Assembly (NCBI RefSeq): GCF_000737515.1
Contig: NZ_CP006587.1
Location: 4,335,001 to 4,399,000 of the forward strand
DNA from: Hymenobacter sp. APR13
GTDB taxonomy: Bacteria > Bacteroidota > Bacteroidia > Cytophagales > Hymenobacteraceae
DNA: 64,000 nt
Direction: 5' to 3'
The notes beneath the pieces were generated by a model, which worked only from the letters and a program-made list of their open reading frames with translations, did not search any database and had not been told where the DNA came from. The position numbers were made by a program, and so were the translations under genes. Shown here piece by piece: positions 1-64,000 of this stretch (positions are counted from its first letter, which is position 1; the number at the start of each line of letters is the position of its first letter).

Positions 1-663
1 CACCTGAATCATGGAGCGGGGGTCGTAGCCGGCCTGTGCCGTGTAGTCCACGGCCAGCCGGTCCGATTCCAGCTCGTCTTCGCGGCCGAAGCGCAGCGTG
101 AGCAGCTTTCCTACCATGGCCGCAGCTGCAGAGCCGGCAGCCGTAGCCGGCCGGTCGGGGTCGTACATGCCAATGGCGGCGGCCCCGCTCAGCCCCTGCG
201 TCAGCTGCGACTTGGCAATCTGCTCGGCCGAATGACGGCCTACCACGTGGCCTACCTCGTGGGCCAGCACGCCGGCCACCTGGCCTTCGCTGCGCAGGTT
301 TTTCAGCAGACCAGCCGTGATAAACACTTGGCCGCCGGGCAGCGCAAAAGCGTTGATGGTATTTTCGTCGGCCAGCAAATGAAACTGAAATTTATAGGGG
401 CTCTGGCCGGCTTTGGTGCTGCGCACGATATCCTGCCCGATCTGCTCGACGCGGGCGCTGGCCTGGCGGTCGGGGTGCAGACCACCGTACTGCTGGGCCA
501 TTTCGGGGGCCGCCTGGAGGCCGAGTGCAATTTCCTGCTCGGCTGTCATGTCCACGTGCTGCACTTCGCCGGTCACCTCATTCACAGAGCGTTTGCAGTA
601 GTACGTCAGCAGGGTCACGCCAGCCATCAGCAGGGCGATAATGTAGCGGAGATTTCCTCTCAT
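1..663 (-). CDS. M48-family zinc metalloprotease (C-terminus beyond window)
   Basis: The N-terminal 221 codons of a minus-strand protease are visible and the reading frame runs off the window edge. The protein starts with a short hydrophobic segment (about residues 7-22) that should export or anchor it. The zinc-binding HEVGH motif is at residues 135-139, in the context LAHEVGHVVGRHSAEQ, and a second conserved block containing the third zinc ligand follows (ED-ELESDRLAVDYTAQAGYDP). This is the YggG/BepA/LoiP-like type of M48 peptidase, which in other bacteria degrades misfolded envelope proteins. The ATG at 663 lies directly before the hydrophobic segment. TYYC near residue 23 resembles a lipobox only weakly, so membrane anchoring is uncertain. 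Confidence 0.9.
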   Translation of the reverse strand, partial: MRGNLRYIIALLMAGVTLLTYYCKRSVNEVTGEVQHVDMTAEQEIALGLQAAPEMAQQYGGLHPDRQASARVEQIGQDIVRSTKAGQSPYKFQFHLLADENTINAFALPGGQVFITAGLLKNLRSEGQVAGVLAHEVGHVVGRHSAEQIAKSQLTQGLSGAAAIGMYDPDRPATAAGSAAAAMVGKLLTLRFGREDELESDRLAVDYTAQAGYDPRSMIQV

Positions 664-854
664 GGTTGGAGTTGGTTGAAAAGGGAGCGAAAGGGGGAAT
701 AGGCCGTTCTAACGGCTATTTGGGCTTGTAACGGGCCGGGCCCGGCAGGGTTGCCTGCCCCCTATACCCAAAAGGCCCGCTTCGCCGTATGTGTTCCCAT
801 TATGCCTAACGGCCTCTCTCCCTACTCTCCTTCCACCTCACATTTTCTTCGGCC

Positions 855-1049
855 ATGAATCAGAAACGCACTTTCGGCTCCATCCTCACTATCCTAGGCA
901 TCGTCGGCATCATTTATGGCGCTTTAGGCTTCCTGCATATGGCTGGCGTCTCGCTGAGCAAGGTGAATTCTATCGTGCCTTTCGCAGTGGGCCTGATTTT
1001 CTTCTTTGCCGGTATCAACCTGGTGAAAGCCACCGGTGACCGGGCATAA
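855..1049 (+). CDS. Small two-helix membrane protein, unknown function
   Basis: A 64-residue protein made almost entirely of two hydrophobic helices (about residues 9-31 and 40-58) joined by a short polar loop, with a positively charged N-terminus (MNQKRT). I do not recognise a named family. It stands alone between two genes of opposite orientation and is followed 24 bp later by a strong terminator hairpin, which supports it being a real transcript. Small membrane proteins of this kind are common in Hymenobacter-like genomes, but no role can be inferred from the sequence. Confidence 0.7.
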   Translation: MNQKRTFGSILTILGIVGIIYGALGFLHMAGVSLSKVNSIVPFAVGLIFFFAGINLVKATGDRA

Positions 1050-1072
1050 CTCAGACGGCACATCTGCCACGC

Positions 1073-1109
1073 AAAGGGCCCGCCTGTAATCAGGCGGGCC
1101 CTTTTTTTT
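1073..1109. terminator. Bidirectional intrinsic terminator
   Basis: A perfect 14-bp stem (1073-1086 with 1091-1104) has a 4-nt loop, flanked by an A-tract and a T-run of eight. It sits between the ends of two convergent genes and can serve both. Confidence 0.95.
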
Positions 1110-1130
1110 CTCAGGTAATTGCCGGTAGAT

Positions 1131-1919
1131 CTAAGCCCCGGGCAGGCCGCGCCACTGCGCGAAGGCCGTCAGGGCCGGATCCAGCTGCAGCCACGCCGAG
1201 GCGTAGGAGGCTCTGCTGGGTCCGTGCGCGTACACCACTGAGCCATTCCGGATGGCCCGGATAATGGTGGGTGCCTGCGCAACCGGCAGCGCCGGACAGC
1301 CCTGGCTGCGGCCCAGACGCCCGTGCTGCCGCACAAACTGCTCACTCACGTAATCGGCACCGTGCACCACTACGGCGCGGCTGGCAGCGTTGGTATTATG
1401 GCCCGCATCCTGCCCGTGCAGCTTCAGCGAAAGGCCATGCTTGCCCTGGTATGTCTGGCCGGTGACGTAGAAACCCAGGCTGCTCATCTCCGAACCTTCC
1501 ACGTTGGAAAACCGCTGGGCCATATTGTCGCCGGTGTTTTTGCCGTGGGCCACCAGCGTATGAAACAACACCCGCGGCTGCTTGAGGTCAATCACCCACA
1601 GCCGTTTCTGGGTGCTGGGCAGGGAAAAGTCGATGATGGTGACCACCGGCTGGCTGGCCACGCCGCTGCGGTGCAGGCTGTAGTAGCCGAGCAGCGCCTC
1701 CCGGTAAACATTCGGGGAAAGGCCGTAGTTGGTAAGCCGGGCTTCCGCATAGCTGCTCAACGTGTATTGCTCGAAAGCCGCCAGATACTGCACGCGTAAA
1801 GCCCGGTTGCTGATATTTCCTGTGGGCTCAGTATCGGTCCGGGAGCCGGCCACTGGGGAAGCAGTGAACAGGCTGGCGGCAAGAAGTAGCGTGGCTACGG
1901 CAGTCGGTGCAAAGGTCAT
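1131..1919 (-). CDS. Exported L,D-transpeptidase-like (YkuD_2 type) protein
   Basis: A 262-residue protein with an N-terminal signal peptide (hydrophobic residues about 5-24) followed by an L,D-transpeptidase-type catalytic domain. The active-site signature SQGCPALP places the nucleophile at Cys208, with the upstream conserved histidine block KLHGQD and VVVHGADYVS. The wide spacing and the SxGCPA form match the YkuD_2 branch common in Bacteroidota rather than the classical ErfK/YbiS form. Such enzymes form or edit 3-3 cross-links, or attach proteins to peptidoglycan, in the periplasm. It is a single-gene unit with a promoter-like box 64 bp upstream of the ATG. Confidence 0.85.
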   Translation of the reverse strand: MTFAPTAVATLLLAASLFTASPVAGSRTDTEPTGNISNRALRVQYLAAFEQYTLSSYAEARLTNYGLSPNVYREALLGYYSLHRSGVASQPVVTIIDFSLPSTQKRLWVIDLKQPRVLFHTLVAHGKNTGDNMAQRFSNVEGSEMSSLGFYVTGQTYQGKHGLSLKLHGQDAGHNTNAASRAVVVHGADYVSEQFVRQHGRLGRSQGCPALPVAQAPTIIRAIRNGSVVYAHGPSRASYASAWLQLDPALTAFAQWRGLPGA

Positions 1920-1982
1920 CGGCTGAACAGGCGAAACAGGTCGAAAAAGCAGGCGGACGTTCTGGGCCCGGGCTCAGGTTTA

Positions 1983-1990
1983 CAAAAATA
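1983..1990 (-). promoter_or_regulatory. -7 box (TATTTTTG) of the L,D-transpeptidase gene
   Basis: Read on the minus strand this is TATTTTTG, matching the Bacteroidota -7 consensus TAnnTTTG, 64 bp upstream of the ATG at 1919. I see no convincing -33 element at the right spacing. Confidence 0.5.
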
Positions 1991-2061
1991 GTATTTTAGC
2001 GCATTCATTCCTGCTGTTGTCAACCCTTTTTAACAGGCACTCAGTTCCGTACCTCTCGCTT

Positions 2062-2454
2062 ATGTTCTTCCGCCGGTTCGCATACACTGTCATTATCGTG
2101 CCATTTCTGGCGGCCTGCAGCCCAGCAACACCGGAGCTTCCCGGCTTCGACGCTGCTGTTTGGCGGCGTGATACCTACGGCTGCCAGGACTTACGGCCGA
2201 GGCAACTGAAAAGCCTTTTGCAGGCCAAAGAGCAGCTTTACGGCCTCCGCACCCCTACCATCGAAAAGCTACTGGGCCGCCCCGATGAAGAAGAACTGGC
2301 GGAGCAGACTGAGAAAATCTACAACTATTATCTAGAGTCTGGTCCGCATTGCTTGCCCACCCATCAACGCTCGGACGCCAACAAGCTGAGCATCCGCTTC
2401 GGACCACTGGGCACCGTAACCGAAGTACTGACAGCTCGTCCCAGTAGTCTTTAA
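2062..2454 (+). CDS. Predicted lipoprotein, possibly SmpA/OmlA-like
   Basis: The 130-residue protein begins with a lipoprotein signal peptide ending in the lipobox LAAC at about residue 17. The mature part contains a stretch (LKSLLQ..., LLGRPDEEE, then a beta-rich C-terminus ending RFGPLGTVTEV) that resembles the SmpA/OmlA (BamE-like) fold, in which a helical segment sets up a lipoprotein that binds outer-membrane assembly factors. That resemblance is weak. I chose the ATG at 2062 over an upstream TTG in the same frame because it places the signal peptide at the start. It is monocistronic with its own terminator. Confidence 0.7.
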   Translation: MFFRRFAYTVIIVPFLAACSPATPELPGFDAAVWRRDTYGCQDLRPRQLKSLLQAKEQLYGLRTPTIEKLLGRPDEEELAEQTEKIYNYYLESGPHCLPTHQRSDANKLSIRFGPLGTVTEVLTARPSSL

Positions 2455-2530
2455 ATATAATTTATTTAATATTCACTTTACCTGACACTTGACCCGGCGG
2501 ACACCAACTGACGTTTAACGCCGGCCCCCA

Positions 2531-2577
2531 ACAATGAAAAGCGGCATCCCCTGTGTGGGAATGCCGCTTTTCATTGT
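2531..2577. terminator. Bidirectional terminator hairpin
   Basis: A 17-bp perfect outer stem extends through a one-base bulge to about 20 bp (2531-2550 with 2558-2577), between convergent genes. It contains AAAA/TTTT tracts inside the stem rather than a long U-tail. Confidence 0.85.
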
Positions 2578-2604
2578 AATAGAATGGTGGTCTCGGGCAG
2601 GCTG

Positions 2605-3009
2605 TTAGCCCAAGCCTCCCTCCTGCGGGTCGGGTGTGGCCGGAACGGTGTCCTGGCGCTGTTCGGAGCGGTAGATGCTCAGCTGCGAAGGCGTCAGAAT
2701 GCGGCTGCATTCGTCTTCGTACTGTGCTTCCAGTTCCCCCAGCTTGGCCCTTTGCTGGGCAATATCATCTTTGTATTGCCAGCTGATTTCATCCATGCGG
2801 GCCAGTTTGATCTGGTTGACGGCGCGCAGGCGAATATATTGGGCTTCATTAAGATGCAGTGAGTTGGACATCTGACGGGTCATTTCCTCCACTCGAGCTG
2901 CGGGCGGTTCGCCGATGCCCGGCAGTTCAGCATGGCGGTCCTGTTTCTGCGCGGCAGCAGAGCTGGCCAGGCCAACAGTCAGCAACAGAGTAAAGACAGC
3001 GGATTTCAT
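2605..3009 (-). CDS. Small secreted helical protein (paralogue 1 of 3)
   Basis: This 134-residue protein has a signal peptide ending at SSAAAQ and then an almost entirely helical mature part. It shares the pattern TRQM...L(N/D)E(A/G)QY...LN followed by a long helix (RAKLGELEAQYEDE, then ILTPSQL) with two other proteins in the window, at 17803-18162 and 18467-18829. The arrangement recalls periplasmic CpxP/Spy-like helical chaperones or LTXXQ-motif proteins, but the exact motif is not present, so that is only an analogy. The start is placed at the ATG at 3009, directly before the signal peptide. It has a good promoter and shares the terminator at 2531-2577. Confidence 0.8.
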   Translation of the reverse strand: MKSAVFTLLLTVGLASSAAAQKQDRHAELPGIGEPPAARVEEMTRQMSNSLHLNEAQYIRLRAVNQIKLARMDEISWQYKDDIAQQRAKLGELEAQYEDECSRILTPSQLSIYRSEQRQDTVPATPDPQEGGLG

Positions 3010-3106
3010 AAAAAAGGCAAAAAAACTGTAGAAGGCAGAAAGAAAGGGCACTCGAAAAGGCAGTAATAATATCGGCAGGTGATATCAGCTTTCACTATAT
3101 TTAATA

Positions 3107-3137
3107 CAAATATATGTTAGCATAATTACAACAACAA
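3107..3137 (-). promoter_or_regulatory. Bacteroidota-type promoter for the 2605-3009 gene
   Basis: On the minus strand a TATATTTG -7 box (3114-3107) follows a TTG (3137-3135) with a 20-nt spacer, as expected for the TTG / TAnnTTTG promoter. The surrounding 3060-3235 stretch is AT-rich and holds no gene. Confidence 0.7.
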
Positions 3138-3236
3138 TTTTTCCGGGTATTTTTTCATTTTTGTTTTTGGGACAACCAGTATCGTTTCTGGAAAGTGCCG
3201 ACTTGATCAAAAAAATGTCGTGTGTGACCAAACAAA

Positions 3237-3269
3237 AAAGGCCGGCCCCTTCCGGAGCCGGCCTTTCTG
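3237..3269. terminator. Terminator of the DUF4199 gene
   Basis: A 10-bp stem AAAGGCCGGC / GCCGGCCTTT (3237-3246 with 3257-3266) is preceded by an A-tract that becomes the U-tail on the minus strand. Confidence 0.9.
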
Positions 3270-3284
3270 TTGGTTTGCTGTCGC

Positions 3285-3755
3285 CTACTCAATACCTTCA
3301 ATAGGCTTGTGATCAGGGCTTTTGAAATATTGCATAGCTACCAGCGAGATAATAACGCCTACCATAGCGCCTTGCAGCAGAATGGCCAAAAACGCAATCA
3401 GGGCCGACAACTCCAGACCAAACAAGTCGCGGGCATGAATCTGGTCCATGATATCGGGCCGCAACGCCGTAACGCCGATAAAGAAGAACCCAAACGCCAG
3501 CGAGGAAACAGCGGCCGTAATAATACCAGTGCCAAACCCCTGCAGGTACGGCATCCGGTCGTGCTTGTAGCGCTTGAAGTTGGCAATGGCCAGGCAGACT
3601 CCCACCGCCATAATGGCGAAGTTGAGGAAGCTGAATTCAATCCGGCTGGTCAGTCCGAGCAGGGAGGCTACCACAAAGTAGACCATCATGCCAACCGAAG
3701 TAAAAAGACCGTAGCGGACACCGTTGGTTTCGGGGGTTATACGTGCGTCGTTCAT
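3285..3755 (-). CDS. DUF4199-family membrane protein
   Basis: A 156-residue integral membrane protein with four hydrophobic helices (about residues 16-36, 43-61, 73-98 and 113-140) and a short charged linker NFKRYKHD between helices 2 and 3. The order of helices, the linker and the segment YLQGFGTG followed by a long third helix match DUF4199, a family of unknown function largely restricted to Bacteroidota. It is monocistronic, with its own terminator just downstream. Nothing in the context suggests a partner. Confidence 0.85.
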   Translation of the reverse strand: MNDARITPETNGVRYGLFTSVGMMVYFVVASLLGLTSRIEFSFLNFAIMAVGVCLAIANFKRYKHDRMPYLQGFGTGIITAAVSSLAFGFFFIGVTALRPDIMDQIHARDLFGLELSALIAFLAILLQGAMVGVIISLVAMQYFKSPDHKPIEGIE

Positions 3756-3982
3756 GTAGCAAAATGGTTAAGGTTGGAAGAGAGAACCCGGACATCTGGC
3801 GGAACCGGAACCAGAAGAGCTACTGTTTGTCAGTAGCTTGCCTCGGGCCCCGCTTCTACTTCTATACCATTTTGCGGCGGTGATGTTGCGTGGAGAACCT
3901 AAATTTGTAGTTCCTGCTGTTAGTTTCGGTTACCTCAGCTCGTTGCCGTGGCCTCCGGTGCGGAGGCGCGGGGCATTTTCTG

Positions 3983-3990
3983 TATTTTTG
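3983..3990 (+). promoter_or_regulatory. -7 box (TATTTTTG) of the ABC-F gene
   Basis: TATTTTTG matches TAnnTTTG and lies 57 bp before the ATG at 4048. No clear -33 TTG is found at the usual distance. Confidence 0.55.
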
Positions 3991-4047
3991 CGGGCCCGCG
4001 GACCGGTTGTCCCTGTTTTTGCCTGATTTTTCGCCCTTTCTTTTTCT

Positions 4048-5670
4048 ATGATTAGCACCTCCAATGTCAGCCTGCGCTATGGTAAGCGCGTGCTGTTTGA
4101 AGACGTTACCATCAAATTCATGCCTGGCAACGTGTACGGCCTCATTGGCGCCAACGGCGCAGGCAAATCCACGTTTCTGAAAATCCTGGCTGGTGACATT
4201 GAGGCCAACACGGGCTCGGTGATGATGCCGGCTGGCTCGCGCCTGTCGGTGCTGCGCCAGGACCAATTTGCCTACGATACCCAGCCCGTACTCCAGACGG
4301 TGATTATGGGCCACCACCGCCTGTGGAAGGTGATGGAAGAAAAGGACGCCCTCTACGCCAAAGCCGACTTCTCGGACGCTGACGGCGAGCGGGCTGCGGC
4401 GCTGGAAGGCGAGTTTGCCGACCTCGAAGGCTGGAACGCCGAGTACGAGGCGGCCGAGCTTCTCTCCGGCCTGGGCATTGGCGAAGACAAGCACTACACC
4501 CTGATGGGCGACCTGGGCGGCTCCGACAAAGTGAGGGTGCTGCTGGCCCAGGCCCTGTTCGGCAACCCCGACGTGCTGCTGCTGGACGAACCCACCAACG
4601 GCCTCGACGCCGAAACCGTGCTGTGGCTGGAGAACTTCCTCGACTCGTTCCAGAACACGGTAATCGTGGTGAGCCACGACCGTCACTTCCTCGACGCGGT
4701 GTGTAACTACATGGCCGACCTCGACTTCTCGAAAATCACCATGTACCCCGGCAACTACTCGTTCTGGTACGAGAGCAGCCAGCTGGCTTTGCGCCAGCGC
4801 CAGGACATCAACAAGAAGACCGAGGACAAGCGCAAGGAGCTGGAAGAGTTTGTGCGCCGCTTCTCGGCCAACGCCTCCAAGAGCAAGCAGGCCACCTCGC
4901 GCCAGAAGCTGCTGCAAAAGCTGACGCTGGAAGAAATCAAGCCCAGCTCGCGCAAGTACCCCTACATTGCCTTCAAGCCCGAGCGCGAAGCCGGCAACCA
5001 GCTGCTGACCGTGGAGAACCTGAGCAAGTCGGTGGACGGGCAGGTGGTGTTCCGCAACGCCAGCTTCTCGCTGGACAAGAAGGACAAGGTGGCCATCATC
5101 AGCCGCGACGACCGTGCCCCTTCCCTGCTGTTCGACATCCTGTTCGAGCAGATCCGGCCCGATACCGGCGACTTCAAGTGGGGTACCACCATCACGCCGA
5201 GCTACTTCCCCAAGGAAAACTCCGAGTTCTTCGATACCGACCTGAACCTGGTGGACTGGCTGCGTCAGTACAGCACCGAGAAGGACGAATCGTTTATCCG
5301 GGGATTCCTGGGCCGCATGCTGTTCTCGGGCGAGGAGTCGCAGAAGAAGAGCAACGTGCTGAGCGGGGGCGAGAAAGTGCGCTGCATGCTCTCCAAGATG
5401 ATGATGGAATCGGGCAACGTGCTGGTTCTCGACGACCCGACGAACCATCTGGACCTGGAAAGCATTACGGCTCTGAACAACAGCCTGCGCGACTTCCAGG
5501 GCACGCTGCTGTTCGTGTCGCACGACTTGCAGTTCATCGAAACCATTGCCAACCGTATTATCGAGCTCACGCCCGACGGCATCATCGACCGGCGCATGAA
5601 CTACGAGGAATACTTGGCCGATGAGCAGATCAAGGCCCTGCGCCAGCGCAAATATCAACTCGTATCCTAA
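4048..5670 (+). CDS. ABC-F family ATPase (YbiT-like), second ATP site degenerate
   Basis: A 540-residue protein with two ATP-binding cassettes and no membrane segments, as in ABC-F translation factors. The first cassette has an intact Walker A (GANGAGKST, residues 34-42) and Walker B (LLLDEPTNGLD). The linker contains the conserved RRFSANASKSKQATSR block of the YbiT branch. In the second cassette the P-loop position reads AIISRDDRAPSLLFD (about residues 349-365), with no GK(S/T), and the Walker B reads LVLDDPTNHLD, with Asp in place of the catalytic Glu. The second signature LSGGEK is intact. ABC-F proteins act at the ribosomal E site; this one would have at most one complete hydrolytic site. 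The next gene follows after 17 bp. Confidence 0.92.
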   Translation: MISTSNVSLRYGKRVLFEDVTIKFMPGNVYGLIGANGAGKSTFLKILAGDIEANTGSVMMPAGSRLSVLRQDQFAYDTQPVLQTVIMGHHRLWKVMEEKDALYAKADFSDADGERAAALEGEFADLEGWNAEYEAAELLSGLGIGEDKHYTLMGDLGGSDKVRVLLAQALFGNPDVLLLDEPTNGLDAETVLWLENFLDSFQNTVIVVSHDRHFLDAVCNYMADLDFSKITMYPGNYSFWYESSQLALRQRQDINKKTEDKRKELEEFVRRFSANASKSKQATSRQKLLQKLTLEEIKPSSRKYPYIAFKPEREAGNQLLTVENLSKSVDGQVVFRNASFSLDKKDKVAIISRDDRAPSLLFDILFEQIRPDTGDFKWGTTITPSYFPKENSEFFDTDLNLVDWLRQYSTEKDESFIRGFLGRMLFSGEESQKKSNVLSGGEKVRCMLSKMMMESGNVLVLDDPTNHLDLESITALNNSLRDFQGTLLFVSHDLQFIETIANRIIELTPDGIIDRRMNYEEYLADEQIKALRQRKYQLVS

Positions 5671-5687
5671 CTGCGTTACCTTCCGGT

Positions 5688-6521
5688 ATGAACGTCTCTT
5701 TCCGTTTTCTGCTTGCCGCAGCCCTCACCACGGGGGCCGGGCTGGCGCTGGCCCCCAACGCCTCCGCCCAGCGCACCGACAGCACTTCTACCGTGAAGCC
5801 GCAACTGAACACGGCCCCGCCCGGTACGGCGCCCCGCCCCGCTTCGCCGGCTCCGCGCCCGCAAGACCAGGCAGTGCCCGTACCGGCCCCGGCGCCTACC
5901 AGCGCCCCCCTGCCCGCCCAGCAGCCCTCATCGGATAGCCCGTCGGGGCTGGACTTTCCGGCGGGCAGCCGCGCCAGCGAGCAGCCTAAGCCGTTGCGTC
6001 GGTACTTTCTGTACTCCAACTTCGGCCTGGGCTACAGCAGCAACCCCTACAGCGGCGGGCAGTTCAGCGCCAGCCTAAGCCCTTCTATCGGTTACCGGGT
6101 CAATGAAAAGCTGTCGGTAGGCCCCGGTATCAGCTATGCCTACAACAACATTTCTTTTCCGCAGGACTACCAGGCGCTCGGGCTGCCCAGAAGCCTGAGC
6201 CTGCATAGCCTTGGAGTGAAGGCGTTCGTGCAATATGCGCTGTTCGACCAGTTCTTCTTCCATGCTGAGTACGAGGTAACCAAAGCCCAGAGCTACGACA
6301 TCTACCAGACCGGCGCGCAGCGGTTTGAAGTCGTGAAGACCAACCGGACTATGAAAACGCCGCTGGCCGGGGCCGGCTACCGCAACCAGATCAGTGACCG
6401 GATAGCCGCTGACATCGTGCTGCTGTACAATTTCAACAACGGCTACGATACCCAGGGCTACCCTCTTTCGCCGTATGGGCAACCGGTTATCCGGTTCAGC
6501 TTTCTCTACGATCTGAAATAG
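5688..6521 (+). CDS. Outer-membrane beta-barrel protein with proline-rich linker
   Basis: The 277-residue product has a signal peptide (cleavage near ANASAQ, residue 28), then a low-complexity linker of Pro, Ala and Thr (about residues 35-85), then about 190 residues of alternating amphipathic strands with aromatic girdles (YFLYSNFGLGYSSNPY..., FHAEYEV..., VIRFSFLYDLK at the C-terminus). This is a small OmpW/porin-like barrel of the kind abundant in Bacteroidota; no specific ligand can be assigned. It starts 17 bp after the ABC-F gene and may be cotranscribed with it. A strong terminator follows. Confidence 0.8.
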   Translation: MNVSFRFLLAAALTTGAGLALAPNASAQRTDSTSTVKPQLNTAPPGTAPRPASPAPRPQDQAVPVPAPAPTSAPLPAQQPSSDSPSGLDFPAGSRASEQPKPLRRYFLYSNFGLGYSSNPYSGGQFSASLSPSIGYRVNEKLSVGPGISYAYNNISFPQDYQALGLPRSLSLHSLGVKAFVQYALFDQFFFHAEYEVTKAQSYDIYQTGAQRFEVVKTNRTMKTPLAGAGYRNQISDRIAADIVLLYNFNNGYDTQGYPLSPYGQPVIRFSFLYDLK

Positions 6522-6554
6522 TCACTGGCTTTTCAGAACCAGAGGCACCAACAA

Positions 6555-6588
6555 AAAAGGGCTTCCCAACTTACTGGGAAGCCCTTTT
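6555..6588. terminator. Bidirectional terminator
   Basis: A 14-bp perfect stem (6555-6568 with 6575-6588) has A- and T-tracts at its base, between convergent genes. Confidence 0.93.
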
Positions 6589-6634
6589 CAGGTTTTCAGA
6601 CTATTTCCGCCTGCCAGCGGCAGGCGAAGCGTAG

Positions 6635-6805
6635 CTAGACTACGCGGCCACCGCGAATAACCCGCAGCAGGATGGCGATGATGGCGATAACCAGCAGGAT
6701 GTGAATCAGGTTGTTGCCAGCCATGCCAGCACCCAGCACGCCAAAGAAGCCCAGTGCCCAGATGAGAATGAGGATTACGGCGATGATGTACAGCAAATTG
6801 CCCAT
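6635..6805 (-). CDS. lmo0937-type (DUF5670) small membrane protein
   Basis: This is a 56-residue protein of two hydrophobic helices (residues 3-25 and 33-49) separated by a Gly-rich turn (GVLGAGMAGN), starting MGNLLYIIAV and ending in basic residues RVIRGGRVV. Size and pattern match the lmo0937/DUF5670 family of tiny membrane proteins found widely in Bacteroidota, often stress-induced; the function is unknown. I start it at the ATG at 6805, because the open frame further upstream has no membrane-protein character. Confidence 0.8.
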   Translation of the reverse strand: MGNLLYIIAVILILIWALGFFGVLGAGMAGNNLIHILLVIAIIAILLRVIRGGRVV

Positions 6806-7063
6806 GATGTTTGGATTGAGTTGGTGGAGAGAGTTTGGAAGTTTTTTCGGCTTGTAATGCAGTAGGGCCACATTAGCAAGCTGATTTGCGGATTTGTACG
6901 CGGGGGTTATCAAAAGGATATAATCTTGTTGGAAAAATCTGAACCTGCAGTTACTGAGATTATCAAAAACCTGCCTGCAATTCCGGAAAAGGCATTTTAC
7001 TGGCGCAAACTTTTTATTGTTCCGGCTGTTAATGCAAGTTCCTAACTGTTCCGTCCCTTTGTT

Positions 7064-7099
7064 TTGATTGGAGCAGGCGCGTTTTTCAGAGTAGCTTTG
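7064..7099 (+). promoter_or_regulatory. Promoter of the hydroxybutyryl-CoA dehydrogenase gene
   Basis: A TAGCTTTG -7 box (7092-7099) has an upstream ATTG (7067-7070) with a 21-nt spacer, and lies 61 bp before the ATG at 7161. The remainder of the 356-bp interval 6806-7160 is moderately AT-rich and shows no gene. Confidence 0.65.
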
Positions 7100-7160
7100 T
7101 GGCCGGCCGGCCCCACGGCATGCCGCCGCTCCTTTTCCCACCTTTTCCTTCTCGTTTAGT

Positions 7161-8051
7161 ATGATCAACGTCGCCGTTATTGGCTCGGGCACCATGGGCA
7201 ATGGCATTGCCCACGTATTTGCTCAGCACGGTTTCCCGGTTGCCCTCATCGACATCAGCCAGCCCGCCCTCGACAAGGCCCTGGGCACCATCGCCAAAAA
7301 CCTGGACCGCCAGGTGGCCAAGGGCAGCCTCAGCGAGGACGACAAAACCGCCACCGTGGGCCGGATCTGCACATTCACGAGCATTGCCGAAGGCGTGCGC
7401 GACGTGCAGCTGGTGGTGGAAGCCGCCACCGAAAACGTGGACCTCAAGCTCAACATCTTCCGCGAGCTGGACCAGCACGCGCCCCAGGACGCCATTCTGG
7501 CCTCCAATACCTCGTCTATCTCCATCACCAAGATTGCGGCCGTTACGCAGCGGCCCGACAAGGTGATTGGCATGCACTTCATGAACCCGGTGCCGGTGAT
7601 GAAGCTGGTGGAGGTTATCCGCGGCTATGCCACGTCGGATGAGGTGACGGCCCGCATCATGGACCTGTCGCGGCAGCTCAGCAAAACGCCGACGGAAGTC
7701 AACGACTACCCCGGCTTTGTGGCCAACCGCATCCTGATGCCGATGATCAATGAGGCCATCATCAGCCTGCACGAAGGCGTGGCGGGCGTAGAGGAAATCG
7801 ACACGGTGATGAAGCTGGGCATGGCCCACCCCATGGGCCCGCTGCAGCTGGCCGACTTTATTGGGCTGGACGTGTGCCTGGCTATCATGCGCGTGCTGCA
7901 CGACGGCCTGGGCAACCCCAAGTACGCCCCGTGCCCGCTGCTGGTGAACATGGTAATGGCCGGCCGCCTCGGCGTGAAATCGGGCGAAGGCTTCTACAGC
8001 TGGGGCCACGGCACCAAGGACCTGGTGGTGGCCGAGCGCTTCCGCAAGTAG
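7161..8051 (+). CDS. hbd: 3-hydroxybutyryl-CoA dehydrogenase
   Basis: The 296-residue enzyme has an N-terminal Rossmann fold with GSGTMGNGIA (residues 8-17) for NAD(P), followed by the conserved catalytic blocks ASNTSSISIT and GMHFMNPVPVMKLVEVI, and a C-terminal helical dimerisation domain with YPGFVANRIL and GEGFYSW. This is the single-function form, with length typical of Hbd/PaaH, catalysing NAD-dependent oxidation of 3-hydroxyacyl-CoA to acetoacetyl-CoA-type products in fatty-acid or polyhydroxyalkanoate metabolism. It is monocistronic, with its own promoter and terminator. Confidence 0.95.
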   Translation: MINVAVIGSGTMGNGIAHVFAQHGFPVALIDISQPALDKALGTIAKNLDRQVAKGSLSEDDKTATVGRICTFTSIAEGVRDVQLVVEAATENVDLKLNIFRELDQHAPQDAILASNTSSISITKIAAVTQRPDKVIGMHFMNPVPVMKLVEVIRGYATSDEVTARIMDLSRQLSKTPTEVNDYPGFVANRILMPMINEAIISLHEGVAGVEEIDTVMKLGMAHPMGPLQLADFIGLDVCLAIMRVLHDGLGNPKYAPCPLLVNMVMAGRLGVKSGEGFYSWGHGTKDLVVAERFRK

Positions 8052-8082
8052 GCAGCCCGCTCTGCCTCAGTCTATCTGCCGG

Positions 8083-8116
8083 AACGGCCTCCCAACCATT
8101 GGGAGGCCGTTTTTTT
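8083..8116 (+). terminator. Intrinsic terminator of hbd
   Basis: AACGGCCTCCCA pairs with TGGGAGGCCGTT around a tight loop and runs into seven Ts. Confidence 0.93.
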
Positions 8117-8290
8117 GAGCAGCACCTGAGTTGCCGGCCGTCGGGCAACAAGGCAGCTGCGTACACGGTAGAAAAACAAACTTTTTCGGCCCGAATTACC
8201 TTTTAAGCGTATGCCACTTTCAGCCGCGCCGTGCTTTGTGCCGCCGGCTTACGTGCAGAATTTTCTCTCTTAACTACGACATCCCAACGA

Positions 8291-8833
8291 ATGGAAAAGG
8301 CAACTTTCGGAGCTGGCTGCTTCTGGTGCGTCGAGGCCGTGTTTCAGGACCTCGAAGGCGTGGAAAAAGCAGTGTCCGGTTATTCCAACGGGCGCATCGC
8401 CAGCCCTACGTACCGCGAAGTATGCAGCGGCCTGACCGGCCACGCCGAAGTGATTCAGATTACCTACGACCCAGCTATCATCAGCTTCGAGCAGCTGCTG
8501 GAGATATTCTGGAAAACTCACGACCCGACCACCCTCAACCGCCAGGGCGCCGATGCTGGCACGCAGTACCGCTCGGGCGTGTACTACCACAACGAGGAGC
8601 AAAAGCGCCTGGCCGAAGAGTACAAGCAGAAGCTCAACGAGGCCAAAGCCTTCGACCAGCCTATCGTGACGGAGATTGAGCCGCTCAAGAGCTTCTACCC
8701 GGCCGAGGACTATCACCAGAACTACTACAAGCAGAACGGCCGCGAGCCTTACTGCCAGTTTGTGGTGCGGCCCAAAGTAGATAAAGTGCGGGCCGTATTC
8801 GGCGACAAGCTCAAAAAGGGCGCCCTGCTGTAG
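8291..8833 (+). CDS. msrA: Peptide-methionine (S)-S-oxide reductase MsrA
   Basis: The 180-residue enzyme repairs methionine-S-sulfoxide in proteins. The active-site motif GAGCFWC is near the N-terminus (nucleophilic Cys10), followed by VSGYSNGRIASPTYREVCSG, DPTTLNRQGADAGTQYRS and the C-terminal YHQNYY, all diagnostic of MsrA. Cytoplasmic: no signal peptide is present from the ATG at 8291, which I prefer over an upstream in-frame start that would add an unrelated 20-residue tail. There is no fused MsrB domain. A perfect hairpin terminator follows. Confidence 0.97.
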   Translation: MEKATFGAGCFWCVEAVFQDLEGVEKAVSGYSNGRIASPTYREVCSGLTGHAEVIQITYDPAIISFEQLLEIFWKTHDPTTLNRQGADAGTQYRSGVYYHNEEQKRLAEEYKQKLNEAKAFDQPIVTEIEPLKSFYPAEDYHQNYYKQNGREPYCQFVVRPKVDKVRAVFGDKLKKGALL

Positions 8834-8852
8834 ACGCCCGAAGCTTCCACTA

Positions 8853-8888
8853 AAAAGCCCCGACCTGCACGTGCAGGTCGGGGCTTTT
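8853..8888. terminator. Bidirectional terminator after msrA
   Basis: A near-perfect palindrome with AAAAGCCCCGACCTGCA paired to its complement; A- and T-tracts on both sides let it serve msrA and the convergent gene at 8927. Confidence 0.95.
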
Positions 8889-8926
8889 GCGTGGAAGCGC
8901 CGGGCAGGGCCCACAAGTACCAGACG

Positions 8927-9718
8927 CTACCGCTTGATAGCAAACGGGCCGTTTTCCTGGCCCAGCAGATAGTACATGGCCACTTTGTCGAGCACGGCGC
9001 GGGTGGCCGGGGCCGCCATGTACTCCACGATGCGGCCGTTTTTCATCATGATGAAGCCGGATTGCTCGCCCGGGAACGCGCCGTCGGCACCCACCTCGGG
9101 CACCGGGGTCAGGAACTTGTGGGGCGCAATCCGGATGGTGCTTTCGTCTTCGGGCAGCACCAGAACGGTATTCTCCTGCCGCGGCTTGAAGCCGAACGTG
9201 GCCGAGTACGAGTAGTGCGGATTGTGGATCCAGTCGCCGTTGAGCACATAGTACTCGTCGGTACCGACGCGCAGGAACTCCCGCACCGAGCAGTTGATGA
9301 CAAAGCGCGGGGCCCGACGGTCCTGCAGGTTTTCCAGGATCAGGCGGGTGCGCGTGGGGTCCGAGAAGTCGGTGAGGGGCTGGGTGAGGCGGGCGGCGGT
9401 GGCCATCTCGCAGCCGGCGTACAGGTTGAGCAGCTGCTGGCGCCACTCGTTGAGGCCGCCCAGCTGGCGCGTGTCGCCCACGTTCAGCTCGGGCAGGTTG
9501 TAGGTGTAGGGGCCCGTTACGGCTACGCCGTTGGCCAGGCCCGCAAACCACTCTACTAAGTAGCAGGGCTGCACCGCACCGTCCACCCAGGGCAGGTCCA
9601 TATTGAAAACCACCTTGGTTTGCACCTCAGCGGCAGGCTTTTCGTATTCGGCAGCAATGTAGTTCCGGATTTCATCGCGGGCTTCCGCCGCCGATACCGG
9701 CCCAGATTTCGTGTTCAT
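8927..9718 (-). CDS. Conserved-looking protein of unknown function (263 aa)
   Basis: I do not recognise this family. The 263-residue product has no signal peptide or membrane segment. It is acidic to neutral and contains several Trp/Tyr-rich segments (FNMDLPWVDGAVQPCYLVEWF, shortened here; EYYVLNGDWIHNPHYSY) that suggest a compact soluble fold. Codon use matches its neighbours. The ATG at 9718 is preferred because the in-frame extension upstream looks non-coding. It lies downstream of dapD on the same strand, about 140 bp after the end of that gene, so it could be a separate unit. It ends at the terminator shared with msrA. Confidence 0.75.
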   Translation of the reverse strand: MNTKSGPVSAAEARDEIRNYIAAEYEKPAAEVQTKVVFNMDLPWVDGAVQPCYLVEWFAGLANGVAVTGPYTYNLPELNVGDTRQLGGLNEWRQQLLNLYAGCEMATAARLTQPLTDFSDPTRTRLILENLQDRRAPRFVINCSVREFLRVGTDEYYVLNGDWIHNPHYSYSATFGFKPRQENTVLVLPEDESTIRIAPHKFLTPVPEVGADGAFPGEQSGFIMMKNGRIVEYMAAPATRAVLDKVAMYYLLGQENGPFAIKR

Positions 9719-9857
9719 GGGGGTGGTGAAGTGATGAGGTAAACAGGGATAAAGGAACGAGGGGAAAGCCAATGATAGCGACTTGCCGGTTAACCGCAAC
9801 ACTTTGCGGGGCCCGATTATCCGGCATTTTCAGCCTTCCCCTCGTCCCTTCAGCACC

Positions 9858-10682
9858 TTACACCGCTACGTTGTGCTCGCGCAGGGCGTCGTTAAGGCTG
9901 GTTTTGAGGTCGGTGCTGGGCTTGCGCTGCCCGATGATGAGGGCGCAGGGCACCTGGTAGTCGCCGGCGGCGAAGTGCTTGGTGTAGGAGCCGGGGATAA
10001 CTACCGAGCGGGCCGGCACCGTGCCTTTGTACTCAACCGGCTCCGGGCCCGTCACGTCGATGATTTTGGTGCTGCCCGTGATAGTCACGCCGGCCCCGAT
10101 AACGGCCTCGCGGCCCACAAAGCAGCCTTCCACCAGAATGCTGCGCGAGCCCACGAAGGCGCCGTCCTCGATGATAACCGGCGCCGCCTGCACCGGCTCC
10201 AGCACCCCACCAATGCCCACACCCCCGCTCAGGTGCACGCCGGCCCCAATCTGGGCGCAGGAGCCCACCGTGGCCCAGGTATCCACCATGGTGCCCTCGC
10301 CTACCCAGGCGCCAATGTTCACGTAGCTCGGCATCATGATAACGCCGGGGGCCAGGTAGGCGCCGTAGCGGGCTACGGCCGGCGGCACTACGCGCACGCC
10401 CTGCTGCTCGTAGTTGGTTTTGAGGCGCATCTTGTCGCGGAACTCAAACGGGCCCACCTCGATGGTTTCCATCTGGCGGATGGGGAAGTACAGGATGACG
10501 GCTTTCTTCACCCAGTCGTTTACCAGCCAGCCGCCTTCCTGGTCGGCGGCGGGCTGCGCTACGCGCAGGCGGCCCTTGTCGAGCTCCTCGATTACGTGCT
10601 GGATGGCCTCGGTGGTAGTGGCATTCGTGAGCAGGCTGCGGTCGTTCCAGGCTGCTTCGATGGTTTGCTGCAGGTCGGTCAT
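9858..10682 (-). CDS. dapD: 2,3,4,5-tetrahydropyridine-2,6-dicarboxylate N-succinyltransferase
   Basis: The 274-residue enzyme belongs to the succinylase branch of lysine and meso-diaminopimelate synthesis. It has an N-terminal helical domain and then the left-handed beta-helix made of hexapeptide repeats (residues about 105-235: YVNIGAWVGEGTMVDTWATVGSCAQIG..., shortened), with the loop VLEPVQAAPVIIEDGAFVGS and the C-terminal RKPSTDLKTSLNDALR. Length and order match DapD of E. coli (274 aa). No other lysine genes are adjacent. Confidence 0.96.
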   Translation of the reverse strand: MTDLQQTIEAAWNDRSLLTNATTTEAIQHVIEELDKGRLRVAQPAADQEGGWLVNDWVKKAVILYFPIRQMETIEVGPFEFRDKMRLKTNYEQQGVRVVPPAVARYGAYLAPGVIMMPSYVNIGAWVGEGTMVDTWATVGSCAQIGAGVHLSGGVGIGGVLEPVQAAPVIIEDGAFVGSRSILVEGCFVGREAVIGAGVTITGSTKIIDVTGPEPVEYKGTVPARSVVIPGSYTKHFAAGDYQVPCALIIGQRKPSTDLKTSLNDALREHNVAV

Positions 10683-10688
10683 TCTTAC

Positions 10689-10806
10689 TGAATGGTTGAA
10701 TGGGTTAATGGTCGAATGGCTGTTTGTTCAGGAAGTGTGTAGCGCGCCCAACAGAACGACCAGCCAGTTACCCATCAAACAATTCAACCACTCAGCCGCA
10801 AACTTA
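10689..10806. repeat. Imperfect inverted repeat between dapD and the glycosyltransferase gene
   Basis: The left arm near 10689-10716 is a string of GAATGG-type units (TGAATGG, TTGAATGG, GTTAATGG, TCGAATGG). The right arm near 10779-10806 is its imperfect complement (about 18 of 22 positions). The units are 7-8 bp, so this is a looser relative of the heptamer repeats at 13083, 21901, 44648 and 57926. Confidence 0.5.
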
Positions 10807-10823
10807 CCATCTTCGCTGCCACA

Positions 10824-11969
10824 ATGCCGCATCTGCCGCCCCCAACCGTCATATTACTGGCCTCGGTGCTCAAGCCCCTGGACGATACCCGCATGTTCGG
10901 GAAGTTCGGACGCACCCTGGCTAGGCGGCCGGACACGGTGGTGCACGTAGCCGGGCGGGCGGCGCCCCACCCGGCCGATGCTCCGGCCAACCTGCACACG
11001 CACACGCTGCTACGCGGCACCCGCCTGAGCCTGGACCGGCTGCGGGCCCAGCTCCGCTACGGGCAGCTGCTGCGGCAGCTGCAGCCCGGGCTGGTGGTGG
11101 TGCACGCCCCAGAGCTGCTGCCGCTCACGCTGCTGTGGAAGGCGCTGGGCCGCGGCCGCCACTTCCTCTACGATGTGCGCGAAAACTACGCCCTCAACAT
11201 CCGGACGCAGCGTGTGTACCCGGAGTGGCTGCGCGGGCTGCTGGCCGGCGCGGTGCGGGCCCTGGAAACCCTGGCCGCCCGCCGCGCCGCCCGCGTGCTG
11301 CTGGCCGAACGCAGCTATGCGGCCGAGCTGCCCTTTGCCCAGCCCGAAAACACCGTAGTGCTGGAAAACAAGTACCAACCCCAACCCGGCGAGACACTGC
11401 CAGCCCAGACTGGCCCGATGCCGGCACCAGGCCAGCCCTTGCGGCTGCTGTATTCGGGCACCATTTCCGAGCTGAACGGCGTGTTTGAAGCCGTGGCGTT
11501 TGCGCAGAACCTGCGGCAGTATTGGCCTGAGGCGCAGCTTACCATTATCGGGTTCTGCCAGCAGCCGGCGGTCCTGGCCCGGTTGCGGCAGCTGGTAGCC
11601 GCAGAGCCGGGCGTTGTGCTCATCGGCGGCGACGTGCCGGTGCCGCACGCCCGCATCGTGGCCGAAATCCAACGTAGCCACCTGGGCCTGCTGCCCTATC
11701 GGCCGCATCCCAGCTCGGCGCAGTGCGTGCCCACCAAGCTCTATGAGTACCTAGCCCATGCCTTGCCCCTGCTGCTGCCGCCCAATCCGCTGTGGCAGCA
11801 GGTGGCCGCGCCCTACGCAGCGGCCGTAACCGTCAATTTCCCTCACGTTTCCAGCGAGTTTGTGGCGGAACTGATCAGCCACCGGTTTTACCCGGAAGGC
11901 CCGCCGGCCGCGGCCCTGTGGGCTGCCGAAGCCATAAAATTAGGCGCCGTGGTGGATTCTATCCGGTAA
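10824..11969 (+). CDS. Glycosyltransferase, GT-B fold (GT4-like)
   Basis: The 381-residue protein has the two-domain GT-B organisation. The N-terminal half contains LRQLQPGLVVVHAPELLPLTLL and a DVRENYA acceptor-side segment. The C-terminal half has LRLLYSGTISELNGV (the nucleotide-sugar domain start), AQLTIIGFC and the signature SSAQCVPTKLYEYLAHALPLLL, where the Glu of KLYEYLA is the usual donor-binding residue of GT4-type enzymes. The donor and acceptor are unknown. No other polysaccharide genes are next to it; fabH follows after about 95 bp. Confidence 0.85.
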   Translation: MPHLPPPTVILLASVLKPLDDTRMFGKFGRTLARRPDTVVHVAGRAAPHPADAPANLHTHTLLRGTRLSLDRLRAQLRYGQLLRQLQPGLVVVHAPELLPLTLLWKALGRGRHFLYDVRENYALNIRTQRVYPEWLRGLLAGAVRALETLAARRAARVLLAERSYAAELPFAQPENTVVLENKYQPQPGETLPAQTGPMPAPGQPLRLLYSGTISELNGVFEAVAFAQNLRQYWPEAQLTIIGFCQQPAVLARLRQLVAAEPGVVLIGGDVPVPHARIVAEIQRSHLGLLPYRPHPSSAQCVPTKLYEYLAHALPLLLPPNPLWQQVAAPYAAAVTVNFPHVSSEFVAELISHRFYPEGPPAAALWAAEAIKLGAVVDSIR

Positions 11970-12017
11970 CTGCCGACCTTTGCCGGCCGTTAGAGAGCGG
12001 ATAGCCTGTTTTTTCTT

Positions 12018-12025
12018 ACTTTCGG
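12018..12025 (+). promoter_or_regulatory. -7-like box (TACTTTCG) of fabH
   Basis: TACTTTCG fits the variant TAnnTTCG seen before several genes here and lies 39 bp before the fabH ATG. Confidence 0.45.
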
Positions 12026-12063
12026 CACCTCCTGCCCCGTTTCTCTGCCTAATTCCCTTCCTC

Positions 12064-13074
12064 ATGTCTACTCTCCGACATTCTGAAATTGCCGGCGTTG
12101 GCCACTACGTTCCCGAGCGGGTCGTAACCAACGCCGACCTCACCGAACTCATGGAAACCACCGACGAGTGGATTCAGGAACGCACCGGCATTCGGGAGCG
12201 ACGCTGGTTTGAGGAGGGCAAAGACACCACGGCCAACATGGGCGCCAACGCGGCCCGCAAGGCCCTGGAAATGGCGGGCCTCACGCCCGACGACGTGCAG
12301 ATGATTGTGTTTGCCACCCTGTCGCCCGACTATTTCTTCCCGGGCTCGGGCGTGCTGCTACAGCGCGAGCTGGGCATCGTGGCCCCCATTCCGGCCTTCG
12401 ACGTGCGCAACCAGTGCTCCGGCTTCGTGTACGCGCTGAGCATGGCCGACCAGTTCATCAAAACCGGCATGTACGATACGGTGCTGGTAGTCGGCTCTGA
12501 GATTCATTCGTCAGGCCTCGACATCAGCACCCGCGGCCGGGGCGTGTCGGTTATCTTCGGGGACGGCGCCGGCGCGGTGGTCCTGCGGCCCAGCACCCGC
12601 GAAGGCCACGGCATCCTCAGCACCCACCTGCACTCCCAGGGCGAGCACGCCGAGGAGCTGATTGTGAAAGAGCCCGGCTCCAATCGCAACAACCGGGTGG
12701 ACTACGTCATGGCCAACGAGCTCGACATGTACCCCTACATGAACGGCCAGAACGTGTTCAAGCACGCCGTGGTGCGCTTCCCGCAGGTCATCAAGGAAGC
12801 CCTCGACCAGAACGGCTACGAGTCCAAGGACATCGACATGCTGATTCCGCACCAGGCCAACCTGCGCATCACGCAGTTCGTGCAGCAGAAGATGGGCCTC
12901 ACCGACGACAAGATTTTCAGCAACATCCAGCGCTACGGCAACACCACCGCCGCCAGCGTGCCCATCGCACTGAGCGAAGCCGTGCAGGAAGGCCGCATCA
13001 AGCGCGGCGACCTGGTGTGCCTGGCCGCCTTTGGCTCCGGTTTCACCTGGGCCTCGGCGCTCATCAAATGGTAA
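12064..13074 (+). CDS. fabH: Beta-ketoacyl-ACP synthase III
   Basis: The 336-residue thiolase-fold condensing enzyme carries the catalytic triad of FabH: Cys118 in NQCSGFVYAL, His263 in IPHQANLRI and Asn293 in YGNTTAASVPIAL. It joins acetyl-CoA (or a branched acyl-CoA) to malonyl-ACP to start fatty-acid synthesis. The start at ATG 12064 gives the usual N-terminus (HSEIAGVGHYVPERVVTN). It is not in a fab operon here; the upstream glycosyltransferase and the downstream regulator have separate signals. The region SRNNRVDYVMANELDMYPYMNG matches the longer-insert FabH variants common in Bacteroidota. Confidence 0.94.
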   Translation: MSTLRHSEIAGVGHYVPERVVTNADLTELMETTDEWIQERTGIRERRWFEEGKDTTANMGANAARKALEMAGLTPDDVQMIVFATLSPDYFFPGSGVLLQRELGIVAPIPAFDVRNQCSGFVYALSMADQFIKTGMYDTVLVVGSEIHSSGLDISTRGRGVSVIFGDGAGAVVLRPSTREGHGILSTHLHSQGEHAEELIVKEPGSNRNNRVDYVMANELDMYPYMNGQNVFKHAVVRFPQVIKEALDQNGYESKDIDMLIPHQANLRITQFVQQKMGLTDDKIFSNIQRYGNTTAASVPIALSEAVQEGRIKRGDLVCLAAFGSGFTWASALIKW

Positions 13075-13082
13075 AGAAGACG

Positions 13083-13189
13083 ATTGAAAATTGAGAGTTA
13101 AGAATTGAAAAATGGCCGCTTCCTGACGCTACCACAGCTCAGAAGCGGCCGTTCTTACTTCCTGATTCTCAATTTTTAATTTTTAATTC
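13083..13189. repeat. Heptamer-repeat arms around the fabH terminator hairpin
   Basis: The left arm (13083-13110) is four 7-bp units, ATTGAAA, ATTGAGA, GTTAAGA, ATTGAAA. The right arm (about 13161-13189), read on the minus strand, gives ATTAAAA, ATTAAAA, ATTGAGA, ATCAGGA. Between them a GGCCGCTTC...GAAGCGGCC hairpin (about 13112-13152) can act as a terminator for fabH. The left and right arms are therefore inverted, degenerate tandem heptamers. Confidence 0.75.
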
Positions 13190-13195
13190 AGACAG

Positions 13196-13855
13196 ATGCC
13201 CAGCTTCACCGAGGAGAACTACCTGAAAGCCGTGTACAAGCTGGCCGAAGCGGCGCCGGGCTCGGACGTGAGCACCAACAGCATTGCCGAGGTGCTGCAG
13301 ACCCGCCCGGCCTCCGTCACGGACATGCTGCGCCGCCTCGGCGAAAAAGGCCTGCTGCACTACCAGCGCTACCGCGGCGTGTCGCTCACGGCCGAGGGCC
13401 GGCAGCTGGCGCTGCTCACCATCCGAAAGCACCGCCTATGGGAAGTGTTTCTGGTGCAGAAGCTGGGCTTCAACTGGGATGAGGTGCACGAAGTGGCCGA
13501 GCAGATGGAGCACATCGACTCGCCGCTGCTCGTGCGCCGCCTCGACGAGTTCCTGGGCTTCCCGCGCCTCGACCCGCACGGCGACCCTATCCCGAACGAG
13601 GACGGCGCCATGCTGCGCCCCAGCCACCGCCTCGTAGCCGACCTGCTGCCCGGCGAGCAGGGCCCGGTGGTAGCCGTCAAGAACACGTCGGTGGCCTTCC
13701 TGCAGTACCTCGATAAAGCCGGCCTCAAGCTGGGTTCCTATATTGAAGTGTTGGACAAAGTGGAGTTTGATAACTCTCTGGAAGTCAGAATAAACAACTC
13801 CGTCACCACCATGCTTTCGGCGGAAGTAAGCCGCAACCTGTTCGTGGCCGGCTAG
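13196..13855 (+). CDS. DtxR/MntR-family metal-dependent transcriptional regulator
   Basis: The 219-residue protein has the three parts of the DtxR family. The winged helix-turn-helix domain (residues 1-70) carries TNSIAEVLQTRPASVTDMLRRLGEKGLL. The metal-binding and dimerisation domain (about 71-150) holds RKHRLWEVFLVQKLGFNWDEVHEVAEQMEH, which contains the conserved His and Glu ligands. A C-terminal FeoA/SH3-like domain follows (about 150-219). Such proteins repress iron or manganese uptake genes when metal-bound. No transporter gene is adjacent, so the metal cannot be named from context. Confidence 0.92.
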   Translation: MPSFTEENYLKAVYKLAEAAPGSDVSTNSIAEVLQTRPASVTDMLRRLGEKGLLHYQRYRGVSLTAEGRQLALLTIRKHRLWEVFLVQKLGFNWDEVHEVAEQMEHIDSPLLVRRLDEFLGFPRLDPHGDPIPNEDGAMLRPSHRLVADLLPGEQGPVVAVKNTSVAFLQYLDKAGLKLGSYIEVLDKVEFDNSLEVRINNSVTTMLSAEVSRNLFVAG

Positions 13856-13916
13856 GAGTCCGGGCTGCTGGTAGCGGGCTGGTTTGCCGGAGGATTTATG
13901 CCCGGCCAGGGTTGCG

Positions 13917-13924
13917 TACCTTTG
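13917..13924 (+). promoter_or_regulatory. -7 box (TACCTTTG) of mnmE
   Basis: An exact TAnnTTTG lies 24 bp before the GTG at 13948. It also rules out the upstream in-frame TTG at 13912 as the start codon. Confidence 0.6.
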
Positions 13925-13947
13925 CGCCCGAACCAGCTGTTTTGCCT

Positions 13948-15339
13948 GTGGCCCTAGCCCATCCTCCCGCGCTTTCCGACACCATCATTGCCCTGTCTAC
14001 CCCGCCCGGCGCGGGGGCTATTGCGGTGCTGCGCCTTTCCGGCCCCGAGGCCATTGCCCTCACCGACGGCGCCTTTGCCGGCAAGCGCCTGCGCGACCAG
14101 CCGGGCCACACCCTGCACTACGGCACCATCCGCGACGCCGACCGGATTCTGGACGAGGTAGTAGTGTCGCTGTTCCGGGCCCCGCACTCCTACACCCGCG
14201 AGGACGTGGTGGAAATCAGCTGCCACGGCTCCGACTACATCGTGCAGGAGGTGCTGCGCCTCTTCACGCGGCGCGGCGCCCGGCTGGCCGAGGCCGGCGA
14301 GTTCACCAAGCGCGCCTTCCTGCACGGCGCCTTCGACCTGGCCCAGGCCGAGGCCGTAGCCGACCTGATTGCCGCCGACTCGCAGCTTTCGCACCAGGTA
14401 GCCATGCAGCAGATGCGCGGCGGCTTCTCGCGCGAGCTGAAAGACCTGCGGGGCCGCCTCGTGCAGTTCGCCGCTTTGCTGGAGCTGGAGTTGGACTTCG
14501 GCGAGGAAGACGTAGAGTTTGCCGACCGCACCGGGCTGGTGACGCTGCTGCAGGAAGTGCAGGCGCTGGTTCGCCGGCTGCTCCGCTCCTTTGAGCTCGG
14601 CAACGTCATCAAGAACGGCGTCACCACCGTCATTGCCGGGCGGCCCAACGCCGGCAAAAGCACCCTGCTCAACGCCCTGCTCCACGAAGAGCGCGCCATC
14701 GTCTCGGCCATTGCCGGCACCACCCGCGACCTGATCGAAGACGAGGTCAGCATCGACGGCATCCGGTTCCGGTTTGTGGACACGGCCGGCCTGCGCGATA
14801 CCACCGACGTGGTGGAGTCTATGGGCGTGGAGCGTACCATGAAGCGGGTATTGCAAGCTGCTTTGGTGGTATATCTGTTTGATATTACGACCACTACCCC
14901 CACCGAGCTTCAAGCGGAGATTCAGGCCCTGGGACTGGCCCCCGGCGTACCGGTGCTGGCCGTCGGCAACAAGCTCGACACCGCCTCCGACCCCGAGCTG
15001 GACGCCTTCCGCAGCCGCCCCGGCACCGTGCTCATTGCCGCCAGCCGCGGCGACGGCCTCGACGAGCTGCAGCAGGCGCTGCTGCAGCTGGTGCGCGGCG
15101 AAGGCCTCGACCGGCTGGGCAGCAGCACCATCGTCACGAACCTGCGCCACGCCCGCAGCCTGGAAGCCGCCGCGCTGGCGCTTAACGCCGTGCTGACGGG
15201 CCTGGCGACGGGTGCCGGCACCGAGTTGCTGGCCGCCGACCTGCGCCACGCCCTGGCGGCGCTGGGCGAAATCACCGGCGAAATTTCTTCCGACGATTTG
15301 CTGACCAGTATTTTCACCCAGTTCTGCATCGGTAAATAA
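13948..15339 (+). CDS. mnmE: tRNA modification GTPase MnmE
   Basis: The 463-residue protein works with MnmG to install the carboxymethylaminomethyl group at U34 of certain tRNAs. It shows the N-terminal tetrahydrofolate-binding domain (DTIIALSTPPGAGAIAVLRLSG; HSYTREDVVEISCHG), a helical domain, an inserted G domain with GRPNAGKSTLLNALL (G1), AGTTRD (G2), DTAGLRDT (G3) and NKLD (G4), and the C-terminal CIGK whose Cys is essential in the family. I start it at GTG 13948, because a -7 box lies just upstream of that position and downstream of the only earlier start. Confidence 0.96.
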   Translation: MALAHPPALSDTIIALSTPPGAGAIAVLRLSGPEAIALTDGAFAGKRLRDQPGHTLHYGTIRDADRILDEVVVSLFRAPHSYTREDVVEISCHGSDYIVQEVLRLFTRRGARLAEAGEFTKRAFLHGAFDLAQAEAVADLIAADSQLSHQVAMQQMRGGFSRELKDLRGRLVQFAALLELELDFGEEDVEFADRTGLVTLLQEVQALVRRLLRSFELGNVIKNGVTTVIAGRPNAGKSTLLNALLHEERAIVSAIAGTTRDLIEDEVSIDGIRFRFVDTAGLRDTTDVVESMGVERTMKRVLQAALVVYLFDITTTTPTELQAEIQALGLAPGVPVLAVGNKLDTASDPELDAFRSRPGTVLIAASRGDGLDELQQALLQLVRGEGLDRLGSSTIVTNLRHARSLEAAALALNAVLTGLATGAGTELLAADLRHALAALGEITGEISSDDLLTSIFTQFCIGK

Positions 15340-15535
15340 GGCGGAGCCAGTATCTTGCAGGCGAATTTTCGCTGGTAGCCACATTTAATCTGCATTAAAT
15401 TGCCGCTTAGCGTACTACCCGTACGGCCGGACTGCTTTTCTTTGCGGATACATTCATTCTCAAACAACCCAGGGGCACGGTTTGTAGTAGCAGTACTCAA
15501 ACAAGCTCAGGCTTTCCGGCTACCCGGTAATTCTT

Positions 15536-15543
15536 TAGCTTCG
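15536..15543 (+). promoter_or_regulatory. -7-like box (TAGCTTCG) of gltA
   Basis: TAGCTTCG matches the TAnnTTCG variant and lies 29 bp before the citrate synthase ATG. The 230-bp interval before it holds no gene. Confidence 0.5.
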
Positions 15544-15571
15544 CCCCCGAACCACCCTCTAATCCTCCTTT

Positions 15572-16861
<1,290 letters not shown>

Positions 16862-16874
16862 CAGCAAACTGCAC

Positions 16875-16928
16875 TAGAACAAGAAGAAGGCCCACTCTCG
16901 GTTGAGAGTGGGCCTTCTTCTTGTTCTA
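16875..16928. terminator. 25-bp perfect terminator hairpin after gltA
   Basis: Arms 16875-16899 and 16904-16928 pair perfectly around a 4-nt loop. The stem is symmetric and could stop transcripts from either side, but the insertion sequence starting at 16932 now separates it from the minus-strand gene at 17803-18162. Confidence 0.93.
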
Positions 16929-16931
16929 CTA

Positions 16932-17786
16932 GACTGTGTCTGAAAAGGGGTGTTATGTATCTTAGGGTATGGCAGCACGGTATGAGTTAACAGATGCCCA
17001 ATGGGCCGCGGTGGAAAGCGAATTGCCCCCACAACGTCTGGGGCGCCCCCGGCGCGATGACCGCCAGCAATGGAATGCCTTACTCTGGATCCTATGCACC
17101 GGAGCGCCCTGGCGGGATTTACCAGCACGCTACGGCCCCTGGCAAACGGCGTACGAACGATTTCGCCGGTGGGCCGCTGATGGCACCTTCGAGCGGGTGT
17201 TGCACCGCTTACGCCTGCGCCTGGATGCGGCCGGCTTGTTAGACCTGGACACGTGGCTGGTGGATTCGACCACGGTGCGGGCCACCAAAAGTGCGGCGGG
17301 CGGCACGAAAAAAAAGCCCAGTGCCTCGGGCGCAGCCGCGGCGGGCTGACCAGCAAGCTGCATGTAGTCTGTGATGGCGCGGGTACGCCGCTGGCCCTGC
17401 ATCTGTCGGCCGGCCAGCGGCATGATGGGCCCCAGTTTGAACCGCTTTGTGAACAGGTGCGGGTGCGTCGACGCCCACGTCAACTCCTGGCCGACCGCGG
17501 CTACGACGCGGTCCACATTCGCCACTGGCTCCGTCGTCGTCGCATCCGGGCCGTCATTCCACGTCGGCAACCAGCCGCAGGCCGTCGCTGTCGGCGGCGA
17601 GGACGGCCACCCCGAATCGAGCCAACTCGCTATGCGCGGCGCAATGTGGTGGAACGCTTCTTTGGCTCGCTCAAAGAACATCGCCGCGTGGCCACGCGCT
17701 ATGAGAAACACGACGCCCATTTCCTCAGCATGGCCTCGCTGGCCTGTATCCGCCGTATTTTGCAGCATCACTTTTCAGACACAGCC
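16932..17786 (+). mobile_element. IS5-family insertion sequence, 855 bp
   Basis: The element is bounded by imperfect inverted repeats. The left end GACTGTGTCTGAAAAG (from 16932) and the complemented right end GGCTGTGTCTGAAAAG (to 17786) match at about 18 of 22 positions. It is flanked by a TA on each side (16930-16931 and 17787-17788), consistent with a 2-bp target duplication. It carries two overlapping transposase frames joined by an A-rich slippery site, the arrangement of the IS427 group of IS5. It lies 3 bp past the gltA hairpin. Both frames and both ends look intact. Confidence 0.92.
16969..17349 (+). CDS. IS5-type transposase, first frame (orfA)
   Basis: The 126-residue product carries the N-terminal DUF4096-like region (YELTDAQWAAVESELPP, NALLWILCTGAPWRDLP, GPWQTAYERFRRW) and the first catalytic Asp in LVDSTTVRA. 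Near its end an A AAA AAG heptamer (17310-17316), within a run of eight As, is in the correct phase for -1 slippage. Slippage there would produce a fusion of about 273 residues containing the full DDE triad. Without slippage the protein ends in an Ala/Gly tail. Confidence 0.88.
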   Translation: MAARYELTDAQWAAVESELPPQRLGRPRRDDRQQWNALLWILCTGAPWRDLPARYGPWQTAYERFRRWAADGTFERVLHRLRLRLDAAGLLDLDTWLVDSTTVRATKSAAGGTKKKPSASGAAAAG

Positions 17787-17789
17787 TAA
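17253..17789 (+). CDS. IS5-type transposase, second frame (orfB)
   Basis: This is the -1 frame relative to orfA; the biologically meaningful part begins at the slippery site near 17313. It supplies GRSRGGLTSKLHVVCD, the second catalytic Asp in LLADRGYDA and the third acidic residue in RNVVERFFGSLK, which fits the R-(3)-E-(6)-K spacing of IS5 transposases. Its stop codon is TAA at 17787-17789: the TA is the presumed target duplication and the final A is flanking DNA, so the element itself does not encode its own stop. Confidence 0.85.
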   Translation: MAGGFDHGAGHQKCGGRHEKKAQCLGRSRGGLTSKLHVVCDGAGTPLALHLSAGQRHDGPQFEPLCEQVRVRRRPRQLLADRGYDAVHIRHWLRRRRIRAVIPRRQPAAGRRCRRRGRPPRIEPTRYARRNVVERFFGSLKEHRRVATRYEKHDAHFLSMASLACIRRILQHHFSDTA

Positions 17790-17802
17790 TCCGGAAAGCA
17801 GT

Positions 17803-18162
17803 TTAGCGGCTACCAAAGGCCATGAGGTCGGCTTTGGCCTGGGTGTAGGCCACCATCTGGCGGGGCCACAGAATCGTGGCGAGGTCCCACTCGTAGCGGG
17901 CCTGCACTTCGGCCATCTGCTGGTCGAGGGTGGCGGCGTCGTTGGCAAAGCGGGTCTGCAGGGCCTGCACTTCGCCAAGTAGGCGCAGGTTCAACTGCCG
18001 GACTTTCACGTACTGGCCTTCGTTGAGGGGCGTTACGCGGGCCATTTGCCGGGTAAGCGCGGTAGCCCGCGAAGTGAGCTTCTGCTGATCACCAGGGCCA
18101 GCTTTTGCTAAGCCAACAGTCATCAGGAGCACAAGCAGGAGAAATGCGGAGAGGTTTTTCAT
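17803..18162 (-). CDS. Small secreted helical protein (paralogue 2 of 3)
   Basis: This 119-residue protein has a signal peptide (cleaved near GLAKA, residue 21) and a helical mature part with TRQM, LNEGQYVKVRQLNLRL and QARYEWDLATIL. It is clearly related to the proteins at 18467-18829 and 2605-3009. It lies in tandem with the 18467 gene, suggesting local duplication. The insertion sequence begins 17 bp beyond its stop and has separated it from the gltA-side hairpin, so it now has no obvious terminator. The start at ATG 18162 matches the signal peptide. Confidence 0.8.
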   Translation of the reverse strand: MKNLSAFLLLVLLMTVGLAKAGPGDQQKLTSRATALTRQMARVTPLNEGQYVKVRQLNLRLLGEVQALQTRFANDAATLDQQMAEVQARYEWDLATILWPRQMVAYTQAKADLMAFGSR

Positions 18163-18411
18163 GATGGTTGGGATTTTGGTGGAGGTTGAACGGTAACAAT
18201 CAGGGATGCTGCCACCCCACGCACCCAAGGCGGCTGGCTGCGGTAAGGCACTATTGAATATACAACTTATTAAATGAATATCCACATATTTTAACGATTT
18301 ATTTACAAAAACGCCTTTATAGCACTATCCCGGCTTGCCCGCTGTGCCTAAACAACAAGGCTACCCGCCAAACGATCCAACTAACAGGCTCTATGGCCGA
18401 CAGCCTCTTTC

Positions 18412-18446
18412 CAATAGAAAAGCCCGCATATACGGGCTTTTCTATG
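18412..18446. terminator. Terminator of the 18467-18829 gene
   Basis: ATAGAAAAGCCCG pairs with CGGGCTTTTCTAT around a 6-nt loop. The rest of the 305-bp interval 18163-18466 is AT-rich leader sequence with no gene. Confidence 0.9.
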
Positions 18447-18466
18447 TGGGGAAAACTACCAGCGGG

Positions 18467-18829
18467 CTAGCGCGGGGCCGGCGTGCTTAGCGCCGTCATG
18501 GTGGTGCGTGACTGCTGGAATACGGCCAGCTGCGCCGGGCGCATCAGGGCGGTCAGCGCCATTTCGTAGCGGGCCTGGGCTACGGCCAGCCGCTCGTCCA
18601 TAATGGCCGGGTCGGCAGCGAAGCGGGTTTTCAGGTCCTCCATTTCCGAGAACATACGGATGTTGAGCTGCTTCACCCGCAGGTACTGTCCTTCATCGAG
18701 ATGGGCCTTTTCAGCCTGGATGCGGGTCAGCGCCGTGGCGCGGGCCACCAGGGCGGCGTCGCCATTCGATTTGGCCTGTGCTACGAAGAACAGGGCCACT
18801 GCCACACCAGTGAGAAAAACGTGTTTCAT
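18467..18829 (-). CDS. Small secreted helical protein (paralogue 3 of 3)
   Basis: The 120-residue protein has a signal peptide (hydrophobic residues 3-18, MKHVFLTGVAVALFFVAQA) and the same core as its neighbours: TRIQ, LDEGQYLRVKQLNIRM, QARYEMALTALMRPAQL. The shared L-(N/D)-E-G-Q-Y...LN block and the fixed length argue for one family with a common helical fold; the function is unknown. It has the best-formed promoter in the window (18922-18952) and its own terminator. Confidence 0.8.
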   Translation of the reverse strand: MKHVFLTGVAVALFFVAQAKSNGDAALVARATALTRIQAEKAHLDEGQYLRVKQLNIRMFSEMEDLKTRFAADPAIMDERLAVAQARYEMALTALMRPAQLAVFQQSRTTMTALSTPAPR

Positions 18830-18921
18830 ACTACTAGGGGTTTGGAAGGTGAAAGATGTGAATGCTGATTTTGATACCCGGGGCCCGGCAGTAGGGGGGA
18901 GGAGCTAGGCCCTCAGGATAA

Positions 18922-18952
18922 CCAAATGTACAATCAAAATTTAATAATACAA
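18922..18952 (-). promoter_or_regulatory. Canonical Bacteroidota promoter of the 18467-18829 gene
   Basis: Read on the minus strand: TTTG at 18952-18949, a 19-nt spacer, then TACATTTG at 18929-18922. Both elements and the spacing match the TTTG / TAnnTTTG consensus. The 304-bp interval around it contains no other feature except the terminator at 19056. Confidence 0.8.
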
Positions 18953-19055
18953 ATTATTTTTATAACTATTCTAATTTTTAGCTTTTTCAGGCCCCTCTCC
19001 TGCTTCTGATTATCAGCCACTTAAAGTCCTAGCAGAAAGAGATAATACAAACAAA

Positions 19056-19087
19056 AAAGTCCGACAGCCTAGGCTGTCGGACTTTTA
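19056..19087 (-). terminator. Terminator of the PorE-like gene
   Basis: AAAGTCCGACAGCC pairs with GGCTGTCGGACTTT with almost no loop; the A-run upstream becomes the U-tail on the minus strand. Confidence 0.92.
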
Positions 19088-19132
19088 CCGGGCCGTTTTA
19101 GGGCCGGCCCCTCTCCTGTTTTTGGCCTGCTG

Positions 19133-21073
19133 CTACAGGATTTTAAGCTCGATACGACGGTTTTGCTGGCGGTGGCTTTCTGTGTCGTTCGCTACCAACG
19201 GCTTGCTCTCGCCATAGCCTTTAAAGCGCAGGCGGTTCACCTTCACTCCCTGGCTGATGAGGTAGCTGTACACCGACTTGGCGCGGTTCTGCGAAAGCAC
19301 CAGATTGTCGTCGTCGGAGCCCACGTCGTCGGTGTGGCCGATGATTTCCACCTGCACTTCCGGGTATTGCTTCATGAAGCCCACCAGCCGGTTCAGCTCG
19401 GTGCGCGACTTCGGCTTGAGGGCGTACTCGCGGGTGTCGAAGAATAGGTTGTTGAGCACGATGCTGCGGCCGGAGCGCACCGGCTCCAGGTAGATGTCCA
19501 GCACCAGCGGATCGAAGCTGCGCTTGTCGCTGTAGTCGAAGCTGAGGCTGCTCATCAGGTATTTGTCGGCGGCCGCGTACATGGCGTACTGGCGGCCTTC
19601 GTTTAGCACCACCGTGTAGTCGCCGTTTTCGGAGTCGGACGTGACGTACTGGGTCAGCTCGTCGGTGTTCAGGTCGTAGAGCTGCACGTCGGCCTTAATG
19701 GGCTTTTTGGTGACGGCATCGAAGACGCGGCCCTGAGTGTAGGTGCTGGTTTCGCGGGCCCGCACCTGCTGGGGCACCTCAAAGCTGAACAGCTCTACCG
19801 GGCGGTCCTGCTCTTTGCGCACGCCCGGCTCAGCAGCGCGGGAGCGGGAACAGAAGCCCCGACGGTTATCGGAGGAGATGAACAGAGAGGCCTCATTCTC
19901 GTGTGTATTAAGCGGATATCCCAGATTCATGGGCTCACTCCAGGTGGTGGAGCTCTGCTGCTCGCAGCGGTACACGTCCAGCCCGCCCATGCCTACCAGC
20001 CCGTCCGTCACGTAGTAGAGCGTGCTGCTGCTGGCGTGGATGAAGGGGGCCATGTCTTTGCCGGGCGTATTCACGGGGCGGCCCAGGTTGCGGGCCGGCG
20101 TCCAGTTGCCGTTGGCGTCGAGGGTAGTCACGTAGATATCCTCCTGCCCCTGGCCGCCCCGCCGCGTGGAGGTGAAGTACAGCGTGCGCCCATCGGCCGA
20201 CAGCGTGGGCTGCGAGTCCCACTCCACCGAGTTGACGGTGCGACCTAGGTTCTGCGGCTTGCTCCAGTTGTTGCCGGTGCGGCGCGAGATATACAGGTCG
20301 CAGTTGCCAACTGAGTTGGGCCGGTCGCAGGAGGCAAACACCAGCGTCTTGCCGTCGCCGGAAATCGTGCCGGCGCCTTCGTTGTAGGGTGTGTTGATGA
20401 AGGGCGAGATGGAAGCCGGGTCGCCGATGCTGCCATCCTTGTTCATCTTCGATACGAACAGGTCCTCGCCGCTTTCGGAAGTAGGCCGGCCCGTATAGAG
20501 CAGAAACCGGCTGTCGGCGGTGAGGGCCGGGAAGTACTGAAACCGGAACGTGTTGAGCGGGGCCCCGAGGCGCTCGGGCTGCACGCCAACGGGGCTGGCC
20601 ATGGCCTTAACTGCGAATTCGCAGTTGAGCAGCTGGCGCTGGGCCCGCGGGGCGAAGCGCTGGGCCTTGGGCCCCGACTTCAGCAGGCGGCGGTAGCTTT
20701 CGGCGGCCGTCTGGTACTCACCGAAGCTCATGGCCAGCTCGCCCAGCGTGTAGTAGTCGTTGGCGCGGTTGGCGTCGGCGGGCAGCTTGGCCAGCCCGTC
20801 GCGGTAGGCCTCGAAGGCTGGACGATTTTCGCCCATGGCCTTCAGCAGCGAGCCCCGCAGCACGTAGGGCTCGCCCAGCGACGGAAACTTCTGGTTGAGC
20901 ACCGTCAGGGTTTCGATGGCCTTGGCGAAGTTGCGCTCCTTGGCCTGGGTCTGCGCCTTGTCCCAGAGGCTGCGGGCTTTGGTATTGGCGGTAGCCAGGG
21001 TGGCTTGCGCCGCCGCCCCCAGCGGGAGCAGCATACAGGCCAGCAGCGGCACAGCAGACAGGGATAGGCGCAT
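19133..21073 (-). CDS. PorE-like OmpA-family protein (TPR, beta-propeller, OmpA)
   Basis: The 646-residue envelope protein has a signal peptide (to about residue 22); TPR-like helices (about 30-160: ETLTVLNQKFP, YYTLGELAMSFGEYQTAAESYRRLL); a series of PD40/WD40-like propeller blades (about 180-415, with repeated SxDGxTLxF motifs such as ISGDGKTLVFAS and LSADGRTLYFTS); a carboxypeptidase-regulatory-like beta domain (about 450-530); and a C-terminal OmpA domain (about 545-646, VEIIGHTDDVGSDDDNLVLSQNRA). This order is that described for PorE, a peptidoglycan-binding partner of the type IX secretion machinery, although the combination also occurs in other OmpA proteins. queE lies 11 bp upstream on the same strand. 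Confidence 0.85.
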   Translation of the reverse strand: MRLSLSAVPLLACMLLPLGAAAQATLATANTKARSLWDKAQTQAKERNFAKAIETLTVLNQKFPSLGEPYVLRGSLLKAMGENRPAFEAYRDGLAKLPADANRANDYYTLGELAMSFGEYQTAAESYRRLLKSGPKAQRFAPRAQRQLLNCEFAVKAMASPVGVQPERLGAPLNTFRFQYFPALTADSRFLLYTGRPTSESGEDLFVSKMNKDGSIGDPASISPFINTPYNEGAGTISGDGKTLVFASCDRPNSVGNCDLYISRRTGNNWSKPQNLGRTVNSVEWDSQPTLSADGRTLYFTSTRRGGQGQEDIYVTTLDANGNWTPARNLGRPVNTPGKDMAPFIHASSSTLYYVTDGLVGMGGLDVYRCEQQSSTTWSEPMNLGYPLNTHENEASLFISSDNRRGFCSRSRAAEPGVRKEQDRPVELFSFEVPQQVRARETSTYTQGRVFDAVTKKPIKADVQLYDLNTDELTQYVTSDSENGDYTVVLNEGRQYAMYAAADKYLMSSLSFDYSDKRSFDPLVLDIYLEPVRSGRSIVLNNLFFDTREYALKPKSRTELNRLVGFMKQYPEVQVEIIGHTDDVGSDDDNLVLSQNRAKSVYSYLISQGVKVNRLRFKGYGESKPLVANDTESHRQQNRRIELKIL

Positions 21074-21084
21074 AGAGCGGGATA

Positions 21085-21738
21085 CTACGGGATATCGAGG
21101 AATTTATGGGTCTGCAACGACACCTGCCACCGCGGATTGTCTTTCACATAGTCCACAATCAGCGGCATCATCTGCGAGGCCTTGCTCCACTCCGGCTGCA
21201 GGTACAGCCGGCAGTCGGGGCCTACCTGCGCGGCGTGCTCTTCGGCCCAGGCAAAGTCCGACTTATTGAAAATGATAATCTTAAGCTCGTGCGCTTCCCG
21301 CAGAGTTTCGGGTAGCGGGGCCTTGAATTTCTTGGGCGACACGCAGATCCAGTCCCACTCGCCGCTGAGCGGGTAGGCGCCGGAGGTTTCAATCCAGTTC
21401 TGGCAGCCGGCGGCGTGCAGGGCCTGCGTCAGCGGCCCCAGTTCGTACATGAGCGGCTCGCCACCGGTAATCACGACGTTGCGGCCAGCGTGGGCGGTGG
21501 CAGCAGCCACCATATCCGCAATGGCAACGCGCGGGTGCTTGTCGGCATCCCACGACTCTTTCACGTCGCACCAGACGCAGCCCACGTCGCAGCCGCCCAG
21601 ACGCAGGAAATAGGCGGCGCGGCCCGTGTTGTAGCCCTCGCCCTGAATGGTATAAAACTGCTCCATGAGGGGCAGCGCAGCGGCCGGAACCTCAGAGTTG
21701 CTTGAGGCCGCCGACACAAGAGGAAGTTCGTGCAGCAA
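21085..21738 (-). CDS. queE: 7-carboxy-7-deazaguanine synthase
   Basis: The 217-residue radical-SAM enzyme converts 6-carboxy-tetrahydropterin to the 7-deazaguanine core of queuosine. The 4Fe-4S cluster motif CX3CX2C is at Cys50, Cys54 and Cys57 (GGCDVGCVWCD), followed by NVVITGGEPLMY for SAM and VSPKKFKAP. The start at ATG 21738 adds about 24 residues before the conserved MEQFYTIQGEG, so a later ATG at about residue 25 is an alternative. It is followed 11 bp later by the PorE-like gene, so the two may share a transcript despite unrelated roles. Confidence 0.93.
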   Translation of the reverse strand: MLHELPLVSAASSNSEVPAAALPLMEQFYTIQGEGYNTGRAAYFLRLGGCDVGCVWCDVKESWDADKHPRVAIADMVAAATAHAGRNVVITGGEPLMYELGPLTQALHAAGCQNWIETSGAYPLSGEWDWICVSPKKFKAPLPETLREAHELKIIIFNKSDFAWAEEHAAQVGPDCRLYLQPEWSKASQMMPLIVDYVKDNPRWQVSLQTHKFLDIP

Positions 21739-21900
21739 AATGGGTAGAAAACAGGTAAAGCCGGGCCACCGGCAGGCACGCCGAATCTCAACCGATTCGG
21801 CCCCTTCTCCGTCGGCCCGACTTTAAAAGTAGTACAACGCCCCGAAATTCAAAAGCCCGGGGCAGGTTTTATTGGATTTTACAGTTGAGTGCTGGGAGTG

Positions 21901-21980
21901 AGTTGTCGGTTGGTAGTTGTCCGTTGTCAGTATCTGATGAGGTGCTCTTGCAACCAAACCAGCAACGGACAACTATCAAC
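21901..21980. repeat. Heptamer-repeat inverted arms between folD and queE
   Basis: The left arm reads as 7-bp units AGTTGTC, GGTTGGT, AGTTGTC, CGTTGTC (21901-21928). An 18-bp stretch of it (21909-21926) is complementary, with one mismatch, to 21963-21980. The right arm read on the minus strand gives AGTTGAT, AGTTGTC, CGTTGCT. The element touches the last bases of folD. Confidence 0.75.
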
Positions 21981-22891
21981 TATTTCGGGTACACCTCCCC
22001 TTTGGCGGCTTTCAGCGTGTTGAGCAGTAGCATGGCAATGGTCATCGGCCCCACGCCACCCGGTACGGGTGTGATGTAGGACGTGAGCGGCGCCACCTCG
22101 GCGAAGTTCACGTCGCCCTTCAGCGCCCAGCCCGACTTCTTGTCGGCGTCCTCCACGCGGGTGGTGCCCACGTCGATGACCACCGCGCCGGGCTTCACCA
22201 TATCGGCCGTCACGAACTCCGGGCGGCCCAAAGCGGCTACCAGGATGTCGGCAGTGCGGGTGATGTCGGCCAGGTTCTGGGTGCGTGAGTGGCATAAAGT
22301 CACGGTGCAGTTACCGGGCTCTAAGTTCTTGGCCAGCAGTATGCTAACCGGTGTGCCCACAATGTTACTGCGCCCGATTACCACGCAGTGCTTGCCGTCC
22401 GTCGGCAGCTCGTAGCGGCGCAGCAGCTCCACGATGCCCGAGGGCGTGGCGGGCAGCAGCGCCTGCAGGCCGGCCACCATCCGCCCGATGTTCATCGGGT
22501 GAAAACCATCCACGTCCTTCTCCGGCCGCACCGCCTCAATCACCTTGTTGGTGTCGATGTGGCGCGGCAGCGGCAACTGCACAATGAATCCGTCGATGCT
22601 GTCGTCCTCGTTCAGCTCCTGCACCTTGGCCAGCAGCTCAGCCTCCGTGATGGTGTCTTCGTAGCGCAGCAGCGTGCTCTCGAAGCCGACCCGCTCGCAG
22701 GCCAGCACTTTGTTGCGCACGTAAGTTTCCGAGCCGCCGTCGTGGCCCACCAGAATGGCGGCCAGGTGCGGCGTCTTCTGGCCGGCGGCTTTGCGCTGGG
22801 CTACTTCGGCAGCAATTTCTTCCTTGATGGCCTCGGCGGTTTGCTTGCCGTCGATGAGGCGGTAGGTGGTGGCGTCGGGGGCAGTGGTCAT
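21980..22891 (-). CDS. folD: Methylenetetrahydrofolate dehydrogenase / cyclohydrolase
   Basis: The 303-residue bifunctional enzyme interconverts 5,10-methylene-THF and 10-formyl-THF. Family motifs are [18 protein letters not shown] with the catalytic Lys, [14 protein letters not shown], the NADP-binding [14 protein letters not shown], and the C-terminal [17 protein letters not shown] start it at ATG 22891; the longer open frame upstream is Pro-rich and overlaps the small gene before it. That small gene ends 13 bp upstream, so the two are probably cotranscribed. Confidence 0.96.
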
Positions 22892-22904
22892 GAGGTAGTT
22901 GGTA

Positions 22905-23096
22905 TTAAGCAGGGTCCTGGGGTTGGTCGGAGGTTTTCTTGCTTTCGTGGGCGGCAATGGCGGCGGTGCCGGCGGCTTGCAGGGCGGCTTCCATCGTGGG
23001 CCAGTCATCTCTCCACCGGAACTTGCGCTCCTGGCCTTTGATGATCTTTTCCAGCTGTTCCTGGCTCGTACAGTTCTTGAGAAGGGTTGAGGACAT
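22905..23096 (-). CDS. Small protein of unknown function upstream of folD
   Basis: A 63-residue, highly charged, soluble protein ([20 protein letters not shown] at the N-terminus; [17 protein letters not shown] in the middle; acidic, Gln-rich tail). It has an ATG start and normal codon use, and ends 13 bp before folD, which suggests translational coupling. No family is recognised. It could be a small regulatory or accessory protein; evidence beyond the operon-like spacing is lacking. Confidence 0.6.
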
Positions 23097-23171
23097 GTCT
23101 TAGAATGAGTAAATCATAGCACGCCGTGTCAAGAAGTGTATGAGGTGGAAAATGCGTTTTCGGTGTGAGCA

Positions 23172-23200
23172 CAAAAAAACGCGCCCCGATGGGGCGCGTT
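23172..23200 (-). terminator. Terminator of lepA
   Basis: ACGCGCCCC / GGGGCGCGT has a 3-nt loop and seven As that read as a U-tail on the minus strand. Confidence 0.93.
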
Positions 23201-23208
23201 CCACTTCG

Positions 23209-24996
23209 TTAGTCGATTTTGAGGACGGCCAGGAAGGCCTCCTGCGGAATTTCTACGGAACCGACCTGACGCATCCGCTTCTTGCCTTCTTTCTGCTTTT
23301 CGAGCAGCTTGCGCTTGCGGCTGATGTCGCCGCCGTAGCACTTGGCAATTACGTTTTTGCGCAGGGCCTTCACAGTTTCCCGCGAAATGATTTTCTGCCC
23401 GATGCTGGCCTGGATGGCAATTTCGAACTGCTGGCGAGGGAGCAGCTCACGGAGCTTTTCGCAGAGGCGGCGGCCCCACTCGTAGCTCTTGGAGCGGTGC
23501 ACGATGGCCGACAGCGCATCGACCTTCTCCCCGTTCAGCATAATATCGAGCTTCACCATGTCCGACTCGCGGAAGCCGATCAGCTCGTAGTCGAGCGAGG
23601 CATAGCCGCGCGAAATGGTTTTGAGCTTGTCGAAGAAGTCGAACACGATTTCCGACAGCGGCAGCTCGAAGCTCAGTTCCACCCGCTCGGAAGTCAGGTA
23701 GCTCTGGCCTTTGATGATGCCGCGCTTCTCCATGCACAGCGTGATGATGGGCCCCACGTAATCGGAAGCCGTGATGATCTGGGCCTTGATGTAAGGTTCC
23801 TCAATCAGCTTGATCATGTTCGGCTCGGGCATTTCGCTCGGCGCGTTGATGGTCAGGCGCTGGTCTTTGGTGCCGGTGGCGTGAAACTGCACCGAAGGCA
23901 CGGTGGTAATCACCGTCATATTGAACTCACGCTCCAGACGCTCCTGCACGATTTCCATATGCAGCATGCCCAGGAAGCCGCAGCGGAAGCCGAAGCCCAG
24001 GGCCACCGAGGTTTCGGGCTCCCACACCAACGAGGCGTCGTTGAGCTGAAGCTTCTCCATGCACGAGCGCAGCTCCTCATACTCGGTAGTATCCACGGGG
24101 TAGATACCGGCGAATACCATCGGCTTCACGTCGGCAAAGCCCTGGATGGCTTCGGAAGTGGGCCGGGCCACGTGCGTGATGGTGTCGCCGACTTTCACTT
24201 CGCGGGCTTCCTTGATGCCCGAAATGAGGTAGCCCACGTTACCGGCCCCGATTTCAAGGCGTGGCTCCTGGTTGAGGCCCAGGATACCGATTTCGTCGGC
24301 ACCGTATTCCTTGCCGGTAGCCATGAAGCGGAGCTTGTCGCCCTTTTTCATGGTGCCGTTCTTGATGCGGAACAGAACCTCGATGCCGCGGTAAGAGTTG
24401 AAAACGGAGTCGAAAATCAGGGCCTGCAGCGGCGCGTCCGGGTCGCCTTTGGGGGCGGGCACCCGCTCGCAGATGGCGTTCAGGATGGCTTCAATGCCAA
24501 TGCCCGACTTGCCCGAGGCGGGGATAATTTCGTCCCGGTCGCAGCCGATGAGGTCCACGATTTCGTCGGACACCTCCTCCGGCATGGAGTGGGGCAGGTC
24601 GATTTTATTGAGGACCGGGATGATGGTCAGGTCGGAGCCGATGGCCAGGTATAGGTTGGAAATCGTCTGAGCCTCGATGCCCTGCGACGAGTCCACGATC
24701 AGCAAAGCGCCTTCGCAGGCGGCAATGGAGCGGGATACTTCGTAGCTGAAATCGACGTGACCGGGGGTGTCAATCAGGTTGAGCGTGTACATTTCCCCTT
24801 TGTAGGGGTACTGCATCTGGATGGCGTGGCTCTTGATGGTGATGCCCCGCTCCCGCTCCAGGTCCATGTTGTCGAGCAGCTGCGCTTGCATATCGCGCTT
24901 GGAGACGGTGCTGGTAAATTCCAGCAGGCGGTCGGCCAGGGTGCTCTTGCCGTGGTCGATGTGGGCGATGATGCAGAAATTGCGGATGTTCTTCAC
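23209..24996 (-). CDS. lepA: Elongation factor 4 (LepA)
   Basis: The 595-residue translational GTPase resembles EF-G but ends in the LepA-specific C-terminal domain. Motifs are [18 protein letters not shown] (G1), [11 protein letters not shown] (G2), [15 protein letters not shown] (G3), NKIDLPH (G4), and the C-terminal [12 protein letters not shown] ... [21 protein letters not shown]...[16 protein letters not shown]. It acts on stalled or mispositioned ribosomes. I start it at GTG 24996 because [19 protein letters not shown] is the normal N-terminus and a promoter box lies just upstream at 25019-25026; the in-frame extension beyond that is not conserved-looking. Confidence 0.97.
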
Positions 24997-25018
24997 TAGA
25001 GGCGGTTTTTTGCAGTGG

Positions 25019-25026
25019 CGAAGATA
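25019..25026 (-). promoter_or_regulatory. -7-like box (TATCTTCG) of lepA
   Basis: On the minus strand TATCTTCG lies 22 bp before the GTG at 24996, another TAnnTTCG variant. The interval 25027-25274 is GC-rich and holds no evident gene. Confidence 0.5.
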
Positions 25027-25274
25027 CGGGAAAGGCCCGGGAAAAGCTAAAATGGCCAACCCTCTATGCATGCCGGCCGCCCTCCCCGGCCCGGTTCCGG
25101 TTGGATTGCGCCCAGCCCGGCAGCTAACAGCAGTGGCAAACTTGGCGAAACGGTACAATATCGTCGCAAAAAGCACATGGATCGTCGCAACCGCGGGGAT
25201 AGGGCCGAACAAGGCGGCCAAATCCACGTTGTAACGAGAACTGTTCTTTCACCTAACCCTCCCAACCAAGCATT

Positions 25275-25682
25275 ATGGGTATCACCCTCGAACAAGCCCA
25301 GGCCGCCGTGAAGGCCGCTCACGAAAAGTCCCTGGAAATGGGCGTGAAGATGAACATTGCCGTGGTAGATGCCGGCGCCAACCTGACGGCCTTCGCCCGC
25401 ATGGACGACGCCTGGCTCGGCTCGCTGGACATTTCCATCAAGAAAGCCAAAACGGCCCGCTACTTCGATATGCCCACCGGTACCATCGGGGGCCTCTCCC
25501 AGCCCGGCGGCTCGCTCTTCGGCATCGAGCACTCCAACCTGGGCCTCATCACCTTCCCCGGCGGCATTCCGATTAAGAACGCCGAGGGCAAAGTCATCGG
25601 CGCCATCGGCGTGTCAGGCGACTCGGTAGAGAACGACCACACCGTAGCCGAAGCCGGCGTACAGGCCGTGGAAGGCCGCTAA
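25275..25682 (+). CDS. GlcG/HbpS-family (DUF336) protein
   Basis: The 135-residue protein has the compact alpha/beta fold of the GlcG/HbpS family: N-terminal [21 protein letters not shown], then [37 protein letters not shown] (shortened in function) and the Gly-rich [21 protein letters not shown]. HbpS of Streptomyces binds haem; many relatives are of unknown function. No signal peptide is visible. The formaldehyde dehydrogenase gene follows after 69 bp on the same strand, so cotranscription is possible. Confidence 0.9.
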
Positions 25683-25751
25683 CGCCTACCCGCCCGCTCC
25701 CAGCTCTGGGGGCGGGCTTTTTTTATCTCTCCACCTAAAATTCCTACTCAG

Positions 25752-26984
25752 ATGGCTGATAACAGAGGTGTAGTTTATACCGGCCCCGGCAAAGTAGAAG
25801 TGCAGAACATTGCATTTCCGGAGCTGAAGAACCCAAAAGGCAAGAAAATCACGCACGGCGTGGTACTGAAGGTGGTTTCCACCAACATCTGCGGCTCCGA
25901 CCAGCACATGGTGCGCGGCCGGACCACGGCCCCGTCGGGCCTGGTGCTGGGCCACGAAATCACGGGTGAGGTGATTGAAATGGGGGCCGACGTGGAGTTC
26001 CTTAAGAAGGGCGACCTAGTGTCGGTGCCGTTCAATGTGGCCTGTGGCCGCTGCCGCACCTGCCGCGAGATGAAAACCGGCATCTGCCTGACCGTGAACG
26101 AAGGCCGCGCCGGTGGTGCCTACGGCTACGTAGACATGGGCGGCTGGATTGGCGGCCAGGCCGAGTACGTGATGGTACCTTACGCTGACTTCAACCTGCT
26201 GCGCTTCCCCGATAAAGACCAGGCGATGGAGAAAATCCGGGACCTGACCATGCTCAGCGACATTTTCCCGACTGGTTTCCACGGGGCTGTGAAGGCCGGC
26301 GTGGGCCCGGGCGCGACGGTGTACGTGGCCGGCGCCGGCCCCGTAGGCCTGGCCGCTGCCGCTTCGGCGCAGCTGCTGGGTGCCGCCGTGGTGATTGTGG
26401 GCGACATGAACAAGGCCCGTCTGGCCCATGCCCGTTCCTTCGGCTGCGAAACCGTGGACCTGACGCTAGACGCGACCCTCACCGAGCAGATCACCCAGAT
26501 TCTGGGCGTACCGGAAATCGACTGCGCCATCGACTGTGTGGGCTTTGAGGCCAGCGGCCACGGCACCGATTCCAAGACGGAAGTGCCGGCCGCCGTGCTC
26601 AACTCGCTCATGGAAATCACTCGCGCAGGCGGTTCCATCGGCATCCCCGGCCTGTACGTGACAGAGGACCCGGGCTCCAAGGATGAAGCCGCGCAGAAAG
26701 GCAGCCTGTCCATCCGCTTCGGTCTGGGCTGGGCCAAAAGCCACTCGCTGCACACCGGCCAGACACCGGTGCTCAGCTACAACCGCCAGTTGATGCAGGC
26801 CATTCTCTACGACAAGGTACAGATTGCCAAAGCCGTAAACGTGGAAGTCATCAGCCTCGACGACGCTCCGAAAGGCTACGCCGAGTTCGACAGCGGGGTG
26901 GCCAAGAAGTTCGTCATCAACCCCCACAACCTTATTCCGGACGTGAAGCCCAAGGCCAAGAAGAAAGAGAAGGAAAAGGCATAA
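25752..26984 (+). CDS. fdhA: Glutathione-independent formaldehyde dehydrogenase
   Basis: The 410-residue zinc-dependent alcohol dehydrogenase family member oxidises formaldehyde with NAD without glutathione. It shows NICGSDQHMVRGR (catalytic zinc site), GHEITGEV, the structural-zinc Cys cluster CGRCRTCREMKTGIC, and the Rossmann motif VAGAGPVGLAAAASAQLLG. The long insert after the Cys cluster (GGAYGYVDMGGWIGGQAEYVMVPYADFNLLRFPD) is characteristic of the Pseudomonas FdhA branch. A Lys/Glu-rich tail (KPKAKKKEKEKA) extends it slightly beyond the usual length. Confidence 0.93.
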   Translation: MADNRGVVYTGPGKVEVQNIAFPELKNPKGKKITHGVVLKVVSTNICGSDQHMVRGRTTAPSGLVLGHEITGEVIEMGADVEFLKKGDLVSVPFNVACGRCRTCREMKTGICLTVNEGRAGGAYGYVDMGGWIGGQAEYVMVPYADFNLLRFPDKDQAMEKIRDLTMLSDIFPTGFHGAVKAGVGPGATVYVAGAGPVGLAAAASAQLLGAAVVIVGDMNKARLAHARSFGCETVDLTLDATLTEQITQILGVPEIDCAIDCVGFEASGHGTDSKTEVPAAVLNSLMEITRAGGSIGIPGLYVTEDPGSKDEAAQKGSLSIRFGLGWAKSHSLHTGQTPVLSYNRQLMQAILYDKVQIAKAVNVEVISLDDAPKGYAEFDSGVAKKFVINPHNLIPDVKPKAKKKEKEKA

Positions 26985-27005
26985 CGCCGGGTTCCTTCTA
27001 ACTAC

Positions 27006-27051
27006 CAGAAACAGCCGAGCAGCCTGATGGCAGTTCGGCTGTTTCTGTTTT
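27006..27051 (+). terminator. Terminator of fdhA
   Basis: CAGAAACAGCCGA pairs with TCGGCTGTTTCTG (27035-27047), followed by TTTT. Confidence 0.85.
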
Positions 27052-27114
27052 AGGGGCTTTCCAACGCACTGCATCTGGCGGCAAGTTTCTACTTTTAGTG
27101 CTTGCTGCTGCCAT

Positions 27115-27966
27115 ATGGATATCCAGTCTTCTACCCATCAACCCCTCGCCCAGTCGGATACCGGCAAGGCTACGCTGGCGGCGGCCAACGCCACTATTCT
27201 TTACCTGCTGGCCTATCTGCTGATGCAGGGCCTGTACCAGCTGGCCACCATTGGCATGGCGGCGCGGCTGGGTATCCGGGGCGTGTGGCAGCTGGGCCGG
27301 GTGCAGTTTCAGCTGTCCGATGCGGAATGGTGGCAGTCGGCCGTGCTGGCGGTGTACGGCATCGGGCCGGTGGTGTGCGGCGGGGTGGTGCTGGCGGCAC
27401 TGGCGTGGTTCTGGAAACGGGCGCGGCTGCGGCGGGGCCTGCTCAAGCAGTTTCTGCTGTGGGTGATGCTGCACGGCTGCAACCTCTCGCTGGGTGTGCT
27501 GGCCGCTGATACGCTTACGCAGTCGGGGGCGTGGTACGTGCCGAGCTGGCTGTTCCGGGCCGGCAACGGCCTGAACGTAGTGGTAGCCATCCTGGCCGCC
27601 GCGGCGCAGATTGGCCTGGGGTTTCTGGCGGCGCGGGTGTTTCTGCAAAGCCACGACTCCATCACGCTGATGCAGCACCACAACCGCCGACGCCTGCTGC
27701 TGGCTACCGTGGTGGCGCCGTGGGTGGTGGGCTCCCTCCTGCTGGCCGCCTTCTACTTCCCCGCCCAAACCCTCACCGAGCAGCTCCACGCCGTGCTGCT
27801 GCTCCTGCTGCTGGGCCCGATGGGTATGGCCAGCAGCACCGAATTTTTCGAGGGCACCATTGCGCAGCCCAGCCGGCCTCGGCTGGCGCTGGGGCTGCTG
27901 CTGCTGCTGGCCGGGGCGCTGGTAGTGGGCCGGCTGGTGCTGACCCGCGGCGTACCTTTCGGCTGA
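27115..27966 (+). CDS. Polytopic membrane protein, unknown function
   Basis: The 283-residue protein has about seven hydrophobic helices (near residues 25-48, 80-104, 112-134, 152-177, 195-217, 224-242 and 258-278) and short polar loops; one loop carries a conserved-looking SHDSITLMQHHNRRR stretch. No recognised transporter or enzyme motif is present. The GC-rich codon use matches the neighbourhood. It starts with MDIQSST, 64 bp after the fdhA terminator, and may be a single-gene unit. Confidence 0.75.
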   Translation: MDIQSSTHQPLAQSDTGKATLAAANATILYLLAYLLMQGLYQLATIGMAARLGIRGVWQLGRVQFQLSDAEWWQSAVLAVYGIGPVVCGGVVLAALAWFWKRARLRRGLLKQFLLWVMLHGCNLSLGVLAADTLTQSGAWYVPSWLFRAGNGLNVVVAILAAAAQIGLGFLAARVFLQSHDSITLMQHHNRRRLLLATVVAPWVVGSLLLAAFYFPAQTLTEQLHAVLLLLLLGPMGMASSTEFFEGTIAQPSRPRLALGLLLLLAGALVVGRLVLTRGVPFG

Positions 27967-28045
27967 AACGCGGCAGGCCGTTACCAGCGGCACTTTCTTT
28001 TACTTCATTGCTTACCGGAGCCTGCCAGCGGCGGGCCCATTTCGT

Positions 28046-28918
28046 ATGATTAGGTTATTACTAGCTATAGTGTGCTCGGCAGTGCTGGGCATGGCCCCTT
28101 ATTTCGCGATGGCACAGACTACTCCGGTGCAGGTGGTGGAAGGCCAGGTGCTGAACGCCCGCACCAATGAGCCGGTACCCTTCGCCACGCTGGGCTTTCC
28201 GGGCCGCGGCCTCGGCACCGTGGCCGATGAGCAGGGCCGCTACCTGCTCCGCCTCCCTCCCAACCTCTCCGATACGCTGGTGGTAACCAGCGTGGGCTTT
28301 GCACGCACCGCCGTGGCGCCGGCCGCTTTGGCCCGTGGGCAGCGGGTGTTTCAGGTGGCCCCGCTGGCGGTGGCGCTGGCCGGCGCCGTGGCCGAGCACG
28401 CCCGGATGCACCCGGCGCAGCTGGGCCGCAGCACCGCCACCGGCGACCTGCCCTGGACCGGCGGCTCCAGCGGCAAGGAAACCGTAGACGATGAGTGGGG
28501 CTGGGAGCTGGGCGCCATCCTGCGGCCCGCGCACCGCACCTACCTGGAGGAATTCCACGTGTTCCTGTCGGCCAACACCTACGAGCAGCTGCGCTTTCGC
28601 CTGAACCTGTATGCCCTGGAAAACGGCCGGCCGGGCCGGCCGCTGCTCACCAAAGACATCCAGCTTACCTGCGCGAACAAGGCCCGCGGCTGGCACACCA
28701 TCGACCTGCGCCCTTATGCCCTGGAACTGGCCGCCCAGCCGGTAGTGGCCACCATCCAGTGGCTGCAAAGCGAAAAGACCGCTCCGGAGGACAAGTACTT
28801 TTCCATCCCGGTCACGCGCCAGCGCCAGCCAGTAATGGTGGAGCGCGAGAACAGCGAGGCTGCCTGGACGCTACACCCGCTGCAGCCCAGCCTGTATTTT
28901 ACGGTGCTGGAGGAGTAG
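28046..28918 (+). CDS. Secreted protein with carboxypeptidase-regulatory-like domain
   Basis: The 290-residue protein has a signal peptide (to about residue 24, MAQ) and then a CarboxypepD_reg-like beta-sandwich (residues about 30-115) with the usual VEGQVLNARTNEPVPFATLGF start and DEQGRYLLRLP turn. Its C-terminal 170 residues form a second beta-rich region (FHVFLSANTYEQLRFRLNLYALENG) of unknown type. In Bacteroidota such domains occur on TonB-dependent receptors and on stand-alone envelope proteins; this protein lacks a plug and barrel, so it is the stand-alone type. Confidence 0.85.
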   Translation: MIRLLLAIVCSAVLGMAPYFAMAQTTPVQVVEGQVLNARTNEPVPFATLGFPGRGLGTVADEQGRYLLRLPPNLSDTLVVTSVGFARTAVAPAALARGQRVFQVAPLAVALAGAVAEHARMHPAQLGRSTATGDLPWTGGSSGKETVDDEWGWELGAILRPAHRTYLEEFHVFLSANTYEQLRFRLNLYALENGRPGRPLLTKDIQLTCANKARGWHTIDLRPYALELAAQPVVATIQWLQSEKTAPEDKYFSIPVTRQRQPVMVERENSEAAWTLHPLQPSLYFTVLEE

Positions 28919-28940
28919 GCTACCGGCAGGTCATTTTACG

Positions 28941-28948
28941 TATCTTCG
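28941..28948 (+). promoter_or_regulatory. -7-like box (TATCTTCG) of the Uma2 gene
   Basis: TATCTTCG lies 24 bp before the ATG at 28965, in the TAnnTTCG form. Confidence 0.5.
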
Positions 28949-28964
28949 GAAAGACAACTGCTCT

Positions 28965-29573
28965 ATGAATATGCGCCCCACCATCACCGAAGACGTTATT
29001 ACGCTCCGTAGCCCGGTGCTGGCGAATATGTCGGATGACGAGTTCTTCGACTTCTGCCAGCTGAATGCCGACCTGCGCATTGAGCGGACAGCGCACCATG
29101 AAATCCTGCTTATGTCGCCCACCGGCAGCCGCTCCGGTAAACGCAACGCCCGCCTGACCGGGCAGCTTTACGCCTGGTTTTCCACTCATGGAGAGTTGGG
29201 CGAAGTAATCAATTCCAACACGGGCTTCACTCTCCTCGACGGCTCCGTACTGTCGCCGGATGCGTCCTGGGTTTCGGCCGCCAAGTGGAACGCCCTGACG
29301 CCCGCGCAGCAGGACAAGTTTGCGCCCGTCTGCCCCGAATTTGTGGTGGAGCTGAAATCAGATACCGACTCGCTGCGCACCCTGCAGGCCAAAATGCTGG
29401 AATACCTGCGCAACGGCGTGCAACTGGCTTGGCTACTCAACCCCGAAACCGAAACCGCCTACCTCTACCGCCCCAACCAGCCCGAGCCCGAAACCGTGCA
29501 GGGCTTCGACAACGAGTTGTCTGGCGAAGCAGTGCTGCCGGGTCTTCGGCTGCGGCTGTCGGAACTGCGGTAA
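28965..29573 (+). CDS. Uma2-family endonuclease-like protein
   Basis: The 202-residue protein belongs to the Uma2/DUF820 family, restriction-endonuclease-fold proteins of uncertain role that are expanded in cyanobacteria and Bacteroidota. Visible motifs are DLRIERTAHHEILLMSPTGSRSGKRNARLTGQL (shortened in function), SPDASWVSAAKWNALT with the catalytic Asp, and PEFVVELKSDTDSLRTLQAKMLEYLRNGVQLAWLL with the E-x-K pair. It is a single gene, and 23 bp after its stop the 21-bp repeat array begins, which is worth noting for a possible nuclease. Confidence 0.92.
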   Translation: MNMRPTITEDVITLRSPVLANMSDDEFFDFCQLNADLRIERTAHHEILLMSPTGSRSGKRNARLTGQLYAWFSTHGELGEVINSNTGFTLLDGSVLSPDASWVSAAKWNALTPAQQDKFAPVCPEFVVELKSDTDSLRTLQAKMLEYLRNGVQLAWLLNPETETAYLYRPNQPEPETVQGFDNELSGEAVLPGLRLRLSELR

Positions 29574-29596
29574 TTGACGCCGTACAGGAACGCCAC

Positions 29597-29869
29597 TTGT
29601 CAACTGGTCAGCGGCTGTTGCGCGCAAGTCACTATGCCTTGTCGCTCCTTTAGTGGCTCTTGCCACAAGGCCAGCACGCATTGCCACGCGGGCAGCGGCC
29701 ATTGTCACCCCCTCACTGCTCAACGTCGCCAGGTCAGGGGCTCTTGCCACCCCGTCAATCCCCCTTGTCACCAGGTCAGCACGCATTGTCACCCCGTCAA
29801 GGCGCAATGTCACGCGCTCATACCGCATTGCCACCCGGTCACCAGCCCTTGCCACCCCGGTAGCAGCTG
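29597..29869. repeat. Array A: thirteen 21-bp degenerate tandem repeats
   Basis: Thirteen consecutive units start at 29597 and every 21 bp thereafter to 29849 with no insertion or deletion. The consensus core is TTGYCACCCSGTCA followed by a looser GC-rich 7 bp; the best conserved part is TTGYCACC. Individual units differ at several positions. Because 21 is a multiple of three, frames on both strands stay open and encode heptad repeats (for example CHPV on the plus strand), but no good start codon precedes them, so translation is doubtful. The rest of 29870-30046 shows no gene. Confidence 0.92.
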
Positions 29870-30046
29870 ATGACACTTGTGCAGCCAGTCCCAGCGGGAC
29901 GACACTACCGTAGCAAGGATTCGTTTTGCTCTGCTGAGGTATTACACATTCCCCTCATTATTAGCTGCCCTTCTTAGGCTGACCCATACACACAAGCATT
30001 CGTGAGACAGCAACAGCAACAATACTGGGCACTATTATCCGCCGCT

Positions 30047-30265
30047 ATGGCCTTGGGTTTACCGCCACGAGATGGTGCAAATGCAAAGGATATGTTCGAC
30101 CATGCCGAGTGGGAAGTCGGATTTGACATCATCGTAGTGCAGCTTTACGAGTTTGATATCAAGATTACCGAAAGCTTTTTTCAGCAGGCAGAAGCAGTAG
30201 CCAGTGGAATCAATCTCCCCCCTGAGAGCTACAATTTTCTGAAGGTCCTTATTCAGCCGTTCTGA
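30047..30265 (+). CDS. Small protein resembling MafI-family immunity proteins
   Basis: The 72-residue protein (from ATG 30047; a GTG at 30002 would add 15 residues rich in Gln) contains [22 protein letters not shown] and [17 protein letters not shown]. The pattern of a HAEW/HGEY-type helix, a hydrophobic helix ending QLYEFDI and a final short helix resembles MafI-type immunity proteins that neutralise contact-dependent toxins. No toxin or MafB-like gene is nearby, so it would be an orphan. It ends 14 bp before a hairpin terminator. The assignment is by pattern only. Confidence 0.55.
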
Positions 30266-30278
30266 TATGTGTAACCAA

Positions 30279-30314
30279 CAAGAAGCCCCCGACGCTACCG
30301 CGCCGGGGCTTTTT
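30279..30314 (+). terminator. Hairpin terminator before icmF
   Basis: AAGCCCC...GGGGCTTTTTG forms a stem with a T-run. It lies immediately upstream of the icmF promoter box. Confidence 0.85.
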
Positions 30315-30317
30315 GCG

Positions 30318-30325
30318 TACCTTCG
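30318..30325 (+). promoter_or_regulatory. -7-like box (TACCTTCG) of icmF
   Basis: TACCTTCG lies 33 bp before the ATG at 30358, another TAnnTTCG variant. Confidence 0.5.
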
Positions 30326-30357
30326 CTACCCCAAATTCCACCCAACATCTCCGCGCT

Positions 30358-33300
30358 ATGCAAGCTGCTCCTGCTGCTCCTTATAAGCCCCAGAACCACA
30401 TCCGCATCGTCACGGCCGCCGCGCTGTTCGACGGGCACGACGCTGCTATCAACATCATGCGCCGCATCATCCAGAGCAGCGGCGCCGAAGTGATTCACTT
30501 GGGCCACAACCGCTCGGTGCAGGAAATCGTGGACTGCGCCATTCAGGAAGATGCCCAGGCCATTGCCATTACCAGCTACCAGGGCGGCCACAACGAGTAC
30601 TTCAAGTACATGCACGACCTGCTCAAGGAGCGGGGTGCGGGCCACATCCGCCTGTTTGGCGGCGGTGGCGGCGTGATTCTGCCCACCGAAATCGAGGACC
30701 TGCACGCCTACGGCATCGAACAGATCTACTCCCCCGACGCCGGCCGCGCCATGGGCCTGCAGGGCATGATCAACGACTTGCTCCAGCGCTGCGACTTCCC
30801 CACCGGCCAGAACCTGAACGGCGAAGTAAAGCACCTCAAGGAGAAAGACGCCCGCAGCATCGGCCGCCTGATCTCCGCCGCCGAAAACTTCCCCGAGGAG
30901 TTCGAGAAGGTGCGTCAGCAGCTTGTTGCTGACTTCCAGAAGACGGACAGCAGCCAGAACGACATAAGCACGAAGCCCCAGGCCCCAGGCACTAAACCAA
31001 CCCCCATTCTCGGCATCACCGGCACCGGCGGCGCTGGTAAATCTTCCCTTGTGGATGAGCTGGTGCGGCGCTTCCTGATGGACTTCCCCGAGAAGACCAT
31101 TGCCATCATCTCCGTCGACCCCAGCAAGCGCAAGACTGGCGGGGCCCTCCTGGGTGACCGGATCCGGATGAACTCCATCAACTCGCCGCGCGTGTACATG
31201 CGCAGCCTGGCCACGCGCCAGAGCAACCTGGCCCTGAGCAAGTACGTGCAGGACGCCGTGGACGTGGTGCGCGCCGCCGAGTTCGACCTCATCATCCTCG
31301 AAACCTCCGGCATCGGGCAGTCTGACACCGAAATCATCGAGCACTCCGACGCCAGCCTCTATGTGATGACGCCCGAGTACGGCGCTGCCACCCAGCTGGA
31401 GAAGATCGACATGCTCGACTTCGCCGACGTCATTGCCCTCAACAAGTTCGACAAGCGCGGCGCCCTCGACGCCCTGCGCGACGTGCGCAAGCAGTACCAG
31501 CGCAACCACGGCCACTGGGACAAACCGCTCGACGATATGCCGGTGTTCGGCACCATCGCCTCGCAGTTCAACGACCCGGGCATGAACCGCCTGTACCGCG
31601 CCATCCTGAGCACCGTAGAAGCCAAGACAGGCGTGCCCTTCGCCTCGCAGCTGGCCACCAGCAAGGAGGACTCCGAGAAGATTTACATCATCCCGCCGCA
31701 CCGCACGCGTTACCTTTCTGAAATCGCCGAAACCAACCGCCAATATGACCAGTGGGTTCAAAAACAAGCTGACGTTGCTCAACAGCTCTATGGCATCCGA
31801 CAAGCCGTCGGAGCCGTCCAAAGTCTCGCAGGAAACCCCGCTGGCGGACCTGGCAGCGGGAACGGCAGCCACCAACCCGAGCCCGGAACACTCGTGGCCG
31901 GCCTGGAGAGCACCTTCGAGGAGGTCAAACTCCGGCTGGACGGGCAGAACTGGAAACTCCTGGAAACCTGGCCGGCAAAAGTAGCCGCCTACAAGGCCCC
32001 GGAGTTCGTGTTCAAGGTGCGCGATAAGGAAATCCGCATCCAGACCCACACCACCAGCCTCTCCAACCAGCAGATTCCCAAAGTCAGCCTGCCGCGCTAC
32101 ACCGCCTGGGGCGACTTGCTGCGCTGGCAGCTGCAGGAAAACGTGCCCGGCGAGTTCCCGTACACCGCCGGCGTGTTTCCGTTTAAGCGCGAGGGCGAAG
32201 ACCCGACGCGTATGTTTGCCGGCGAAGGCGGCCCCGAGCGCACCAACCGCCGCTTCCACTACGTGAGCATGGGCCTGCCTGCCAAGCGCCTGAGCACGGC
32301 CTTCGACTCGGTGACGCTCTACGGCGAAGACCCCGACGTGCGGCCCGACATCTACGGCAAAATCGGCAACGCCGGCGTGAGCATCGCCTGCCTCGACGAC
32401 GCCAAGAAGCTCTACTCGGGCTTCAACCTGGCCAACCCCAGCACCTCGGTGTCGATGACCATCAACGGCCCCGCCGCCACGCTGGCCGCCTTCTTCATGA
32501 ACGCCGCCATCGACCAGCAGTGCGAGCTGTACATCAAGGAGCAGGGCCTGGAAGACGAGGTAAACCAGAAAATCGACGCTCTCTACCAGGGCCAGACCCG
32601 CCCCCGCTACCAGGGCGAGCTGCCCGCCGGCAACGACGGCCTGGGCCTCATGCTGCTCGGCGTCACCGGCGACCAGGTGCTGCCCGCCGACGTGTACGAA
32701 ACCATCAAGAAGCGCACCCTGAGCCAGGTGCGCGGCACCGTGCAGGCCGACATCCTCAAGGAAGACCAGGCCCAGAACACCTGCATCTTCAGCACCGAGT
32801 TTGCCCTGCGCCTGATGGGCGACGTGCAGGAATACTTCATCAAGGAGAAGGTTCGCAACTTCTACTCGGTGTCGATTTCCGGCTACCACATTGCTGAGGC
32901 CGGCGCCAACCCGCTCACCCAGCTGGCCCTCACCCTCAGTAACGGCTTCACCTTCGTGGAATACTATGTGAGCCGGGGCATGAGCGTGAACGACTTCGCT
33001 CCCAACCTCTCGTTCTTCTTCTCCAACGGCATCGACCCCGAGTACGCCGTGATTGGCCGCGTGGCGCGCCGCATCTGGGCCAAGGCCATGAAGCTGAAGT
33101 ACGGTGCCGACGCCCGGAGCCAGATGCTCAAGTATCACATCCAGACCAGCGGCCGCAGCCTGCACGCCCAGGAAATCGACTTCAACGATATCCGCACCAC
33201 CCTGCAGGCCCTCTACGCCATCTACGACAACTGCAACTCCCTGCACACCAACGCCTACGACGAGGCCATCACGACGCCCACCGAGGAATCGGTGCGCCGG

Positions 33301-33831
33301 GCCATGGCCATCCAGCTCATCATCAACCGGGAGCTGGGCTTAGCCAAAAACGAAAACCCGCTGCAAGGCTCCTTCATCATCGAGGAGCTCACCGACCTGG
33401 TGGAAGAGGCCGTATTGCTGGAGTTTGACCGCATCACGGAGCGCGGCGGCGTGCTGGGCGCCATGGAAACCATGTACCAGCGCGGCAAGATTCAGGAGGA
33501 AAGCATGCACTACGAGATGCTCAAGCACACGGGCGAGTACCCCATCATCGGCGTGAACACCTTCCTCTCCTCCAAAGGCTCGCCCACGGTGGTGCCCGCG
33601 GAGGTCATCCGCGCCACCGACGAGGAAAAGCAGTACCAGATTGAGATGCTCAACCTCCTGCACACCCGCAACGCCGACCAGACCGAAGCGCGCCTCAAGC
33701 AGCTTCAGCAAGTTGCCATTGCCAACGGTAACCTCTTCGCCGAACTGATGGAAACGGTGAAGTTCTGCTCACTCGGGCAGATTACGAATGCCCTGTTCGA
33801 GGTTGGCGGGCAGTATCGTCGAAATATGTAA
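30358..33831 (+). CDS. icmF: Fused isobutyryl-CoA mutase (IcmF)
   Basis: The 1157-residue, single-chain, B12-dependent acyl-CoA mutase has its G-protein chaperone built in. The order is: B12-binding domain (residues 1-140; FDGHDAA with the lower cobalt ligand His27); a linker; a MeaB-like GTPase (about 215-470, [12 protein letters not shown] at 220 and NKFD for guanine); and a mutase TIM barrel (about 520-1157, with [40 protein letters not shown] and [14 protein letters not shown]). This is the IcmF architecture, which interconverts isobutyryl- and butyryl-CoA or related pairs, and not classical methylmalonyl-CoA mutase. A low-complexity Gly/Pro/Ser linker (about residues 488-505) separates the G domain and the mutase. 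It is monocistronic. Confidence 0.95.
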
Positions 33832-33863
33832 ATACTATCCACTTTCTACTCGATTACTTTTCA

Positions 33864-34457
33864 ATGAAAATTAGCCTCAAATCATTGTCAACATTAAGTT
33901 TCGTAATTGGGTTTTTCATTCACATAGCTTATTTCTTTTTCATTGAACAAACAATTAATAGAACTCTATATAATTTTTATACTTTTATTGGTGGATATAT
34001 ATCAGTAGTCGGTATAATTTTCGCACTTGTACAAATAAAATCCGTTAGAGAAGAGGCTGAGTCTATTAGAAATTCAGTTTCTAAATACAATAATATTTTG
34101 ACACTAGTAGAGATTACAAATTTGTCAAATTACTTATTAGAAGCGCGTAATTATATTCTAATGAAAGATTTTAAGACAGTACATCAAAAGCTTACATATG
34201 TAAAACCAGGTGTAAACACTTTATTAAACAGGGTTAATAAACAGAAAATCATTATTGAACAGGAGGAAGACGCACCTGAATTAAAAGATTTGATTTTTAA
34301 TTTTAAACAGGATCTACAGAACATAGAAGTAAGTATCTTAAACAATGACAACTTTGAAAGTATAGATTTTGGCATTGTCTTACGTCATACAGACGAAATG
34401 GCAACTTACTTTTCCAACTTAACAGAACATCTAAAGTCTTTTGAGCATGAATCTTGA
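33864..34457 (+). CDS. AT-rich gene: membrane-anchored helical protein, unknown
   Basis: The 197-residue protein is encoded by markedly AT-rich DNA (about one third G+C by eye, against about 60-65% around it), so it was probably acquired. Two hydrophobic helices (about residues 11-29 and 38-57) are followed by a cytoplasmic helical part with coiled-coil character (VREEAESIRNSVSKYNNILTLVEITNLSNYLL, shortened in function). No catalytic motif is seen. The next gene overlaps its end by 11 bp, so the two form one translationally coupled pair. The architecture (two membrane helices plus a soluble sensor or effector part) recalls membrane effectors of defence systems, but that is inference. Confidence 0.75.
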   Translation: MKISLKSLSTLSFVIGFFIHIAYFFFIEQTINRTLYNFYTFIGGYISVVGIIFALVQIKSVREEAESIRNSVSKYNNILTLVEITNLSNYLLEARNYILMKDFKTVHQKLTYVKPGVNTLLNRVNKQKIIIEQEEDAPELKDLIFNFKQDLQNIEVSILNNDNFESIDFGIVLRHTDEMATYFSNLTEHLKSFEHES

Positions 34458-34824
34458 CAATGTGATTACGATTCTGGATCAACTCGTCCGGAAAACTAGG
34501 GAAGAGAAAATAACTTGGGAGAAAACTAGTAAGGCAAAATCGTATAAAGCTTCATTATTAAAGGGGATTTTTATAGTTGAACGAAATCCTCTGCCTCTGC
34601 CCACAATGTCTAGTGTAGGAATGCCGGTTAAAGTTTCATACACTTTTCAGATTTTTGACACCAATGGCGAGAAAATATATAGCAAATCCACAGGCAATAA
34701 TGGACTAGCTCCTTCACCATCTTCGTTAAATATAAATAAAATGGTATTAAGTTTATTCGATGCTATCGAAGATGCGAATGGCAACAGTTTAAAAGACATC
34801 ATGAATGAATTAATTAATTTATAA
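34447..34824 (+). CDS. AT-rich gene: small soluble partner protein, unknown
   Basis: The 125-residue protein starts at ATG 34447, inside the last 11 bp of the preceding gene. It is soluble, with an N-terminal helix (NLDNVITILDQLVRKTREEKI), a beta-rich middle (WEKTSKAKSYKASLLKGIFIVER; VSYTFQIFDTNGEKIYS) and a C-terminal helix (MVLSLFDAIEDANGNSLKDIMNELI). The WEKTS...YKASL core looks like a small conserved fold that I have seen in unannotated proteins but cannot name. Its base composition matches its partner and not the chromosome. Coupling suggests that the two products act together. Confidence 0.7.
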   Translation: MNLDNVITILDQLVRKTREEKITWEKTSKAKSYKASLLKGIFIVERNPLPLPTMSSVGMPVKVSYTFQIFDTNGEKIYSKSTGNNGLAPSPSSLNINKMVLSLFDAIEDANGNSLKDIMNELINL

Positions 34825-34831
34825 CCCTTAT

Positions 34832-34955
34832 CTGGCGCGGGTTTAGGCGTAGCCGTAACTCGTGACCAACCTTGAGGTAGAGGTTATGCCTCCACTGCCG
34901 CAATGCGGCAAATACGAACCGCGCCGCTTGGAGAAATTCGGGCGGCGCGGTGCAT
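34832..34955 (+). repeat. Structured dispersed element, copy 1 of 2
   Basis: This 124-bp sequence is about 70-75% identical (by eye) to 37285-37410 in the same orientation. It can fold into three hairpins: 34845-34854 with 34882-34891; GCCGC/GCGGC at 34897-34901 with 34905-34909; and ACCGCGCCGC/GCGGCGCGGT at 34918-34927 with 34942-34951. Differences between the copies preserve pairing in hairpins 1 and 3. It begins 8 bp after the AT-rich pair ends. Confidence 0.85.
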
Positions 34956-34981
34956 TTGTATCGAATCATATCAGCACCCAC

Positions 34982-35018
34982 AAAAAAACCGGCCCGCTCT
35001 TACGAGTGGGCCGGTTTT
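34982..35018 (-). terminator. Terminator of the 35034-35708 gene
   Basis: AAAACCGGCCC...GGGCCGGTTTT forms a stem (with an internal G/T bulge) with an A-run upstream that reads as U on the minus strand. Confidence 0.9.
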
Positions 35019-35033
35019 CATTTCAATCAACCT

Positions 35034-35708
35034 CTACGCCTCCGTGGCTTTGTCTTTTCCGCCCGTCGTTACCAGCTTGCGGGCCTGGGTGTAGCCTTTA
35101 TACAGCTCCCGGTCCAGCAGTTTAAAGGCTTTCATGTCGGCGTCCAGCTGGCGCACCTCGTCCATCAGGGCATCCACCAGCTCTTCCAGCGCGGCCCCGG
35201 CCACCACCCGCTCGTTGATGGTTTTGCGCGTGGCAGGCTGGGCCGTTTTGAAGGTGGCCAGCGCGTCGCGCAGCGGCTGCAGGGCTTTGGCCGTAAGGCC
35301 CTGTTTGGCTAGCTCCGGCACCACGTCGGGGCGGGCGGCACTGGCCAGCACTGCCTCTGCCACCGCCGCGAAGGCCAGGGGCCGCAACTTCCGCAGCTGC
35401 TTGCTGCTAAGCGTGGCCGAGGCCAACAGGTCATTGTCCTGGAGGCGGGTGGCAATGCGGCTGAGCGGGCCCAGCAGAGCCGGCAGCAGTTCCAGCAGCG
35501 TCTTTTTGGCTGTTTTGGCGTCCTCCGTCAGATTTTTTGTGCGCTTGGTGGTACCGGCCCGGGCGCCATCCACCTGCGCGTAGTGCTCGGCTACCTCGTC
35601 GGCCTGCTCGGCTGCCACCTCGCTGGCCGCCAGCGCTTCCTTGTTTTCCGTTACAAAATCCACCACCTGCCCACACATCACTAACTGGTCTTCTCTTGCC
35701 TTATCCAT
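35034..35708 (-). CDS. All-helical protein of unknown function downstream of array B
   Basis: A 224-residue, Ala/Leu/Lys-rich, entirely helical protein with no signal peptide or membrane segment. It looks like tandem helical bundles: TKRTKNLTEDAKTAKKTLLELLPALLGPLSRIA in the middle and ALEELVDALMDEVRQLDADMKAFKLLDRELYKGYTQARKL near the end (both shortened here in meaning). I start it at ATG 35708. The frame stays open upstream through array B to 36164, where it would encode Cys/Phe/Arg heptads (CFALVRR type), but the ATG and the change in composition argue against translation of that part. The family is unknown; the association with array B may be meaningful. Confidence 0.7.
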   Translation of the reverse strand: MDKAREDQLVMCGQVVDFVTENKEALAASEVAAEQADEVAEHYAQVDGARAGTTKRTKNLTEDAKTAKKTLLELLPALLGPLSRIATRLQDNDLLASATLSSKQLRKLRPLAFAAVAEAVLASAARPDVVPELAKQGLTAKALQPLRDALATFKTAQPATRKTINERVVAGAALEELVDALMDEVRQLDADMKAFKLLDRELYKGYTQARKLVTTGGKDKATEA

Positions 35709-35826
35709 AGAACTATATACATAGCAGAACCGCTCTGCCTGGCGTGATAAGCCCTTGCTTACCGAAACCAATGTATCCGAATTACCCAACAATACCAACC
35801 ACCCAAAACCACTCCTATCCTTCCGA

Positions 35827-36078
35827 AAACACCTTCTAAGCAAAGCAAAACACCCTCTGACTAAGACGAAACACCTCCCGACCAAAGCGAAACACTCTCT
35901 GCCTAATCGAAAACACCTCCCGAGCGATACAAAACACCTCCTGACTAGAGCGCAACACCCTCTGAGTGAAGCAAAACACGTCCTGACTACCCGTAAACAC
36001 CTCCCATCAAACGCGTAACACGTCCCAACTAAAGCAAAACACCTCCTGCCTAAGGCGCAACACCCTGTCTTCCTCTTG
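35827..36078. repeat. Array B: twelve 21-bp degenerate tandem repeats
   Basis: Twelve units start at 35827 and every 21 bp to 36058 with no phase change. The consensus core is AAACACCTCCTGACTAAAGC plus one variable base, and a decayed unit lies just before (35806). The block CACC..C.T.A aligns with the core of array A when the units are rotated. The array fills most of the 499-bp space between the divergent genes at 35708 and 36208; no other gene is seen there. Confidence 0.92.
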
Positions 36079-36207
36079 AACCTGCCCATAGGCAAGCAAT
36101 GGCTTCCTACCATCTGATTACACGGTGTAGTAAGAAACTGAGGCCCGCCCGCCCGAACTTTCACCCCGGCCCCGGGTTAGCAGCCTGAAACTTCTCCTTG
36201 CTGCTTC

Positions 36208-36393
36208 ATGGCCCGGCGCAACTCTCCCAACGATATCCGGCAGTTCGCCGACCTGAACCAACTCAGCGAAATTGTGGTGGATAAGCGGCTGGGCAAGCGG
36301 GCCGAGGCCAAAAAGAGCCGACGCAACCGGCACTACGAAAAGCAGTTCATCAAAAATGCGCTTACGGCCCGCCTCAGCAGCGACGAAAGCTGA
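36208..36393 (+). CDS. Small basic protein of unknown function
   Basis: A 61-residue, strongly basic protein (MARRNSPNDIRQFADLNQLS at the N-terminus, then KRLGKRAEAKKSRRNRHYEKQF). It has an ATG start, a clear TGA stop and normal codon use. The charge pattern would suit nucleic-acid or ribosome binding, but no family is recognised. It follows array B and precedes the metallo-hydrolase gene by 99 bp. Moderate confidence that it is real; the function is unknown. Confidence 0.6.
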   Translation: MARRNSPNDIRQFADLNQLSEIVVDKRLGKRAEAKKSRRNRHYEKQFIKNALTARLSSDES

Positions 36394-36492
36394 GCCGTCG
36401 ACGTACTGACCAGCAATGAGTCTGGCTCGAATCCGCTGGTCTTCCCCACTTACGTACCCTCTCCTGTTCCCTTTCACCCAACAACAAACCCG

Positions 36493-37272
36493 ATGAAATC
36501 CACCCTTATCCTTGCGGCTGCTCTGGCGGCGGTTACTACGCTGGCGCAGGCCCAAACCGCCCCCGCGCCGCGGGCGGCCGCCGACCAGATTGCCACCAAG
36601 AAAGGCCCGCTCACGGTGCAGCCTATCACCCACGGCAGCGTGGTATTTACCTGGAACGGCAAGACCATTTACGTGGACCCCTACGGCGGAGCCGCCGCCT
36701 ACGCCGGCCTGGCCGCCCCCGATGTTATCCTCATCACCGACATTCACGGCGACCACCTCGACCCCAAGACGCTGGCGGGTCTCTCCGTGGGCAAGGCCCT
36801 GATGATCGTGCCCCAGGCCGTGGCCGATAAGCTGCCCGCCGAGTACAAAGCCCAGGTCCGCGTGCTGGGCAATGGGCAGCGGCTCGATACGCTGGGCATG
36901 AGTGTTTCGGCCATTCCGATGTACAACCTGCCCGAAGCAGCCGACGCGCCGCACACCAAAGGCCGGGGCAACGGCTACGTGCTGAACCTGGGCGGCAAGA
37001 ACGTGTACCTGTCCGGCGACACCGAAGACATTGCCGAAATGCGCGCCCTCAAGAGCATCGACGTGGCTTTTGTGTGCATGAACCTGCCCTATACGATGGA
37101 TGTACAGCAGGCTGCGCAGGGGGTATTAGCCTTCAAGCCCGGCATTGTGTATCCGTATCACTACCGGGGCCAAAACGGCCTGAGCGACGTGGCCGGGTTC
37201 AAGAAAACCGTAAATACGGCCAACAAAAAAATTGACGTCCGGCTGCGCAACTGGTATCCGGCGGCCCAGTAA
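36493..37272 (+). CDS. Exported MBL-fold metallo-hydrolase (UlaG-like)
   Basis: The 259-residue protein has a signal peptide (cleaved near AQAQT, residue 18) and a metallo-beta-lactamase fold: ITHGSVVFTWNGKTIYVDPYGG, then ILITDIHGDHLDP (the zinc-binding HxxxDH-like motif, here HGDHLD), GNGYVLNLGGKNVYLSGDTEDI (third metal ligand region) and PYHYRGQNG (last His). It belongs to the UlaG/DUF-type branch often annotated simply as MBL fold hydrolase; the substrate cannot be told. The periplasmic location is unusual for UlaG-like enzymes but common in Bacteroidota. Confidence 0.9.
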   Translation: MKSTLILAAALAAVTTLAQAQTAPAPRAAADQIATKKGPLTVQPITHGSVVFTWNGKTIYVDPYGGAAAYAGLAAPDVILITDIHGDHLDPKTLAGLSVGKALMIVPQAVADKLPAEYKAQVRVLGNGQRLDTLGMSVSAIPMYNLPEAADAPHTKGRGNGYVLNLGGKNVYLSGDTEDIAEMRALKSIDVAFVCMNLPYTMDVQQAAQGVLAFKPGIVYPYHYRGQNGLSDVAGFKKTVNTANKKIDVRLRNWYPAAQ

Positions 37273-37284
37273 ATCAACTCCGAA

Positions 37285-37410
37285 CTGGCGCGCGCTTAAG
37301 TGCAGCCATAACTCGTGCCGACCATAACGTGTAGGCTGCGCCTCCACTGCCGCGCCAGCGGCAAACCCGGAACCGCGCCATCTGGAGAAGTCCGGGTGGC
37401 GCGGTTCTGG
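37285..37410 (+). repeat. Structured dispersed element, copy 2 of 2
   Basis: Same orientation as 34832-34955. The hairpins are 37298-37307 with 37334-37343; 37349-37353 with 37358-37362; and AACCGCGCCA/TGGCGCGGTT at 37371-37380 with 37397-37406. In hairpin 3 a G-C pair of copy 1 is replaced by A-T, and in hairpin 1 a T-A pair is replaced by C-G. The remaining 215 bp before the next gene hold no evident feature. Confidence 0.85.
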
Positions 37411-37625
37411 TTTTCAGCGGATTCGAATAGCGGTTGGGAGCAGTTGTTCGAGCGGAGCAGGCGCAGTCTTCCGGCAGGGCTGGTCAGGAGGTACTGCTGC
37501 GCCTAAATGCGCGCCAGTACGCAACCGGTTGGACACAACAAGTAAGCAGTAGCGGCGTTGCTGGCGGAAAAAGCGCAACCAATACTTTAGTAGTACCCTG
37601 CATCCTGCGTTTTTCCAGCCTGCTC

Positions 37626-38261
37626 ATGCTCACTATCCGCAACTACCACAAAGCCTATAATGGCCACACTATTCTGGATATTCCTGCTTTCACCATCGAC
37701 TCCGATATTCACTGGCTACGCGGCCACAACGGTTCCGGCAAAAGCACCTTCCTGAAAACGATAGCCGGCATTATTTCCTTCGAGGGAGATATCAGCCTAC
37801 ACAACACGCTATCCATCAAAAAGCACCCAACGGACTACCGCAGCGCGGTGAATTTCGCCGAGGCCGAACCCGTATTTCCCGATTTCCTGACCGGCACCGA
37901 GCTGATCCAGCTGTTCAAGTCGGCCAAGAAGGGGCCGCTGCGGCAGGAGGAACAGTACGTGGAAAGCATGGGCATGAGCGCCTACCTCTCCGACCGGATC
38001 AGCACCTATTCCAGCGGGATGCTCAAGAAACTGTCGCTGGTGCTGGCCTTCCTGGGGCGGCCGGCCTGCATCCTGCTCGACGAGCCCCTCACCACCCTGG
38101 ACGTGGAGTCGCTGCCGGTGCTCTACGCCTGGATTGCCAACCAGCACCGGCAGGCAGGCACCACGTTTGTGCTGTCGTCGCACCAGGCGTTTGAGGGGGA
38201 GCTGCTGCCCGATGTGCGGGAAATTGTGGTGGACCGCCAGACGCTGCGGCACGCCCTATGA
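37626..38261 (+). CDS. ABC transporter ATP-binding protein
   Basis: The 211-residue ATPase has Walker A RGHNGSGKST (near residue 37), the Q-loop replaced by a NFAEAEPVFPDFLTG segment, signature YSSGMLKKLSL, Walker B CILLDEPLTTLD and the switch His in VLSSHQ. The compact size and the YSSGM signature are typical of drug- or gliding-type exporters of the NatA/CcmA group. It overlaps the membrane-protein gene by 4 bp (ATGA), so the two are translationally coupled subunits of one transporter. ATG 37626 gives the usual MLTIRNYHKAY start. Confidence 0.9.
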   Translation: MLTIRNYHKAYNGHTILDIPAFTIDSDIHWLRGHNGSGKSTFLKTIAGIISFEGDISLHNTLSIKKHPTDYRSAVNFAEAEPVFPDFLTGTELIQLFKSAKKGPLRQEEQYVESMGMSAYLSDRISTYSSGMLKKLSLVLAFLGRPACILLDEPLTTLDVESLPVLYAWIANQHRQAGTTFVLSSHQAFEGELLPDVREIVVDRQTLRHAL

Positions 38262-39379
38262 ACAGTGCCCACACCCGCGTGCTGACCAGGCTTCTGGCCA
38301 AAGGATTTTACCAGGCGCACACCGGCCTGCTGCTCTCGCTGTTCATCCTTGTCTTTAGCAACTTCTTCTACACCAACGTCCTCAACCAAAGCCATCTGAC
38401 GCCCGCGCAACTCCTCGAAACGGCGCTGAAACTGGTCCTATCTACTGTCAGTGAGCCGCTGGGCGTTTTGCTGTTTGCTGCTGTGCTGTTCCTCTACAGC
38501 GTCAAAACCTGGCAGTATGTTGGCGCGCGCCTCCAGGCCCCGGACACTACGTTTCTGTACTACAGCCTCAATGCCCTGAGCCGGGCCCGGCAGTTGCGGG
38601 CGTGGGCGGTGGTGCAGCTTGCTATGTCGCTGCCGCTAGTGGTGCTGGGCGGATATGCCATGGTGGTGGGTTTGGCCTACGGGTATTGGCTGGTGCCGCT
38701 GCTCATTCCGGGGTATCTGCTGGCCCTCACCGCGTACAGCGCCTCGCGCTACGTAGGCCTGACCAACGACCTGACCACCACTCCCGCCGGGGCGGCCAGG
38801 TTTACGTGGCTGAGTACCTGGCCTAAGCCGCTATTCAGCGTTTTTCTGTATGAAGTGCTTCTGCGCAAACGGATTCCCTACGCCGTTACCAAAGCCGCTT
38901 CGTTCATCAGTATTGCACTTATTCTCACCGTATTTCCCGCTTCCCACGCCGACCAGCGGCTCATCGGGCTGCTGGGCTTGTGCGTGGCGCTAAGTCACGC
39001 GGTGCTGGTGTATCAGGCCAGCGAGTTCGAGCTGACGTACCTGCGCTTTGCCCGCAACTTTCCCTACGGCAAAATGCGGCAATATGGCCAGCAGGTCGCT
39101 TTGTACGGCATCCTGCTGCTGCCTGAGGCGCTGTGCTTTTTCTGCGTTACCACCGCGTCCAAGGCGCTTATCGGCACCCTGCTGATGCTCGGCGTTACGC
39201 TGCTGTTCCGGGCCGTGCTATATGGGCTGGGGCTGCGCATGAAGCCGTATTTACGGATGGTATTCGGCGTGTTTATCGGGTTTCTGCTGCTTGATTTGTT
39301 TGGCCTGACCGGGCTGCTGGCCGCCGGCAGCTTCCTGGCCGCCTGGGGTATGCTGTACTTACACCGCTACGCCGAGTAG
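38258..39379 (+). CDS. Membrane subunit of the adjacent ABC transporter
   Basis: The 373-residue polytopic membrane protein has at least eight hydrophobic helices (for example residues 21-42, 68-85, 125-160, 210-250, 285-305 and 310-370). Its start codon overlaps the end of the ATPase gene (ATGA), identifying it as the probable permease. No standard ABC2 motif is obvious, which is common for Bacteroidota exporters of this kind. The substrate is unknown; there is no neighbouring periplasmic binding protein, favouring export. Confidence 0.8.
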   Translation: MNSAHTRVLTRLLAKGFYQAHTGLLLSLFILVFSNFFYTNVLNQSHLTPAQLLETALKLVLSTVSEPLGVLLFAAVLFLYSVKTWQYVGARLQAPDTTFLYYSLNALSRARQLRAWAVVQLAMSLPLVVLGGYAMVVGLAYGYWLVPLLIPGYLLALTAYSASRYVGLTNDLTTTPAGAARFTWLSTWPKPLFSVFLYEVLLRKRIPYAVTKAASFISIALILTVFPASHADQRLIGLLGLCVALSHAVLVYQASEFELTYLRFARNFPYGKMRQYGQQVALYGILLLPEALCFFCVTTASKALIGTLLMLGVTLLFRAVLYGLGLRMKPYLRMVFGVFIGFLLLDLFGLTGLLAAGSFLAAWGMLYLHRYAE

Positions 39380-39504
39380 GCTCTGCTGAGGCGGTCACGG
39401 CTTTCGCGTGGGCTGTTCCGGCCCATGGCCCTGTTCGGGTGGCCCCAGCCCCCGTTCACCGAAAGCCACGCCGCCAAAGCCCGACAATTGGCTAGCTTTA
39501 CCGC

Positions 39505-41328
39505 ATGCGCACTGCCCTTATCAGCTGGCGGATAAGCCTGCTGGCACTGCTGGCCAGCCTGGCCGCCTGCTCCTCTCCCGACCAGCCAAACCACCCTCCC
39601 ACCGCCCCCGACGTGCGCGTGCGCTACACAGCCCGCCGCGTGGTGCTGCCCCAGGTGCCGGAGCGCGGCCGCATCCTCGACCGCCACGACTCGGTGCTGG
39701 TGGCTACCCGCCCGCAGTTTCTGCTGCAACTGCCGCGCCGCTACCCGCTCGATACCCTGGCCCTGGGTGAGCTGCTGGGCTGGGACTCCACCACCGTACG
39801 GCGGCGCATCCAAGACGCCCTGCCCTACCCGGGCGCCGGCCCCGCCAGCTACCCCGGCCTGCTGCGCCTGACCGCCGCCGAAGTGGCGCGCGTGCGCCAG
39901 GACAGCGCTGCCTGGCCCCAGCTGAAGCTGGTGGAGCAGCGCCGCCGGGTGTACACCTCCCCGGCCGCCGCCCATGCCTTGGGCTACCTCAGCGCCGAGG
40001 CCCAGAGCTTTTACCGCCAGGCCCGCCGCACCGGGCGGGGCCGCTTCTACCGCCTGCGCAACGGCGGGGTGGAAAGCTACTACAACGGCCTGCTGCGCGG
40101 GCACCGCGGCTACCAGCACCCGCTGCTCGATAAGCAGGGCCGGCAGCACGGCAGTTGGGCCCCCGACACGGCCTTCCAGCAGGGCCAGGATCTGCACCTC
40201 ACCCTGGATGTGAAGCTTCAGACCTACGCCGAGAAGCTGCTGGGCGGCCGCAAGGGCTACCTCGTGGCCCTCGACCCGCGCACCGGCGAAATCCTGGCCT
40301 ATGTTTCGGGGCCGGTGTACCCAGCCAGCGCCCTCACGGCCCCCGACCAGGCTGGGGTGCGGGCCGAGTTGCTGACCCACGAGGACATGCCCCTGCTGAA
40401 CCGACCCGCCATGCTGGCCAACCCGCCCGGCTCGGTGTTCAAGCTGGTGAATGCAGCCGTGGCTCTGCAGCTGGGCGCCATCAGCCCCGGCACCGCCTTT
40501 CGCTGCGACCAGAGCCTGGTGAGCTGCGTGCACCACCACCGACCGGCCACCAGCCTCACGCTGGGCCTCAAGTACAGCTGCAACCCCTACTTCTACCAGG
40601 TGATGCAGGGCGTCATCAACCATGTGCCCGACTCGCTGGTGCAGGACACCGTAGCGGCCCGCCACGTCAACCTGACGCAGTGGCGGCGCTACGTGCGCTC
40701 CTTCGGTCTCGATTCGGTGCTGGGCGTGGATTTGCCCCGCGAGGCCCCCGGCTTCCTGCCCACGGCCGCCTACTACGACAAAACCCGGGGCAGCCGCCGC
40801 TGGACCTACCGCTCCATCTACTCGCTCAGCATCGGCCAGGGCGAAATCAACCTGACAGGCCTTCAGATGGCCAACATGGCGGCCATTGTGGCCAACCGGG
40901 GCTGGTACTACCCGCCCCACCTGGTGCGCGGCGTGGGCGCGGGCGGCCCGCTGCCCCGCTTCCGCCAGAAGCGCCACACCCTCATCGACAGCGCCCACTT
41001 TGCGGCCCTGGTGCCCGGCATGGTGGCCGTAATGGAGCGCGGCGGCACCGCCGACGCCTCCAGCCTCGCCGACGTGGGCATCACAGTAGCGGGCAAGACC
41101 GGAACCGTCGAGAACGACGAGGGCGACGACCACGCCGCCTTCGTCGGCTTCGCCCCGGCCGATAACCCCAAAATTGCGGTGGCCGTGTACCTGGAAAACG
41201 GCGGTTTCGGGGCCACCGCCGCCGCGCCCTGTGCCGTGATGGTGATGGAAAAATACCTACGCGGCTCCATTGCGGCCAAGCGCAAGAACTGGGAACGGCG
41301 CATCATGAGCCGGGCGAGGCGGGAGTAG
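39505..41328 (+). CDS. PBP2-like transpeptidase with lipoprotein signal
   Basis: The 607-residue penicillin-binding protein of the MrdA/PBP2 class has a dimerisation domain (about residues 45-230: RGRILDRHDSVLVATRPQFLLQLP) and then a transpeptidase domain with the Ser-x-x-Lys nucleophile at Ser310-Lys313 (PPGSVFK), Ser358-x-Asn360 (YSCN) and Lys531-Thr-Gly (AGKTGT). It cross-links peptidoglycan, probably for elongation. Two oddities: the N-terminus is a lipoprotein signal (LASLAAC, Cys at about 22) where PBP2 normally has a transmembrane anchor, and the usual mreC, mreD and rodA genes are not adjacent. Confidence 0.92.
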   Translation: MRTALISWRISLLALLASLAACSSPDQPNHPPTAPDVRVRYTARRVVLPQVPERGRILDRHDSVLVATRPQFLLQLPRRYPLDTLALGELLGWDSTTVRRRIQDALPYPGAGPASYPGLLRLTAAEVARVRQDSAAWPQLKLVEQRRRVYTSPAAAHALGYLSAEAQSFYRQARRTGRGRFYRLRNGGVESYYNGLLRGHRGYQHPLLDKQGRQHGSWAPDTAFQQGQDLHLTLDVKLQTYAEKLLGGRKGYLVALDPRTGEILAYVSGPVYPASALTAPDQAGVRAELLTHEDMPLLNRPAMLANPPGSVFKLVNAAVALQLGAISPGTAFRCDQSLVSCVHHHRPATSLTLGLKYSCNPYFYQVMQGVINHVPDSLVQDTVAARHVNLTQWRRYVRSFGLDSVLGVDLPREAPGFLPTAAYYDKTRGSRRWTYRSIYSLSIGQGEINLTGLQMANMAAIVANRGWYYPPHLVRGVGAGGPLPRFRQKRHTLIDSAHFAALVPGMVAVMERGGTADASSLADVGITVAGKTGTVENDEGDDHAAFVGFAPADNPKIAVAVYLENGGFGATAAAPCAVMVMEKYLRGSIAAKRKNWERRIMSRARRE

Positions 41329-41396
41329 TGGATGTGATATGCTCTCAGATCTGATATGGCCTTATTTCAACCTCGCCTGAATTCAAAACCAGCTTT

Positions 41397-41984
41397 ATGG
41401 CAATCTGGCAATATCGTTTGACAGCCGTTCCGGAAGACGCCGTGCGCCGCCGCTACGACCACCTCCCCACCCAGCTTTTCATCGACCACGAAGGCCGACG
41501 CAAGGCGTGGCAGCACCGGAGCTTCACGGATGAGGACGATGAGCCCACGTTCAACGATGCGTACTCGACAGCCTGGTGGGACGGGCTGCATATTCCTGCC
41601 ACTCCGGTGGCTACCCAACTCGATGCGCTGTTACCCCGCACGACCTGGGGTAAGCCCAGCCCAGATTATTACAGCTGGAAAAGTGACAACGAGAACGGGC
41701 CCGACCACGACTGCTATCTGCACCGCAACGAAACGACCGACGCGCTGGAGTGGCTGGAATTTCGAACCGACCTGCGCCCGCATCCGCAAAATACCGGCTT
41801 TCTGGCGGCCATGCTCACCCTCTGCCGGGAGCAGCACCTGCTGGTATTTGATGACAAAGGCTGGTTGATGAAGCCCGAAGTGCCGGCCGTTTGGGCGGCC
41901 ATTGAGCAATCCAGCGCCGTGCGCTTTCTAACCAAACCGCAGGAGTTTTTGGATGAAATACGCCGTAAGCTGGCGGAGGAATAG
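41397..41984 (+). CDS. Soluble protein of unknown function (195 aa)
   Basis: The 195-residue product is cytoplasmic, acidic and Trp-rich (MAIWQYRLTAVPEDAVRRRY at the N-terminus; AWWDGL; WGKPSPDYYSWKSDNENGPDHD; EWLEFRTDLRPH). The regular mix of helices and strands and the normal codon use support a real gene. I do not recognise the family. It starts 68 bp after the PBP2-like gene on the same strand, and the next gene is about 140 bp on. Confidence 0.7.
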   Translation: MAIWQYRLTAVPEDAVRRRYDHLPTQLFIDHEGRRKAWQHRSFTDEDDEPTFNDAYSTAWWDGLHIPATPVATQLDALLPRTTWGKPSPDYYSWKSDNENGPDHDCYLHRNETTDALEWLEFRTDLRPHPQNTGFLAAMLTLCREQHLLVFDDKGWLMKPEVPAVWAAIEQSSAVRFLTKPQEFLDEIRRKLAEE

Positions 41985-42125
41985 CCCGGGCTACTGATCA
42001 ACAGCTTCGGAACAACAGCTAGTAGTGGACCGCTGCTGTCTGTGCGTTACAGGCCGGGGCGAGTAAGCTCAGCCGTTACCCGCTCGTGGTCGGCTGACTA
42101 CCTTTACCGCCCCAGTCTATTGCCT

Positions 42126-44465
42126 ATGTCTTCCTCCCTGGTTCGCCGGGCCGCGCCGCTGCTGCTGCTGGCCGTGGCCGCCTGCACCGCTGGCCGCCCT
42201 GGCCGCCCCACTGCCATGTCCCATCCCTCCGCCCCCGATTTGCTGGCGCAGATGCGCATGGTGGTGCCCCGCGCGGCCAACCGCCCGGTGTCGTTTACCA
42301 ACAAAGCCGCCGCCTACTACTTCACCCAGACGCACCGCACCGACCACCCCGAGTGGAGCTGGTTTGAGGGTCTGAACGTGGCCAAAAACCGCGTATTCGG
42401 CGGCTACAAGCTGTGGGTGAACGGCCAGCCCCTCGACAACGCCGCCGCCACCGAAGTGGCCGTGTACCCGCACCAGCTGCAGCGCCGGCACGCCGGCGGC
42501 GCGGTGGAAACGCTGTGGCTGCTGGATGAGCGCAACGTGCTGGCCGTGGACCTCGACCAGACCCACAACACACCCCTGGCCCTGCACCTGAAGGGCGAAA
42601 AAGTAAATTTCCTGCGCCAGCAGGCCGACGTGGCGTTCTTCTCGGCGCGTGAGGGCAACTTCCTGATAGCCGTGGCCCCGCGCCAGGCCGAGCAGGCGCT
42701 GACGGTTGAAAACCAACGCGCCCAGACTACCGGCGGCACCGGCTTTCTGGTGGCGGTGGGCAAGGATGAGGCGGAGGCCACGGCCCTGATTCGGGAGGCG
42801 CAGCAGCGGGGCGAGGAGCTGAAGCAGGCCCGCCGCACGCGCATGGGCGAGTACCTGCGCGGCCCCGTGTACCTGCACAGCCCTCACGACTCGCTGACCC
42901 AGGCCCTGCGCTGGCTGCACGCCACCACCGACCAGCTTATCACCCACCAGCAGGGCGAGGGCATTTACGCCGGGCTGCCGTGGTTCAACGAGTACTGGGG
43001 CCGCGACGAGTTTATCTCCCTGCCCGGCACGGCCCTGGTGACGGGGCAGTTTGGCCCCGCCCGGCGCATTCTGCTGTCGTTTGCCCAGTACCAGCAGCTC
43101 GACCCCACCTCGCGCTACTATGGGCGGGTGCCCAACATCGTCAACCCCAGCAACATCGACTACCACACCACCGACGGTACCCCGCGCTTCGTGCTGGGGC
43201 TGCAGGACTACGTGCGCTACTCCGGCGACACGTCGCTGGTGCGGCAGCTCTATCCCAACGTGCGGGCCAGCATTGAGGGGGCACTGAAGTACTGGACCGA
43301 CGACAAAGGCTACCTACTGCACGAGGACAACGAAACCTGGATGGACGCCCGCGACCAGAACCTGGTGGCCTACACGCCCCGCGGCACCCGCGCCAACGAC
43401 ATTCAGGCCCTGTGGGTGGAGCAGCTGCGGGCCGGCGCGGCCTTCGCCGCGTTGCTGCACGACGCCGGCCGCCAGCAGCAGTGGCAGCAGCTGGCCGACC
43501 GGGTGCAGGCCCACTTTGCCCGCGACTTCGCCCCCGACGCCCGACACCCCTATCTGGCCGACCGCCTCGACGCCCAGAACCGCCCCGACTTCACCCTGCG
43601 CCCCAACCAGCTCTACGCCCTCGACATGGTACCCGATGCTGCCCTGCGCCGCCAGGTGGTGCGCCAGTGCTGGCAGGAGCTGGTGTACCCCTGGGGCGTA
43701 GCCTCGCTCAACCGCCAGGACCCGGCCTTTCACCCCTACCACCTCGCCCCCGGCGTGTACCATAAGGATGCGGCCTACCACCGCGGGGCCGTGTGGCTCT
43801 GGAACAACGGCATTGCCATGCAGCGCATGCTGGAGGCCGGGCAGTCGGCCACGGCCTGGCAGCTGTTCGAGAACATGAACCGCCAAGCCCTGACCCGCGG
43901 CGTGGTGGGCGGCCTGAGCGAGAATATGGACGCTTACCCGCACCCCGGCCAAGCCTGGCCCCGCCTCACCGGCACTTATCTGCAGGCCTGGTCCAACGCC
44001 GAGCAGCTGCGCGTGTGGTACCAGTACTTTCTCGGCATCCGCCCCGACCTGGGCACCGGCCGCCTCACGCTGGCCCCGCGCCTGCCCCAGGCCTGCCCGG
44101 CCCTCAGCTACACCGTGCGCCTCGGCGCGGGCCAGCTCGATGCCCAGTACCAACCCGGCCCCACCGCCACCCACAGTTACACCCTGCACGGCCTCAGCAC
44201 CACCGCCGTGGTGGACGTTGCGCCCTTCCCCACCCAGCAAGTGCAATTACCCGACGGGGCCACGCTGCACCTGCGCCAGTCGGCCCAGGAGCTACGGGTG
44301 CAGGTGCTGGATGCCCGGGGTCTCACCCTCGCCACCCACACCCTGCTGCCCGATGCGGCCCGCCAGGCTCAGCAGCAGCAGGACGATGCGGCCCTGGCCG
44401 GCGTACCCTTCGCCCAGCCCCTCGACCTCAGCCGCCACCCGGTGATGCAAGCCGGGAAGAAGTAA
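42126..44465 (+). CDS. Amylo-alpha-1,6-glucosidase-like lipoprotein (GH133-type)
   Basis: The 779-residue exported lipoprotein (lipobox AVAAC, Cys about 20) has an N-terminal beta-sandwich (residues about 40-240) and an (alpha/alpha)6 barrel with the debranching-enzyme signatures GLPWFNEYWGRDEFISLPG and ETWMDARD (general acid candidate Asp407), followed by SENMDAYPHPGQAWPRLTGTYLQAWSNAEQLRV. This is the GDE C-terminal (glycogen debranching) fold, so it probably removes alpha-1,6-linked or related glucose units from glycans at the cell surface. A C-terminal beta domain (about 670-750) follows. It is a single gene, with ATG 42126 chosen for the signal peptide. Confidence 0.88.
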   Translation: MSSSLVRRAAPLLLLAVAACTAGRPGRPTAMSHPSAPDLLAQMRMVVPRAANRPVSFTNKAAAYYFTQTHRTDHPEWSWFEGLNVAKNRVFGGYKLWVNGQPLDNAAATEVAVYPHQLQRRHAGGAVETLWLLDERNVLAVDLDQTHNTPLALHLKGEKVNFLRQQADVAFFSAREGNFLIAVAPRQAEQALTVENQRAQTTGGTGFLVAVGKDEAEATALIREAQQRGEELKQARRTRMGEYLRGPVYLHSPHDSLTQALRWLHATTDQLITHQQGEGIYAGLPWFNEYWGRDEFISLPGTALVTGQFGPARRILLSFAQYQQLDPTSRYYGRVPNIVNPSNIDYHTTDGTPRFVLGLQDYVRYSGDTSLVRQLYPNVRASIEGALKYWTDDKGYLLHEDNETWMDARDQNLVAYTPRGTRANDIQALWVEQLRAGAAFAALLHDAGRQQQWQQLADRVQAHFARDFAPDARHPYLADRLDAQNRPDFTLRPNQLYALDMVPDAALRRQVVRQCWQELVYPWGVASLNRQDPAFHPYHLAPGVYHKDAAYHRGAVWLWNNGIAMQRMLEAGQSATAWQLFENMNRQALTRGVVGGLSENMDAYPHPGQAWPRLTGTYLQAWSNAEQLRVWYQYFLGIRPDLGTGRLTLAPRLPQACPALSYTVRLGAGQLDAQYQPGPTATHSYTLHGLSTTAVVDVAPFPTQQVQLPDGATLHLRQSAQELRVQVLDARGLTLATHTLLPDAARQAQQQQDDAALAGVPFAQPLDLSRHPVMQAGKK

Positions 44466-44647
44466 TTAGAAACGGACTTCGTATGTACTACGTTTCCGTG
44501 CTGATAGATACCTCCCCGCGTCTCTCTGGTGGATAGTAGTGCGTTGTGGATGAAGTGGTCAGATGCCGGGGATTGAAGCGTCATGCCTAGATGCGTTGAC
44601 GAGGGCGACGCCACGCGGGCAGCTGCCAGCTACTGAGAATAGCGTTG

Positions 44648-44689
44648 CTTGTAGCTTACGGCTCGTAGCTTGAGGCTTGCAGCTTTCTT
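44648..44689. repeat. Six degenerate 7-bp tandem repeats
   Basis: Units CTTGTAG, CTTACGG, CTCGTAG, CTTGAGG, CTTGCAG, CTTTCTT follow one another exactly in phase, ending 10 bp from the stop codon of the convergent gene at 44699. The rest of 44466-44647 has no gene or clear structure. Confidence 0.8.
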
Positions 44690-44698
44690 CACAGCCTC

Positions 44699-45577
44699 CT
44701 ATTGCGCCACGCCCAGCCGCGCCCGATACGTCACCGTGTCGCCGGGGCCGAACTCGATGCGGCGGTTATTGGCCCCAACCTGCTCAAACTCGCCGTTGAG
44801 GGTGAACTTGACTTCCGTGGCGCGGTAGCCGGTGTGGGTGGTTACGATGGCGCGGTAGAGACTGTCGGGTACCACGGGCGTGAGGGTCAGGTCCTGCTCC
44901 CAGCTCAGAGGTTTGTCGCGGCCGCGCAGGCCTACCTGCTGCACCGGGCCGTGGCCGCTCACGTCGAGCAGGTACACCACGGTTTTATCGTGGGCGGGCT
45001 GCACGCAGCCGGGGAGCAGCAGCGCCAGCATGGGCAGCAGCACCAGGGCCGCGGCGGGGCGCCCCGGGGCCGCAGCCTGGGCGGCCGGCTGGCGGCGGAG
45101 CCAGCGGGCCAGCAGGTAATCGAGCCCGAAGCGGCCCGAGCCGAGCACCAGCGCCATCAGGCTCACCCACAAAAAGCCGGCGGCGGGCAGCATGTTCCAC
45201 ATGCCCTGCGGCAGCTGCTGCATAAAAATAGCCACCAGCATGGTGCAGGCAATCAGGAAGGCCGACACCCGGGTGCCCAGGCCCAGTAGCAGCAGCAGTC
45301 CGCCCACGGCCTCGCTGGCGGCGCCCATCCAGGCGAAGAAAGCCGGAAACAGCGCGAAGATGCCGCCGTACTCGGCCACGTCGCCGGGGAACCAGAAGGC
45401 CACTTCGAACAGCCCCAGGTTGTTGTCGGCCGGCGACCAGGGCAACCCGAATTTGTCAGACCCGAACTCGGCGGTCAGCAGGTAGCCGCACACCACGCGG
45501 GGCAGCAGCAGCAGGGCATCCTGCCACCAATGCGGCAGCACAAGGGGTTCGAGAAGGGGGCGTAGAATGCGGAGCAT
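44699..45577 (-). CDS. DoxX-family membrane protein fused to a carbohydrate-binding-like domain
   Basis: The 292-residue protein has a DoxX-type four-helix membrane part (residues about 15-160: LLLLPRVVCGYLLTAEFGSDKFG; SEAVGGLLLLLGLGTRVSAFLIACTML). A further hydrophobic stretch ending LLPGC (residues about 176-193) leads into a beta-sandwich of about 100 residues (VVYLLDVSGHGPVQQVGLRG ... ATEVKFTLNGEFEQVGANNRRIEFGPGD, shortened in meaning) that resembles starch-binding CBM20-like domains. DoxX proteins are small quinone-linked membrane proteins; an attached extracytoplasmic beta domain is unusual. It is probably a single gene. Confidence 0.8.
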   Translation of the reverse strand: MLRILRPLLEPLVLPHWWQDALLLLPRVVCGYLLTAEFGSDKFGLPWSPADNNLGLFEVAFWFPGDVAEYGGIFALFPAFFAWMGAASEAVGGLLLLLGLGTRVSAFLIACTMLVAIFMQQLPQGMWNMLPAAGFLWVSLMALVLGSGRFGLDYLLARWLRRQPAAQAAAPGRPAAALVLLPMLALLLPGCVQPAHDKTVVYLLDVSGHGPVQQVGLRGRDKPLSWEQDLTLTPVVPDSLYRAIVTTHTGYRATEVKFTLNGEFEQVGANNRRIEFGPGDTVTYRARLGVAQ

Positions 45578-45823
45578 GTCAGTGGGGGTTGGGAGTGAAT
45601 GGAAAAACGCGTCGGAGTTTCCCGGACCAAATCAGCCGGGAAGTGAGACAAAGCACGGCAACTCCCCGGTGCCCGGTGCCCCAATTCATATATTGACACC
45701 CCAACCGGGCCGATATAGGACCTTTTTCGTGGATTTGCGCCAGTTGGGGCCAATTCTACCCCGGCATTGGGCATCGTCAGCCACCCGAAATTCGGGCTAT
45801 ACTTATCGTATCTACTCCTGATT

Positions 45824-46894
45824 ATGACTGTTGTATTCTGGTATCGGGTGCTGATGGTGAGGTTGCTGCTGCTGCCTGTCGGGGGCTACGCCCAACGCTC
45901 CATCACGCGGCTGCTGCGGGCCGAATACGAGGCCGGCCACTTCAGCGGGACGGTATTGGTGGCCCACGAAGGCCGGCCCGTCACCCGCCTCAGCTACGGC
46001 CTAGCCAACCGACAGTTCGCCGTTCCCATCGGCCCCGACACCCGCTTTCCTATTGCGTCGCTGTCGAAGACGTTCACGGCCATTCTGGTGCTGCAGCTGG
46101 TCGAGCAGAACCGGCTCCGCCTCACCGATAAGGTGGCCGCGTACCTGCCGGAGCTGCCGGCCAGCTGCCGGGATATCACCCTGCTGGACCTGCTCACCCA
46201 CCACTCGAGCCTGCAGAATGAACCCAAGAATGCCTACGCGGCCCCGTACTCACCGGCCCAGTACGTCAGCCGCTTTGTGCGCCGCGACGAAGCCCGCCGG
46301 CCCGGTACGTTCCATTACAACAACGTGGATTACGTGGTGCTGACGCGGGTGCTGGAGGTAGTGACGCAGCTGCCGTTTGCCCGCCTGCTGCAGGCCCGCA
46401 TCCTCACGCCGCTTGGGATGCACGACTCGGGCGTAGTGCAGGAGGAGCGGGTGAACCCGCGCCTGGCCTACGGCTATCACAACTACACCTTCGGGGCCGG
46501 CACCGCCCGCGACACGCTCCGCAACGACGCGCCCCGCTACCTCTCCAACTACGCCGGAGCCGGGGCCCTCTACTCCACCGCCGCCGACCTGCTGCGCCTG
46601 ACGGAAGCCCTGCGCCACCACACACTGCTGTCTGCCGCTACCACGGCCGCGCTGGTGCGGCAGCCGCAGCAGTCGGCCTTCATCGACTACGCCCGGGGCT
46701 ACCCCACCATCGGCTTTTACTACAACGACAAAACCCTGCCCCAGCCCGTGCTGGAACGGCGCGGCAGCATCGAGGGCTTCAACTCCGTCCTGCTCGCCGA
46801 CCCGGAATTCCGCCACGTCGTACTTGTACTGACCAACACCGATGCCGCCGACCTGGAAGTATTGGCCGACAAGATCTATAAGGCAGCTCAGTAG
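45824..46894 (+). CDS. Exported serine hydrolase (beta-lactamase class C fold)
   Basis: The 356-residue protein has a signal peptide (to about residue 23) and the penicillin-binding / class C beta-lactamase fold: Ser-x-x-Lys in FPIASLSKTFTA, the Tyr-x-Asn in FHYNNVDYVVL, and a C-terminal block RRGSIEGFNSVLLADPE in place of the KTG. Enzymes of this family act as D-amino-peptidases, esterases or beta-lactamases; which one cannot be told. I use ATG 45824, which starts a standard signal peptide, rather than an upstream TTG in the same frame. Confidence 0.88.
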   Translation: MTVVFWYRVLMVRLLLLPVGGYAQRSITRLLRAEYEAGHFSGTVLVAHEGRPVTRLSYGLANRQFAVPIGPDTRFPIASLSKTFTAILVLQLVEQNRLRLTDKVAAYLPELPASCRDITLLDLLTHHSSLQNEPKNAYAAPYSPAQYVSRFVRRDEARRPGTFHYNNVDYVVLTRVLEVVTQLPFARLLQARILTPLGMHDSGVVQEERVNPRLAYGYHNYTFGAGTARDTLRNDAPRYLSNYAGAGALYSTAADLLRLTEALRHHTLLSAATTAALVRQPQQSAFIDYARGYPTIGFYYNDKTLPQPVLERRGSIEGFNSVLLADPEFRHVVLVLTNTDAADLEVLADKIYKAAQ

Positions 46895-46999
46895 CACCAG
46901 ACGCCAAGCTGAGTTTTAAGGGTACGGAGCACAAAAAAATGCCTGTCGATTTAGCGGTTGCGGGCCCTGCTAGCGGCAGCGTCCTTTGCTGAAAAAACA

Positions 47000-47782
47000 A
47001 TGGATCGTTCCTTATACACCCGCTTCCACCAGCTGCATTACCACGACACACCCCTGCTGCTTGCCACCATCTGGGACGCCCGGAGCGCCGCTGCCAGCCA
47101 GGCGCTGGGCTTTGCGGCGGTGGGCACCTCCAGCGCGGCCATAGCCAGCATGCTGGGCTACCCCGACGGCGAGCAGCTGCCCTTCGCCGAGCTGCAGTAC
47201 ATCGTGGAGCGGATCTGCGCCAGCACGACGCTACCTGTTTCCGTGGATCTGGAAGGCGGCTACAGTCGGCAGCCAGTCCAGATTGCCCAGCACATGGCGC
47301 AACTGGCGGCGTTGGGCGTGGTGGGCTTCAACCTAGAAGACTCGGTGCCAACCGCCGACGGCACCCGGCGCCTGCTGCCGGCCGCCGAATTTGCCGCCAC
47401 GCTGCAAGCCGTGCGCGCCGCTCTGGCCGGGCAGCAGGTACGCGCCTTTCTCAACATCCGCACCGATACCTACCTATTGAGCCACCCCACGCCGCTGGCT
47501 GAGACACTACACCGCACGCACCTCTACGCCGCCGCCGGAGCCGATGGTATCTTCGTGCCGGGCCTCACCAACTTGGCGGCCATCCGCGAACTTTGCCAGG
47601 CGACGCCGCTTCCGGTGAACGTTATGGCCCTGCCTGACCTGCCGGATTTTGCGGCGCTGGCTGCGGCCGGGGTGCGGCGTATCAGTATGGGCAACTTCCT
47701 GTTCGATGCCCTCACGGCGCGGCAGCAGCAGCTTAGCCGGCAGATTGTTCAGGAGCAGGCCTTCACTACTTTATTTGTCTGA
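47000..47782 (+). CDS. Isocitrate lyase / PEP mutase superfamily protein
   Basis: The 260-residue TIM-barrel enzyme of the PEP mutase group has LATIWDARSAAASQALGFAAVGTSSAAIA at the N-terminus, the metal-binding DLEGGYS (strand 3), FNLEDS, RAFLNIRTDTYL and VNVMALPDLPDFAALAAAGVRRISMG. The KKCGH catalytic Cys motif of true isocitrate lyase is absent, so it is probably a carboxyphosphonoenolpyruvate- or methylisocitrate-lyase-like enzyme of unknown substrate. Its stop codon overlaps the ada start by one base (TGATG), so the two are translationally coupled. Confidence 0.9.
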   Translation: MDRSLYTRFHQLHYHDTPLLLATIWDARSAAASQALGFAAVGTSSAAIASMLGYPDGEQLPFAELQYIVERICASTTLPVSVDLEGGYSRQPVQIAQHMAQLAALGVVGFNLEDSVPTADGTRRLLPAAEFAATLQAVRAALAGQQVRAFLNIRTDTYLLSHPTPLAETLHRTHLYAAAGADGIFVPGLTNLAAIRELCQATPLPVNVMALPDLPDFAALAAAGVRRISMGNFLFDALTARQQQLSRQIVQEQAFTTLFV

Positions 47783-48855
47783 TGCCGAACCCAGAATCGT
47801 TGGTACCCACGGCGGCCGAGTGCTACCAGGCGCTGGTGGCTAAAGATGGCACCTATGAAGGACGCTTTATTGCTGCCGTGAAAACCACCGGCATCTTTTG
47901 CCGCCCTACGTGTTCGGCCCGCAAGCCCAAGCCGCAGAACGTCGAGTTTTTTGCCACCACTAAAGAAGCGCTGCTGCATGGCTACCGGGCCTGCAAGGTG
48001 TGCACGCCCCTGGCCGCCCCGGACGCTGCGCCAGACTTTATCCAAACGTTGCTGCACCAGTTGAGCCAGCAACCATCTGTGAAGATAACCGACGCCGACC
48101 TGCGCCAGTTGGGGCTGGAGCCGGCCACGGTGCGGCGTTGGTTTCAGCGGCAGCATGGCATCACGTTTCAGGCCTACCAGCGCCTCAACCGAATCAATAT
48201 GGCTTTCCAGAAACTACAGCGCGGCGAAACCGTCACGGCCGCCGCCTTCGACAGCGGCTACGAGTCGCTGAGCGGCTTCCAGGACTCGTTTAAGGCGGTA
48301 TTTGGCGTGGCTCCAACCCACACCCGGCAGCAGCAGCTCCTCAACCTCACCCGCCTCGAAACGCCCCTGGGCACCATGCTGGCCTGCGGCACAACCCAGG
48401 GCATCTGCCTACTCGAATTCACGGATCGCCGCATGCTGGAAACCGAGCTCAAGGACCTGGCCCGCCGCCTCAACGCCACCATTGTGCAGAGCGACAATCC
48501 ACACTTTGCGCTGCTCCGCACGCAGCTGGCCGAATACTTTGCCGGCACCCGCCAGGGGTTTTCGGTGCCGCTGTTCATGCCGGGCACCGCGTTTCAGCAG
48601 GCCGTTTGGCAGGAGCTGGGTCGGATTCCGTATGGCACCACCCGCTCCTACGGGCAGCAGGCCGCCGCCCTGGACCGCCCGACCGCCGTGCGGGCCGTAG
48701 CCACGGCCAACGGCATGAACCGGATTGCCATTCTGGTTCCCTGCCACCGCGTCATCGGGGCCGATGGCCACCTGACGGGCTACGCCGGCGGGCTGTGGCG
48801 TAAAAAGCGGCTGCTGGAACTGGAGCAGCAGGGCATTGATACGGTTAGCGTGTAG
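47782..48855 (+). CDS. ada: Bifunctional Ada: DNA repair methyltransferase and regulator
   Basis: The 357-residue protein has all three Ada modules: the N-terminal zinc domain that takes methyl groups from phosphotriesters (Cys40, Cys44, Cys71 and Cys74, in GIFCRPTCSARKPKPQNVEF and CKVC); an AraC-type helix-turn-helix (about 110-165); and the C-terminal O6-alkylguanine methyltransferase with acceptor Cys321 in VPCHRVIG. It repairs alkylated DNA suicidally and, when methylated, should activate an adaptive response. It is translationally coupled to the PEP-mutase-like gene upstream, which may therefore belong to that response. Confidence 0.96.
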   Translation: MPNPESLVPTAAECYQALVAKDGTYEGRFIAAVKTTGIFCRPTCSARKPKPQNVEFFATTKEALLHGYRACKVCTPLAAPDAAPDFIQTLLHQLSQQPSVKITDADLRQLGLEPATVRRWFQRQHGITFQAYQRLNRINMAFQKLQRGETVTAAAFDSGYESLSGFQDSFKAVFGVAPTHTRQQQLLNLTRLETPLGTMLACGTTQGICLLEFTDRRMLETELKDLARRLNATIVQSDNPHFALLRTQLAEYFAGTRQGFSVPLFMPGTAFQQAVWQELGRIPYGTTRSYGQQAAALDRPTAVRAVATANGMNRIAILVPCHRVIGADGHLTGYAGGLWRKKRLLELEQQGIDTVSV

Positions 48856-49000
48856 CTACTGAGCATAAACTCCATCGAGCCACAGCCATCTATTGCGCGG
48901 GAAGCAGGGAAACAATAAATACAGCCGGCGCGGGGGCGGCGAAGAGCTTGCCGCCCCCGTATCAGCGGTGGGCACCGTTGCTCCTATTCTACATCCAGCT

Positions 49001-49870
49001 ATGACCATCACCATTGCCCCGCATTCCGCCCACCCGCTTACCGTGGCGCGGCTGGGCTACGGCACCATGCGCCTCACCGGGCCCGACATCTGGGGCGAGC
49101 CGGCCAACCGCCCCGAGGCCCTGCAGATTCTGCGCGAAGCCGTGGACGCGGGCGTCACCTTCCTCGACACGGCCGACTACTACGGCGAGGACGTAACCAA
49201 CCGCCTCATCCGCGAGGCCCTACACCCCTACCCGGCCGAGCTGCTTATCTGCACCAAAGTGGGCGCCACCCGCCGCCCCGATAAAAGCTGGGTGCCCTAC
49301 AACCGCCCCGAGCAGCTGCGGGCCAGCATCGACAACAACCTGCGCACCCTGGGCCAGGAGCAGATTCAGCTGGTACACCTGCGGCTGATGGGCGCGGGCC
49401 CGGTGCCGCTTGACGAGCAGTTGGACGCCATGTTTGAGCTGCAGCGCGAGGGCAAGGTGCTGCACGTGGGTCTGAGCAACGTCACGCGGGCCGAACTGGA
49501 AGCGGGGCTGCAGCAGGGGCCCATTGCCACCGTCGAGAACATGTACGGCCACGCCCAGCGCACCACCCTGGTGCACGCCCACGGCGCCAACCCCGGCGGC
49601 GCGGAAGTATTGGACTTGTGCGAACAGCACGGCATCCCGCTCATTCCGTTTTTCTCGCTGCTGCACGCGTTGCCCCAGGCCGATACCCGCGTGGCCGAGG
49701 TTGCCCGCCGCCACGGCGTCACGGAGGCCCAGCTCAACATTGCCTGGCTGCTACACAAGTCGCACTGGCTGCTACCGATTCCGGGCACCTCCCGGCTGGC
49801 TCACCTGCGCGAAAACCTGGCCGCCGCCACTATCCGGTTGAGCGCCGAGGAAATGGCGTATCTGGAGTAG
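49001..49870 (+). CDS. Aldo/keto reductase family oxidoreductase
   Basis: The 289-residue TIM-barrel NADPH-dependent reductase has GYGTMRLTG near the N-terminus, FLDTADYYGEDVTNRLIREAL with the catalytic Asp and Tyr, ELLICTKVG with the catalytic Lys, and VHLRLMG in the position of the substrate-side His. The C-terminal cofactor loop reads LLPIPGTSRLAHLRENLAA. The family reduces aldehydes and ketones; no specific substrate is suggested by the neighbours. The start ATG 49001 avoids an unrelated 36-residue extension. Confidence 0.92.
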   Translation: MTITIAPHSAHPLTVARLGYGTMRLTGPDIWGEPANRPEALQILREAVDAGVTFLDTADYYGEDVTNRLIREALHPYPAELLICTKVGATRRPDKSWVPYNRPEQLRASIDNNLRTLGQEQIQLVHLRLMGAGPVPLDEQLDAMFELQREGKVLHVGLSNVTRAELEAGLQQGPIATVENMYGHAQRTTLVHAHGANPGGAEVLDLCEQHGIPLIPFFSLLHALPQADTRVAEVARRHGVTEAQLNIAWLLHKSHWLLPIPGTSRLAHLRENLAAATIRLSAEEMAYLE

Positions 49871-49945
49871 CGGTCCGGCGGGCCGATTGCAACCTCCCGC
49901 CGCTTGGCCCGACTCTTTTCGGCAAATCCGATTTTACTTCGTGGC

Positions 49946-51007
49946 ATGAAACGCAGCTTTTGGTTGGTGGTGCTGGCTCTGCTGAGCCTGGCTCCCACGC
50001 AGGCCCAATCCCTGACGGGCGAATGGCAGGGCGTAGAAACTGACACCGGGGAGCCCGGGGCCGTGTGGCCGGCGGTGCTTCGGCTTCAGAAAAGCTCCGG
50101 CACCAATGTATTTGGGGTGCTGTATCAGGAAGTGGGCGGCGAGCCGGGCGTGTCGGCCACGTTTCAGATGGCCGGCACGCGCACGGCCGCCGGCCTGCGG
50201 CTGGAGCACGTGCGCAAGCTCACCGAAACCGGCCGCACACCATTCTCCTACTGGTGCGAAGGCTCTATCACCTTCACCTACGACCCGGCCCTGGAAAAGC
50301 TGACCGGCCGGGCCACCTACAACCCACTCAACGACTGCGACAAAGGCACCCTTACGTTTTATCGGGTCCGCTTGAAATCGGCGGCCACCGTGCCAGCCGG
50401 CGTCGAAACCACGTTGCGCGTATCGGGCCGCAACGTGCTATGGTACACCGACGCCAGTTTGAAACAGCCTGTAGCTACCGGCAACACATACCGCACCAAG
50501 CTTAGCAAAACCACCACTTTCTACCTGCGCCAAAGCTACTACCCCACCCGCCAGAGCACGGCCGTGCCCATCACCATCCGGGTGAGTGGCACGCCTCCCG
50601 CCGCCACCTCGGCCCCGACGCCGCCCACGCCAACCGCCCCTCCTGACACCACCCGCCTGGCCCCGCTGGTAGCCGATCGGCCAGTAGTGCTGCCCACGGT
50701 GCTGTTCCGGCTGGGCACAGCCGAGCTGCTGCCCGAAGCGCAGCCGGCCCTGCAGCAGCTGGCGGCCGAGCTCAAAGCCCGCCCCAGCTTGCGCCTGCGC
50801 GTAGCCGGCCACACCGACCGCATAGGGGAGCCTCAGAAAAACCAGATCCTGAGTGAGCAGCGGGCCGAGGCCGTGAAGCAGCGCCTAGTACAGCTGGGAG
50901 TAAACGAAGCCCGCATCAGTACCATCGGCTACGGCGACGCCCGCCCCCTGCACCCCTCACCCGACGCCCGCAACCGCCGCGTAGAAGTATCAGCCGAGAC
51001 AGAGTGA
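49946..51007 (+). CDS. OmpA-family outer-membrane/periplasmic protein
   Basis: The 353-residue protein has a signal peptide (cleaved near PTQAQ, residue 21), an N-terminal beta-rich region (residues about 22-150, LTGEWQGVETDTGEPGAVWPAVLRL), a second short beta domain, a Pro/Thr-rich linker (about 210-230) and a C-terminal OmpA domain (about 245-350, VAGHTDRIGEPQKNQILSEQRAEAVKQRL) that should bind peptidoglycan. It is likely a structural envelope protein. It starts about 75 bp after the aldo-keto reductase and ends with a terminator shared with the convergent gene. Confidence 0.88.
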   Translation: MKRSFWLVVLALLSLAPTQAQSLTGEWQGVETDTGEPGAVWPAVLRLQKSSGTNVFGVLYQEVGGEPGVSATFQMAGTRTAAGLRLEHVRKLTETGRTPFSYWCEGSITFTYDPALEKLTGRATYNPLNDCDKGTLTFYRVRLKSAATVPAGVETTLRVSGRNVLWYTDASLKQPVATGNTYRTKLSKTTTFYLRQSYYPTRQSTAVPITIRVSGTPPAATSAPTPPTPTAPPDTTRLAPLVADRPVVLPTVLFRLGTAELLPEAQPALQQLAAELKARPSLRLRVAGHTDRIGEPQKNQILSEQRAEAVKQRLVQLGVNEARISTIGYGDARPLHPSPDARNRRVEVSAETE

Positions 51008-51057
51008 CGCTGCTGAGCGCAAGAACGGCAGCTGGGTATGGCCAGCTTAGAAAGGAA

Positions 51058-51091
51058 AAGTGGCCGCCTCTGAGCTCAGGGGCGGCCACTT
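51058..51091. terminator. Bidirectional terminator
   Basis: AAGTGGCCGCC pairs with GGCGGCCACTT (51081-51091) between convergent genes. Confidence 0.9.
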
Positions 51092-51122
51092 ATCATTCAG
51101 GAAGACTCCTGACGAAGGCGCT

Positions 51123-51620
51123 TTATTTAGCTGGCACTGGCTGAGCGGCCGGCTGACGGCGCTCCTCTTCCTTCTGGTAGAAAGCCAGCTCCTGCTGGTA
51201 GGGAGCGTAGTTCCAGTCGGGACGGGCGGTGGCGGCGGTGCGGGCGGCCGTGGTGAGGGCCGTCAGCTGCTCCGGGGTTAGCACCGAGGCAGTGGAGTCG
51301 GCCAGCAGGGCCTGATGGCGCTGCTCCAGCAGGGCTTCGAGGGCCTGAATTTCGGGGCCGCCTTTGCCTTTGAAGGTTTCGGGGGCCGTGCGTTTGCGCT
51401 GGACACTCTGCCCGCGGTAGCTGAACAGCGTAACGCCCCGGCCCAGTGCTGGCGTGGCGGCAACTCCTTCGGCTTTAGGGGCAGCGGCTTTCGCCTTTTT
51501 CTGGCGGGCGGCCAGCGTAGCCACCGAAACCGCAGCCCGGGTTCCGCCCATGATCAGTCCGATCTGGGCTTGCGCCTGCTGAATAGTGAGCACTGCCACA
51601 AGGGTAAAGATGTACTTCAT
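51123..51620 (-). CDS. Small secreted protein of unknown function (165 aa)
   Basis: The 165-residue protein has a signal peptide (MKYIFTLVAVLTIQQAQAQ) and a mature part with a basic Ala-rich stretch (RQKKAKAAAPKAEG), a beta-like segment (RGVTLFSYRGQSVQRKR) and two helices (ALEALLEQRHQALLADS; LTPEQLTALTTAARTAA). The last part slightly resembles the small helical proteins elsewhere in the window but lacks their conserved block, so I do not group them. Function unknown. Confidence 0.75.
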   Translation of the reverse strand: MKYIFTLVAVLTIQQAQAQIGLIMGGTRAAVSVATLAARQKKAKAAAPKAEGVAATPALGRGVTLFSYRGQSVQRKRTAPETFKGKGGPEIQALEALLEQRHQALLADSTASVLTPEQLTALTTAARTAATARPDWNYAPYQQELAFYQKEEERRQPAAQPVPAK

Positions 51621-52390
51621 AATAAAAGGTAAAAAGTAACAGAAGAAGGGCGCAAGCTACAGAAGAATTTGCCACCGCATGCCCCTACCCGCCCGCCTTA
51701 ACACGGCGAATCCATCCGTGCCGAAACAGCAACTCATTAGCGGCCGCTGACCCATTTCAACTAAAATGTAGGTATAGCGTCGGCAACGGTTGTTTCCTGC
51801 ATTTTCTGGTTGTTGGCTGCCTGATTATGCATTTGTACACGGACGTATCCCGTGTGGGGCTGCTCGGCGAGCGGCCAGTTGTCAACTCTTTCGTTCATAT
51901 CTCTTCCAACGACCCACTTTAAAACGCCGGCTTCTGCTTCCGCAGCTACTCCAGAAGCGTGCAGGCCATTCTGGCCCTGCTGCACCCAGTCACAGGCGAG
52001 GGCGACAACTCCAGAAGCCTTTCACCCGCTACTCAGTGGTTTCGCAGCAAGAGACTTACCCGCCCCAAGCCGTAGCAGCAGCACTCTGCCCTATTCATCG
52101 GCGGTGGCGTAGCGCGCATGCATACAGGCCACGAGGGCAGAATTCGCCAAATCATGCGGATTAATGTCTACACAGAGCTTCATTATTTTTCGGAAGCGCC
52201 ACATTCATTTCCGCTTTTTTCATCTCTGGTTCACACCTACGCCGGAGCAAATAGTCAGTTCCCGGAATAAGGTCTTTCCGTAGCCCTGAACGCCGGATCA
52301 CTTTCAGCTGACATCCTGTTGGCAAGCGGGCTGTACAGGTAGCAGAAACCCAACAAAAATATGATGCTTGCATAACAAATTATCGGGCAG
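51621..52390. other. Long interval without a convincing gene
   Basis: About 770 bp have no open frame with credible protein character on either strand. There is a direct repeat ACTCCAGAAGC at 51948-51958 and 52008-52018 (60 bp apart) and mixed AT-rich stretches. It may be a decayed gene or regulatory DNA; nothing specific can be supported. Confidence 0.5.
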
Positions 52391-52397
52391 GCCGTAG

Positions 52398-52405
52398 TAT
52401 CTTTG
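52398..52405 (+). promoter_or_regulatory. -7 box (TATCTTTG) of the 44-residue gene
   Basis: An exact TAnnTTTG lies 41 bp before the ATG at 52447, supporting transcription of the small gene. Confidence 0.6.
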
Positions 52406-52446
52406 CAGCCATCAAGCTGATCTGCATCTACATACACTCTTTTGTT

Positions 52447-52581
52447 ATGAACAAGCGCAACGCCGCCCTTTCTTCGCTGCTGGTACTCGGAAGCCTTAGC
52501 TCGCTGAGCTATCTGGCCGCGCAGGTTCTGGATCTGAACCTGTTTTTTGACCTCCGCGATGAGGAGGAGCTGCATTTCTAG
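52447..52581 (+). CDS. 44-residue small protein with hydrophobic N-terminal helix
   Basis: ATG to TAG encodes 44 residues: a short basic N-terminus (MNKRNAA), a hydrophobic, Ser/Leu-rich helix (about residues 7-26) that could be a membrane helix or signal peptide, then an acidic tail with DLNLFFDLRDEEELHF. It has its own -7 box 41 bp upstream and a hairpin terminator 26 bp downstream, so it looks like a complete unit even though it is too short for routine gene calling. The function is unknown. Confidence 0.65.
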   Translation: MNKRNAALSSLLVLGSLSSLSYLAAQVLDLNLFFDLRDEEELHF

Positions 52582-52607
52582 GCAGCTGCCTTTTCCGCCT
52601 TTTTGCC

Positions 52608-52640
52608 CGAACCCTGCCCCCCAGCAGGGTTCGTTTGGTT
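52608..52640 (+). terminator. Terminator of the 44-residue gene
   Basis: CGAACCCTGC pairs with GCAGGGTTCG (52624-52633), followed by a T-rich stretch. The remaining 200 bp before the next gene show no feature. Confidence 0.8.
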
Positions 52641-52836
52641 TCGGCCCGCAAACAAAGCCCGATTCAGAATCAGGGTCTTAGCAGATTAGCGGCAAAAAAC
52701 CACATCTATTCTCAGCTGTTTTCGGTACTTCACAGTCCGGAAGCCCGTGGTGGGCCCCGGGTATCTCTCATCGGCTACCTTCCGGCCGGGTGGCGCAGTG
52801 CCACAGCGGGCCGGAAACAGCCAAAACCACTGATTT

Positions 52837-53469
52837 ATGAACCTGAGTAGCCTCAAAGAGCAGATCAGCTACATCATCGGGCGCGACATGGCCCGCAATT
52901 TCTCCCAGCAGGGCCTGGACCTAGATATCGACATTCTGGCTGGCAGCATGAAGGAGGCCCTGAGCGGCGAGCCCAGCCGCCTCAGCCAGGAGCAGGTACA
53001 GGAAGCCATGATGCAACTGCAGCAGCAGATGGGCGGCCCCGACGAAGACGACGACACCACCAACGACGCAGCCATGAACAACAACAAAGCAGAAGGCGAG
53101 GCATTCCTGGCCGAAAACAAAAGCAAGCCCGGCATCACGACGCTGCCCAGCGGCCTGCAGTACGAAGTCCTGACCGAAGGCAGCGGCCGCAAGCCCGGCC
53201 CTACCTCGCAGGTAACCACCCACTACCACGGCACGCTGCTCAACGGAAACGTATTCGACAGCTCCTACCAGCGCGGCCAGCCAGCTACGTTTGGTGTAAA
53301 CCAGGTAATTGCGGGCTGGACAGAAGCTCTGCAGCTGATGCCCGAAGGCTCGAAGTGGCGCCTCTACATCCCGTCGGATATGGCCTACGGCAAGCGTGGC
53401 GCCGGCCGCGACATCGGCCCCGACTCGACGCTCATTTTCGACGTTGAGCTGCTGAAAGTCAACAACTAG
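52837..53469 (+). CDS. FKBP-type peptidyl-prolyl isomerase (FklB/Mip-like)
   Basis: The 210-residue protein has an N-terminal helical dimerisation region (residues 1-95: NLSSLKEQISYIIGRDMARNF, then a long helix with an acidic DEDDDTT insertion) and a C-terminal FKBP domain (about 105-210: SGLQYEVLTEGSGRKPGPTSQVTTHYHGTLLNGNVFDSSY, AYGKRGAGRDIGPDSTLIFDVELL). It accelerates proline isomerisation and assists protein folding. No signal peptide is present, so the cytoplasm is likely, as for E. coli FklB. Confidence 0.94.
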   Translation: MNLSSLKEQISYIIGRDMARNFSQQGLDLDIDILAGSMKEALSGEPSRLSQEQVQEAMMQLQQQMGGPDEDDDTTNDAAMNNNKAEGEAFLAENKSKPGITTLPSGLQYEVLTEGSGRKPGPTSQVTTHYHGTLLNGNVFDSSYQRGQPATFGVNQVIAGWTEALQLMPEGSKWRLYIPSDMAYGKRGAGRDIGPDSTLIFDVELLKVNN

Positions 53470-53565
53470 TGTAACCAGTCCTTCGCCCGGCTACTGTGGA
53501 AGCGGTGCCGCCCTATTGGGGCGGTCGGCTCCGGGGTAGCCGGGCGAACCTGTTATAGCCCTGCC

Positions 53566-54120
53566 GTGTCTGCCTTCCCTGCCGAAGAACTTTCTCCTGA
53601 CCCCGCCGCGCCGCAGCAGCCGGCCTACTCGCCGGCAATACCCCTGCCGCCGCCCCCGCCCCTGCCCACCCTCCGCAGCGACGATGGCCGCCTGATGCTC
53701 TCCGACGACTCGCTGCAGGTGAACGGGCAGCGCTATGCGCTGCTGGAGCTGGAAGCCGTGGAGGTGCACCACGTGCGGTGGCTGCTGTGGGTTCTGCTGG
53801 GCGGCTTCACGCTGGCCGGCTTCCTGCTGGGGCTGCTGCAGAACTGGCTGCGCACCATGCCGGCCGCTTTGGGCCTCACGGTGGGCGCCCTGCTGCTGGC
53901 CTGGGGGCAGCGCGGCACCAACCGCCTGCGCCTGCACCGCCTGGGCCGCGAAACGGCCAACTTTGCGCTACCCGGCGAGCTGCCCGGCTGGCAGAAGCTG
54001 GTATCAGAGGCAAACCGCCGCATCCAGCGGCGCCACGACGAGGCCGCCCGCGCGGCCGCCGAGGCACTGTGGGCAGCCCAGGCAACTTTGCCGCCACCCG
54101 AGCTACCAGCTCTGGAATAG
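53566..54120 (+). CDS. Membrane protein with two central helices, unknown
   Basis: The 184-residue protein starts with GTG 53566. It has a Pro-rich N-terminal 45 residues, a short beta segment (GRLMLSDDSLQVNGQRYALLELEAVEV), two membrane helices (about residues 68-90 and 98-116) and a polar C-terminal tail with a helix rich in Arg and Ala. It weakly resembles the DUF6232 type of small membrane proteins. The 3' end is 75 bp before the kup promoter box, so it is a separate unit. Confidence 0.65.
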   Translation: MSAFPAEELSPDPAAPQQPAYSPAIPLPPPPPLPTLRSDDGRLMLSDDSLQVNGQRYALLELEAVEVHHVRWLLWVLLGGFTLAGFLLGLLQNWLRTMPAALGLTVGALLLAWGQRGTNRLRLHRLGRETANFALPGELPGWQKLVSEANRRIQRRHDEAARAAAEALWAAQATLPPPELPALE

Positions 54121-54194
54121 ACGCTGCTGATTTCCTGTTTCGGCCCGGCTTTCTTTTCGCGTATTGCGTAAGGGCACGTTTGCGCGCCTTCCCC

Positions 54195-54202
54195 TACCTT
54201 TG
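54195..54202 (+). promoter_or_regulatory. -7 box (TACCTTTG) of kup
   Basis: An exact TAnnTTTG lies 40 bp before the kup ATG. Confidence 0.6.
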
Positions 54203-54242
54203 GGCGCTTTTTCCGGCACCATTTCCTCCTCTTATTCCACAC

Positions 54243-56177
54243 ATGGACGCCAAACACTCGCACACGGCCATTTCTACGGCGGGCCTGCTCATTGCCCTCG
54301 GCATTATTTACGGGGATATCGGCACGTCGCCGCTCTACGTGATGAAGGCCATTGTTCCGGAGCAGATTACGCCCATGCTGGTTTACGGCGGCATTTCCTG
54401 CGTATTCTGGACCCTCACGCTGCAAACCACCATCAAGTATGTGATGCTCACCCTTAACGCCGACAACAACGGTGAGGGCGGCATTTTCTCGCTGTATGCG
54501 CTGGTGCGGCGGCGCGGGGCCTGGCTGTCGGCAGTGGCCATTATCGGGGGGTCGGCTCTGCTGGCCGATGGCGTGATTACGCCGCCCATTTCGGTTTCTT
54601 CGGCTATTGAAGGCTTGGAAGCCGTGTACCCAAATATTCCAACGGTGCCCATTGTTATCGGCATCATTGCGGCGCTGTTTCTGCTGCAGAGCTTCGGGAC
54701 TCAGATTGTAGGTAAGGCGTTCGGTCCGATTATGTTCGTCTGGTTCTCGATGCTGGCCACGCTGGGCGTAAGCGGCGTTATGCAGCACCCCGAGATTCTG
54801 AAAGCGCTTAACCCCTACTACGCGTATGATCTGTTGGTAAATTACCCCGGTGGCTTCTGGCTGCTGGGGGCCGTATTCTTGTGCACCACCGGAGCCGAAG
54901 CTCTTTACTCCGACCTGGGCCACTGTGGCAAGGGCAACATCCGCATCAGCTGGATATTTGTTAAGACCTGTCTGGTGCTCAACTATATGGGCCAGGGCGG
55001 CTGGCTGCTGGCGCACCAGGGCGAGATGCTCAACAAGCGCAACCCGTTCTATGAGTTGATGCCGGAGTGGTTCTTGCTCATCGGCATCGGCATTGCCACC
55101 ATTGCGGCCATCATTGCCTCGCAGGCTCTGATTACGGGCTCGTTTACGCTTGTGGCCGAGGCCATCCGCCTCAACATGTGGCCCAAGGTGAAGCTCAATT
55201 ACCCCACCGACGTGAAGGGCCAGCTCTACGTGCCCAGCATGAACCGGCTGCTGCTGCTGGGCTGCATTGCTGTGGTGCTCTACTTCCGCAAGTCCGAAAA
55301 CATGGAAGCCGCCTACGGCTTGGCCATCACGCTGACCATGCTCATGACCACCATTCTGCTCACCATCTGGCTGCGCACCAAGCGGGTGCCGCTGCCGGCC
55401 ATTGCGCTGTTTGTGCTGGTGTATGGCGCCATCGAGGGTTCTTTCCTGATTGCCAACCTCATCAAGTTCCCGCACGGGGGCTGGGTGTCGCTGGCCATTG
55501 GTGCCACGCTGATGGGCGTGATGTACGTGTGGCTGCGGGCCTTCTACATCAAGCGCCGCCTCACGGAGTTTGTGAAGATTGAGCCCTACGTGGACGCTCT
55601 CAAGGAGCTCAGCAACGACGAAACCGTATCGAAATACGCTACGCACCTCGTGTTCATGTCGTCGGCAGAGCGGCAGTCGGAAATCGAGAGCAAAATCATC
55701 TATTCCATTTTCCAGAAGCGTCCTAAGCGCGCCGACATCTATTGGTTTGTGCACGTAGACACCACCGACGAGCCGTATACCATGGAGTACAAGGTGACGG
55801 AGCTGGCCAAAGACGACGTGTTCCGCATCACGTTCCGCCTAGGCTTCCGGGTAGAGCAGCGCATCAACCTGTACTTCCGCAAGGTGGTAGAAGACCTGGT
55901 GCGCAATAAGGAAGTGGACATTACCTCGCGCTACGAATCTTTGAGCAAGCAGCACGTTACCGGCGACTTCCGCTTTGTGGTGCTGGAGAAGTTCCTGTCG
56001 GTGGAAAACGAGTTTCCGTGGGTGGAGAAGCTGGTGATGCAGGCGTATTTCTACATCAAGCAGTTCATTGCCTCCGAAGACAAATACTTCGGCCTCGACA
56101 CCAGCTCGGTGAAGGTGGAAAAGGTACCGCTCGTCATCACGCCGGTGCGCGACGTGGCTCTGAAGCGGGTTCAATAA
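54243..56177 (+). CDS. kup: KUP/HAK/KT-family potassium uptake transporter
   Basis: The 644-residue secondary potassium transporter has the N-terminal signature IALGIIYGDIGTSPLYVMKAI, about twelve membrane helices between residues 12 and 445 (including GVITPPISVSSAIEGLE and TTGAEALYSDLGHCGKGNIRISW), and a long hydrophilic C-terminal cytoplasmic domain (about 450-644) as in bacterial Kup. It mediates K+/H+ symport at the inner membrane. It has its own promoter box and terminator. ATG 54243 begins the conserved region; the upstream in-frame extension belongs to another frame of the previous gene. Confidence 0.96.
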   Translation: MDAKHSHTAISTAGLLIALGIIYGDIGTSPLYVMKAIVPEQITPMLVYGGISCVFWTLTLQTTIKYVMLTLNADNNGEGGIFSLYALVRRRGAWLSAVAIIGGSALLADGVITPPISVSSAIEGLEAVYPNIPTVPIVIGIIAALFLLQSFGTQIVGKAFGPIMFVWFSMLATLGVSGVMQHPEILKALNPYYAYDLLVNYPGGFWLLGAVFLCTTGAEALYSDLGHCGKGNIRISWIFVKTCLVLNYMGQGGWLLAHQGEMLNKRNPFYELMPEWFLLIGIGIATIAAIIASQALITGSFTLVAEAIRLNMWPKVKLNYPTDVKGQLYVPSMNRLLLLGCIAVVLYFRKSENMEAAYGLAITLTMLMTTILLTIWLRTKRVPLPAIALFVLVYGAIEGSFLIANLIKFPHGGWVSLAIGATLMGVMYVWLRAFYIKRRLTEFVKIEPYVDALKELSNDETVSKYATHLVFMSSAERQSEIESKIIYSIFQKRPKRADIYWFVHVDTTDEPYTMEYKVTELAKDDVFRITFRLGFRVEQRINLYFRKVVEDLVRNKEVDITSRYESLSKQHVTGDFRFVVLEKFLSVENEFPWVEKLVMQAYFYIKQFIASEDKYFGLDTSSVKVEKVPLVITPVRDVALKRVQ

Positions 56178-56207
56178 CGCCTGCCAGATACATCAGCCAT
56201 CCTTATC

Positions 56208-56242
56208 AAAAGCGCCTCACTGTCAGTCAGTGAGGCGCTTTT
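56208..56242 (+). terminator. Terminator of kup
   Basis: AAAAGCGCCTCACTG pairs with CAGTGAGGCGCTTTT (56228-56242). Confidence 0.92.
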
Positions 56243-56365
56243 GCATTTCCACCACCTGGCACAGTCTCTCCCGAAAATTAGGCAAGCCGAATACTTGCAT
56301 TTTGCGCAGATTTTCCTTCTCTTCAGGGCTCGCACTTTTTCCACAACCCAAACTCCCACAAGCGT

Positions 56366-57931
56366 ATGCGTACTTATACCCTATCCGGCGCGGTGCTGGC
56401 GGCCTTGCTACTGGCGGCCTGCCAGCGCCAGCCCGACGAACAACCCACTCCCCAGCTGGAAGCCGAGCCCACCGAGGCCCTCACCACCCAGCAGCTCGAC
56501 GACCAGATCATGGCGCGGCTGCGTGAAACAGGTAAGTTCGACTGGAACCAAGCCAGCGCCCACACCGTGTGGAGCGCCCTGCGCCGCTCCGACTATGTGC
56601 TGTCGGTGGGCTACCAGCCGGCGCGCTTCTCGGGGCAGCTGCCCGCTGATGCAGCCGGCAGCCCGGCCTGGTAGCAAGCCCGCGCACAGGTGCTGGCCCT
56701 GATTCTGGCTGAAGAGCAGAAAACCCACCCCGGCCTCACGGCCGCCGACTTGGTGGCCTACGATGAAAGCGTGCTGCCCGTGCTGGACGTGACCGTGCGC
56801 GAGCTGAGCACGATTAAGGCGCTACGGGCCTCCGGGCTGGTGCGCTACGCCGAGCCCATGGGCTACGAGCCCAACCGCCCCGAGGCCAGCCGCACCGAGT
56901 CGGTGCTGAGCAGCAGCGGCTGCGGCAGCAACACGGCCACCGCCGGCCTCGTAGCCGGCGCCGACTTCACAGTACTCAGCAATGGCAGCAAGTCGTCGTG
57001 GAACCAAGCCGACCAGTACCACGGCGTGCGCACGGCCTGGAACCAGAGCACCGGCCGGGGCGTGAAGGTGGTCATCATCGACTCGGGCTCGTCGGATGCG
57101 CAGGAAAACCTGGGCTCGGCCTTCAACCAGGGCCTGAGCTCGGGCCGCACCATTGAGCGCCTCGTGACTATGCCCCGCAACACCATTTTCGGCATCCCGT
57201 ACGGCGACGCCGAAACGCCCAACGACGGCTGCGGCCACGGCACCAGCATGGCTGGCGCCTGCGCCGCCCCCCGCGGCACCGACGGCGCCGCCGTGGGTAT
57301 GGCCTACAATGCCAGCCTGATTACGGTGCGCGCCGCCGAGGACGTGTTTCTGGACGCCAGCCGCGAAGTGAAGGGCGTTTCCGACGCCTTCATTCTGGCC
57401 GGCAACCGCGCCGACGTGCGCATCATCAGCATGAGCATGGGCCGCCTGACCAGCTCCTCGCAGATGACCGACGCCATCCGCTACGCCTATGGCCGCGGCA
57501 AGCTCATCTTCTGCGCCGCCGGCACGTCCTTCGACTGGAGCGCGGGGCTGGTAGGCGTCATCTACCCGGCCTCCCTGCCCGAAGCCGTGGCCGTAACGGG
57601 CGTGAAAGACAACCTCACCACCCGCTGCGACGAGTGCCACGTGGGCTCCGACGTGGAGTTTACGGTAGTGATGCAGCGCACCAGCGTCGACCGGCGGCCG
57701 CTCACGCTGGCCATGTCCGGCGACGCGCCCAGCACCGTAGGTGGCTCTAGCGTAGCCACGGCCAGCATGGCCGGCCTCACGGCCCTGGTGTGGGCCCGCT
57801 ACCCCACAGAAACCCGCGCCCAGATCATGAGCCGGCTGGTGGCAGCCAGCTCCAACCGCAGCGCCCGCAGCAGCAGCTTCGGCTGGGGCCGCGTAAACGT
57901 GGCTACGGCCGTGGGCGGGTTAGTCAATTAG
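56366..57931 (+). pseudogene. S8 subtilisin-like lipoprotein protease interrupted by an amber codon
   Basis: A single frame of 521 codons is broken by one in-frame TAG at 56672-56674 (position 103), between Trp and Gln codons. The first part is a lipoprotein signal (LLLAAC) and a propeptide-like segment. After the stop the same frame continues with an intact S8 domain: Asp239 in VVIIDSGSSD, His291 in CGHGTSMAG and Ser462 in GGSSVATASMAG. The single-base change, with the rest undamaged, suggests a recent mutation (CAG to TAG is one transition), a sequencing error or suppression. If read through, it would be a 521-residue secreted protease; if not, restart downstream would yield an enzyme lacking its signal. 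Confidence 0.85.
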
Positions 57932-58085
57932 TAATTAAGAATTAGTAATTAAAAATGGGCCGTTCAACGACTTCACAACGAAGCGTTGAACGGCCTATTA
58001 TCTTACTCAAAAATGGGCTGTTCAACGACTTCATGACGAAGCGTTGAACAGCCCATTTTTAATTACTAATTCTTAATTACTAATT
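57926..58085. repeat. Nested palindrome: heptamer arms around two terminator hairpins
   Basis: The left arm starts with four 7-bp units AATTAGT, AATTAAG, AATTAGT, AATTAAA (57926-57953). The right arm to 58085 is its near-exact complement; about 35 bp match perfectly and the pairing continues with one or two mismatches to about 47 bp. Inside are two tandem hairpins with arms GTTCAACG/CGTTGAAC (about 57956-57997 and 58013-58054), one pointing at each convergent gene. The outer heptamers touch both stop codons. Confidence 0.9.
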
Positions 58086-59886
58086 AATTCTTCACTGTCA
58101 GCCACTTGGCCAGCACGGTTTTCTGCTCGGCGGTGGGGTTTTCCATCCGCTCGATGCGGTAGCGCTGCATGGTGCCGGCCAGCAGCGGGAAGCTCAATTC
58201 CTTCAGCTGCCCGTCGCGCGACACCAGCATCTTCACCTCCGAGCCGGCGGCGCGGCTGCTGAGCTGCTGGGTGGGGTCGGCGGTGAGGCGGGCGCCGTCT
58301 AGGGCCAGGATTTCGTCGTTCACGTTCAGGCCACCCTGCCAGGCGCTGCCGTCGCGGGCGGTGCTGCTGACGGTGTACTTGCCGTTGACGCTGCTGATGC
58401 TGGCGCCCAGGGCCGGCTCGCCGGTAGCTGGCGTTACGGTCAGCTTTAGGCCAGCGTAGCCGAGGGCGGTGGCGTAGGGCAGGGTTTCGGTGCCGTACAC
58501 GTAGCGGCGGAAGAAGTCGTCGAAGCGGCGACCGGCTACTTTGGCCACGGCGGCCTGATATTCCTCGTCGGTGAAGCCACGCTTTTTCTGCACGTAGTAT
58601 TCGTCGTAGAGGTAGCGCATCACGTCGTCGAGATGCTTCTGGCCCTTGGTCTCCTGGATAATCATCAAGTCCAGCACGGCCCCGATAAGCTCGCCCTTGT
58701 CGTAGTAGCTGATGCCGGTGTTGCTGGAGTTTTCGTTGGGCCGGTAGCCCTTAATCCAGGCGTCGAAGCTGCTCTCGGCGGCCGACTGCTGCTTGTTGCC
58801 GGGCGTGTTTTCCACGCGGGTGATGCCGTTGCTGGTGCTGGCAAGGTAGTCGTCCACGCTCACGAAGCCGGCGCGCTGCACAATCAGGTCGCCGAAGTAG
58901 CTGGTGCCGCCTTCGCTCACCCACAGCATATGCGTGTAGTTTTCGTTGTCGTAGTCGAACGGGCCGAGGGCCACGGGGCGAATGCGCTTCACGTTCCAGA
59001 GGTGGAAGTACTCGTGCGCCACCAAGCCCAGGAAGCCCTTGTAGCCGGCATCAGAAGCATACGCGTTGCGCGACACCGACAGCGTAGTGGAATACAGGTG
59101 CTCCAGGCCGCCCGTGCCCCGGTCGATGTTGTGCACGATGAACACGTAGCGGTCAAGCGGATTTTTGCCCACCACGCGGTGCGCTTCCTCGCACACCTTT
59201 TTCATGTCGGCCAGCAGTTTGGCTTCTTCCATTTTCGCGGCGCCGAACAGGGCCACCGTGTGCGGCGTGCCGTTGGCCTCGAAGCTCAGCACCTTCTGGT
59301 TACCGATTTCAATGGGCGAATCGGCCAGTTCGTCGTAGCTCTCCGAACGGAAGGTATTGGGCGCGCCGGCTGGCTTGAGGCTGGTCGAAACCTGGGTCCA
59401 GCCGGTGGCGGGCTTCACTTCCAGCGTGCTGGCCAGCTGCTTGGCCTCGGCGGGGTACATAAACACGCTGGTGCCGTTCACGTAGCCGTGGGCGGCATCC
59501 AGGAAGCTGGTGCGCACGCTCAGCTCGTAGGCGTACACCTTGTAGCGCACCGTGAAACTGCTGGCTTTGGGGTGAAATACGCGCCAGGTGTTTTTCGTGA
59601 TTTTCTCGGTGCGCAGCGTTTCGCTGCCGGCCTGGGCCGTGAAGCCTTCTACGTGGCGGGCAAACTCGCGCACCAGGTACGAACCGGGTGCCCACACCGG
59701 CATTTTCAGGTCGGTATAGGGCTTGCCGAAGCCGCTGAGGCTGGTTTCGACCTCGAAATAATGGGTTTGGGGCGCCGGCATAGCCAGCGTGTAGCGCAGC
59801 ACAGGAGCCGCCATAGCCGGGCCAAACTGGCTCAGCAGCAGCCCTAACACCAGCGCCAGCAGCACTCGGGTACGAGAATGGGTCAT
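58084..59886 (-). CDS. M61-family glycyl aminopeptidase with PDZ domain
   Basis: The 600-residue exported peptidase has a signal peptide (to about residue 26), an N-terminal beta-sandwich (about 30-200), the catalytic domain with VAHEYFHLWNVKRIRP (HExxH zinc motif) and, further on, WVSEGGTSYFGDLI (third ligand Glu region), and a C-terminal PDZ domain (about 500-580, with WQGGLNVNDEILALDGARL). M61 enzymes cleave N-terminal Gly or Ala from peptides. ATG 59886 gives the signal peptide MTHSRTRVLLALVLGLLLSQ. It converges on the subtilase gene across the palindrome. Confidence 0.93.
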   Translation of the reverse strand: MTHSRTRVLLALVLGLLLSQFGPAMAAPVLRYTLAMPAPQTHYFEVETSLSGFGKPYTDLKMPVWAPGSYLVREFARHVEGFTAQAGSETLRTEKITKNTWRVFHPKASSFTVRYKVYAYELSVRTSFLDAAHGYVNGTSVFMYPAEAKQLASTLEVKPATGWTQVSTSLKPAGAPNTFRSESYDELADSPIEIGNQKVLSFEANGTPHTVALFGAAKMEEAKLLADMKKVCEEAHRVVGKNPLDRYVFIVHNIDRGTGGLEHLYSTTLSVSRNAYASDAGYKGFLGLVAHEYFHLWNVKRIRPVALGPFDYDNENYTHMLWVSEGGTSYFGDLIVQRAGFVSVDDYLASTSNGITRVENTPGNKQQSAAESSFDAWIKGYRPNENSSNTGISYYDKGELIGAVLDLMIIQETKGQKHLDDVMRYLYDEYYVQKKRGFTDEEYQAAVAKVAGRRFDDFFRRYVYGTETLPYATALGYAGLKLTVTPATGEPALGASISSVNGKYTVSSTARDGSAWQGGLNVNDEILALDGARLTADPTQQLSSRAAGSEVKMLVSRDGQLKELSFPLLAGTMQRYRIERMENPTAEQKTVLAKWLTVKN

Positions 59887-60025
59887 GAAAAAAGGAAGTG
59901 AGTGAGATGGTATCGTTGGGGCAAAGAACGGCGAAAAGTGCGCAGGGCTGCAAACCGGAGGTGCTGCCACGGAAACTACGGGCCTAGCTCCACCGTTAGG
60001 GAAGCCACCATTCCTACTATTAACT

Positions 60026-60577
60026 ATGCGCTACGTCTGGATTTCCTTTGTTGCGCTGGCGGCCTTGCTGGTCGGCTACTTTGCCTGGCCTTCGCGCCCA
60101 GCCTCTGCTCCCGACTCTAACGGTCAATCGGCGCTGCCCACCCACCAAGTGGCGCTGGTTTCCAGCACCCGCCCCGTCCCCTCCGCCGACAGCGTCGTGA
60201 CCTTTGCCATGCGTCAGCTGGGCACCAATTACTGCTACGCCGGCAACACTCCCGCTACCGGCTTCGACTGCTCGGGCTTTGTGCAGTATGTGTTTCAGGA
60301 ATTTCGGGTGGCCATGCCGCATTCCACAGCCCTGCTCATCGCCGTAGGTCGGCCCGTGGCGCGGGAGCAGGCCCGCCGCGGCGACATTGTAGTGTTTACG
60401 GGTACTGCGTCCGGCTCTGCTACACCTGGGCACGCTGGCATCGTGATATCCGGGCCAGGCCAGCCGCTGCGGTTCATCCACTCTTCGTCGGCGCGGCGCG
60501 AGTCAGGCGTCAAAATCAGTCAGGTGGAAGGCACCGACTATGAACGGCGCTTCATGCAGGTGCGCCGGGTGCTGTAG
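60026..60577 (+). CDS. NlpC/P60 (C40) peptidoglycan hydrolase
   Basis: The 183-residue protein has one N-terminal membrane helix or signal (residues 4-22) and then a C40 peptidase domain with catalytic Cys82 in GFDCSGFVQYVF, His136 in GHAGIVIS and the third residue at His152 (FIHSSS). It should cleave peptide stems of peptidoglycan, acting in the periplasm or anchored to the membrane. It is a single gene, followed by a long structured interval. Confidence 0.92.
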   Translation: MRYVWISFVALAALLVGYFAWPSRPASAPDSNGQSALPTHQVALVSSTRPVPSADSVVTFAMRQLGTNYCYAGNTPATGFDCSGFVQYVFQEFRVAMPHSTALLIAVGRPVAREQARRGDIVVFTGTASGSATPGHAGIVISGPGQPLRFIHSSSARRESGVKISQVEGTDYERRFMQVRRVL

Positions 60578-60585
60578 AGTACGTG

Positions 60586-60650
60586 AGCAGGTGAGTACCT
60601 GGATAATCGTTCTGTTCCATCGAGCACAGCTACTCCGGTAATCACCTGCT
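60586..60650. terminator. Hairpin downstream of the C40 hydrolase gene
   Basis: AGCAGGTGAGTACC pairs with GGTAATCACCTGCT (60637-60650) with one mismatch across a 37-nt loop. It lacks a U-tail, so a termination role is uncertain. Confidence 0.55.
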
Positions 60651-60669
60651 TAGGCACTCTGTAAAAGAG

Positions 60670-60731
60670 CGATGCCCGGCCGCCTATGCAGTCCTCAGTT
60701 GAGAGGCTGCTGGGCGGACCGGGCATCTAAT
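60670..60731. other. Strong imperfect hairpin in the gene-free interval
   Basis: GATGCCCGGCCGCC pairs with GGGCGGACCGGGCATC, and the inner CAGTCCTC/GAGAGGCTG can pair too, giving a roughly 60-nt stem-loop. On the minus strand it is followed by GCTCTTTT and could terminate a transcript starting near 61010. No known RNA family is recognised. Confidence 0.65.
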
Positions 60732-60847
60732 CCTTCAAATCTTACCAAGCGACGAGTCTGGGGTACAGCCCCGCCATCCGTTGTGTAAGACCTTGCCAGA
60801 ATGCGGGAAAAAGCCAAATGGGGCGTTTTTCCGCGCGAAAGCTGTTG

Positions 60848-60919
60848 TTAAGCGCGTTCGGCGGTGAGGCGAACTACATTCGACAGGCTTGGCAGGATTT
60901 GTTTGGGACTACTAGACAT
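60848..60919 (-). CDS. Possible 23-residue peptide with a strong Shine-Dalgarno site
   Basis: ATG at 60919 is preceded by AAAGGAGGT (the AGGAGGT core at 60931-60925) with 5-6 nt spacing, the strongest Shine-Dalgarno sequence seen in this window. It opens a frame of 23 codons (MSSSPKQILPSL...) ending in TAA at 60848. Bacteroidota seldom use such sites, and they stand out in a few regulated genes. It could be a leader peptide or a fragment of a lost gene; the frame after the TAA stays open for about 50 more codons. An RNA role is equally possible. Confidence 0.4.
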   Translation of the reverse strand: MSSSPKQILPSLSNVVRLTAERA

Positions 60920-61015
60920 TTTGTACCTCCTTTCTTTACGTTCGACATAACCCCGGCCGCGCCTCCCAGCACCTTAGGGCTGCTTGGGCGGGGCTGTAGC
61001 ACTCACTACGGTAGG

Positions 61016-61046
61016 TAAAGTTATAAGCCTGCCGGATGGTTCAAAA
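61016..61046 (-). promoter_or_regulatory. Possible promoter for the minus-strand mini-ORF locus
   Basis: Read on the minus strand: TTTTG (61046-61042), 18 nt, then TAACTTTA (61023-61016), which is one base from TAnnTTTG. A transcript from here would enter the Shine-Dalgarno mini-ORF after about 90 nt. Confidence 0.45.
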
Positions 61047-61253
61047 TAAAAACCCCTTTTTTTAGCCCCCCACTAGGGTTTCGGGGCCATTACCCTGATG
61101 ATCAGCGGCTTTCTTTTGCGCAGCCAGTCGATTAAAAGCCTGGCCTCAAACTTGCCATTCACCAGACCAGCGTTTTCGCGTCGGCTGGATGCTGCTATGT
61201 AGGAGTTTTCTCCTATCTTTTCCCACCCATACCCCAATTTCTCACTTTTCACC

Positions 61254-61694
61254 ATGAAAAAATTCCTGTTCCTCTCTCTCGCCTTCCTCTTCGGTGCTAT
61301 CGGATTGGCCTCGGCGCAAACCCTTTCTCCATTGGGCACATGGACCAATGCAGAGAAAAAAGCCACGTTTGAAATCTACAAGTGTGGTGATAAGCTTTGC
61401 GGCAAAATCGTAACGCTGACCGTACCGAACGACCCCGCCACCGGCAAGCCCAAAACCGATTCGCAGAACCCCAACCCAAAGCTGCGCACGCGCCCGCGCC
61501 TGGGCATGGTGTTTATGCAGGGCTTTGAGTACGATGACGACAACAAGTGGGACGATGGCAAAATCTACGACCCTGAGAGCGGCAAAACGTACTCTTGCTA
61601 CATGAAGATGCTCAACGCCAATTCCATGGAAGTGAAAGGCTACATTGGCTTCTCCATGATCGGCAAGTCGCAGACCTGGACCCGCGTGAAATAG
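61254..61694 (+). CDS. DUF2147-family exported protein (first of two)
   Basis: The 146-residue protein has a signal peptide (cleaved near ASAQT, residue 22) and a DUF2147 beta-barrel domain: SPLGTWTNAEKKATFEIYKCGDKLCGKIVTL, DDDNKWDDGKIYDPESGKTYSCYMKM and VKGYIGFSMIGKSQTWTRVK. The two Cys in KCGDKLCG are conserved in the family. DUF2147 proteins are secreted and of unknown function. It is similar in length and sequence to the next gene, so the pair probably arose by tandem duplication. A strong terminator separates them. Confidence 0.93.
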   Translation: MKKFLFLSLAFLFGAIGLASAQTLSPLGTWTNAEKKATFEIYKCGDKLCGKIVTLTVPNDPATGKPKTDSQNPNPKLRTRPRLGMVFMQGFEYDDDNKWDDGKIYDPESGKTYSCYMKMLNANSMEVKGYIGFSMIGKSQTWTRVK

Positions 61695-61723
61695 GCCCAT
61701 CTGCCATTGATTGCGTATACTTG

Positions 61724-61759
61724 GCGACGCTTCCGCACTGCGGAGGCGTCGCTTTTTTT
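61724..61759 (+). terminator. Terminator between the two DUF2147 genes
   Basis: GCGACGC and TCCGC pair with GCGGA and GCGTCGC, followed by seven Ts. Confidence 0.9.
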
Positions 61760-61829
61760 GTAGCCCGCTCCTGCATCAGATGTTTGGCTGTGGGCCACAG
61801 ACATCCTTTTCATCTAGCATTCCCGACGT

Positions 61830-62264
61830 TTGAAATATCTGCTGCTGAGTGCTCTACTGTTGTTGCTGGCAGTGCGGCCCGCCACGGCCCAAACGCCCCC
61901 GCTGGGCGTGTGGGCCGACGATTCCGGCGACTCGCATATAGAGCTGTACCGCTGCGGCGAGCAGCTCTGCGGGCGGCTGGTGTGGCTGCGCAACCCCGCC
62001 GATGCCAACGGCAAGCCCCGCCTCGATGTGAAGCACCCCAGCCCCGAACGGCACACCCAACCCCTACTCAGTCTGACAGTGCTGCAGAACCTGCGCTATA
62101 ACGCCGAAACCGACCGTTGGGAAGACGGTGAAATCTATGACCCCGAAAACGGCCGCACCTACTCCTGCTACGTGGCCGCAGCCGGCAAAGACCGGCTGGA
62201 GGTGAAGGGATACATCGGGTTTTCGCTGATTGGCAAAGCGCATTACTGGCAGCGGGTGAAATAG
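61830..62264 (+). CDS. DUF2147-family exported protein (second of two, TTG start)
   Basis: The 144-residue protein shares the DUF2147 motifs with the preceding one: LGVWADDSGDSHIELYRCGEQLCGRLVWL, RWEDGEIYDPENGRTYSCYV and VKGYIGFSLIGKAHYWQRVK. The signal peptide (KYLLLSALLLLLAVRPATAQ) begins directly after TTG 61830, and no ATG is available at that point, so TTG is the start. The two paralogues are about half identical by eye. It is GC-richer in codon use than the first copy, implying an older divergence. Confidence 0.9.
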   Translation: MKYLLLSALLLLLAVRPATAQTPPLGVWADDSGDSHIELYRCGEQLCGRLVWLRNPADANGKPRLDVKHPSPERHTQPLLSLTVLQNLRYNAETDRWEDGEIYDPENGRTYSCYVAAAGKDRLEVKGYIGFSLIGKAHYWQRVK

Positions 62265-62420
62265 CGGCGGCCCTGGTTGGCAGGCTGAAGGGTGAACTCC
62301 TGGCAGGGTTTGCCCTTTATTTTTTGGACTGAAATTCGCTTTTAGTTGGCCGCTAAAGCGCCACGCTCCTCAAAACCATTTGCGGCGGCGGGTGTTCTTC
62401 CCTCATACACCGCTACCATT

Positions 62421-63053
62421 TTGCTCGATTTTCTTAAACAGTTGTTTTCGCCGGAAGCCGCTTCCAAAACCACGGACTGGCAGCCGCTGCACCGCACCCC
62501 GGCGCAGGAGCGCAAACGTGCCCAGTGGTTAGCGCAACAGGTGTATCTGAACTGGGCAGGCCCTTACTTCAAAGCATACCACTATAGCAAAGCCGGCATC
62601 ACGGGCCAGCAGTTTCGGGTGCAATTGCTGGAAGAAGCGGGCCGGCAGGGAGCAGTGCTTCTGTATGACCCCAGCATGGGGCCCGGCAATTTCCAGCACT
62701 TCTTTGATCTGCTGCGCGACCGGGTACAGGCGCTGGGCTATAACGTGTCGGCGGCCGACCAGCGCACCCTGCACCATGAGCGCTACTCAGAAACCGTAGA
62801 AAAGTACTTCCTGAAGCCCCTGCCCAACGACTGCACCGCCACAGGCCGCTGCAACCAGCGCTATGGCAACGTTACGGTGGACCTGGTGCGCGTAAACAAT
62901 CAGCCGGGATTTATCCGCTTCGTCAGCAACCCCTACCAGGACACCATTTTCACCCCAGCTCATAGCTTCGATGAACTGATGGCCGCTGTATTGGACATGC
63001 CGCCCGCCCCAGCCGAAGTGCAGGCTCTTATCAAGGAATATTGGAAAGATTAG
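62421..63053 (+). CDS. Soluble protein of unknown function (210 aa)
   Basis: The 210-residue protein (from TTG 62421; a TTG at 62346 would add 25 residues without protein-like character) starts LLDFLKQLFSPEAAS, followed by APYF-like aromatic patches (WAGPYFKAYHYSKAGI), a mixed alpha/beta middle (VLLYDPSMGPGNFQHFFDLLRDRVQALGYNVSAADQRTLHHERYSE, shortened in meaning) and a C-terminal ALIKEYWKD. I do not recognise the family. There is no signal peptide or membrane segment. The terminator just after it confirms a separate transcription unit. Confidence 0.65.
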   Translation: MLDFLKQLFSPEAASKTTDWQPLHRTPAQERKRAQWLAQQVYLNWAGPYFKAYHYSKAGITGQQFRVQLLEEAGRQGAVLLYDPSMGPGNFQHFFDLLRDRVQALGYNVSAADQRTLHHERYSETVEKYFLKPLPNDCTATGRCNQRYGNVTVDLVRVNNQPGFIRFVSNPYQDTIFTPAHSFDELMAAVLDMPPAPAEVQALIKEYWKD

Positions 63054-63079
63054 ACGTTCCTTCCTGGCTTCATTGACAC

Positions 63080-63118
63080 AAAAAAGCGGCTCACCTAATC
63101 AGGCGAGCCGCTTTTTTT
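63080..63118. terminator. Bidirectional terminator
   Basis: AAAAAGCGGCTC pairs with GAGCCGCTTTTT, with A- and T-tracts on both sides, between convergent genes. Confidence 0.93.
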
Positions 63119-63134
63119 GAGGAAGCAACTGTGG

Positions 63135-64000
63135 TTACTCGCGCACAAAGCGGGCTATGGATACGGTACCGGCACTTGAGGTGAGGCGCAGATGATAGAG
63201 CCCGGCCGCCAGGGTGCGGGTATCCAGCTGAGCGTGCTGGGGGTCGACGGTTTGGCGCAGGAGCACGCGGCCGGTGGCATCGGTTACTTCGGCCGTGGCG
63301 CGGGTCGTCAGGTCTGGCAGGCGCAGCGTTTCACGGCAGGGGTTCGGGAACACGCTTAGGCGGGCAGCGCGGGCAGCGGCCGTAGCCAGCACCAGCGTGT
63401 TGTCGCGGGTGGTGGTGCCGGGGCCTTTCAGCAGCCAGCCTTCCACGTCAACATCCACAGAGGACACAACCTTGCTGACCGGCACGGAAAACGACGATAC
63501 AGGCTGCCCCTGGCGCAGGCGGGACACCTGCTCGGTGCCATCGGAGAAGCGGATGGTATAATTCACCTCGGTATCGAAAAACGGCGTTGCCGAGGCCATC
63601 GAAACGGTTTCGGTGGTGCTCAGGTAGAGGCTTTGGCCCACTTGGTTCCAGCGCACATTGAAGGTAGGATAGCCCTGACCGGCATACCACTGGTCGAAGA
63701 AATATTGCAGCGGCCGGCCGGCTTCGGCCTCAAAGATGCGCTGCAAATCGATGGTGCGGGCCGTACTGCCGCTGTAGGTGCTCTGATAGGTGCGCAGGGC
63801 CCGGAAAAACTTCACATCATCGTTGAGCAGATAGCGCAACATATGAATCACGGCGCCGCCCTTCTTGTAGCTCAGGCGCGAGCTGAAAATGCGGCCTACG
63901 TTGGTGGTATCGGCTACTTTGATGCTGCCGCCAGGCTGCTGCCGGGCCGTAGCCTGCGCGCTGTTCATCCAGCTGCGGGCATTGGCTTCGGTGGAAAACC
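63135..64000 (-). CDS. M1-like peptidase with T9SS type A sorting domain (N-terminus beyond window)
   Basis: The C-terminal 288 residues of a minus-strand protein are visible; the frame enters from beyond 64000. The first part (KGGAVIHMLRYLLNDDVKFFRALRTY, then LQRIFEAEAGRPLQYFFDQWYAGQGYPTFNVRW, shortened in meaning) is the C-terminal end of an M1 aminopeptidase catalytic region, whose HExxH lies outside the window. A beta domain follows. The last 75 residues (SVFPNPCRETLRLPDL ... LDTRTLAAGLYHLRLTSSAGTVSIARFVRE) form a type A T9SS sorting domain, so the enzyme should be secreted across the outer membrane by the type IX system. Confidence 0.88.
   Translation of the reverse strand, partial: FSTEANARSWMNSAQATARQQPGGSIKVADTTNVGRIFSSRLSYKKGGAVIHMLRYLLNDDVKFFRALRTYQSTYSGSTARTIDLQRIFEAEAGRPLQYFFDQWYAGQGYPTFNVRWNQVGQSLYLSTTETVSMASATPFFDTEVNYTIRFSDGTEQVSRLRQGQPVSSFSVPVSKVVSSVDVDVEGWLLKGPGTTTRDNTLVLATAAARAARLSVFPNPCRETLRLPDLTTRATAEVTDATGRVLLRQTVDPQHAQLDTRTLAAGLYHLRLTSSAGTVSIARFVRE

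Follow-up and report, generated by a model that had tools for sequence, protein, structure and literature searches.

What are the two similar, hairpin-bearing stretches that lie downstream of icmF in Hymenobacter sp. APR13, and how did they come to be there? In the window, the whole 64,000-nucleotide stretch of DNA analysed here, the sequences 34832-34955 (copy 1) and 37285-37410 (copy 2) are identical at 95 of 126 ungapped positions, with three ungapped blocks at 75-83% in the same orientation, and a whole-genome search with copy 2 as query recovers copy 1 with an E value of 7e-16. The coordinates, orientation and similarity given in the original prediction are thus correct, as are the neighbors that it named: copy 1 follows the last ORF of an AT-rich island (stop at 34824) at a distance of 7 nt, and copy 2 follows a metallo-hydrolase gene (stop at 37272) at a distance of 12 nt. 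The three hairpins that it described are actually four (H1, H2, H3, and a long GC-rich H4), and copy 2 extends further than it had supposed, running on to 37517 and closing with an inverted H1. Both stretches are old and decaying remnants of a small repeat family, and the features of the locus are as follows.

30313..33831, + strand: icmF (fused isobutyryl-CoA mutase), the 3' side of which is the usual address of the repeat family's transposase gene
33864..34824, + strand: AT-rich island with two ORFs, variable cargo separating icmF from copy 1
34832..34955, + strand: copy 1, the left half of a unit (H1, H2, H3, H4), with the right half and right terminal repeat missing
34836..34864, + strand: copy 1 H1, terminal hairpin with a 2x2 internal loop
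34877..34895, + strand: copy 1 H2, with one mismatch
34896..34910, + strand: copy 1 H3
34918..34951, + strand: copy 1 H4, a 15-pair GC-rich hairpin with a T-rich tail, terminator-like
36493..37272, + strand: metallo-hydrolase (beta-lactamase fold) gene, immediately 5' of copy 2
37285..37517, + strand: copy 2, a complete 233-bp unit with inverted terminal repeats at both ends
37289..37317, + strand: copy 2 left H1, decayed, with three broken pairs
37329..37347, + strand: copy 2 H2, with one mismatch
37348..37363, + strand: copy 2 H3
37372..37405, + strand: copy 2 H4, a GC-rich hairpin, compared with like hairpins behind the same (hydrolase) gene in eight other genomes
37472..37517, - strand: copy 2 right terminal repeat, an inverted H1 (contig 4372472-4372517)

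Hairpin Fold and Base-Pair Changes

The two window copies were compared pair by pair on the fold set for the whole family, and 11 of 40 pairs differ between them. In H4, all four changed pairs remain paired, one having changed on both sides (G-C to A-T), whereas three of the four changed pairs in H1 are broken in copy 2; two of three changed pairs in H2 are also broken, in either copy 1 or copy 2. The compensatory changes originally reported for the first and last hairpins are therefore real in H4, where the changes keep the pairing, and, with the family pairing, do not hold for H1, where they break it; the pairing first proposed for hairpin 1 could not be reproduced. By themselves, the two copies are weak evidence of covariation, as a single pair has changed on both sides.

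Covariation across many copies supports the fold. For alignments of 37 and 32 family members, none of 500 shuffles matched the observed percentage paired, and none matched the observed count of cells changed on both sides, which supports the earlier suggestion of selection on a folded single strand. When pairs or pair types are counted, the shuffle result is less strong (39 and 20 of 500 with 37 members; 14 and 14 of 500 with 32). Unconstrained RNAalifold on the 37 sequences gives 22 pairs, none of them in H2, with a covariation term of only -1.1 kcal/mol. In a comparison of genera, pair 8-30 of H1 is mostly G-C on one side (28 of 33) and mostly A-T on the other (15 of 21), and the G.T wobble at H1 6-32 is retained (31 of 33 and 20 of 21). 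We propose that the covariation of H1 results from selection on this hairpin as a protein-binding single-strand fold.

A Repeat Family of Hymenobacter and Related Genera

Further copies do exist in related genomes, as the original prediction had anticipated for a structured element. The copy 1 query matches 85 of 120 genomes of the genus Hymenobacter and the copy 2 query 73 of 120, and an 80-nt core consensus matches 106 of 204 genomes of the family, of which 89 (of 120) belong to the genus and 17 (of 84) to other genera; in the APR13 genome itself, the core matches at five places only, two of them weak. A search with nhmmer found 66 pairs of facing H1 ends, of which 58 were retained as units of 169-233 bp. 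The whole unit consists of two inverted 33-nt imperfect hairpins (H1) enclosing further hairpins, with up to six hairpins per unit by eye, and all 58 units thus have the two inverted REP-like palindromes of a REPIN doublet. By eye, the foot of H1 carries no 5' GT[AG]G tetranucleotide, its flanks in the genus being ACTGG and GTGACC with no unpaired GT[AG]G; H2 starts with GTGG, but within the stem, and this start is absent from units of other genera. Among the fetched loci, no usable empty site was found, the sole candidate being one locus set against other records of its own place. In a comparison of genomes G073 and G072 for such a site, the flanks were too repetitive for reading.

The Partner Transposase

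Thirteen of the fetched loci carry an intact RAYT with at least 76% identity; all of them have H1 within 100 bp, 8 on both sides. No H1 at 8.5 bits or more was found at 17 loci with RAYTs of 50-58% or fragments of 71-80%. Both such RAYTs (85-86%) of a sister genus have H1. In other genera, H1 accompanies three of eight RAYTs of 59-67%, the other five being without a clear H1, and no H1 at 10 bits or more was found with the 20 RAYTs below 59%. The co-location with one RAYT subgroup is specific, and the presence of H1 at 13 of 13 cognate loci but at none of the 17 others ties a REPIN-like family to a Bacteroidota-type RAYT. At these 13 loci the RAYT gene adjoins its own repeats, which is the arrangement of a REPtron; the window genome does not have it. 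The 182-aa protein, which carries the motifs NHAH, WQ, Y[LV]H[RQ]NP, and SSA, is named REP-associated tyrosine transposase by NCBIfam (90 bits vs. a cut-off of 80), and a PDB sequence search with it returned no significant match.

In the APR13 genome, neither such a RAYT nor a RAYT remnant was found, and the three Y1-like genes present there have no H1 nearby. Three other genomes (G009, G072, and G073) hold 17-21 full units each without a cognate RAYT, so RAYT presence and copy number do not simply track. Overall, we consider it highly probable that the repeats are a REPIN-like, non-autonomous family of Hymenobacter and related genera spread by a cognate RAYT; by analogy with known systems, it was most likely a dedicated single-strand-cutting enzyme that spread them.

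In the mechanism suggested by RAYT/REP and IS200/IS605 systems, the cognate HUH-tyrosine transposase (RAYT) would bind the folded H1 ends of a unit in its single-stranded state, and would cut and rejoin the single-stranded DNA, so that the unit would be copied or moved without target duplication. A RAYT gene bracketed by units would then constitute a REPtron with its fixed home downstream of icmF, and the window genome, without RAYT, would retain two leftover copies that are now decaying at the home locus. H4 behind the hydrolase would be the exception to this decay, probably being retained as a terminator.

The icmF Home Locus

The RAYT gene has its fixed home on the 3' side of icmF in genomes of the genus. 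Of 13 genomes with an intact cognate RAYT, 12 carry it at a distance of 0.8-3.6 kb past icmF. The repeat occurs in 69 of the 110 downstream regions of icmF that were fetched, where 2-8% would be expected on assumed copy numbers. The window copies sit at this same home locus, from which the cognate RAYT gene is absent, and they are most likely a ghost REPtron, at which a RAYT gene would formerly have stood. A fair rival for this one point, compatible with the rest, is an insertion hotspot at the 3' end of icmF, at which repeat, RAYT, and cargo land independently; the copies would then be its passengers and would not testify to any former REPtron at this place. The cargo is indeed diverse, in that 309 ORFs of at least 80 aa in 109 regions (six frames, some spurious) form 203 clusters, 156 of them singletons, with a median GC of 0.42, and the icmF 3' end is displaced in 16 of 110 regions. 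However, RAYT distances correlate with icmF distances (r 0.74; 0 of 2000 permutations; 12 genomes), as in-place inheritance would have it, and the intact RAYT follows icmF in nearly every genome that carries it; independent landing is accordingly judged improbable, and a ghost REPtron is the preferred reading.

The repeats, as leftovers of a resident single-strand transposase, might also mark or create a boundary for the exchange of unrelated AT-rich cargo. H1/RAYT would then contribute to the turnover of genes at the 3' end of icmF, a role that we regard as doubtful. In two genomes (G081 and G022), the match to the APR13 genome picks up again, beyond unrelated cargo, no more than 2 bases from where copy 1 begins on its left; in two others (G021 and G063) it does so 12 and 24 bases ahead of that point. 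If such a role were true, a REPtron would anchor a hotspot of chromosomal cargo throughout a genus.

H4 and Alternative Explanations

Behind the hydrolase gene, H4 alone is left in five species (G110, G051, G041, G063, and G021), with A-U to G-C switches, and this GC-rich hairpin is perhaps kept there as a transcription terminator. A terminator scan lists H4 of copy 1 and does not list that of copy 2, its total being 7 vs. a shuffle mean of 6.2. The survival of H4, together with the covarying hairpins and the short distance from a unit to the next ORF 3' end (median 25 nt over 46 distances, with crude ORFs), might suggest a conserved cis-regulatory or non-coding RNA, riboswitch-like or of a terminator family, placed at gene ends without any mobile origin. 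However, distances to ORF 5' ends are hardly longer (median 39.5 over 50 distances, with the same crude ORFs), 9 of 58 units lie inside a crude ORF, and both orientations occur relative to a nearest gene end within 100 nt (14 units same, 17 opposite). The ends of the unit are inverted, the window contains no Rfam match at gathering score, and the units specifically bracket one RAYT subgroup, all of which renders a purely regulatory RNA very improbable.

Being short and non-autonomous with terminal inverted repeats, the units also resemble a classical MITE mobilized in trans by a DDE transposase. The original prediction had raised the possibility of a MITE, and the mobile, MITE-like look is borne out, but the co-located enzyme is a RAYT, that is, an HUH-Y1 single-strand transposase. 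None of the 58 units has flanking direct repeats of at least 4 nt, matches of 2-3 nt being near shuffle level, and the ends are hairpins with conserved irregularities. A DDE-type MITE was set aside on the missing target-site duplication and the HUH-Y1 partner, and is scarcely credible; spread by a cognate RAYT is the reading that we retain.

Comparison With Known Systems

The original prediction recognized no described element, but the kind is already in print as REPIN and REPtron; for this particular repeat family, a literature search found no published description. REPINs and BIMEs are described as inverted REP doublets linked to RAYTs (PMC3116915, PMC8266576), and the Hymenobacter family is similar to them, as those accounts present them, in its multicopy unit of two inverted imperfect hairpins, its nearby RAYT, and its singlets or halves as remnants. 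Its units differ in their length of 169-233 bp and their up to six hairpins (by eye), and its H1 has no 5' GT[AG]G tag and, where E. coli has a bulge, shows a 2x2 internal loop together with a G.T wobble that is conserved.

Subclass 2.6 (Bertels group 5) of TnpAREP is reported from Bacteroidetes with "atypical secondary structures" (PMC6006769), and its motifs are given as NH[LIV]H, WQ, YIH[QN]NP, and an SS tail, with a median length of 179 aa (PMC6006769, Table 1). The motifs and length of the Hymenobacter RAYT (182 vs. a median of 179 aa) appear to fit this subclass closely, though not letter for letter, and the phylum and the flanking atypical hairpins repeated genome-wide are likewise shared. 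The portion of PMC6006769 available to us gives no repeat consensus, whereas the unit, its ends, its cross-genus conservation, and its home locus are laid out here for Hymenobacter.

In TIRtrons, the gene for the Y1 transposase (TIRYT) likewise stands between long inverted repeats, and some of these repeats are found again elsewhere in the genome (PMC3733652). Many TIRs of TIRtrons are reported to share GGGGWSAS (PMC3733652), unlike the Hymenobacter H1 ends, which have no GGGG, and 20 of 26 TIRYTs are placed in subclass 2.1 with HTH tails (PMC6006769). IS200/IS605 elements share a related HUH-Y1 enzyme, subterminal hairpins, and the absence of target duplication; in contrast, the Hymenobacter repeats carry no gene, and their RAYT scores 20.4 bits against the IS200 model, far under its cut-off of 55.

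As far as these sources indicate, published RAYT/REP work centers on Proteobacteria and GTAG-tagged repeats, and the Hymenobacter family is a Bacteroidota counterpart. It combines a recognition hairpin that carries no tag with a cognate enzyme and a fixed home locus, and it includes many genomes without the enzyme; one repeat hairpin also seems to have survived in the role of a terminator. Both the recognition of repeats by this RAYT group and the fate of repeats after enzyme loss become directly testable.

Two Copies of a Repeat Unit

The two hairpin stretches at 34832-34955 (copy 1) and 37285-37410 (copy 2) were originally predicted to be repeats in the same orientation, and this relationship is real: they align in three ungapped blocks of 75–83% identity, with 95 of 126 ungapped positions identical and an E value of 7e-16 in a whole-genome search. 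Copy 1 starts 7 nt past the stop codon of an island ORF, and copy 2 starts 12 nt past that of the metallo-hydrolase gene. The predicted start of copy 2 holds, but its predicted end does not; the first hairpin recurs in inverted form at 37472-37517, and the copy 2 unit therefore spans 37285-37517. This right end, an inverted 33-nt imperfect terminal hairpin (H1), is missing from copy 1. Another genome, G081, has the copy 1 stretch at the same place, and because its match to the window (34830-35416, 87%) runs on into the neighbouring gene, copy 1 is inherited rather than freshly inserted. The compensatory pairing proposed for the two copies survives in part: H4, a GC-rich inner hairpin, is the sole window hairpin in which every changed pair is kept, whereas H1 of copy 2 is decaying.

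The window holds other repeats as well, namely about eleven 21-bp imperfect tandem repeats (35826-36064) in the N-terminal part of a minus-strand ORF (35034-36164), and, at 57926-58085, a pair of 54-bp hairpins, 87% alike and 58 bp apart, which also form a 74-nt inverted repeat. This hairpin pair perhaps represents double terminators or another repeat family.

A Repeat Family and Its Fold

The proposed search for further copies in relatives found them in 85 of 120 genus genomes with copy 1 as the query and in 73 of 120 with copy 2; because seven candidates were scored per genome, the true copy numbers may be higher. Among the loci examined for complete units there were 66 pairs of facing H1 ends, of which 58 with sound ends and 165–235 bp were retained as units (169–233 bp; including two pairs that overlap, at L006 and L104) and eight that were nested, odd-ended or out of range were removed. 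A unit is bounded by ACTGGCGCGAGTTTAGGCGCAGCCGTAACTCGTG and its inverse and encloses hairpins H2 and H3, a variable middle (with the GC-rich H4 in some units) and one further hairpin; H2 and H3 stand on both sides in some units. Units in three other genera (121–288 bp among those listed) follow the same plan with other inner hairpins, H1 alone being common to them and the genus units. Full-length units listed number at least 17 each in G072 and G073 and at least 21 in G009, yet these three assemblies are without a cognate RAYT, the HUH-Y1 transposase tied to the H1 family; at the two other RAYT loci checked in them (L134 and L145), H1 flanks are absent.

Among 37 left halves, 91.7% of cells are paired and 17 cells are changed on both sides, versus 6.0 in shuffles; the corresponding values for 32 half units are 97.8% and 17 versus 4.7. 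In these shuffle tests, which are inflated by relatedness and use a structure drawn from the same sequences, none of 500 shuffles reaches the percentage paired or the both-side changes in either set, whereas the pair-count and pair-type measures are weaker, being reached by 39 and 20 of 500 shuffles for left halves and by 14 and 14 for half units. Unguided RNAalifold gives 22 pairs, none of them in H2, and a small covariation term. Between genera, H1 was compared in its long form only, the apical part of which the search pattern had set, using 33 distinct sequences from the genus and its sister genus and 21 from other genera. Pair 8-30 is G-C in 28 of the former and A-T in 15 of the latter, and the G.T wobble 6-32 is kept in 31 and 20, respectively.

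The RAYT Partner

A gene found between or beside units encodes a protein of 182 aa that carries HUH and tyrosine motifs and that NCBIfam names REP-associated tyrosine transposase, at 90 bits and thus above the cut-off of 80. In a sample of 30 RAYT loci, all of 50% identity or more from a list that extends down to 44%, H1 lies within 100 bp of all 13 intact RAYTs of at least 76% identity (on both sides in eight), and the remaining 17 (RAYTs of 50–58%, or fragments of 71% and 80%) have no H1, apart from an 8-bit trace at one fragment. In a further 30 RAYT loci, drawn from other genera (13 of 17 genomes), H1 is present at both loci of 85–86% in the sister genus and at three of eight loci of 59–67% elsewhere, with no H1 of 10 bits or more at the other 20. 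RAYT and repeat associate by subgroup, and such an association has been published for REPtrons, RAYT genes bracketed by their own repeats (PMC6006769, PMC2817692, PMC8266576). At 28 of 33 further loci, hand-picked from 80 and with RAYTs of at most 59%, similar stretches, inverted or direct, stand on both sides of the gene, and these differ from H1 where inspected. Pontibacter and Marinoscillum RAYTs (L210, L217, L241) are flanked by paired hairpins GGATTTG(T/C)AATCC.

The icmF Locus

33831: end of icmF
33864-34457: island ORF, 197 aa; six database entries, including itself, among 5.8 billion proteins, one named from Hymenobacter humi

An intact cognate RAYT lies 0.8–3.6 kb after icmF in 12 of 13 genomes (the exception is G098), and RAYT fragments follow icmF in five more (G026, G027, G061, G094, G106). 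Downstream regions were compared for the window and 109 further genomes. Of the 116 genomes in which icmF was matched, these make up 110, six being excluded for contig edges or partial matches; five of the 110 regions are short. The repeat occurs in 69 of these regions: in 16 of the 17 with a RAYT match and in 53 without one, including the window genome. The chance expectation, from an assumed 17–60 copies per genome, is 2–8% of regions.

In our reading, the two window copies mark a ghost REPtron, a home of this kind without its RAYT gene. A reasonable alternative is a general insertion hotspot downstream of icmF, as the AT-rich region there (median GC 0.42) is hypervariable, its 309 ORFs from 109 regions (all six frames, some spurious) forming 203 clusters with 156 singletons, and displaced icmF 3′ ends occur in 16 of the 110 regions. 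However, among 12 genomes the distances for RAYT correlate with those for icmF (r 0.74, reached by 0 of 2000 permutations), as expected for a gene inherited in place, which speaks against the hotspot. RAYTs are described as single-copy and vertically inherited in PMC8049555. The cargo site on the 3′ side of icmF (33831-34832 in the window; regions L380-L488 in the other genomes) is a feature of the genus, and the displaced 3′ ends lie 0.4–2 kb downstream, a pattern that insertion of cargo at the end of icmF could produce.

Units Behind the Hydrolase Gene

Thirty loci behind the hydrolase stop were inspected by eye, from 89 genomes with a match. Eight carry the unit or its left half (G000, which is the window genome; G005, G075, G037, G017, G112, G015 and G050), in the last four after an older terminator or decayed; five carry a GC-rich hairpin and T run alone (G110, G051, G041, G063 and G021), and 17 carry something else. 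Short sequence traces at the hairpin-only loci suggest, in our reading, that these were formerly whole units, whose GC-rich hairpin may have been put to new use as a terminator. In nine of the 13 hairpins, those of G000, G005, G075, G037 and the five hairpin-only loci, 96% of cells are paired, and one pair is A-U in five genomes and G-C in four. Of 500 shuffles, 2 attain this percentage, but the measures that count cells, pairs and pair types are attained by 30, 122 and 494.

Mechanism and Comparison With Known Systems

A mechanism for mobility of the units can be inferred from RAYT and IS200/IS605 papers: by analogy, RAYT would bind the folded single-stranded ends, and cleavage and joining would follow without target duplication. 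Flanking direct repeats of at least 4 nt were found at none of the 58 units, which supports joining without target duplication. Left flanks have C at −5 in 71% and A at −1 in 71%, and a CCCC run occurs no more than 9 nt from the unit in 17/58 left flanks versus 2/58 right flanks; this bias may reflect a target preference.

Literature searches found no paper on this H1 repeat family. The kind of repeat/RAYT system is already known, and the family is a variant for which no prior description was found. H1 is without GT[AG]G, and in this it resembles the subclass 2.6 repeats reported in PMC6006769.
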